Program-made: the position numbers and the translations under genes
The notes under the pieces: generated by a model
What the model was told of the DNA's origin: nothing
The model's input: the letters and a program-made list of their open reading frames with translations, nothing else
Databases searched by the model: none
In this document: positions 1 through 30,371 of the stretch, piece after piece
How positions within the stretch are numbered: the stretch's first letter is position 1
Layout: every line of letters begins with the position of its first letter
Origin: a virus
Virus record (IMG/VR): IMGVR_UViG_3300041585_000191
Span: 1 to 30,371 of that record
DNA: 30,371 bases
Reading direction: 5' to 3' (one strand)

Positions 1-561
1 TTATTTTTCGTCTGTTGCTGCAGGTGTGCTTCGATACAGCATCTCGGTTTTGGAAGCACTGCCTGCCGAAGAACCAACCCAATAGCTGACGACGGATGTT
101 GTCATCGCAGCCAAGGACCCCAGAAGCATATTGAGTAACGTTTCGCTTCCAGCCGGAAGTGAGCGCGTCAGCGCCATCAGCATCACGGAGCCAAACGTGG
201 CGAGAACGACTACCGATACGATCGGCGCTGCCCACTGAACGGCACTCTTACTGGATGCAAGTGCCACTGTCTGTGAGCGGGCATTGGCGACATCAGCAAG
301 TTGTGACGCAAGGAGCGTGGCATCGGCGTCGCGCATCGCCTTCTCGCGTCCGGCGGCGATCTCGGCAAGCTTCACACGCAGAGCTGCCGCCGCGTCCGGA
401 TTGGCTGATAGCATTTGCGCCGACACGGCGGCATCGTTTGTCCCAGTTACAGCCTGGATTGCGCTGACCACGGCATCAGCAGTTGCTCGACCGGCGCTGC
501 CAAACAGCCATCTTCCAATTTCAGGAGCAATCGACAGCGCAAGCGGAATGAGTGGCAGCAT
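1..561 (-). CDS. Holin, three-TM GTA-type
   Basis: Probable holin of the '3TM, gene-transfer-release' type, which makes the inner-membrane lesion that frees the endolysin. The 186-residue product has a hydrophobic N-terminus (from MLPLIPLALS), a charged alanine-rich middle, and two strong C-terminal membrane segments at about 110-132 and 140-162. The second ends in YWVGSSAGS, close to the FYFGSS-type ending of this family. I chose the ATG at 561 because AAGG lies nine bases upstream; a TTG at 570 would sit directly against that ribosome site. The gene starts just after the endolysin stop, as expected in a lysis cassette. The window begins exactly at its stop codon. Confidence 0.85.
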   Translation of the reverse strand: MLPLIPLALSIAPEIGRWLFGSAGRATADAVVSAIQAVTGTNDAAVSAQMLSANPDAAAALRVKLAEIAAGREKAMRDADATLLASQLADVANARSQTVALASSKSAVQWAAPIVSVVVLATFGSVMLMALTRSLPAGSETLLNMLLGSLAAMTTSVVSYWVGSSAGSASKTEMLYRSTPAATDEK

Positions 562-562
562 T

Positions 563-1099
563 TCAATCAACCTTCATGTTCATGGATTGATAGGGGAGTT
601 GGCAAAGCCTACGCGCCCACCCAAGGCCAAAGATCCGCCAGGTGGGCAGCGAGGCCATGAATGCGAGGCGCTGTGCCTGGAACTCGGCGCAGATGGCAGC
701 CCCGCCGGAGCGGGACGAGACAGACATAATGGCTGCCCGCGTGGCCGGCCCGAGCTGGCCGTCCGGACTCACGCCAACGGCTGATTGCAGCCAACGGACA
801 GCGTGGCCAACCCCGTTGTTGACGGCAGCATCGAAAACCAAAAGCGCCAGTGGCGGCGGCAGGGTATCGCCGCCCACACGGTTCCAATAGTCGCTACGGT
901 AGATCGAGGCCGCTTCCGCCTGCATCAGGTTGGCAATGTCCAGATCGGGATAAGAAGCGGCCGAGATACCCCAGGCAGTGCCTTTCAGCACGCCATGTCC
1001 CACCGCCCCGCCGGTCCAATTGCCAGGATCAGTTGGCGTGGCATCGAAACCTCCCTCATGGCCGAGCACGATGGTGAAAACCTGCTCGAAGATGGGCAT
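563..1099 (-). CDS. Endolysin, GH108 muramidase
   Basis: Phage peptidoglycan hydrolase of glycosyl hydrolase family 108 (N-acetylmuramidase), 178 residues. The N-terminal HEGGF motif carries the expected catalytic glutamate (E15). It is followed by a TDPGNWTGG turn and a GTAWGIS segment typical of the family. The C-terminal half (about 85-130, ALLVFDAAVNNGVG then SPDGQLGPAT) matches the peptidoglycan-binding region that normally follows GH108. No signal peptide is visible, so export would depend on the neighbouring holin. The start ATG has AGGA seven bases upstream. Family assignment is strong; activity is inferred. Confidence 0.92.
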   Translation of the reverse strand: MPIFEQVFTIVLGHEGGFDATPTDPGNWTGGAVGHGVLKGTAWGISAASYPDLDIANLMQAEAASIYRSDYWNRVGGDTLPPPLALLVFDAAVNNGVGHAVRWLQSAVGVSPDGQLGPATRAAIMSVSSRSGGAAICAEFQAQRLAFMASLPTWRIFGLGWARRLCQLPYQSMNMKVD

Positions 1100-1108
1100 T
1101 GGATTTTC

Positions 1109-1522
1109 CTATTTGCCACTGTGCAGCAGCAGGCGCTCCATCGCGGCAAGAACCGCGCGGACATTGTTGTCGATCGCCAGCAGGCGTTCCTGGACATTGA
1201 GCATCTCCCGGACGGTGGCGTATTTGCGATCTGCCTCGTTGGCGTTCTCGACGATCATGCGCATCAACCCGTCTTCGCGATTGGTATGCGCCAACTGGCA
1301 TTCGCGGATCTTGGCGTCGGCCACCTGTTCCACGCCTGCGATGCGTGCCTGGGTGGCCTGATCGAGGTTATGGATCCGCGCACTGGTCATTGCATCCAGC
1401 GCTGTTACGTTTCTGTCGATTCCATCGATGCGATGAAGCAGGCGCTTGAGTAGAAGGGAAAGAAACGCCAGAACGACAGCGCCAACGACGCTGATGAAGG
1501 GGGCAATATATTCGGGGTTCAA
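1109..1522 (-). CDS. Membrane-anchored coiled-coil protein, possible inner-membrane spanin
   Basis: Predicted product of 137 residues with one N-terminal transmembrane helix (about 6-26) followed by a long charged, heptad-like helix (about 30-130) with few prolines or glycines. It lies directly before the endolysin and holin genes, so an Rz-like i-spanin role is plausible, but I cannot assign a family. The start is a TTG at 1522, preceded six bases upstream by a perfect AGGAGG; no ATG fits. No embedded or overlapping lipoprotein gene (o-spanin) with a lipobox was seen. It could also be a structural or regulatory lysis protein. Confidence 0.7.
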   Translation of the reverse strand: MNPEYIAPFISVVGAVVLAFLSLLLKRLLHRIDGIDRNVTALDAMTSARIHNLDQATQARIAGVEQVADAKIRECQLAHTNREDGLMRMIVENANEADRKYATVREMLNVQERLLAIDNNVRAVLAAMERLLLHSGK

Positions 1523-1543
1523 AACGCGCCTCCTGTTCTGAAA

Positions 1544-1966
1544 TCAGATGCAGATCCTGGCGCTCGCGCGAAACAGCGCGTCGATCTGCGATGTGGAAAG
1601 ATGGCATTGGCTGGCGAGAAGCAGGGCCAATCGACCTCGGCGATCAATGACGGAAGCGTATTCCCAAAGCTCGTTGGCTTCGCTTCCAGCCATCTGAATC
1701 GCGTCCCCCACATCTTGCAGAAGCGAGCGGCCTGGCCTGGCCCCGGGGCCTTGGAGCAAGGCAAGGCGGAGTTGGGCCAGGGTCACACATTGCGGCACCG
1801 TTTCTGCCGTCTCCGCTGGAGTGTAGGACGGCGGCGCCATCCCGCTGAGTGTATGGCGGGCCTGCTCGGCACTGCATGGGCCGATGGCAACCCCATCGGC
1901 TTTCCACATACCGCCGTCGTTTTGGGTAACAAGACGGCCAAAGCAGTCGGTGAAACTTGCCGTCAT
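1544..1966 (-). CDS. Tail-fibre-associated protein, XkdW-like C-terminus
   Basis: Protein of 140 residues downstream of the giant fibre gene, with its ATG overlapping the fibre stop codon (TGATG), so it is translationally coupled. The C-terminal half reads like the XkdW-type region often found at the end of phage tail-fibre loci: a TLAQLRLALLQ helix, a WEYASVIDR motif, then an STSQIDALF helix. The N-terminal half is variable and unassigned. By position it may be a fibre assembly chaperone or a small fibre accessory protein. Similarity to XkdW is my recognition of the motif pattern, not a search result. Confidence 0.6.
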   Translation of the reverse strand: MTASFTDCFGRLVTQNDGGMWKADGVAIGPCSAEQARHTLSGMAPPSYTPAETAETVPQCVTLAQLRLALLQGPGARPGRSLLQDVGDAIQMAGSEANELWEYASVIDRRGRLALLLASQCHLSTSQIDALFRASARICI

Positions 1967-4900
1967 CACAGGCTTCCGCGAACGACGGCCCCGATGGCGC
2001 CAGGGGTTCCTGCCGTGGTGGTCACTGTGACGGCACTGCTGCCGGCGGTTTTGCTGGTGGCGGGAATGGTCGGTGATGACAGCACAAGAAGATGCTGATA
2101 GCCGGAGCCGCCGCCGGCGCCGCCGATGCCGCCTTTGCCGGTGCCCAGGCCATTTCCGCCGTTACCACCGATACCGCCCGACGTGTCGATCGCGTTGGCG
2201 ATGGTGCTTCCAGTGAGCGCTTCGGCGACGATCCCGATAAAGCCGCCGCCACCGCCACCACCACCGCCGCCGCCGCCGGCATTGCCTGCGGCGGCATTTG
2301 CGCCATTGCCACCGTTGCCACCCTTGGCCTGGAAGACGGAGGCATTGGTGTTGCTGCCGCGGGCGATCGTGCGTGCGTTGATCAGCAAGGTGCCGCCGCC
2401 ATAACCGCCACCGCCGCCACCGCCGCCGGCGTTCGTGGCATCCCCGCCCCCGCCGCCGCCGCCGGCACCGCTGAGGCCGCCGGAAATACGGCTACCTGAG
2501 CCGGTGGTGGGATATGACGGAATGGCGGCGCCGAAGAAGAAGCCGCTTTGCAAGACGCCCGAGCCAGTGCTTCCGGCCGCTCCACCGGCTTGGCCGCCAC
2601 TGTTGCCGGCGCCTCCTCCACCAGCGGGACCGGCGTCCCCCCCCCAGGAGTTGATGGTCGAGACTGCCCCACCCGCACCACCTGCCGTGATACCACCTCC
2701 GCCCCCTGCGCTACCGGCCTGGAACGGGATCGGCAAGGCAGTTGCGTTGGCGGCAAAGCTGTTGGTAGTGCTTGAGACACCTGCGGTGCTGCCCGTGGCG
2801 GCATTGCCGTTATAGGTCGTAACGAAGATCGCTCCTGTCTGCGCAGCGGAGATATCAAGCGTGGTATTGATGTAAATACGAAATCCGTTGGCTGCGATGG
2901 CGCTGGTGCCAGACAATGTAAGTGAAGTGTAGTGCATGTCTCGCGTCAGCGTTGTGGTGCCGCTGCTGATCGTCACGGCCCCATCAGCGCCAGTACCGAA
3001 CAGGAGATTGGAGCTGCTCGCAGCGTTGGCGACACGGCTGTCGTTGCCGGATTGGCAGACCCATCGCGTGGATGCCGCTTGATACTGGAAGGCGACCTCG
3101 TTAAAGGCCGCTATGCTTGTGGGGGCGCCCAGAATGGCTTGGCCCGACGAGGGAAGAAAGTTGCACACAGCGACTGCGGTTGTCGATGCAATCAGCAGCC
3201 ATTGCCCGTTGCCCGGGTTTGCCGGCAAGGTGATCGTGCCGAATGCCAACGTGGCGGATGGCGTAAGCTGAAGTGTGGAGACACCGTTCGCAACCGTGAT
3301 CGAAAATCCGGTGGTGGGCGTCTGGATGGTGACGCTGGCATCGGCTAGGCCGCCTGCGAAGCTTGCCAGGCTGGATGCCTTCAGCGTGGTGAAGGCACCC
3401 GCGGCGGTAGTGCTGGTGCCTATTGGCGTTGCGTCGATATTGCCGCCCGCGGCCTGCAACTTGTTGATATACACCGTGCCGGTGCCCTGCGGGTTGATCT
3501 GGATCGAGACGTTGGTGTCCGCTCCGTTCACGCCCAGCACCACGTTCTGGCCACTGCTGCCGCCGGTGATGGACAGCGCGTTGACCGCCGTTGCATTCGG
3601 CACAATTGTCAACGCGTTGGTGCTGCCACCACTACCGGACTGGAAGTTGATCTGGCCAGTGCCGACGCTGCGTATGGTCAAGCCCTGATTGGTTTCACCG
3701 GTGACAGCAAGGATCGCCGGCGTGGCAGCGTTGCCCGGCGTGACGGCCAGCCTGGACAACGCTGCGACGCCAGAATCCTTGATTTGAAGAACCGTGCCAT
3801 TGCTGGTTCCAAGATTGAGCCCGGTGCCATCAGCGGCCGTGGCCGTCGTTGCCTTGATGGTGGTGAAGGCGCCGGTGGCTGGCGTGGAGGCACCAATAGC
3901 CATGTTGTCGATGCTGCCGCCGGTGGCCAAGAGTTTTGCGATTGCAACGCTGCCGGTGCCCTGCGGCGTGAGCTGGATCGAGACGTTGGCATCGGCGCCG
4001 TTGATTCCAAGCAACACGTTCTGGCCGGTGCTGCCGCCAGTGACAGACAGCGCATTCACCGCCGTTGCATTCGGCACAATTGTCAACGCGTTGGTGCTGC
4101 CACCACTACCGGACTGGAAGTTGATCTGGCCAGTGCCGACGCTGCGTATGGTCAAGCCCTGATTGGTTTCACCGGTGACGGCCAGGATCGCCGGCGTGGC
4201 AGCGTTCCCCGGCGTGACGGCCAGCCTGGACAACGCTGCGACGCCAGAATCCTTGATTTGTAGGACTGTGCCATTGCTGGTTCCAAGATTGAGCCCGGTG
4301 CCATCAGCCGCCGTGGCCGTCGTGGCCTTGATGGTGGTGAAGGCGCCGGTGGCTGGCGTGGAGGCGCCGATGGTGATGTTATCGATGCTGCCGCCGGTGG
4401 CCACGAGTTTGGCGACCGCCACGCTGCCAGTGCCCTGTGGCGTGAGCTGGATGGAGACGTTGGCATCGGCGCCGTTGATTCCAAGCACCACGTTCTGGCC
4501 GGTGCTACCGCCGGTGACAGACAGCGCATTCACCGCCGTTGCATTCGGCACGATGGTCAGCGCGTTGGTACTGCCACCACTACCGGACTGGAAGTTGATC
4601 TGGCCGGTGCCGGCGCTGCGGATAATCAAGCCCTGATTGGTTTCGCCGGTGATGGCCAGGATCGCCGGCGTGGCAGCGTTCCCTGGAGTAAGGGCGAGCC
4701 TGGACAGGGCAGCGACGCCAGAATCCTTGATTTGCAGAACGGTGCCGTTGCTGGTGCCAAGATTGAGCCCGGTGCCATCAGCGGCCGTGGCCGTCGTTGC
4801 CTTGATGGTGGTGAAGGTGCCGGTGGCTGGCGTGGAGGCACCGATGGCCATGTTGTCGATGCTGCCGCCAGTGGCCACGAGTTTGGCGATCGCCACGCTG

Positions 4901-7629
4901 CCGGTGCCCTGTGGCGAGAGCTGGATGGAGACGTTGGCATCGGCGCCGTTGATTCCAAGCACCACGTTCTGGCCGGCGCTGCCGCCAGTGACAGACAGCG
5001 CATTCACCGCCGTTGCATTCGGCACGATGGTCAGCGCGTTGGTGCCGCCGCCGCTGCCGGACTGGAAGTTGATCTGGCCGGTGCCGGCGCTGCGGATGTT
5101 CAACCCCTGATTCGTTTCGCCCGTGATTGCGAGAATGGCAGGGGTTCCGGCATTGCCCGGCGTGACGACAAGTTTCGACAGGGCGGCCGAGCCATTGTCT
5201 TTGACCTGGATGACGATGCCATTGCTGGTACCAAGGTTCAGCCCGGTGCTGTCAGTGGCTGACAGCGTTGTTGCGCGCACCGCTCCGGTGCCGGCCGGGC
5301 TGAGCACAAGGTCTTGGTTGGCGTTGCTGCCGCTCGTGGTGATCCTGGCGGTCGATGTGCCGTTGGTCCATGCAATCGCCTGTGCGGTGGCCATGGTCAG
5401 GGCCTGGCCATCCTGAAAGCTGGCAGTGGTGGTGCGCAGACCGTGAAGCCAGGTGAGATTGATCTCGATCGGCGCATAGGGGATCTGCGAGGCGAGACCG
5501 GTGAGATCGCCATTGATATAAATAGCACGGCCAATACCGCCCACAACGCAATTCGGCTCATAGAGCGAGGCGTTGTAGAAGCGGGCTGGGATTCCGGTGC
5601 TGTTCGTTGCGGCGGACTGGCCAAAGAGTTCGGCGAACAGCAGGTTCTTGCCTTCGCCGGATTGGCCAAGGCCGGTGGCTTCAGGTGAATAATTGACGAT
5701 GCCGGTAATCTGTTGAGGCCCTGCGACATTGTTCACTGGGTCGTTGCGATAGGCCTTCCAGCCCATGTCAAGACCACGGTTGACGACGTTGTATTCCTCG
5801 ACGACATGGGTCCAGTTGTGGCTGGTGTCCTGCGGGGTGATGCCGACGGTCCACCTGACCAGTTCGGCGCCCATGTTGGCGCCGGTGACGGCGCTTGGAT
5901 TGTAGATGCCTATCAGGGTCTGGGCGTTGTCGACGCTGTCCGCCCCGCCGGCTTGGCTGAAATACTGAAACTTCGCCGCCTGCGCGCAATGCGGTCCGTT
6001 GTTGTAGACGGTGGTGAGCGGGCCAATCACGCCGGCACTTGGAACCGACCCGGTGAAATTCCACTGAAACGCGCCGTTGCCAGGATTGCCGGCGGTCCAG
6101 GTATTTGAAAATATACTTGGAGCACCGTTTCCGGTGATGGCGACGGTGTTGAAGCGGGCATTGCCTGCCTTGTCGATGCTCGCGACGTCGGTCCATCCAG
6201 AATTGCCGACTGTGACGACCCGCAGCGCCTTGCCGCTGATCGCCACATCCTTGATGAAGATGCCGGTGTTCCACTGGGAGATCCCGGTTTGAGCACCAGT
6301 GGCGTCTGTGCTGGGGCCGCCATTGACGACGATTGCAGCGGTGCTCTGCTGGTTGCCACCAGCGATGATGTTGACGCCGATCTTGCTGTTGGACTGATCC
6401 ACCAGCGGCTGCGCCTGGCCGAAGTTCTCGACGGTTATTTCGGCGCCCAATGCATATGCGTCCGAATATGGCGACACGGTTGCGATGGGGTTGATGGCCC
6501 AGATACGCCCGGATGTTGTGCCCGATTGGGTCTGGGCCTGAAACTCGCCGGCGACAGCATCGCGGAGAATGGCACCGCTGGATGAATCCCCGGTGACGAT
6601 CCGGGCATAGATGGCATTCTTTTCGTAGCTTGTGGGGGAGTTCGTGGCGCCGACGAAGTTGGAGACGAAAAGACTGCTGGAGCCCTGCGGTTCGGCGGAG
6701 AATTTTGCGATGGCAAGGCCGATATTGCCGCTCACACTATCGGTGAGGCCAAGGATCTGGCCTGGGCCCGAGACAGTTGCACCAGCCTGGATCAACCAGC
6801 CATTGCCGCTGATGGTGTAGACTGTGCCTGCGAGATAAAGGTTTCCGGCGGGTATGACGATCAATGCGCCGCCACGGTTCTGGGCTGCCTGCTGTGCGCG
6901 GGCAAGTGCGGGGGTATCGTCTGTCACACCGTCAAGAACGGCACCGAAGTCTCGAACGTTGAGCGTATCCTGGGCGCGGTCAGCCAGGCTGCGCGCCGTG
7001 GTGCTGCCAGTGGACAGCGTGGAGGCCACCGAAAGATCCGTGACGGCGCCTGTTTTACCCGCGACGGATTGCACGGAAAAACTGGACAAGCCAGTGATAT
7101 CGGCGGTTGTCAGCGTGGCGCTACCGCCGGTGACCTGGCCCTTCGCATTCACAGTGACCTTGACGAAGTTTCCAGGTGTGGTGATGGCGGGAAGCACTGT
7201 GACGATAGCGCCGTTGCTGGCGGACGTGTTGGCGCCGACGACATCACCGGTGAACGTGACGGGCTGGAAGAGTTTGGCCTGAACGAAGGCGGTTGTAGCA
7301 ATGGCTGCGCTGTTGTCACCGCCAGCGGGGGTTGGTGCGGTTGGCGATCCGGTGAAGGCGGGTGACGCCAGCGGTGCCACCACCAGGGTATCGGCTGCGA
7401 GAGCGCCATTGTTCAGCTTCAGACCCATGCCGACGCCAACTGGTTCGGGAGGACCAGGATTGGTGCTGACGCGGCCAAGCAATGCGCCCTGGGCGAGGGT
7501 CAGTTTGGGCTGCAGGCCATTGTGAAGCGTTGTGATGGAGGCAGTGCGCGACACGCCGGACTGGTCGAGCATAACCTTGTCGGCGTCGTGGACGACGGGT
7601 GCTTCGGGTAGTTGGGGAAGGCTGGGCAT
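1966..7629 (-). CDS. Giant tail fibre with pectate-lyase-like domain, tandem repeats and Gly-rich tip
   Basis: Predicted receptor-binding fibre of 1887 residues. Domains in order: an N-terminal attachment module (1-80, LPQLPEAP...GLQP...LLGR) shared with the preceding spike; a collar-like beta region (about 90-220); a pectate-lyase-like segment beginning NVRDFGAVLDGVTDDT near residue 226; a long beta-rich region; four 158-residue tandem repeats (about 790-1420); and a glycine-rich tip (about 1590-1880) with GGGGGGG runs. I chose the ATG at 7629 because GGGGAG lies seven bases upstream; the open frame continues to 7815, but that part overlaps the end of the previous gene in another frame. Such fibres bind surface glycans or proteins. 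Its great length fits a side or long tail fibre. Confidence 0.85.
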   Translation of the reverse strand: MPSLPQLPEAPVVHDADKVMLDQSGVSRTASITTLHNGLQPKLTLAQGALLGRVSTNPGPPEPVGVGMGLKLNNGALAADTLVVAPLASPAFTGSPTAPTPAGGDNSAAIATTAFVQAKLFQPVTFTGDVVGANTSASNGAIVTVLPAITTPGNFVKVTVNAKGQVTGGSATLTTADITGLSSFSVQSVAGKTGAVTDLSVASTLSTGSTTARSLADRAQDTLNVRDFGAVLDGVTDDTPALARAQQAAQNRGGALIVIPAGNLYLAGTVYTISGNGWLIQAGATVSGPGQILGLTDSVSGNIGLAIAKFSAEPQGSSSLFVSNFVGATNSPTSYEKNAIYARIVTGDSSSGAILRDAVAGEFQAQTQSGTTSGRIWAINPIATVSPYSDAYALGAEITVENFGQAQPLVDQSNSKIGVNIIAGGNQQSTAAIVVNGGPSTDATGAQTGISQWNTGIFIKDVAISGKALRVVTVGNSGWTDVASIDKAGNARFNTVAITGNGAPSIFSNTWTAGNPGNGAFQWNFTGSVPSAGVIGPLTTVYNNGPHCAQAAKFQYFSQAGGADSVDNAQTLIGIYNPSAVTGANMGAELVRWTVGITPQDTSHNWTHVVEEYNVVNRGLDMGWKAYRNDPVNNVAGPQQITGIVNYSPEATGLGQSGEGKNLLFAELFGQSAATNSTGIPARFYNASLYEPNCVVGGIGRAIYINGDLTGLASQIPYAPIEINLTWLHGLRTTTASFQDGQALTMATAQAIAWTNGTSTARITTSGSNANQDLVLSPAGTGAVRATTLSATDSTGLNLGTSNGIVIQVKDNGSAALSKLVVTPGNAGTPAILAITGETNQGLNIRSAGTGQINFQSGSGGGTNALTIVPNATAVNALSVTGGSAGQNVVLGINGADANVSIQLSPQGTGSVAIAKLVATGGSIDNMAIGASTPATGTFTTIKATTATAADGTGLNLGTSNGTVLQIKDSGVAALSRLALTPGNAATPAILAITGETNQGLIIRSAGTGQINFQSGSGGSTNALTIVPNATAVNALSVTGGSTGQNVVLGINGADANVSIQLTPQGTGSVAVAKLVATGGSIDNITIGASTPATGAFTTIKATTATAADGTGLNLGTSNGTVLQIKDSGVAALSRLAVTPGNAATPAILAVTGETNQGLTIRSVGTGQINFQSGSGGSTNALTIVPNATAVNALSVTGGSTGQNVLLGINGADANVSIQLTPQGTGSVAIAKLLATGGSIDNMAIGASTPATGAFTTIKATTATAADGTGLNLGTSNGTVLQIKDSGVAALSRLAVTPGNAATPAILAVTGETNQGLTIRSVGTGQINFQSGSGGSTNALTIVPNATAVNALSITGGSSGQNVVLGVNGADTNVSIQINPQGTGTVYINKLQAAGGNIDATPIGTSTTAAGAFTTLKASSLASFAGGLADASVTIQTPTTGFSITVANGVSTLQLTPSATLAFGTITLPANPGNGQWLLIASTTAVAVCNFLPSSGQAILGAPTSIAAFNEVAFQYQAASTRWVCQSGNDSRVANAASSSNLLFGTGADGAVTISSGTTTLTRDMHYTSLTLSGTSAIAANGFRIYINTTLDISAAQTGAIFVTTYNGNAATGSTAGVSSTTNSFAANATALPIPFQAGSAGGGGGITAGGAGGAVSTINSWGGDAGPAGGGGAGNSGGQAGGAAGSTGSGVLQSGFFFGAAIPSYPTTGSGSRISGGLSGAGGGGGGGDATNAGGGGGGGGYGGGTLLINARTIARGSNTNASVFQAKGGNGGNGANAAAGNAGGGGGGGGGGGGFIGIVAEALTGSTIANAIDTSGGIGGNGGNGLGTGKGGIGGAGGGSGYQHLLVLSSPTIPATSKTAGSSAVTVTTTAGTPGAIGAVVRGSL
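2637..2645 (-). repeat. G9 homopolymer inside the fibre gene
   Basis: Nine consecutive C on the plus strand, that is G9 in the coding sense, reading Trp-Gly-Gly-Asp near residue 1661 of the giant fibre. It lies at the start of the glycine-rich tip. Tracts of this kind can slip during replication and shift the frame. Confidence 0.9.
3367..5262 (-). repeat. Four tandem 474-bp repeats (158-aa units) in the fibre gene
   Basis: Four head-to-tail units with an exact 474-base period, roughly 4789-5262, 4315-4788, 3841-4314 and 3367-3840. The marker TGLNLGTSNG recurs in each unit, as do SGSGG-TNALTIVPNATAVNALS and NVSIQ--PQGTGSV; the GASTPATGAFTT marker is degenerate in the last unit. The inner units are nearly identical at the DNA level; for example 3598-3720 and 4072-4194 match almost base for base. 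The outermost units have drifted (for example NMAIGAS becomes ATPIGTS). The units are in frame, so gain or loss of one would change fibre length by 158 residues without breaking the gene. Confidence 0.95.
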
Positions 7630-7705
7630 GCATGTACTCCCCGCCCCGTTTTCGGGGGTTGGTGATCGAAATGACTTGGCCGGATGGATGTTTGCTGCTG
7701 GCAGG

Positions 7706-10264
7706 TCAGCAGATCGCGAACCACCCTGTGTTGCCGGTGCCGCTGCGCTTGACGTAGAAACTGGTGCCAATGCCGCCGTTGAGATTGCGGTATGTCGAGC
7801 CTGGCGGCCCGGCAACCACAGCCTCGGGCGCGTTGCGGCCGATCAGTTCGAGGCAGCCGGTGGTTTCGGAATCCGATGTCAGCCGGACTCGGCCAACCCC
7901 TGCCGGGCGAAGCTGGACATCGGCGTTGCCGATGCTGCGCAGCAGGGCACCGCCGGTGGCATCAGGCAGGACGTAGTCGCCGCTGGCGAACATGGTTGCG
8001 CGCCAGGTGTTGAAGGTGCCGGTCCACTCGACGTCGGCATTGGTGGCCACGGTCATGTCGGTACCGGTCCAGTTCTCCTGGACCGGGCTCGATCCGGATC
8101 TGGCGAAGCGGACGCTGGTGTTGCAGCGGACGCGGAGGCGTCGTTCGTCTGGGATGGGGACACCGGCATAGGCCGTGGCGGTGGCCCCTGTGCCGTCGCC
8201 GGTGATGCCAACGGCGAGTGTGGTGCCGGCGTTGCCGTAGCCGGTCCCGGGCGTTGAGATCACGATACCGATGATGGTGCCATTGCTGATCACCGCGCGC
8301 GCTGTGGCGCCGGTGCCCGGGCCTGCGACCGAGACACCGGCGGTGGTGTAGTTGCTGCCGCCATTGGTCACACGTGCAAACGTGACCTGGCCAAAGCAGA
8401 TAGTCTGGTAGCTGGTCAGCATCGACTGCACGCCCGATGACGCGGAGGTGACCATCACGCTGTCGGCGATATCGGGCACGATAATGGTTTGCAGCGCGTT
8501 GTAGGTTGTCGGATTGGCAAAGAAGCGCTGGGTGAAGTTCCAACGGTTGCCTTCGATGATGATCTGGTCAGTATTCGCCCACAGGCAATTGGCGAGCAGG
8601 GCGCCGTTGCTGCCCATGAAGTGATTGCGCGCGACCAGGACGCCCTGCGGGCCGTCGCGAAGCAGAATGCCGGACGCGGCAGTACCGTTCATGCCGATCC
8701 AGTTGCCGAGGAGCGCGAGGCCACTGGCGGCAATGCCAAAATTAACACCGTTGCCGTCGGTTTCGACGTTGTTGACGAGGATGGCCCAGGACGCTGCATC
8801 CTGGATTGTGTTGCCTTCGATGCGGATAGCGGTGCCGCCACCGCAGTTGATGCCGAAGGAGTGGCCTGTGATGTGGTTTGCGCTGATCTCCGAATAGATC
8901 GAACCACCGCTGTCGATGCCGTAAAGTCCTGCACCGGACAGCATGTTCGCGGTAACACGCGAATAGGATATGTTGGCCAGAATACCGGCGCCGGAGTTTG
9001 CGACTGTGCCGTTGTTCGCGCAGAGATTGCCGTGCACGAGCAGGTTTCGGCCGGAGACGGCAATGCCATAGACGCTATTGTCGTGGCAGAGGTTGCCGAC
9101 AACCATCGTTGACTGCGCGTCGGGGTTGGCGTGGCCCCAGATGGGCGTTGCCGTGTTGGTGGCATTGAAGTTGCCGACCGTGATGCCGCGCAGGTTGTTC
9201 CAGCAGCGATTGCCGATCACCTGCGACAGCCGCAACTTCTTGGCGAAGCTGCTGTCGTTATAATCGAGGTTCAGGCCGTATTGGCCGTTGTCATGCGCGC
9301 GGCACCCTTCCACGAGCAGGCCTGCGCAGGCCTGCGACCAAAGGCCGTGGAGCTGGTTGCCGGAAAATTCGCAATCGCGCACGGCGTGCTGGCAAATCGA
9401 TGGATCGCTGGCCAGGAAGACGAGTCCGCTGCCGAGTGTGGCGCCTGCCGCATTGAGGAAGCTGCATCGTTGCCAATCGGATTGCAGGCAGGCGCTGGCC
9501 ACGAGCACCGCCCAGTTGTCGGTGGCTATGGCTGAGCGATTGGCATCGAACACGATGCCATCGGCACGAAAGCCGGTGGCCTGGATGGCGATCCAGGCGC
9601 TGCCGGTGGTCTGTCGGGCACGGCGCAGAATCGATTGGCCGGGCACGCCGATCAGCGTGGCGTTGGCGGTGCTGACTGTGAGCTGGCCATTGACGATGTA
9701 GGTTTTCGAGCCGAGGCGGATGGGGCGGTTGCTGGCGAGGCCGGCCACGAGCGCGTTGGTGTCGTCGGTGACGCCATCGCCGATCGCGCCGAAGGCTTCG
9801 ATGGGCAGTGCGTCCGCCATCTGGTCGGCGATTTTGCGGGCGTTGGCCAGCCCGGTGGGGGTGCTGGCGAGCTGTGAGACGTCGAGATTGGTGAGCGCGG
9901 AGAGGCCCGACATGAATTGTGTGTAGGAGGCCGCCTTGTTGGCTCCCGCCTGCGCCATGGCGACGAGGTCTGTGCCTGACGGCGATGTGGCTGCTGGCAG
10001 GCCTGCCACGTTGAAGGGCGTGGCAGCGGCAGATAGTGTGTTGCCGGTGAGTGCAAGGTTGGCACCGATGACGATCGCCTCGGGAGCGCCGGTGCCGGCG
10101 GTGGCGCGTCCCAGAAGCTGACTGGTGGCCAAGATCAGGGTTGGCTGCAGCCCGGCAGTTAACTGAAGGCGGCTGGCGGCACGTAGGATTCCAGCCTGGC
10201 TGATGGGCAGAAGATCCGAATCCGTGGTGGCTGATGCCACGGGAAGCTGTGCAATCGTTGTCAT
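7706..10264 (-). CDS. Tail spike/fibre with right-handed beta-helix
   Basis: Predicted receptor-binding spike of 852 residues. An N-terminal module (1-80, QLPVASATTDSDLLPISQAG...GLQP...LLGR) is followed by a second, degenerate copy (about 85-135, GLPAATSPSGTDLVAMAQAG). Then comes the pectin-lyase-like opening IEAFGAIGDGVTDDTNAL near 155. The middle is a parallel beta-helix rich in short turns such as 'ITGHSFGINCGG' and 'VSGRNLLVHGN'. A GxGY repeat region follows near 630-690 and a beta-rich C-terminus ends the protein. GGAGG lies eight bases before the ATG. Spikes of this fold often bind or cleave polysaccharide; no catalytic residues could be assigned. Confidence 0.85.
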   Translation of the reverse strand: MTTIAQLPVASATTDSDLLPISQAGILRAASRLQLTAGLQPTLILATSQLLGRATAGTGAPEAIVIGANLALTGNTLSAAATPFNVAGLPAATSPSGTDLVAMAQAGANKAASYTQFMSGLSALTNLDVSQLASTPTGLANARKIADQMADALPIEAFGAIGDGVTDDTNALVAGLASNRPIRLGSKTYIVNGQLTVSTANATLIGVPGQSILRRARQTTGSAWIAIQATGFRADGIVFDANRSAIATDNWAVLVASACLQSDWQRCSFLNAAGATLGSGLVFLASDPSICQHAVRDCEFSGNQLHGLWSQACAGLLVEGCRAHDNGQYGLNLDYNDSSFAKKLRLSQVIGNRCWNNLRGITVGNFNATNTATPIWGHANPDAQSTMVVGNLCHDNSVYGIAVSGRNLLVHGNLCANNGTVANSGAGILANISYSRVTANMLSGAGLYGIDSGGSIYSEISANHITGHSFGINCGGGTAIRIEGNTIQDAASWAILVNNVETDGNGVNFGIAASGLALLGNWIGMNGTAASGILLRDGPQGVLVARNHFMGSNGALLANCLWANTDQIIIEGNRWNFTQRFFANPTTYNALQTIIVPDIADSVMVTSASSGVQSMLTSYQTICFGQVTFARVTNGGSNYTTAGVSVAGPGTGATARAVISNGTIIGIVISTPGTGYGNAGTTLAVGITGDGTGATATAYAGVPIPDERRLRVRCNTSVRFARSGSSPVQENWTGTDMTVATNADVEWTGTFNTWRATMFASGDYVLPDATGGALLRSIGNADVQLRPAGVGRVRLTSDSETTGCLELIGRNAPEAVVAGPPGSTYRNLNGGIGTSFYVKRSGTGNTGWFAIC

Positions 10265-10268
10265 GCCG

Positions 10269-10760
10269 TCAGCCTCCGATCAGGATTGGATTGCCGTTCT
10301 GGTCGGTCATGATCGTGCCGGTGTCGGTGGTGAGCACCTCGCTTGGTGCAGAGGCCGAGGCAAGCGCCTGGACGGGCAGCAGAACGGCGCGGCTGATGGT
10401 GCGGCCGGATTGCGTGGTGATCGTGATCTGGACAACGTAGATCGTGCCGATCTGGCCCTGGCCGAACCAGAACACCGCCAACGCTCCGTCTGCCGCCATG
10501 CTGATCAGAGCGAGATCTCCAGGCGCGTTGGGCGTCACGGTTGCGTCGAGCGTGGCGATGAGGTCGCCCTTGTTGCCGAGCAGGGCGGCCGAGATGTCAA
10601 ATTCGTAGTCGAGCACGTCTGCAGGGTCCTTGGCGGGCCAGGCAAGCGGGGCGGGTGTGGTGGGGACGGTGCCGCGGGGGACGGGCACGAAGCCGTCCAG
10701 CACGCAGAGTCTGGCACCGCTTGGGCGCCAGATATGGGTTGCAGGCGTTGGAGTTGTCAT
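10269..10760 (-). CDS. Phage fibre-tail adaptor-like protein
   Basis: Protein of 163 residues sandwiched between two fibre genes. Its core (about 45-140) reads like the fibre-tail adaptor family: a DYEFDIS segment, alternating beta strands through LIATLDATVTPN, a WFGQGQIGTIYVV strand and a final RAVLLPV strand. Such proteins are small beta-sandwiches that link receptor-binding fibres to the baseplate. AGGAG lies nine bases before the ATG, and the previous gene stops twelve bases upstream. Assignment is by motif resemblance and location. Confidence 0.6.
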   Translation of the reverse strand: MTTPTPATHIWRPSGARLCVLDGFVPVPRGTVPTTPAPLAWPAKDPADVLDYEFDISAALLGNKGDLIATLDATVTPNAPGDLALISMAADGALAVFWFGQGQIGTIYVVQITITTQSGRTISRAVLLPVQALASASAPSEVLTTDTGTIMTDQNGNPILIGG

Positions 10761-10772
10761 GAAGTTGTGCTC

Positions 10773-11033
10773 CTAGCCGGCTATGAGTGCTTCGAAGCGG
10801 GCGACCAGCATGGTCAGCTCGGCTTGAAGCTGGGGCAGCGTGGGGTGGACCTGCGGCATGACGCTTGGGGGTGGGGGCGCCTCGAAGCCCGTATCGGTGA
10901 GACACCAGCCGATGTCGACGCTGGTATCGACCTCGCGCCAGTCCAGTGCCGGGTGAAAGATGGTCGAAAGATCAGATTCCGCGGTGAGCAACTCGACGAC
11001 AATGCCGGTTTCGATGCGTGCAAAATTTACCAT
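10773..11033 (-). CDS. Small fibre-locus protein, putative fibre assembly chaperone
   Basis: Short protein of 86 residues. The N-terminus (NFARIETGIVVELLTAESD) followed by a strand ending in DIGWCLTDTGFEAPPPP resembles the common tail-fibre-associated motif '...G.V.N.I.....PGW..DG..F..P', and a C-terminal helix follows (TLPQLQAELTMLVARFEAL). This pattern is typical of small proteins next to fibre genes, often called fibre assembly proteins. I chose the ATG at 11033, one base after the stop codon of the glycine-rich fibre; a TTG at 11048 lies inside that gene and lacks a ribosome site. Function is inferred. Confidence 0.6.
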   Translation of the reverse strand: MVNFARIETGIVVELLTAESDLSTIFHPALDWREVDTSVDIGWCLTDTGFEAPPPPSVMPQVHPTLPQLQAELTMLVARFEALIAG

Positions 11034-11034
11034 G

Positions 11035-12294
11035 TCAGTATTCCACAATCACGAGGCCTGGGCTGCCGTTGCCGCCGGGTGCGCCGGAGCCGGAGCCGCT
11101 GGTGTTGCTGGCCCCGCCGCCACCGCCGCCGCCGCCGTAGCCCTGTGCTGTCAGGCCCTGGACATAGCCGGTGGTGCCTCGTCCGGAGCCGGAGCCGCCG
11201 CCGTCGCCGCCACGCGCGGCTGGAATGACGCTGTCGGTTCCGCAGGTTCCGGCAAAATTGAGGTCCCCGCCCACGGAGGTGCCACCGCCACCGCCCGCCG
11301 TGGTCGTCGAACTGGAACCGCCGCCGCCGCCGAGGCCGCCGGTAGCGGAGACGTAGGCACCGAAGCTGGATGAGCCGCCATTGCCACCCGTGCCAGTGGC
11401 ACCGCCCGTTGACGCGACACCGGCGGCGCCGACGGTGACGCCAACAACGGCCCCAGGAGCGAGGCCCGACAGGATTCGAACGCCTGTGGCCCCGCCACCG
11501 CCGCCGCCGCCAGGAAGATTGGAATGGGTCCCTCCTGCACCACCGCCGCCGATGACCGTGATGCGGGCGCGGGTGACGCCGATTGGCACGACGAAGCTGC
11601 CAGACGACGTGAACGACTGCAGTTGGGAGAATCCTGGCCGCAGCGATGGCAACTTGAACTGCAGTGCGGGAGAGGTTGGCATCTGCGCGATGCTGGTGGC
11701 GGTGACCTGGGTCTGGCCGTAGGCGACGGTGATGACGGCGAGGTTGGACCAGCCGGCATCGACGCTGGGTGTGACCTGGGTGCCGATGGTCGCCGGCGGA
11801 CTGGCCTTGACCTGGAGCTGAACCCTCTGGATGCGCTGGGTGGATTGTGCGGCGCCGGTGTTGTTGGGACCCAAATACGGCGAGGTGGGATTGGCCGCGT
11901 TGTAATAGGGCAGCACGACCGGGCTGGCGTCACTCTCCTGAAAATTGGCCTCGATCAGATAGGCGATGGCCTGGCCGCTGGTGGTGGGAGCTGCAAGCGC
12001 GATCGTGCTGGACGAAAGATTCACGCCCATTTTCAGCAGGCCATCGGCCGTGTCGGCGGAGAGGGAGCCGTAGGCATTCTGGTCGACCGTGGTGAACTGC
12101 GTGATGCTGCCCGGACCGCAAACGACAGAGAGGGTTGCTGGCGTGGTGGGGAAAACCGTCAGGCCATCGATCACGGGAGAGGTGCCGAGCGTGGCCTGGG
12201 CGAGGGCACCCAGTGCAATCATGGTGTTTCGATTGGTGGCGAGCAGATCAGTGTCGAGCGGGATGCTGCCCGGATAGACGATGGCGCGGTCCAT
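11035..12294 (-). CDS. Tail protein with glycine-rich tip domain
   Basis: Tail fibre-like protein of 419 residues. Residues 1-260 are a beta-rich domain starting MDRAIVYPGSIPLDTDLL, similar to attachment domains that follow gpI in baseplate operons. From about 275 a strand (SFVVPIGVTRARITVIGGGG) opens a glycine-rich domain with runs of Gly to the C-terminus (SPGLVIVEY), the pattern of poly-glycine sandwich tips known from some fibre adhesins. I chose the ATG at 12294 (AAAGG ten bases upstream); the frame stays open to 12534, but that stretch is arginine-rich, non-protein-like and overlaps the gpI-like gene. It directly follows the baseplate genes, so it may be the fibre closest to the baseplate. 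Confidence 0.75.
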   Translation of the reverse strand: MDRAIVYPGSIPLDTDLLATNRNTMIALGALAQATLGTSPVIDGLTVFPTTPATLSVVCGPGSITQFTTVDQNAYGSLSADTADGLLKMGVNLSSSTIALAAPTTSGQAIAYLIEANFQESDASPVVLPYYNAANPTSPYLGPNNTGAAQSTQRIQRVQLQVKASPPATIGTQVTPSVDAGWSNLAVITVAYGQTQVTATSIAQMPTSPALQFKLPSLRPGFSQLQSFTSSGSFVVPIGVTRARITVIGGGGAGGTHSNLPGGGGGGGATGVRILSGLAPGAVVGVTVGAAGVASTGGATGTGGNGGSSSFGAYVSATGGLGGGGGSSSTTTAGGGGGTSVGGDLNFAGTCGTDSVIPAARGGDGGGSGSGRGTTGYVQGLTAQGYGGGGGGGGASNTSGSGSGAPGGNGSPGLVIVEY

Positions 12295-12326
12295 TGGGGG
12301 GAGCCTTTTGGTTGGCGCTGGCGGGA

Positions 12327-12989
12327 TCAGTTGGCGATCCGGGTCCAGGCGATGGTGGCGGTAGGCATCACGCCGGTGATGGCCCGGGAAATATCGGTGT
12401 CGGTGACCTGGCCGGTGAGCATGGACAGGCCGGCGTATTCGATGGCGCCCAGGCCGTAGCCGCCGGCGGCGACGCCATAGCCGGCAACGCTGGCGATGCC
12501 GCTGCCCGTGGCACGATAGGCAGTGACGAAGCATTGATAGGGCAGCATCAGGCTGCCCCAGCCGCCGGCCGCCCCGTAGCCGAGCGGGCCGTTCCAGGCT
12601 CCGGTGTCAGCGGGGCGCGTGGGCTCGAAGACGATGGGAGCGCGACCTGTCAGGTCGACCAGAGCTGCGATGACGGCGGTGCGGGTGCCGCGCTCGCGGA
12701 CGATTTCCTTGGCGATGCGGCGGCGATAGAGAGCGTCCGGCTCGGTGATGCGGCGGGGCAAGCGGCTGCCCAGGACATCATGGCTGATCCCGTCGAGGAA
12801 GCTGTCGGTGGCGGTGGCGAGGCGGGCTTGCCGGCGGGTGAAATTGAGCAGGGCGAAGAGCTGGGTCCAGTTGTTTGCAAGACCGTTGAGCACGCCGTCG
12901 AGGATGGGGGTGGCGCCCTGGAACCAGCGGGCCGGCAGGGTTGCCTTGAGGCGGTAGAGCATGTCCTGGAGATCGCCGGGAAGGGCCAT
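12327..12989 (-). CDS. Baseplate/tail protein, gpI-like
   Basis: Protein of 220 residues. The N-terminal two-thirds is helical (LPGDLQDMLYRLKATLPARWF, then ...RLPRRITEPDALYRRRIAKEI), and the segment 'F-DGISHDVLGSRLPR' with 'PDALYRRRI' resembles tail protein I/Mu gp48-type wedge proteins. The C-terminal part is glycine-rich (GYGAAGGWGS, GYGVAAGGYG). In P2 and Mu the gene after gpJ/gp47 encodes this wedge component, which links the baseplate to the fibres. The start ATG has AGGTGA eight bases upstream and lies just after the gpJ stop. Identity rests on order and general composition. Confidence 0.6.
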   Translation of the reverse strand: MALPGDLQDMLYRLKATLPARWFQGATPILDGVLNGLANNWTQLFALLNFTRRQARLATATDSFLDGISHDVLGSRLPRRITEPDALYRRRIAKEIVRERGTRTAVIAALVDLTGRAPIVFEPTRPADTGAWNGPLGYGAAGGWGSLMLPYQCFVTAYRATGSGIASVAGYGVAAGGYGLGAIEYAGLSMLTGQVTDTDISRAITGVMPTATIAWTRIAN

Positions 12990-12990
12990 G

Positions 12991-14115
12991 TCAGTTCACC
13001 TGAACCGTGCCAGCCTTGATGAGGCCGAAGGGTTGCGGGACGAGATCGGCGGTTGCGGTGTTGAGCAGAACGGCGGTGACGTTGGTGACCGTGGGGTCGG
13101 CGGCATAGGCCAGTTGGGTCAGCCGGGACCATGGCAGCGGTGCGGCGATGGGCAGGGTGTTGATGGCGGCGATGAGCGATTGGGCGACCCCGGCCGCAAT
13201 GGTGGCGTGCGGACTGCCGTCGGCAGTGGTGATGGCCAGCGAAACATTTGCTGTCATGACGGTGGGTGCCTGCACCGTATAAACGCTGCCAACGGGCCGC
13301 ATCGCCTCGATCGCGGACGCCACCTGGTTGAGCAGCGACAGGGGCGGCGCGCCGGAGCCGTCATCGACGGTGACGATGAAGTATCCCATGCGCAGGCTGC
13401 CATCGGGCGCCATGTTTTCCTGCAACGTGTAGCTGAGCCCTTGACGGACCGAGAGGACGCCGTGGCCGATGGCCAGCGGCGTGGCGCGGGCGCGGCTGGC
13501 AAGGAAACTTGTGAAGCGTAGACGCAAGGCGGAGTCGCTCTCGGCATCCAGCCCACCGGCGAGAGGTGCCGGGTTGGAGACGATGTCGATGCCTGCGATG
13601 GCCGTTGCAAGCAGGGTGATGCTGGCGGCCTGGACGTTGCCGATCGTGCCCGGTGTGCTGGCGATGATCGGCAGCAGCGCACCGCCGATCCCGGCGCCGA
13701 TGACATAGCCGAAGCGCGTTGCATCCCAGGCGACGTTGGTAGGATCTGCGGCGACGGTAAAGCTCTGGCTGCCATCGGTGGTGCGCACGGTGGCGCCGGC
13801 TGGGATCAGCGCGGATTGGGTGGGGGTGAAGCGACTAAAGAGTGCCTGGCCGGCGCCGGGTGAGGATGGCAGGCGAGCGAACGAGAAATCAGCCATCCAT
13901 GTGTCAAGGTCAGGCCCGTTGCTGGTGGAGGCCCGGGTGCTGGCGAGCACCTGGACGATAAGCCACTGCATCCACAGCGCGAGCGAGGCGTTTGCCTCCA
14001 GGATCGCGCGCAGGGTGCTGCCGATGGTGAGGTCGATCAGTTGCCGTGCGGAGCCTTGTACGGCGGCGGCGGCATTGGCGACGAGAGTTTGGAAATTAAG
14101 GAGCTGCAACTGCAT
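12991..14115 (-). CDS. Baseplate J/gp47 family protein
   Basis: Baseplate wedge protein of the gpJ (P2)/gp47 (Mu) family, 374 residues, close to the usual length. Typical features are an N-terminal helical region ending in GPDLDTWMADF, the beta segment ALIPAGATVRTTDG, the 'APLAGGLDAESDSALRLRF' signature near 185-203 that includes the conserved (D/E)SD-LR-R, and a C-terminal domain with MRPVGSVYTVQAP. AGGAG lies eight bases before the ATG, inside the end of the gp25-like gene. The order gp25-like, gpJ, gpI-like is that of contractile-tail baseplates. Confidence 0.92.
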   Translation of the reverse strand: MQLQLLNFQTLVANAAAAVQGSARQLIDLTIGSTLRAILEANASLALWMQWLIVQVLASTRASTSNGPDLDTWMADFSFARLPSSPGAGQALFSRFTPTQSALIPAGATVRTTDGSQSFTVAADPTNVAWDATRFGYVIGAGIGGALLPIIASTPGTIGNVQAASITLLATAIAGIDIVSNPAPLAGGLDAESDSALRLRFTSFLASRARATPLAIGHGVLSVRQGLSYTLQENMAPDGSLRMGYFIVTVDDGSGAPPLSLLNQVASAIEAMRPVGSVYTVQAPTVMTANVSLAITTADGSPHATIAAGVAQSLIAAINTLPIAAPLPWSRLTQLAYAADPTVTNVTAVLLNTATADLVPQPFGLIKAGTVQVN

Positions 14116-14118
14116 CGT

Positions 14119-14487
14119 TCATGCTCCTGCCTGGAAGGAAAGCAATTGCGTCTCGCCGGAATGGGCATCGGCGTAGCGGATATGGGCGTAGATCGTGCCA
14201 GTGGCACCAGACTGGACATCGATGGTGGGCTCGGGCGTGCGGGCCACACTGGCCTCCTTGAAGATCTGGCTGCGGATGACGGCTGCGATCCCTTTGGCAT
14301 CGGCGGGCCGGCCTACGAACCGGGCGAGGCCAGCGCCGTAATCGAGGTTCCAGATGTAGTCTCCGGGGTTAGTGAGCAGGCGGCGAAGTACGCGTTGCTG
14401 ACCGAGGGCGGCACCAGTGACAGATGCGAGATCTCCGGTGGGAGACAGTGCGAGATCGGCACCGAATTGATGGGACGTGTCGGCCAT
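14119..14487 (-). CDS. gp25/gpW-like baseplate wedge protein
   Basis: Small protein of 122 residues with the layout of the gp25/gpW (XkdS) baseplate wedge family: a short N-terminus, 'LSPTGDLASVTGAALGQQ', the core 'LRRLLTNPGDYIWNLDYG' near 43-60, a 'GLARFVGRPAD' loop and a C-terminal beta part. The core G-Y/W-x-(L/P)xYG pattern is the usual hallmark. I chose the ATG at 14487, preceded by AAAGG about ten bases upstream; the longer open frame to 15075 is an antisense-like, arginine/proline-rich extension overlapping the spike gene. It sits between gpV and gpJ as in P2-like phages. Confidence 0.8.
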   Translation of the reverse strand: MADTSHQFGADLALSPTGDLASVTGAALGQQRVLRRLLTNPGDYIWNLDYGAGLARFVGRPADAKGIAAVIRSQIFKEASVARTPEPTIDVQSGATGTIYAHIRYADAHSGETQLLSFQAGA

Positions 14488-14500
14488 GGGGTGTGACCTT

Positions 14501-15106
14501 TCAGTCTGGGGCGTTGGTTTGGCTGACGGAGCCGCCTTGCGGGTCGAAATGGGTGTGCCCGTTGTAGTGCTGGCGAAGGCGGTCCAGCGTGCCGCTTTTG
14601 TCTCGGATGCTGACGATAGCTGCGATGTTCTGGCCTGCTTCGACGTTTTGGGTGGCGCGGATGTTCTGGTTGGACTGGATGTCGCCGGTGACGAACAGGT
14701 TGCCGGTGTGATGCAGGTCGCCCTGGGTGCGGATGGTGCCGTCGCTTGCCAGTTTGATGAACGCGCCGGATTGGTGGACCAGCCAGAGTTCGCCAGGTGC
14801 GGCCTGGGGGGTTCGGGCGGTGTCGCTCCAGGCGCGGCCGATGACCACGCCGTGTTCCGAATCACCCTCCTGGGCGAGGACGAAAACCTGGTCACCGGGA
14901 CTTGGCGGGCAGGACATGCCCCAACCGGCGCCGATCCAGGGGGAAAGCACCGGAAGCCAGCCGGTGATGACGCCTTCGGGCTGCAAGGCGACACGCACCG
15001 CGGGACGGGTGGGGTCCACGCTGGTGACGACGGCGAAGCGGGGTTGGGCGCTGGTGCGGTCCATCGCCGCGGCACTGGCCTTGATGGCGTTCAGGAAGCG
15101 GTCCAT
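14501..15106 (-). CDS. Baseplate assembly protein V (tail spike)
   Basis: Membrane-piercing spike of the gpV/gp45 family, 201 residues. An N-terminal OB-fold (about 20-105: VVTSVDPTRPAVRVALQ, then PSPGDQVFVLAQEGD) precedes a beta-helical stretch with repeating 'TGNLFVTGDIQSNQNIRATQN' elements (about 130-165). The C-terminus carries 'HYNGHTH' (about 181-187); H-x-H at the spike apex coordinates a metal in gpV-type spikes. GGAGG lies six bases before the ATG. The gene overlaps the end of the gpD hub gene by 16 bases, the expected partner. Confidence 0.92.
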   Translation of the reverse strand: MDRFLNAIKASAAAMDRTSAQPRFAVVTSVDPTRPAVRVALQPEGVITGWLPVLSPWIGAGWGMSCPPSPGDQVFVLAQEGDSEHGVVIGRAWSDTARTPQAAPGELWLVHQSGAFIKLASDGTIRTQGDLHHTGNLFVTGDIQSNQNIRATQNVEAGQNIAAIVSIRDKSGTLDRLRQHYNGHTHFDPQGGSVSQTNAPD

Positions 15107-16185
15107 GTGGCGCCTCCGATTGGGTCAGTGGGGGATGTGGATTGGCTGCCGACTGTGGCGTTGCGGGCGCGCAGGCGTTGGGTGAAGCCGTGGCTGACAT
15201 CGATGCGGCGGATAATTTCGTCGATCCAGTAGATCTGGTCGAAGGCGGTTCCGGTGCCGGCGATCTGGATCTGCTGACGCGGGGCAAAGGTAAGTTCGCC
15301 CGGCATTTCGGCGTCGATCACGCGCTCGTGGCGGGTGAGTTCGGCGAGGCGGCTCTGCGCCAGTTTGAGGGCGGCATCGGGCGTCAGGTTGGGCACGACG
15401 TAGACGTATCGTTGGAGTTTGGATGCGCCGCCTGCCCGCCCTTGGTGGCCGCCACCGGATTTGGTGGCGCGGGCGGTCTGGGTGAAGGCGAAGGCCTGGC
15501 GGCTGTTCCAGCTTTTGACGGTTACCTCGATGTCGTGGGCGAGGGTCAGTGCGCGTTCAAGGTCCAGCGAGATGACGTTCAAGGGCGTGAGGGTTGCAGG
15601 GGCGGGCTGGGTTTCGTCGTCTGGGCGGAAGTGAAGCGTAGTACCGGTGACCCAGACGTTGAAGCCTTCGTGTCCGGCCAGGGTGACCAGCAGGTCCCAT
15701 TCGGTGGTGGCGCGGCTGAAGCTGTCCAGCGTGATGCGATCGTGTTCGAGCTGCCAGTAGGCGCCGACGGGCGTTGTGGTGGGTTTGACGTCAGCGGAGA
15801 GGGCATGGCGGGCGGCCAGGATATTTGCGATATCGCTGGCGGTCTGGTTGGCGAAGGTTTCCTGGGTCCGGGCCTCGATGAGGCGGGCGGTGAGGTCTCG
15901 GCCTTCGAGCGACAGGCGGTATGTGGCGGGGTTGAGGCGCAGCTGGTCGACTTCGCCCTGAATGACGCTGATGAACGATTGGCCGTCGAGTGCGAGTTGG
16001 ACATCGAGCAAGGCGGTGTCGGTTTCGGACCAGATCGCTGCGTCGGTGGCGGTTGTCTGCAAGCTGACGTGGAAGCGGTCGGCGGCGTAGTGGTTGTTGG
16101 ACGTGATCTCGGCGGAAATGGCGCCTGGCAGTTCGGAGCCGTTGGCCAGGACGCGCAGGCGGGGCTTGCGGAGATCACCGGACAA
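15091..16185 (-). CDS. Baseplate hub, late control gpD family
   Basis: Hub protein of the P2 gpD/Mu gp44 family, about 364 residues. It opens with a beta-barrel domain (RLRVLANGSELPG, AADRFHVSLQ) and contains the conserved region around 'YRLSLEGRDLTARLIEA' and 'FANQTASDIANILAARH'. The C-terminal part has 'PGELTFAPRQQIQIAGTG' and 'YWIDEIIRRID', typical of gpD. Start choice: the open frame begins with GTG at 16194, but that codon overlaps the ribosome site AGGGAGG; the TTG at 16185 is eight bases from it and is preferred. It lies between gpX and the spike, so the hub module is complete. Confidence 0.88.
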   Translation of the reverse strand: MSGDLRKPRLRVLANGSELPGAISAEITSNNHYAADRFHVSLQTTATDAAIWSETDTALLDVQLALDGQSFISVIQGEVDQLRLNPATYRLSLEGRDLTARLIEARTQETFANQTASDIANILAARHALSADVKPTTTPVGAYWQLEHDRITLDSFSRATTEWDLLVTLAGHEGFNVWVTGTTLHFRPDDETQPAPATLTPLNVISLDLERALTLAHDIEVTVKSWNSRQAFAFTQTARATKSGGGHQGRAGGASKLQRYVYVVPNLTPDAALKLAQSRLAELTRHERVIDAEMPGELTFAPRQQIQIAGTGTAFDQIYWIDEIIRRIDVSHGFTQRLRARNATVGSQSTSPTDPIGGATWTAS

Positions 16186-16357
16186 TGCCGTCACCTCCCT
16201 GTGGGTCCCGGTCTGGGATCAGGAGCGTGACGAGGCCGGTCAGGATCGGGTCGGAAAGGTTGTTCGCCTGGGCAATGCGATTCCATTGGGTGGCATCGTT
16301 GAGTTCGCTGGCCGCGACATGGAACAACGTGCCGCCGGCTGTGGTGAGGATGCGCAT
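16175..16357 (-). CDS. Tail protein X, LysM-like
   Basis: Small 60-residue protein of the gpX/LysM type: an N-terminal TTAGGTLFHVAASEL strand-helix, 'DATQWNRIAQANNLSDP' and a C-terminal 'LIPDRDP'. This is the W-x-x-I-(A)-x-x-N-x-x-(D/S)-P core of tail-protein X. GAAGGAG lies five to six bases before the ATG, inside the end of the upstream gene, so coupling is likely. The gene overlaps the hub gene by about ten bases. gpX-like LysM proteins help join the tail tube to the baseplate hub. Confidence 0.85.
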   Translation of the reverse strand: MRILTTAGGTLFHVAASELNDATQWNRIAQANNLSDPILTGLVTLLIPDRDPQGGDGIVR

Positions 16358-16367
16358 GGGGGCTCCT

Positions 16368-16934
16368 TCAGGCGAGGCTGGCGTTGCGGGCCGCCCGCGC
16401 GAAATAGGCATTGGCAGTGGATTGTTGCGCCGACCGGCCGGCGAGATCGGAGGCCGTGCCGAGATCGGCTGAGGCGGCTGATCCGGGCTGCGACGCCGCC
16501 GGCGCGAGGGCGGTGGCCTGGGCCAGGTCTTGCGCGACGTTGGCAGCCAAGGAGATCGGCAGCAGCAGCAGGCTTGCCGCTTCGTCACGCAGGATCGTGC
16601 AGGAGATGCGGTAGGGCAGCCAGTTCGGGCGGCAGTGATCGATGTCCAGCCGGGCGATGATGGCGGAGTAAAAGAAACTTTCCCAGGTGAGCGGCCAGAC
16701 GCTGCCGTCGGCGCGCATGAGGTCCAGCGCACGGGCGCGGAGGGTGGCATCCGGGCCGGAGAAGATGCCGGACCAGGTTATGTCGGCGTCGTCGCGACCC
16801 ATGGCGTCGATGATGCGAGCGCCGCCGGGGAGACGGTGGACGGTAAGTGACTGGGCGCCGCCCCAAATGATGCTTTCGGGGAGCTCGAAACCCTGAAACA
16901 GGATGGGACCGAGCAGGAGGTATGAGACGGGCAC
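16368..16934 (-). CDS. Tail/baseplate protein, GpU-like by position
   Basis: Protein of 188 residues of uncertain family. Residues 1-120 form a beta-rich domain (ILFQGFELPESIIWGGAQ, 'GGARIIDAMGRDDADITWSG', 'RALDLMRADG', then LPYRISCTI). It is followed by an alanine-rich low-complexity tail ending ARAARNASLA. The layout resembles GpU or the N-terminal domain of Mu gp43-type proteins between the tape measure and the hub. I chose GTG at 16934 with GGAGG six bases upstream; TTG at 16940 would be directly against that site. The stop of the preceding gene lies at 16937. Confidence 0.55.
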   Translation of the reverse strand: MPVSYLLLGPILFQGFELPESIIWGGAQSLTVHRLPGGARIIDAMGRDDADITWSGIFSGPDATLRARALDLMRADGSVWPLTWESFFYSAIIARLDIDHCRPNWLPYRISCTILRDEAASLLLLPISLAANVAQDLAQATALAPAASQPGSAASADLGTASDLAGRSAQQSTANAYFARAARNASLA

Positions 16935-16936
16935 GA

Positions 16937-17977
16937 TCAACCTCCGCCGTGTTGGGTGCCGGGCCAGGTGACGCCGAGGCGCGGGTCGAAGCCGGTGGTG
17001 CCGGATGGGGGGCGGCCGGCACTGCGGGAAAGGCTTGTAGAGATCCAGTGGCCGAGCCGAGTGCCGTCGAGGAAGACGTCTCCACCTGTCGGGCCTGTGG
17101 TGGATGATGAAGATTGCGGGGCGGCTGGTGGCAGGGCCACCGGGGGGGCGGCCTGGGATGGGGACGGCATCGGGGCGGCGATGGATTTTGCCGGTGCACT
17201 GGGGATGCGTGGCTGCTGTGTCACGTGCGGCCGTGCTGTCGGCGGAGGAGGGGTGGGCGCCGATTGTATCCCCCGGACAGGCTGCAAAGGGTTATGCAGC
17301 TCACCTGTCGCGGCATCGCGCGGTGTTGGTGCAGAGACGGATATCGACAGCGCCGCGGACGGCGTTTGCACAGTTTGTGCCGCTTCCTGCCGCCTGGGCG
17401 ATGCAGCGCTTGGGGTCAGTGGTGCGGCTGTTGGGGGTGCTGACACAGAGCTTGGCGAGAGAGGCAAAATCGCTGGCTGATCGGATCGTTGCGCCGGGTT
17501 CTCCGCCGTGACCATGACGCGCTCAGGTGACGCGATACGCAATTCGCGCGATGCTGCCTCAGACTTTGGTGTCAACAGTGGTGTGGTGTGCGGCATCGGG
17601 ATGGAGCGCGGGGCGGCCTCGGTTTGCACAGACGGTGTCTGAGCGCGATGCTGCGCAGGGGCAGTTTCAGACGTTCGTGTCGCAAGCGGGATCGGCTGTG
17701 GCGCATCGGTGATTTGGTGAGTGGCTTGGGGCACAGATGGCGGGGCAGGCGTCTCGGTTGCAGATTGGGGCTTTTGTTCCGGCGGGCGCGTTGGCTGGGC
17801 CTGGCCCAAGGCTGCGGCGGTGGTGCTGGATGCCACTGTCTGAAGTTGGCGAAGGTTTGCGGTGGATGCCGCAATGGCGCGGTCGAGCTTGGCCAGGTCG
17901 TCACGGATGGCAGCGACGCCGGCACTGACGCCGTTGTCCAGCGCCAGTCGGATGCCGATCACATAGGCGTCTTCCAT
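16937..17977 (-). CDS. Candidate tape measure protein, short and proline-rich
   Basis: Protein of 346 residues. The N-terminus (about 5-50) is a helix of the tape-measure kind (IRLALDNGVSAGVAAIRDDL, then AIAASTANLRQLQ). Residues about 60-290 are low-complexity Pro/Ala/Thr/Ser sequence. The C-terminus ends with 'GDVFLDGTRLGHWIS', 'SRSAGRPPSGTTGFDPRLG', a motif I associate with the C-termini of small tape-measure-like proteins of alphaproteobacterial phages. It lies where the tape measure belongs, after the chaperone and before the GpU/hub genes. It is far shorter than usual (often above 600 residues), and no membrane segment is visible. ATG at 17977 overlaps the upstream stop (TGATG). Confidence 0.5.
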   Translation of the reverse strand: MEDAYVIGIRLALDNGVSAGVAAIRDDLAKLDRAIAASTANLRQLQTVASSTTAAALGQAQPTRPPEQKPQSATETPAPPSVPQATHQITDAPQPIPLATRTSETAPAQHRAQTPSVQTEAAPRSIPMPHTTPLLTPKSEAASRELRIASPERVMVTAENPAQRSDQPAILPLSPSSVSAPPTAAPLTPSAASPRRQEAAQTVQTPSAALSISVSAPTPRDAATGELHNPLQPVRGIQSAPTPPPPTARPHVTQQPRIPSAPAKSIAAPMPSPSQAAPPVALPPAAPQSSSSTTGPTGGDVFLDGTRLGHWISTSLSRSAGRPPSGTTGFDPRLGVTWPGTQHGGG

Positions 17978-18336
17978 CAACGCGGCTCCAAAGCGCGTTC
18001 GACAACGTCTGCGATGTTGCGGACGATGGCAGGGCCGGACTGGATGGCGAGTGGGACGAAGGTGGGGCGTGGCGGCATTGCGGGCGTCCCATATTCCTGA
18101 TGGCGCGCGACGTCGGACGTGCTGCCAATGCAGGCCGTAGCCTGGTCGACCTCAAAGCCGATGCTGTCCTGGAGCGCACCGGTCTGACGCCATGGATGAT
18201 CGTGCGGGCCATCTGGTGGGGTGGCGAGTGCCTGGCGGATATCGTTCGCCAGGGTCTCTGCCGACAACGCAAGTGCATCGGCGGCGATACCGTCGAAATC
18301 CTGATCGAGGCGGGCAAAGAGGGCGTAGAGGTTCAC
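17977..18336 (-). CDS. HK97 gp10-like tail completion protein
   Basis: Protein of 119 residues resembling HK97 gp10-type minor tail proteins: a long N-terminal helix, 'RQTGALQDSIGFEV', 'CIGSTSDVARHQEYGTPAMPPRPTFVPLA' (the V-G-S...A-x-x-x-E-Y-G-T...R-P-F-x-P pattern), and a C-terminal helix. The start is GTG at 18336, overlapping the stop of the frameshifted chaperone extension (GTGA), and AAGG lies upstream. In most phages this gene is next to the head-tail connectors; here it sits between the chaperone and the tape measure. Confidence 0.7.
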   Translation of the reverse strand: MNLYALFARLDQDFDGIAADALALSAETLANDIRQALATPPDGPHDHPWRQTGALQDSIGFEVDQATACIGSTSDVARHQEYGTPAMPPRPTFVPLAIQSGPAIVRNIADVVERALEPR

Positions 18337-18844
18337 GGCCTTGCCTTCCAGCTATGGGTTTGGAAATCGAACTCGCCGCCGTCCAGACGGCCTATGGCGA
18401 CGATCCAGGCCAGTCGGTCTTCGGGGGGCAGCGAGAAGGCGACGTCAAACGGCACCCCGTTCCGGCACAGATAGAGACTGTCGACCAGATCGGGGTGCCG
18501 GCTCAGTTTCCCGCGTGGTGCGCCACGTCGATCGGGGCCTGTGGGGCAAGCGCCTCGGCGATGGCGGCGATGCCGGAATCGCCGAGCCTTGAGACGAGGC
18601 TTTCAATCTGGGCTTCGCTGGTGGGTGGCGGAATGGGAATGTCGTCGATGGCGGCAACGCTCGTGGCCAGGGTCGCCATGCCGAGCCAGAGGTGGTTCTG
18701 CGACAAAGTGGGGCCGGCGGCCTTGAACAGACGCAGCTTGTCGAGCGCGTTGAGGCTGCGAATGGTAAGTGTGCGGCCTTCGCTGTCCTGGACCTGTTGG
18801 GTGGACTGGACGGCAGCGAGGTGGCGGGCTGTGGGGGTTTCCAT
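18333..18844 (-). CDS. Tail assembly chaperone, -1 frameshift fusion product
   Basis: Translational fusion made when ribosomes slip back one base on GGGAAAC at 18512-18506 (minus strand), just before the stop of the shorter chaperone. The added 57 residues are encoded from 18506 down to the TGA at 18333 and have no start codon or ribosome site of their own. They read like the T half of G/GT chaperones: 'DLVDSLYLCRNGVPFDVA', 'LPPEDRLAWIVAIGRLDGG', 'FDFQTHSW'. The fusion product is about 170 residues. In lambda and many other phages both forms are needed to load tape measure and tube protein during tail assembly. The stop overlaps the GTG of the next gene. Confidence 0.85.
18503..18844 (-). CDS. 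Tail assembly chaperone, short form (G-like)
   Basis: Unshifted product of 113 residues: 'VQSTQQVQDSEGRTLTIRSL', a helical segment (LNALDKLRLFKAAGP), and 'IPIPPPTSEAQIESLVSRL', ending AHHAGN. The helical acidic make-up and location after the tube gene match phage G-type chaperones. I chose ATG at 18844 with AAAGG about eight bases upstream rather than GTG at 18853, which lies against that site. The C-terminus holds the slippery heptamer that gives the longer form. Confidence 0.82.
   Translation of the reverse strand: METPTARHLAAVQSTQQVQDSEGRTLTIRSLNALDKLRLFKAAGPTLSQNHLWLGMATLATSVAAIDDIPIPPPTSEAQIESLVSRLGDSGIAAIAEALAPQAPIDVAHHAGN
18506..18512 (-). other. Slippery heptamer GGGAAAC for -1 ribosomal frameshifting
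   Basis: On the minus strand the sequence reads GCG GGA AAC TGA in the chaperone frame, so the zero-frame phasing is G GGA AAC, a perfect X-XXY-YYZ slippery site followed at once by the stop codon. A -1 slip continues as CTG AGC CGG and stays open for 57 codons. The same kind of site (G GGA AAG) drives the lambda G/GT switch. Confidence 0.9.
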
Positions 18845-18876
18845 CGATGACACCTTTGGATTGGGGGCTGGTGGAT

Positions 18877-19305
18877 TCAGACGCGTTTACGGCGGGATGC
18901 GAAGAAGTCCAGCCGCTGCTTGACGCTCTGATCGCCGCGCCACAGGCCGGCCTGAGTAAGTTTGAAGACCACCTGGTCGTATTGGTAGGTGCTGGTGCTG
19001 CAGTCGACTTCGCTGACGTACTGATAGAGTGTGCCGGTTGGGACGGCGCTGCCGGAGACGTAGGCCTGTTCGATGCGAGCGATGAAGTCGTCGACGGCGG
19101 AGCTGCCGCGTTCGAGTTCGAAATGGCCGTCCCAGCCTTTGGGGAGTTCGGCCGCGAGTTGCGAGCCGTCGATGCGATCAACACGGATGGGAGCGGTGAG
19201 CTGGCGGCTTTCGAAGCCTGTGACATGGGTGAGGTCGAGGCGGCCGAACGGGCCCATGACGACGAGCTGGCAGTCGCGGCCGACGGAAAAGGCGGTGCTG
19301 GGCAT
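18877..19305 (-). CDS. Tail tube protein
   Basis: Small beta-rich protein of 142 residues directly after the sheath gene, in the place of the major tail tube (Mu gpM, P2 FII). Residues such as 'FGRLDLTHVTGFESRQLT' and 'GWDGHFELERGSSAVDDFI' and the C-terminal KLTQAGLWRGDQ strand fit the tube fold. AAGGAG lies eight bases upstream of the ATG. Length is normal for a tube protein. The tube is the inner conduit through which DNA passes. Confidence 0.85.
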   Translation of the reverse strand: MPSTAFSVGRDCQLVVMGPFGRLDLTHVTGFESRQLTAPIRVDRIDGSQLAAELPKGWDGHFELERGSSAVDDFIARIEQAYVSGSAVPTGTLYQYVSEVDCSTSTYQYDQVVFKLTQAGLWRGDQSVKQRLDFFASRRKRV

Positions 19306-19317
19306 GGGGTGGTCTCC

Positions 19318-20886
19318 TTATGCGGACAGCGCGCCGGGGGCGCCTGGGAGGGTTTGACGGCTGACCTGCACGGTCTGGCCGCCTTCCATGTTGACGATGA
19401 ACTTCTCGTTGATCGCCTGGTACTGGATCTGCGCGTCCGACTGGACATAGCCGAGGCCGGTACGAATAAGCGGATTGTTGCTTATGTCACACAGGACGTT
19501 GAAGGGCAGGGTTCCGTCCGTGCTGCCGAGCAGGCCTTGGCTGAGCATGCCCTGCAGGAAGCTCAGTTGCGTGGCGCGGATGCGGCGGAACAGCGCCTGG
19601 TTGATGACCTGGCCGACATATTGGCCCATGCCGGCTGCCAGGGTGGCGGCGATGAAGTTGGTGAGGCGGGTGTAGTTGTCGCCGTTGGTCGCCGCGTTCG
19701 AACTGGCGTTGTGGCCGCCGCGGACGCCCCAGAAGGCCCCGGCCGGTTGGGGGTTGGCGATGACGTCGATGCCGGCGCCGATGAGAATACCGAGTTCAGC
19801 AGCCGAGTATCCGGTGTTCTGGCTGCTGCCGGGCGTGCCGGATTTCTGGGTGCCGACCACACCGTAGAGCGGCTTGTTGAGGCTGGACTGTTCGGGCGAC
19901 AGGTTGGCCAGGCGGCCGGCTGCGAAGCCCTGGGGACTGACGAGGCGGAGGACTGCGTTGACCTGGTCGTTCCACCAGATCCAGTCACCAAACATCATTT
20001 TGGCAGCGTAGGTGTCCAGGCCCGCCGCCTGTTTGGTGGCGACGGCGTTGCTGATCGTGTCTGAGGTGGGGCCGGTGAGGATCATATAGACGCCTTCGGC
20101 CAGACCGAAGCCGGCCTGGGTGGTCCATTGCGAGCTGTCATCGGAGTCGGCCAGCACACCGATCGAGCAGCCCTGGCCACGCAGGGCATACATGCCGCGG
20201 CGGGGGATGGTATCGGCGCCGATGAGGCTGGCTGTGGTGACGGCGGCACCGTCAGACCCGGCAGTGCCGATTGCGAAGCTGGCGGAAAGCGGGGTTGGTG
20301 TGGCGGAGGTGCCACCGGCATTGGCCAGCACAATCTGGCTGGGGCCACGCTGGCTACCGTTTCCGGTGTTGATGGCAGCAGCAAGGTTGATCCAGAACTG
20401 CGTACCGCTGCCGGTGATGTTGTCGAACACCTCGGGCTGTAGGCCCGGCAATGCCACGGTAAAGCGGAAGCTTGCGGCTTTGCTGCCTGAAGCCAGCGTG
20501 ATGGCGATCTGATTGCCTGAACTGCCGGTGTAGAGGGCGGTGAGTGCGAAGGCGGTGCCTGGGAGCGTGAGGCTGGCTGCAGTGTCGGTGGTATCGGTTA
20601 CTCGGACACAGCGGAAGTTCGACGCACCCTGCTGGACGGCGGTGGCGACCGCGGTGCCGAGGTCGTATTTGCGCGGCATCACGGCGCCGAAGCTGCGGGC
20701 GTAGTCTGCCATATTGGATACGATGGTAGGCTGGCCGACCGGCCCCCAGCTTGCGGTGCCGACCATGCCCACGACGTTGGTGGGCACGCCGTTCAGGACG
20801 AGGTTCTGCGGCGGCACGATCTGGACGTAGAGATCGGGCACGACGAGGGCGGTGGTGTTGATATTGCCCTGTTGGACGATTGGCAT
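19318..20886 (-). CDS. Contractile tail sheath protein
   Basis: Sheath protein of 522 residues, Mu gpL/XkdK-like. It starts MPIVQQGNINTTALVVPDLY and contains 'TASWGPVGQPTIVSNMADY' typical of the N-terminal region, a variable outer domain (about 75-220), and the conserved C-terminal domain with 'NDQVNAVLRLVSPQGFAAGR', 'FWGVRGGHNAS' and 'NDYTRLTNFI'-like text (here DNYTRLTNFIAATL). GGAGG lies eight bases before the ATG. Its presence with tube, chaperone and baseplate genes shows a contractile tail. Confidence 0.93.
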   Translation of the reverse strand: MPIVQQGNINTTALVVPDLYVQIVPPQNLVLNGVPTNVVGMVGTASWGPVGQPTIVSNMADYARSFGAVMPRKYDLGTAVATAVQQGASNFRCVRVTDTTDTAASLTLPGTAFALTALYTGSSGNQIAITLASGSKAASFRFTVALPGLQPEVFDNITGSGTQFWINLAAAINTGNGSQRGPSQIVLANAGGTSATPTPLSASFAIGTAGSDGAAVTTASLIGADTIPRRGMYALRGQGCSIGVLADSDDSSQWTTQAGFGLAEGVYMILTGPTSDTISNAVATKQAAGLDTYAAKMMFGDWIWWNDQVNAVLRLVSPQGFAAGRLANLSPEQSSLNKPLYGVVGTQKSGTPGSSQNTGYSAAELGILIGAGIDVIANPQPAGAFWGVRGGHNASSNAATNGDNYTRLTNFIAATLAAGMGQYVGQVINQALFRRIRATQLSFLQGMLSQGLLGSTDGTLPFNVLCDISNNPLIRTGLGYVQSDAQIQYQAINEKFIVNMEGGQTVQVSRQTLPGAPGALSA

Positions 20887-20889
20887 GGA

Positions 20890-21063
20890 TCAGGCCTCCT
20901 TTTCTGGGGTGGCGTTTTTTGGAGTGGTGCTGGACGCCTGGACGGGCACCACATGGCCTGCATGGTCTGACGCCAGGATGGCTTCGATGATGGTGAGGTC
21001 TGAGACGATGGCGCCTTTGGCGTGGGGGCCGAATGCACGAGTGACCGCGAGATGGGTGTTCAT
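20890..21063 (-). CDS. Small protein before the sheath
   Basis: Protein of 57 residues between tail terminator and sheath (MNTHLAVTRAFGPHAKGAIV, then IEAILASDHAGHVVPV). I do not recognise the family. By position it matches the small gene that precedes the sheath in Mu-like phages (DUF2635-type), and the G-P-x-x-x-G-x-I-V / H-x-x-H-V-V-P-V layout is a plausible small beta-rich fold. ATG at 21063 has GAAGGA upstream; the frame extends a little to 21105 but without a better site. It ends three bases before the sheath start. Confidence 0.65.
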   Translation of the reverse strand: MNTHLAVTRAFGPHAKGAIVSDLTIIEAILASDHAGHVVPVQASSTTPKNATPEKEA

Positions 21064-21073
21064 GCTGCGTCCT

Positions 21074-21901
21074 TCAGCCGAGGAGGGATCTACCGGCTGA
21101 CGCATTCGGCAACAGCCTGGCGTCGCCGAAGATCAGGGCGGGTTGGGTGGTGGTGACGGTGGTGGCGTATTCGACGCTGAGCATCAGGTCTCGGCGGTAA
21201 AGACTGGCGTTCTGGCTTTGGTCGAACACCGTGGTGCCGGTCTGGTGCAGCCTGGCGGTGGTGGCGTCTGGCAACGTAAGGGATCTTTGCATGCTCAGTG
21301 CTCCGTCGACGAGGGCTGTGGCCTGATCACGCAGCGTGGGGGTTGGGCACCAGAAGGAAAGCCGAAAGCCTTGCACCTGCCTTCGGGTTTCGGTTTGAGT
21401 GGCCTGGTCGGCGACGATACGCGCAATGAGGCTTCGGCAGCCGGGGATGGTGAGGCTGGCGCCTTGGACCTGGACCGCGCGGCGGGTGCGGATATAGCTG
21501 GCGAGAATGCTGGCCACCAATTCCGGCGTGTCGCCTTTTGCGGTGCGGTGCACGAAGGCGCTGTTGTCGACGAGAACGCCGGCGATTTGGCCGGGTGCGG
21601 CCACGCCTGCAAATGTTGCCGTGCTGGCGGTGACGCTGGCTGTCATTGTGGGCAGGGCGACCGATCCTGTCTCGGGCGGATCGAGATAGCGGGTGGTGAT
21701 GCGGGTGTGGCCCGGATCAGGAAAGATCGTGATGGTGACGATACCGGATGCAAGATCGGCGTTCAGGGCGGATTGGTTGGGCCAGCCGCGATAGATCCGC
21801 ACGACGGTGCCGGTGATTGACAAGGCATCGCTGCCGTTTGGGTAGGCTGTTGCCGTTATCAGGCTGGCGAGGCTGGTCTCGACGTCGGAAAGGTCGGCCA
21901 T
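21074..21901 (-). CDS. Tail terminator/completion protein
   Basis: Protein of 275 residues starting MADLSDVETSLASLITATAYP, an N-terminal helix and beta strand pattern common to tail terminator or completion proteins. The rest is beta-rich with a long C-terminal domain ('LMLSVEYATTVTTTQPALIF'). It lies between head-completion genes and the tail tube/sheath, in the Mu gp37-like position. It is longer than most terminators, so an added C-terminal domain is possible. AGGAGG lies six bases before the ATG. Function is inferred from order. Confidence 0.6.
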   Translation of the reverse strand: MADLSDVETSLASLITATAYPNGSDALSITGTVVRIYRGWPNQSALNADLASGIVTITIFPDPGHTRITTRYLDPPETGSVALPTMTASVTASTATFAGVAAPGQIAGVLVDNSAFVHRTAKGDTPELVASILASYIRTRRAVQVQGASLTIPGCRSLIARIVADQATQTETRRQVQGFRLSFWCPTPTLRDQATALVDGALSMQRSLTLPDATTARLHQTGTTVFDQSQNASLYRRDLMLSVEYATTVTTTQPALIFGDARLLPNASAGRSLLG

Positions 21902-21916
21902 GGGGTGCCTCCTATT

Positions 21917-22567
21917 TTAGGTGCTTGCCTGGCGGACGATGAGCGTGGTGCCGAGGTCGGATGTCTCCGCGCTGGCGATGATGCCGATGCGGCCTTGGTC
22001 GTCGCTAAGCCGGTCGGTGGTGCGCAGTTGGAGTTTGAGGCTCGTGGGGAGCTGGATCTGCCAGGTTCCGGTGGCGAGCTCGGCCGCGAGGCCTGCTTGG
22101 CCGGTGCCTTGTGTGGCGAGTGACGTGATCGCGCTGGGCCAGCCTTCGGCGATGGTGGTCTGCGTGGCGGCGATGGCGCCGCCATACAGGTTGAGACCGG
22201 CGACGTTGGCGGTGCTGGGGCGGGTGATGGTGATGATCCGCAGAGCGTGGACGCAAAGGACCGGCAGGAGTGGCTGTTGGGCTGCAATGTAGAACACAGC
22301 GCCATCTCTGGCGCGGCGCAGGATGTCGCCGGGGCGCGTGTAGGCAGCATCGAACAGGCCCTCCCACACCAGCTGGTTCTGTTGGACAGGGCGGCGAAGG
22401 CCACCGCCGATGGGAAGGAAGGCGGCGTGCAGACGCAGGATGCGGTTGGTGGCGGCGAGCGGATGCATCGGGTCGAGTGGGCGGAAGAGATCGCAGGTTT
22501 CGCCGGCGATAGCGGCGCTGCGACCGGCGGCGCGGTGCAGGCGGTCCTGCAATTGGGCTGCATTCAT
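21917..22567 (-). CDS. Head-tail joining protein, stopper-like
   Basis: Protein of 216 residues with a helical N-terminus (MNAAQLQDRLHRAAGRSA) and a beta-rich remainder including 'RPGDILRRARDGAVFYIA' and 'ALRIITITRPS'. The 'GD-L-...VFYIA..QPL.P' text resembles small head-completion or stopper proteins that are rich in strands. It lies between adaptor-like and terminator-like genes. I chose ATG at 22567, overlapping the preceding stop as TGATG; an open stretch to 22903 is the shadow of the adaptor gene. Assignment is moderate. Confidence 0.5.
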   Translation of the reverse strand: MNAAQLQDRLHRAAGRSAAIAGETCDLFRPLDPMHPLAATNRILRLHAAFLPIGGGLRRPVQQNQLVWEGLFDAAYTRPGDILRRARDGAVFYIAAQQPLLPVLCVHALRIITITRPSTANVAGLNLYGGAIAATQTTIAEGWPSAITSLATQGTGQAGLAAELATGTWQIQLPTSLKLQLRTTDRLSDDQGRIGIIASAETSDLGTTLIVRQAST

Positions 22568-22944
22568 CAGACAACCAGCCTGGTGCCAATGTCGCCCAGC
22601 GATGGCCCAGGAGGCACGCCGAGGAAGCCACAAAGACGACGTCGCCAGTCGTCGAAAAGCCTTGTGCGTTCGGCGACTTCTCGCGCGTTGCGGGTCCATG
22701 CTGCGGCACTGTCGGTGTCTAGCGTGGCCGAGGCGTCGGTGACGGCATGTTCCAGGGTGGCGAGGGTTTGGATGTAGGTGCGGGCGACGGATTCTTCGGC
22801 GCCGGAGAGACGCTGGAGGCGGTATTCGAGCATTCCGTAGGCCTGATAGAAGCGCCAGTTGCTGAAGCCGCCATTGCCGATGCCATAGGCGGGGTAGCCG
22901 CAATGGCGGCGCAGATCGGTCAATTCGCTTTCGCTGAACGGCAT
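22567..22944 (-). CDS. Head-tail adaptor-like protein
   Basis: Mostly helical protein of 125 residues: 'FSESELTDLRRHCGYPAYG', 'MLEYRLQRLSGAEESVARTY', then a C-terminal 'FDDWRRRLCGFLGVPPGP'. Proteins of this size and helical content directly after the capsid gene usually act as the adaptor ring below the portal. The gene ends with TGA overlapping the next ATG. GGGAAG precedes its start. No specific family is recognised. Confidence 0.55.
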   Translation of the reverse strand: MPFSESELTDLRRHCGYPAYGIGNGGFSNWRFYQAYGMLEYRLQRLSGAEESVARTYIQTLATLEHAVTDASATLDTDSAAAWTRNAREVAERTRLFDDWRRRLCGFLGVPPGPSLGDIGTRLVV

Positions 22945-23005
22945 GTCGCTTCCCCCGGGTTTGGTCCCCCGTCCGAATGGGCGGGGAGTGGCAGAATGGA
23001 GGCGG

Positions 23006-24328
23006 TTAGCCGATATGCTCGATCATGACGGCGCGCTTGTAGGCGGCGTTGGTGGCGGTGGGCACGGTGGTGGGGTTGGTTGTGGTATCTGACGGGGCGC
23101 AGAAGCCGCCGATCCAGTACCAGCTTTGCGCGATGATCTGCTGCAGGCGGTCGATCGGCTCGCGGGTGACCATGGCGATGCCGTCGACCATCGAGATCAG
23201 GCTGTCGTCGGGCGCCACGTCGGCCGCAGCCATGCCGGCGAAATCGCCTTCGATAAGGGCGCCTTGCCCCACGATGATCGGGCGGCGGATGACGGCGCCA
23301 GAGAGCGTTGGGTGGGATTGGACGTAGGCCTCGGTTGTGGGGATGAAGCGCAGCCCGAGGAAATCGTTGATCATACCGCGCTGGAAGACCTGGTTGGCCG
23401 AGGTAGCACCCTGGAAGAGCTGGCGGAAATCGTTGTCGGCAAAGAGCTGCCGCGCGCTGACAGGGTCGAGATAGCAGTTATAGACGCCATCGATTTCCGG
23501 GACTGCATTCAGGCGGAGTTGGGTGACGGCGTTGAGCAGGGCGCTCATGGTCAGTGTGTCAGCCGAGGTGAGGGCGGTTGAGGTCAGGCGGCTGTTCGGC
23601 CGCATGATCGAGCTGGCGGTGGACGCTATGACGGCGTTGCCCATGGTGCCGTCGGCGACGGTGACCGAGCCGCTGAAGGTGAGCACGCCGGATATGCCGG
23701 AAGGTGCTACGGAAATGTTGGAGGTGTCTGCCGCGGCGCCGACGAGGGTGTAGGAGTTGGCGCCTACATTGACCGTGAGGCTGGCGGACCCGCCGACCGG
23801 CGTCTGAACGCCGTTCACGAAGACCGTCTGGAAGCCGCGGATGTCGTCGACCGTGACGTTGACGCCGGCGCTGCCGAGCGTGGTGCGGACCCGGGTGTTG
23901 CCCCCGAAATATGGGCTGAACAGGGCGTTGCGGGCCAGTTCGTCGAGCGAGCGGGCGGCCTGCTCGCCGTTGATGGCGGCGTTGAGAAGAAACTGGCTGG
24001 CGATACCGACACGCGAGGTGACCATGTTAAGGTCGGTGGTGGCGGCGTAGTGGTTCAGGGTGATGGTGAACTGCTCGACGCCGTAGCTGCCTGGCGTGAG
24101 GCCGTTGTCCAGGTTGGTGTTGGTGGAGGGCACCGACGGGGTGGTCACCGAAGGTTTCAGGCCGGCGCGGGTTTTGGTGAGGGTTTCACCGATGCCGACG
24201 GCGAAATCCTGGCGGTCGGCGCACATGCGATAGCCTAGGCGGCTGTGGAGGGCTGCTTCGAACTCGCGTTCGAGGAAGCCCTGCTGGATGATCGGCTGCA
24301 GGGCGGCCGGGAAGTTCTGAATGCCCAT
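23006..24328 (-). CDS. Major capsid protein
   Basis: Predicted major capsid protein of 440 residues. The N-terminal arm (MGIQNFPAALQPIIQQGFLE) and 'RLGYRMCADRQDF' precede a helix-rich P-domain-like part. The C-terminal third holds 'YLDPVSARQLFADNDFRQL', 'GMINDFLGLRFIPTTEAY' and 'RPIIVGQGALIEGDF', the usual text of HK97-fold proteins of the N4-gp56/P22-coat-like sort. Residues about 166-248 form a beta-rich insertion with many Val/Thr/Gly, likely a surface domain. GAGGAA lies nine bases before the ATG. Its position after portal and scaffold supports it. Confidence 0.85.
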   Translation of the reverse strand: MGIQNFPAALQPIIQQGFLEREFEAALHSRLGYRMCADRQDFAVGIGETLTKTRAGLKPSVTTPSVPSTNTNLDNGLTPGSYGVEQFTITLNHYAATTDLNMVTSRVGIASQFLLNAAINGEQAARSLDELARNALFSPYFGGNTRVRTTLGSAGVNVTVDDIRGFQTVFVNGVQTPVGGSASLTVNVGANSYTLVGAAADTSNISVAPSGISGVLTFSGSVTVADGTMGNAVIASTASSIMRPNSRLTSTALTSADTLTMSALLNAVTQLRLNAVPEIDGVYNCYLDPVSARQLFADNDFRQLFQGATSANQVFQRGMINDFLGLRFIPTTEAYVQSHPTLSGAVIRRPIIVGQGALIEGDFAGMAAADVAPDDSLISMVDGIAMVTREPIDRLQQIIAQSWYWIGGFCAPSDTTTNPTTVPTATNAAYKRAVMIEHIG

Positions 24329-24429
24329 CTGGAAATTTCCTCATGAAGGTTTGCGCATGCGCCGGGGCTTCCGGGCATGAAAATGTTTGCGTTCGCGAAG
24401 TTCGAAAGGCGTAGTCAGCCAGGGAGGCC

Positions 24430-24810
24430 TTAGCGGCGGCGAAGCAGTTCGGTTCGCGCGACTTGCCATTCCTTGTGCGACATCGCCGTGACTGGCTTGG
24501 CAACCGGCGGCGTGGATGGCGGCGTGGGTGACGTGGCCGAAGAGTTGGCGGTGGGGAACAGCCACGGCTTGGCGCGCCTGAGATCGGTCATGATACGATC
24601 GGCGTTTTCGATCTCGCCTTTGGCATCGCGTTTGATTGTGGTGAGATCGAGAAGTTTGAGGCCGTCGAGGTCTATCATGCCGGCTCGGACGGCGAGGGTT
24701 TTCAGTTCGGCGTGGGTGAGGTCGCGCTGGTGGGTGGCCTCTCGTTCGACGAGCTGGCGCTCGAGATCGCCCACGCGGTCGTTGGCAGTAGAGGGTGTTG
24801 TGTCGGTCAT
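24430..24810 (-). CDS. Scaffold-like capsid assembly protein
   Basis: Protein of 126 residues between portal and capsid. The N-terminal helical region (RVGDLERQLVEREATHQRDL, 'HAELKTLAVRAGMIDLDGLK') is charged, and the 'K-GEIENADRIMTDLRRAKPWLF' text is the usual ending of small scaffold proteins of the GP20 type. A linker of Thr/Ser/Pro follows, and a basic C-terminus ends LLRRR. I chose ATG at 24810, overlapping the portal stop (ATGA); a longer open frame to 25008 lies inside the portal gene. No separate maturation protease was found nearby. Confidence 0.72.
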   Translation of the reverse strand: MTDTTPSTANDRVGDLERQLVEREATHQRDLTHAELKTLAVRAGMIDLDGLKLLDLTTIKRDAKGEIENADRIMTDLRRAKPWLFPTANSSATSPTPPSTPPVAKPVTAMSHKEWQVARTELLRRR

Positions 24811-26231
24811 ACGGTTTCCTGCCCTGCGATGTCGGGTTCGGTGGCTGCGATTTTGGCGCGTTCCAGGCCGATGTCGGGCACGGCGTAGATATCGGCGATG
24901 CTGCGCAGCGCCGTTTCCGGCGAGAGCAGTTTGGCGGTGGTGAGAGTGGCGAGGGTTTGTGCATCGGCGGCGCGGTCGGAGGCGTCCGGCGCGTACCAGC
25001 GCGGCCATTTCAGGCGGAGCCTCGCGCTGCGATCGAGCGGCGGGACGGGTTCGTGGTGGGTGGTGAGGCGGTAGATGTGGCTGGCCGAGATGATCATCCG
25101 AGCGATCTGCAGGATGGCGGCGCCGTAGCTGACGCGGAGGTTGTCGGCGAGGAAGATGAGGCCCTGGTTCATCATTTCGAGCGCCCTGCCCGACTGCGCC
25201 GTGGTGAGGCGGTCTGCACTGGCGCGGTTGCCGTGCACGCCTTCGAGGGCGAGCTCGCGCAGGGTTCGGATGTATTCGATCACGGCGGCCGACGCGGTGC
25301 CGTTGATTTCGAGCAGCCTGGCGTCGCCGTGTTCGGTGACGACCAGGGCGTTGCCGCCGCCGCGGACGAGTTCTCTTGCATCTCCGGCCGGTTCACGGAT
25401 GAGCAGCGTGGGGTCTGAGCTGTATTTGAGGCCGCGCCCTGCTTGGCTGAGTTGGTAGTCGATCTCGATCGCGGTCTCGATCGCGGGGCGGAAGGTGCAG
25501 GCTCCATCTATGCCTTCTGCGCCGTCTGGCCCGCCTGGAAGGTTGCGGGTCCAGACCAGCGGGACGAAGCCAAGACCATGGGAGATGCTTCTGAGAGCGT
25601 CGATCATGGGGGGATCGACGCTGGTGGTGGGCCAGGGGTGGAACCAGGTTTCGCGGTCGCTGTCCCAGATCCGCATGAACCAGTATTGCGCTGCTGGGTT
25701 ATCGATTTGGTAACCAAGATCGACGAGGCTGCTGCCAGCGGCCTTGTATTTTTCGGTGACTGAAAGAAGCGTATCAGGCGCTTCTGGGTCCCAGACAGGG
25801 TTGAGGTAGAGGCTTTCGAGGACCTTGAGAAAGATGCGGCCCTTGAGGACGCGCAACAGGACGGCGACTGATCCGACGGCGCCACGCAGGGCGGCTTCCT
25901 GCATGACGGAATTCAGCCGGGTCTCAATGGCGAGGTCTGACAGAGTGCTGCGCAATCCAACATCGTCGCTGTCGAGGGTGGGAAAATGTCCATCGCTGAA
26001 GACAAGGCTCACGCTGTCGTCAACCACGATTCGGGCGAGTGGATAGCGCACGGATGGGCGCCGGCTGCGAAGCGGAATGTATTCGCCAGAGGCCGTTCGC
26101 TCGTCCTGAAAGGCGTGGGGGAGCAGGTCGTAGAGAGTACCGTCCTGTACCTTCTTATAAAGTGCGAGGCGTGCGGTGCGCGGGCTGTAGTCTGGGTCGG
26201 GCGGTGACAGGGCGGCAATAGTGTCGAACAT
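24807..26231 (-). CDS. Portal protein, SPP1 gp6-like
   Basis: Portal protein of 474 residues. Landmarks are 'YPLARIVVDDSVSLVF', 'MQEAALRGAVGSVAVLLRV', 'HGLGFVPLVWTRNLPGG' and 'AIEIDYQLSQAGRGLKYSSD', followed by helical 'RALEMMNQGLIFLADNLRVS' and a basic C-terminal part. This is the layout of the SPP1 gp6-like portal family, the twelve-fold ring at the packaging vertex. It sits directly after the large terminase as usual and ends with ATGA into the scaffold-like gene. Length is normal. Confidence 0.9.
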   Translation of the reverse strand: MFDTIAALSPPDPDYSPRTARLALYKKVQDGTLYDLLPHAFQDERTASGEYIPLRSRRPSVRYPLARIVVDDSVSLVFSDGHFPTLDSDDVGLRSTLSDLAIETRLNSVMQEAALRGAVGSVAVLLRVLKGRIFLKVLESLYLNPVWDPEAPDTLLSVTEKYKAAGSSLVDLGYQIDNPAAQYWFMRIWDSDRETWFHPWPTTSVDPPMIDALRSISHGLGFVPLVWTRNLPGGPDGAEGIDGACTFRPAIETAIEIDYQLSQAGRGLKYSSDPTLLIREPAGDARELVRGGGNALVVTEHGDARLLEINGTASAAVIEYIRTLRELALEGVHGNRASADRLTTAQSGRALEMMNQGLIFLADNLRVSYGAAILQIARMIISASHIYRLTTHHEPVPPLDRSARLRLKWPRWYAPDASDRAADAQTLATLTTAKLLSPETALRSIADIYAVPDIGLERAKIAATEPDIAGQETV

Positions 26232-26270
26232 GGGGGCTCGCCTTCCGGAAAGTGGCGGATGATGGGTGGG

Positions 26271-27800
26271 TCAGCGACCGAGGAGGGACATGTTGAAACG
26301 ATGGGGCTGCGTGCTGGACTGCGCGAGCGACGTGAAGGCACGACTGAGCGCATCGACCTGATCGTCCTTCCTCCCTTGGGGAAACTCCCGCAGTTCGTCC
26401 AGGAACACGCGGTTCCAAGATGCGCGTAACAATGACAACGATCCGGCATCGATGGCGGCGGCGGGTAGGGTGGCGCGGAGAAGTTTGCTGCCGGTTTCTG
26501 GACTGGCACTGACGCGGTGGCCGGCGAGGCGTTGGGTGAGCCAGGCGATCTGTTGTTTCCCGGCCTGGCCGGGATCCTGGGGAAGGCCGACAAGCGTTTC
26601 AGGGCCATCGTGGTTCGCCGTCGACACGATAAGGTTGGCGATTTCGGTCGGCCCTGCCCGGATACGGATAATATCAGTGACGATATGGCGGCCTTCCTGA
26701 GTGATGCCGAGCTTAAGTCCAACCGTCCAATCGGGGTCGCGGCCTTCGGTGGGAAGGGTTGCAGCAAGGTCCCATGCCCGGACTTCACGAATGATTTTTG
26801 GCATTTCCTCTATGATGAGAATTCGCGCGGTGGTGAAGAGGGCATCAGAGTCAGGCTTTGGATTCTGTTGGAAGAGCGCCTGCCAGTTGCGGGGGCCGAC
26901 GGTTTGGCGTTTGCGATCAAGCGCCGCTTCGTTTTCCCATTCTGGCCAGAGAGCTTCTCCGGGCTTCCGGCCGAGCGGGTCGTCTGCCTCGGCCAAGGCC
27001 GGGAATTTTAGCACGGTCCAACCTGGGTCGGTCTCAAGGAGGCGTCCACCGAGGTCGTCCTGATGCCAACGTGTCATGATCAGGACGATGCGACCGCCCG
27101 GTTTGAGGCGGGTTGCAAGATCGGAGCGATACCAGTTCCAGAGAGAGTCACGGGCGGACTGGCTGTCGGCTTCGGTGTGCGACTTGATGGGATCGTCAAT
27201 CAGGACAAGGTCGGCGCGGCGACCGGTGATCGGGCCGCGAATGCCGCAGGCGTAGTAATCGGAACGGTTGGTGGTTCGCCATCGTGCGGCGGCGCGTTCG
27301 TCGCGCGTAAGGTTGTAGCCGAGGACGGGAGCCTGTTCGCGAACGATCTCGCGAACCCTGCGGGCGAAATGGCTGGCGAGATCTGCGGTGTGGCAGGCGG
27401 CGATCACCGAGCTGGCCGGATGGCGCGTGAACCACCAGGCAGGGAAGAGCACCGAGGCGTAGGCGGATTTTCCGTGGCCTGGCGGCAGAAGCAGCATCAG
27501 GCGGTCGATCTTGCCGGCGGCAACATCTTCGAGACGGTCGAGCATGGCGATGTGATGGCGGGCGGGCACCTGGTCCAGCGGCGCCAAGGCGTGGGAAGCC
27601 CAGTCCCGGAGGGCGGTGATATCGGGCAGTGTTATGGTGGGCTCGGCCTGCCGATCGCCCGGTGTGGCGGCATTCGTTTGGGGAGTTGAGTTACCAGGTC
27701 TCCAGTCGTCGGACGGCGTCGGTTGCGAAGTGATGCGCGGGTCGATGGCCAATGCGGGAATGGCCAGCGCCAGCTTGGGCTGGTCTGCTTTTTTGGCCAT
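26271..27800 (-). CDS. terL: Terminase large subunit
   Basis: DNA-packaging motor of 509 residues. The ATPase domain shows Walker A PPGHGKS (106-112), Walker B LVLIDD (198-203) and a coupling segment 'IMTRWHQDD' (241-249). The RNase H-like nuclease domain follows with acidic candidates D344 (RAWDLA), D409 (LPQDP) and D479/D480/D483 (RKDDQVDAL). The N-terminal 60 residues are proline-rich and unconserved-looking. AAAGGA lies a few bases before the ATG. No small terminase gene is directly upstream; an RlpA-like gene on the other strand intervenes, and the next minus-strand gene (29155-29652) is the nearest candidate. Confidence 0.93.
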   Translation of the reverse strand: MAKKADQPKLALAIPALAIDPRITSQPTPSDDWRPGNSTPQTNAATPGDRQAEPTITLPDITALRDWASHALAPLDQVPARHHIAMLDRLEDVAAGKIDRLMLLLPPGHGKSAYASVLFPAWWFTRHPASSVIAACHTADLASHFARRVREIVREQAPVLGYNLTRDERAAARWRTTNRSDYYACGIRGPITGRRADLVLIDDPIKSHTEADSQSARDSLWNWYRSDLATRLKPGGRIVLIMTRWHQDDLGGRLLETDPGWTVLKFPALAEADDPLGRKPGEALWPEWENEAALDRKRQTVGPRNWQALFQQNPKPDSDALFTTARILIIEEMPKIIREVRAWDLAATLPTEGRDPDWTVGLKLGITQEGRHIVTDIIRIRAGPTEIANLIVSTANHDGPETLVGLPQDPGQAGKQQIAWLTQRLAGHRVSASPETGSKLLRATLPAAAIDAGSLSLLRASWNRVFLDELREFPQGRKDDQVDALSRAFTSLAQSSTQPHRFNMSLLGR

Positions 27801-28324
27801 GCTGTCCTTTGGGGGAACCTGTCGGGATCGGGTGGCGCTGTCTGCGCGTCCAGTCGATCATAGGGAAAACCATATATTTTTTTGGGGTGGCTGGGAAGGA
27901 AAAAATTCCACGTTAGGCGAAAATTCCTTTTAGACCGATTGAGAGGATGTCATTCCTGAAAAACTGCCATTTCGTGATTTGGCTGAAAAGCCAATTGAAG
28001 CAGCGATAAATAACCGTATCGACGTTTTGAAACTCATTTGTTTTCAGATGTTTGCGGGTAGAGTTGGGTTCTCTTTCTGCAATATCCGTGAGTTCGAGTG
28101 CCTAATTATGGCAACAATGTGCCCAATCCTGCGGTCGCAGGGGGGTTGATCTTGCCTCCCAGGCTTGTCTGTATGCCACGCTTATACCGTACTGTTTGCT
28201 GCATCCGGTCCACCGCAAGGCTTGGACTTCGGGTTGTAGCTTCCGCCTTGCCGACCTTATTACAGTGACTGGATACGTTTCGTCCTGTTCTATTGGTCAT
28301 GGCATCGATGAGAATGGAGCATTG
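27801..28324. other. AT-rich gene-free stretch between terL and the RlpA-like gene
   Basis: A 524-base gap between the divergent terL and RlpA-like genes, clearly richer in A+T than its surroundings, especially 27860-28130. It holds TTGGCT-GAAA-AGCCAA, a six-base-pair hairpin with a GAAA loop (27979-27994), and an AAGGAA...TTCCTT inverted repeat (27896-27901 with 27924-27929). Divergent promoters are expected here; a weak plus-strand candidate is TTGCCG at 28248 and GATACG at 28272, 18 bases apart. A plus-strand frame stays open from 27943 to 28149 but lacks a start with a ribosome site. Nothing convincing as a gene was found. Confidence 0.6.
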
Positions 28325-29014
28325 ATGATCATTCGTGCCAAACGGGTTTTGCCTGGCTTGGTCATGGCCTTGCTATTAAGCGTCCCAGCGATGGCTGCGA
28401 CCGCGGATGCGGCAAAGATCGGTCAGAACGGGAATGTGACGAAGGCAAGTGGTGCAGCCAATCATGGCGGGCGGGCGAAAACCGAGACTAAGGTCGTTGT
28501 TCGGAGTTCCTCGTCAGATCGGGTGGCTATCAAGGTGGCGCCTGCTACACGAGCATCCGGGCGGGCGGCTGCACGTTCGCGTTTACGCGACCTAGCGCCG
28601 ACCTTGCTGCAAAGCACCAGCGGGGGAATCGTCCATAGGGTCAGCGCGACTGGGCGGGCCGGTTCCATCGACCGCAATTTAATCGACGACGGTACGCTGT
28701 GGCGCGAGCGCGGCAGTGTTGCGACATGGCAGCAGACCGGGATGGCATCGTGGTATGGTGGCGAGCATTGGCAAGGGCATCGGACAAGTTCCGGTTCGCG
28801 ATACGACCAGAACGAGCTAACAGCAGCGCATGCGACACTTCCGCTTGGCACTAGGGTGCGGGTGACAAGCCATAGCGGGACGCGCTCGGTGATTGTGATA
28901 ATCAACGATCGGCCCGGGACTCGGACCCGGATCATAGATCTTTCGCGTCAGGCTGCGAAGGAGCTTGGAATTCTGGATGCCGGCGTGGCAATGGTGACGC
29001 TTCAACCGATGTAG
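28325..29014 (+). CDS. RlpA-family secreted DPBB protein (moron)
   Basis: Exported protein of 229 residues: a signal peptide (about 1-24, basic MIIRAKRV then a hydrophobic core ending PAMA), a disordered basic region (about 30-130), and a C-terminal RlpA-like double-psi beta-barrel (about 138-227: ASWYGGEHWQGHRTSSG, TAAHATLPLGTRVRV, INDRPGTRTRIIDLSRQAA). RlpA proteins act on or bind peptidoglycan, often at the septum. The glutamate usual after T-A/S-S/N-G is serine here (S158), while D161, H169, D195 and D205 are kept. GGAG lies five to six bases before the ATG; an upstream TTG at 28196 is not credible. It is the only plus-strand gene, so it is probably expressed apart from the late operon. 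It may be a lysogeny-conversion gene or a host-derived passenger. Confidence 0.85.
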   Translation: MIIRAKRVLPGLVMALLLSVPAMAATADAAKIGQNGNVTKASGAANHGGRAKTETKVVVRSSSSDRVAIKVAPATRASGRAAARSRLRDLAPTLLQSTSGGIVHRVSATGRAGSIDRNLIDDGTLWRERGSVATWQQTGMASWYGGEHWQGHRTSSGSRYDQNELTAAHATLPLGTRVRVTSHSGTRSVIVIINDRPGTRTRIIDLSRQAAKELGILDAGVAMVTLQPM

Positions 29015-29020
29015 CCCATA

Positions 29021-29034
29021 CGGTCTTGCGACCG
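29021..29034 (+). terminator. Weak hairpin after the RlpA-like gene
   Basis: CGGTC-TTGC-GACCG, a five-base-pair GC-rich stem starting seven bases after the stop codon and followed by GCATTTG. The T-run is poor, so it is a weak intrinsic terminator candidate for the plus-strand gene. Confidence 0.3.
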
Positions 29035-29096
29035 GCATTTGTCAGACCACCAGATGTGGCATCCTGCGAGCGACGTTACATGCTGCGTTTGATGAA

Positions 29097-29129
29097 CCGG
29101 CACGCTTGAATAACATTTTAAGCGTGCGG
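29097..29129. terminator. Hairpin between convergent genes
   Basis: CACGCTT (29101-29107) pairs with AAGCGTG (29120-29126), with an outer CCG/CGG extension across one bulged G and a loop of about twelve bases. It lies between the convergent RlpA-like gene and the minus-strand gene ending at 29155. It could separate their transcripts in both directions, though neither side has a strong T-run. Confidence 0.4.
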
Positions 29130-29154
29130 TTAGAGCGGCCCAAAAGCTCGATGG

Positions 29155-29652
29155 TTACAAATTCGGTCGGGATACGATTGGGTTCCGCAGTGCGGCTACG
29201 ATGATGTTGATTCCCTGAATGTGCCAGCGCTGGATTGCTTTATGGTCGGCGCCTAGAAGCGCACCAAGGCGACGCCATGGGAAAAGATGTCGCTCGGTGA
29301 TCGGGCTGATCAACGCACGGGCGCCAACGATACGTCGCAGGACGTAGCGGTCGATTGGAATACGCGGAATCCAATCCAGCGCCTCATCCATGCGGGTAAT
29401 TTGGCCCGCGGTTGGGGTGGCGGGCCGGAGCCGGGTATCGACACGGGCCCAGCCATAGGCTTCCACAGCCGATTGGACGACATCATGCCGCGTGGTGCGA
29501 AGTTGCGTGTTGGGGCCGGTGTTAGGTAGTGCCAGCAAGGCCCTACCAGCCTCTTCGAGCCGGTAGCAGACATATTCCGCATCTGGCGGGAGATCTGCGC
29601 ACGTTGCGGTTTGACGGAGCATCGAGGGGTATGGGAGCGGGTTGAATTGCAT
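29155..29652 (-). CDS. Helix-turn-helix-like phage protein, DUF6362-like, possible small terminase
   Basis: Protein of 165 residues. The C-terminal part has 'LFPWRRLGALLGADHKAIQRWH' (about 123-144), a helix-turn-helix-like stretch with the W-(R/K)-x-(I/L)-(G/A)-x-x-x-G-x-(S/D)...x-R-W pattern seen in DUF6362-type alphaproteobacterial phage proteins. A 'RMDEALDWIPRIPIDR' segment before it also fits. It is the nearest minus-strand gene upstream of terL and could supply the DNA-recognition (small terminase) role or be a late regulator. I chose ATG at 29652, which has GAGGAA eight bases upstream; TTG/ATG codons at 29670/29667 lack a site. Confidence 0.6.
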   Translation of the reverse strand: MQFNPLPYPSMLRQTATCADLPPDAEYVCYRLEEAGRALLALPNTGPNTQLRTTRHDVVQSAVEAYGWARVDTRLRPATPTAGQITRMDEALDWIPRIPIDRYVLRRIVGARALISPITERHLFPWRRLGALLGADHKAIQRWHIQGINIIVAALRNPIVSRPNL

Positions 29653-29679
29653 GGCTAGATTCCTCATCAAGGTCGGTAA

Positions 29680-30063
29680 TCAGGCGCGGCGACGGATGCG
29701 AAGGTGGCGAGCGAGAGCATCCGCGGTCAGCGCCTGGATTTCGGTCGGCTGAAGCGATGGGCCGGCGGCATGCGCCGCGGCGATGGCGAGTTGCCTTCGG
29801 TGTGCGTTCGCCTGAAGCAGGAGGTCGAGTGTGGAGCGGGCGGCCTTGGCTGCAGCACCCCGCTGATTTTGACGCTGCGCTGAAGGGCTACAATCGCTAC
29901 AGGTCAGCCGGGCCTTTCGGCCACAGGCAGAGACCCGCGCCGGCGCTGCTGCCTGGAGCAATGCGGCAAGCGCCTCAGCGCGGCCCACTAGGCCACATGC
30001 TACAAGGCGGGCTAGAAATGGTGCCGCACGGTGGGGCGCGGCGGGATCGCGGCTACGTTGCAT
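29680..30063 (-). CDS. Hypothetical basic alanine-rich protein
   Basis: Unrecognised protein of 127 residues, rich in Ala and Arg, ending LARHLRIRRRA. It has four cysteines (about 23, 48, 55, 58), three of them in 'SACGRKARLTCSDC', which might bind a metal but do not match a zinc finger I know. A helical region follows (LDLLLQANAHRRQLAIAAAHAA). ATG at 30063 overlaps the preceding stop (TGATG), so it is co-translated with the right-edge gene; a longer frame to 30171 is only a shadow. The basic character suggests nucleic-acid contact, but this is not shown. Confidence 0.55.
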   Translation of the reverse strand: MQRSRDPAAPHRAAPFLARLVACGLVGRAEALAALLQAAAPARVSACGRKARLTCSDCSPSAQRQNQRGAAAKAARSTLDLLLQANAHRRQLAIAAAHAAGPSLQPTEIQALTADALARHLRIRRRA

Positions 30064-30371
30064 CAGCCGGCAACCGCAACCGAGGCCAACAATTTTCGAC
30101 TGAGGCCGACAGCTTCGGGCGCCGGATACGATGCGCCTTCGAGACAGGTGCCAAGGTTGATCAGGCCCCATGTCAATTCATGACCGGCCGGAAGGCTGTC
30201 TCTTGTGAGGTTGGCCAGGTCGGTCGCGACGTTCGACATTGTGCAGCGTTTGAGCGGTCTGCGTTCAGATGCATTGAGCAAGCCCAATTTCTTGGCTCTC
30301 TGCTGCGCCGCTTGGCGGCCGATCCCAAAGGCCAAAGCCAGCGCGCGGATGGAGGCGCCCTCCAAAACCAT
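30063..30371 (-). CDS. Helix-turn-helix protein, GcrA-like N-terminus, cut by window edge
   Basis: At least 102 residues, probably missing its N-terminus because the frame runs to the last base. The visible start 'MVLEGASIRALALAFGIG' followed by 'RQAAQQRAKKLGL' is a helix-turn-helix. It resembles the GcrA N-terminal motif (W-x-E-G-x-S-x-x-x-I-A-x-x-L-x-x-x-(S/T)-R-N-A-V-x-x-x-x-x-R-L-G-L) and similar SANT/Myb-like recognition helices. The rest (TMSNVATDLANLTRDSLPAG, then LINLGTCLEGASYPAPEA) is unassigned. GcrA controls transcription at methylated sites in alphaproteobacteria, so a phage-borne relative would be a plausible regulator. Resemblance is modest. Confidence 0.55.
   Translation of the reverse strand: MVLEGASIRALALAFGIGRQAAQQRAKKLGLLNASERRPLKRCTMSNVATDLANLTRDSLPAGHELTWGLINLGTCLEGASYPAPEAVGLSRKLLASVAVAG

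Follow-up and report, generated by a model that had tools for sequence, protein, structure and literature searches.

In phage lambda, the tail assembly chaperone gene follows the gene of the tail tube, displays an X XXY YYZ heptamer at its end and is continued by a -1 extension devoid of a start codon, with the tape measure gene located downstream (PMC5009743, PMC7618472). A heptamer followed by a stem-loop is also found, in other genes, at the bacterial -1 sites of dnaX and of IS elements (PMC5009743). The heptamers G_GGA_AAC and A_AAA_AAC, both of which occur in the family described here, are present in the g-t sites of the haloarchaeal siphoviruses HCTV-1 and HCTV-2 (PMC5009743); these are archaeal siphoviruses and the likeness is drawn on the heptamers alone. 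The locus analysed here is part of a viral record of 30,371 bases (IMGVR_UViG_3300041585_000191), hereafter called the window. It shares with lambda gpG/gpGT a 0-frame gene after the tube gene, the heptamer at its end, a -1 extension without start and a likely tape measure gene downstream. In contrast to lambda, the tail is contractile, the heptamer is GGGAAAC or AAAAAAC instead of GGGAAAG, the stop codon stands directly after it, a strongly conserved stem lies on its 3' side, a neck-like gene usually precedes the tape measure gene, and the sequence of the T segment is unrelated to any library family. The locus very probably relies on programmed -1 ribosomal frameshifting, as known from the G/GT pair of lambda.

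The PHROGs matches in the window include terminase, portal, major head, sheath, baseplate, fibre and endolysin genes, which points to a contractile-tailed phage. All features of the locus are encoded on the minus strand. The tail sheath gene (19318..20886; phrog_23, E=8e-44) is followed by a candidate tail tube gene (18877..19305; phrog_12993), which is found upstream of G/T in nearly all loci. Next comes the 0-frame ORF of the G-like tail assembly chaperone (18503..18844; 113 codons from the ATG at 18844-18842), the 3' end of which reads GC G GGA AAC TGA. The initial annotation was right on both sequence and coordinates of this end, as the slippery heptamer (18506..18512) abuts the TGA at 18505-18503. 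The T-like segment in the -1 frame (18333..18506) was confirmed as 57 sense codons followed by a TGA (18335-18333). As had been claimed, it has no start of its own, the first ATG, GTG or TTG being codon 18, and its end overlaps the GTG of the next gene (18334..18336) in a shared GTGA.

Neither the open -1 frame nor the presence of GGGAAAC was retained as evidence in itself, both being at chance level. Three copies of GGGAAAC were observed in the window for 3.2 expected, and 55% of the minus-strand positions are open for at least 57 codons in this GC-rich DNA. The remnant of a decayed gene or an accidentally open frame could be argued for from this openness, which is uninformative by itself. 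Conservation is the deciding evidence. With the -1 peptide as query, 481 relatives were obtained from viral contigs and 84 from bacterial genomes, 80 being kept in each case; most of these genomes belong to Acetobacteraceae and Rhodospirillales, and some to Planctomycetes, Burkholderiales and Rhizobiales. Homologues of the 57-residue segment, which had been proposed as a test of the prediction, thus exist in hundreds of phages and prophages. A set of 167 loci, including a few contigs that were fetched twice, was gathered via homology to one or the other half, mostly by protein similarity to the T segment. A canonical X XXY YYZ heptamer was detected at the identical position in 162 of them. GGGAAAC, carried by most loci including the window, and AAAAAAC replace each other between loci, which indicates that slipperiness is kept while the encoded amino acids (G-N vs K-N) are not. 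The 0-frame stop usually follows the heptamer directly; in about 20 loci it is located 3-18 nt later or more, and the heptamer is retained.

A profile of the -1 segment was later run on two samples of genomes. In the family to which Acidisphaera rubrifaciens belongs (Acetobacteraceae), 81 of the 200 sampled genomes were positive; in the phylum that includes Limnoglobus, 1 of 199 was positive, namely Limnoglobus itself. The locus is present twice on one chromosome of Limnoglobus roseus (Planctomycetes), the two copies (L141 and L161) being divergent. As a second test, 40 of the more divergent profile matches were fetched (one of them, L217, repeating L087), and in 39 of the 40 both the position of the heptamer and the frame of G were as predicted. 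The remaining one (L179) had already been counted as L163, the locus of Endobacter. Across the relatives, it is only in the -1 reading of the segment that synonymous changes exceed or about equal nonsynonymous changes. Judged from these substitutions, the -1 frame is under selection at the protein level. The hundreds of relatives, the synonymous excess in the -1 frame and the frameshift site kept throughout refute the decayed fragment or chance frame, which retains a practically negligible probability.

A few relatives deviate from this scheme. The canonical heptamer is missing in L123, L160 and L163, and the stem in L167 and L168. In L160 (4636-5171), T has its own ATG overlapping the stop codon of G (GGAATGACC), and in L163 (4613-5171) it has an ATG inside the end of G. 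Near position 4989 of L123, GCGCATTTTCC stands in place of the heptamer, with both G and T intact. L153 displays GGGGGAA before a TAG, a motif that was reported for phage frameshifts (PMC10885494). The Glomeribacter prophage L168 shows AAAGAAG where its sister L167 has AAAAAAG. The presence of a dedicated ATG for T in two relatives supports T as a real module. The variants indicate that T is important and coupled to G, as a rule via frameshifting.

The own ATG of T in L160 and L163 also fits an explanation without any frameshift, according to which T is a separate small protein produced by termination and reinitiation at the stop codon of G; a CTG overlapping the TGA can be imagined as a weak start. 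However, in the window and in most relatives, no ATG, GTG or TTG precedes the conserved core or stands among its first codons, and the heptamer is kept instead. Moreover, where the 0-frame stop sits further downstream, the CTG is changed to CTC or CTT while the heptamer stays. Reinitiation is therefore considered unlikely, and programmed frameshifting is clearly preferred.

The initial annotation had suggested looking for an RNA structure downstream of the heptamer, and a stem-loop with compensatory changes was indeed identified. The candidate stimulator is a 9-bp stem formed by the 5' arm GGCACCCCG (18491..18499) and the 3' arm CGGGGTGCC (18451..18459), 6 nt on the 3' side of the heptamer, or 5 nt if the outer C-G pair is counted, giving 9-10 bp. 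In the window, the hairpin folds with -35.4 kcal/mol (z -4.8). Synonymous codon choice is almost fixed in the stem arms, with CCC at codon 5 reaching 0.91 (0.22 expected), GGG at codon 17 0.94 (0.22 expected) and GTG at codon 18 0.93 (0.50 expected), while synonymous conservation in codons 19-56 is mostly near expectation. Overlap with the G frame does not explain this synonymous conservation, as the stretch lies past the 0-frame stop. In 66 sequences, 94.9% of the cells were paired with 11 double changes, and none of 500 shuffles reached the score; a later set of 39 sequences gave 92% paired cells, 8 double changes and none of 2000 shuffles, these shuffle counts not being probabilities since some of the sequences are related. 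Compensatory changes include a C-G to A-U replacement in Rugamonas (L154) and two C-G to G-C flips in Alsobacter L162 and L200. In L194 and L199, the stem sequence is kept with a shift of one base relative to the codon frame of the other loci, so that the RNA rather than the peptide is conserved there. In L162 and L164, the minimum-energy fold obtained by computation is not the consensus stem; in L162, it is another hairpin. When the window was searched with a model of the stem element, a single match was obtained, on the coding strand (98.7 bits), and the element has no match in Rfam. A continuation of the 9-bp stem into an inner helix was also considered and is not claimed, as 73% of the cells are paired in the whole 20-pair structure and several inner pairs are unpaired in most sequences. 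The stem is stable and conserved as RNA a few nucleotides 3' of the heptamer, at roughly the distance at which ribosomal stimulators are expected (PMC5009743), and the hairpin is probably what drives slippage.

The same spacing bears on a further explanation, in which the RNA polymerase slips on an A-run and mRNAs with one additional base or two missing bases join the frames. The AAAAAAC sites could support such transcriptional slippage, but GGGAAAC, which is used in the window and in most loci, has no long homopolymer, and a conserved stem near the position of ribosomal stimulators (PMC5009743) is not in favour of it either. Transcriptional slippage is regarded as very improbable in comparison with slippage of the ribosome.

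The 0-frame product of the window belongs to phrog_20383 (E=1e-19), a family filed as function unknown, and has no match in Pfam. All 36 aligned relatives match the same family, and three of them also match phrog_508 (tail assembly chaperone), with E down to 1e-3. The AF2 model of G (pLDDT 90) has as best PDB match the tail assembly chaperone of HK97 (2ob9; probability 0.87, E 0.068, TM-score 0.46, 18% identity). Among the viral models of BFVD, it matched the chaperone of phage Gemini (probability 1.00, E 5e-3) and also that of phage Finch. The 0-frame product thus modestly resembles tail chaperones in its predicted fold. The T segment is predicted by AF2 as a compact helical domain (pLDDT 91). 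It showed no match in Pfam and PHROGs, where weak matches were obtained for a few relatives only, and the fold search of its model against viral models gave no significant match; no known T domain was matched by sequence or fold. Searching PDB by sequence with G or T delivered nothing meaningful.

Downstream of T, the gene that starts with the shared GTG (17977..18336) encodes an HK97-gp10-like protein, annotated as tail completion or Neck1 protein (phrog_5, E=9e-9). It is followed by a likely short tape measure gene (16937..17977, ATG at 17977-17975). This candidate has no profile match of its own and was assigned by synteny only; its ends are weakly similar to genes of relatives, one of these genes corresponding in position to a 595-aa ORF of L141. 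Tape measure matches (phrog_28) were obtained at the corresponding place in distant relatives. The common order is tube, G/T, neck-like gene and tape measure, G/T being located between tube and tape measure with the neck-like gene usually intervening. In L154 and L156, a frame of about 600 codons directly follows T, with a tape measure match in L154. The candidate of the window is about 346 aa long, with a high content of P, A, S and T; the ORFs at this place in distant relatives mostly have 540-800 aa, and the shorter length would predict a shorter tail here. In L087 (4098-4631) and L086 (4888-5706), an inserted restriction endonuclease gene (opposite strand) and an inserted BRO-family gene separate the neck-like gene from the tape measure candidate. 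Elsewhere in the window, a tandem array (3477-5126; 474-bp unit, 3.5 copies, 92% identity) sits within a tail-side ORF of 1949 codons (1966-7815, minus strand).

The reading of the locus as a G/GT tail chaperone is supported by the homologues, the RNA stem, the synteny and the predicted fold of G, from which we infer the frameshift, its efficiency and the ratio of its products. Most ribosomes would terminate at the TGA after GGGAAAC, giving the 113-aa chaperone G, while a minority that the hairpin 5-6 nt downstream holds back would slip from GGA-AAC to GGG-AAA and read 57 further codons, giving a G-T fusion of about 170 aa. As in lambda, G would coat the tape measure protein and T would bring the tube subunit. 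Several observations count against this reading, namely the AAC codon in the A-site of the heptamer, which is another codon than in GGGAAAG of lambda, the modest fold match of G and the unmatched T, the neck-like gene before the tape measure in most loci, and the few relatives without heptamer or stem or, as L162 and L164, with another computed fold.

The expectation that gene callers leave the -1 segment as a gap held in part. It is a gap in three RefSeq plasmid records, but in the record of the Komagataeibacter phage phiKX1, a separate CDS annotated as hypothetical begins within the segment. All phages of the phiKX1 study, phiKX1 included, were classed as contractile-tailed particles, and a frameshift is not mentioned (PMC8566455). 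Among the papers in the library that was searched, none on this family or its frameshift was found. While the lambda-type G/GT kind is already known, the lineage is widespread and unannotated, with a well-conserved 3' stem. A broader proposal is given about even chances: the stem-loop would represent a distinct frameshift-stimulating RNA family of a large lineage of contractile prophages, kept as RNA despite sliding relative to the codons, and T would be an autonomous tail-assembly factor for which an ATG replaces the frameshift in some lineages, so that a fixed G:GT ratio would not be universal.

With this analysis, a function is proposed for phrog_20383, and a missing protein segment is recovered in the prophages of about 40% of the sampled Acetobacteraceae genomes (81/200). 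The G/T loci also offer a natural series for the question of how the frameshift ratio sets tail assembly, as they vary in the type of heptamer (two types), in the distance of the stop codon (0, 3 or 18 nt), in the presence or absence of the stem, and in the occurrence of a T with its own start.
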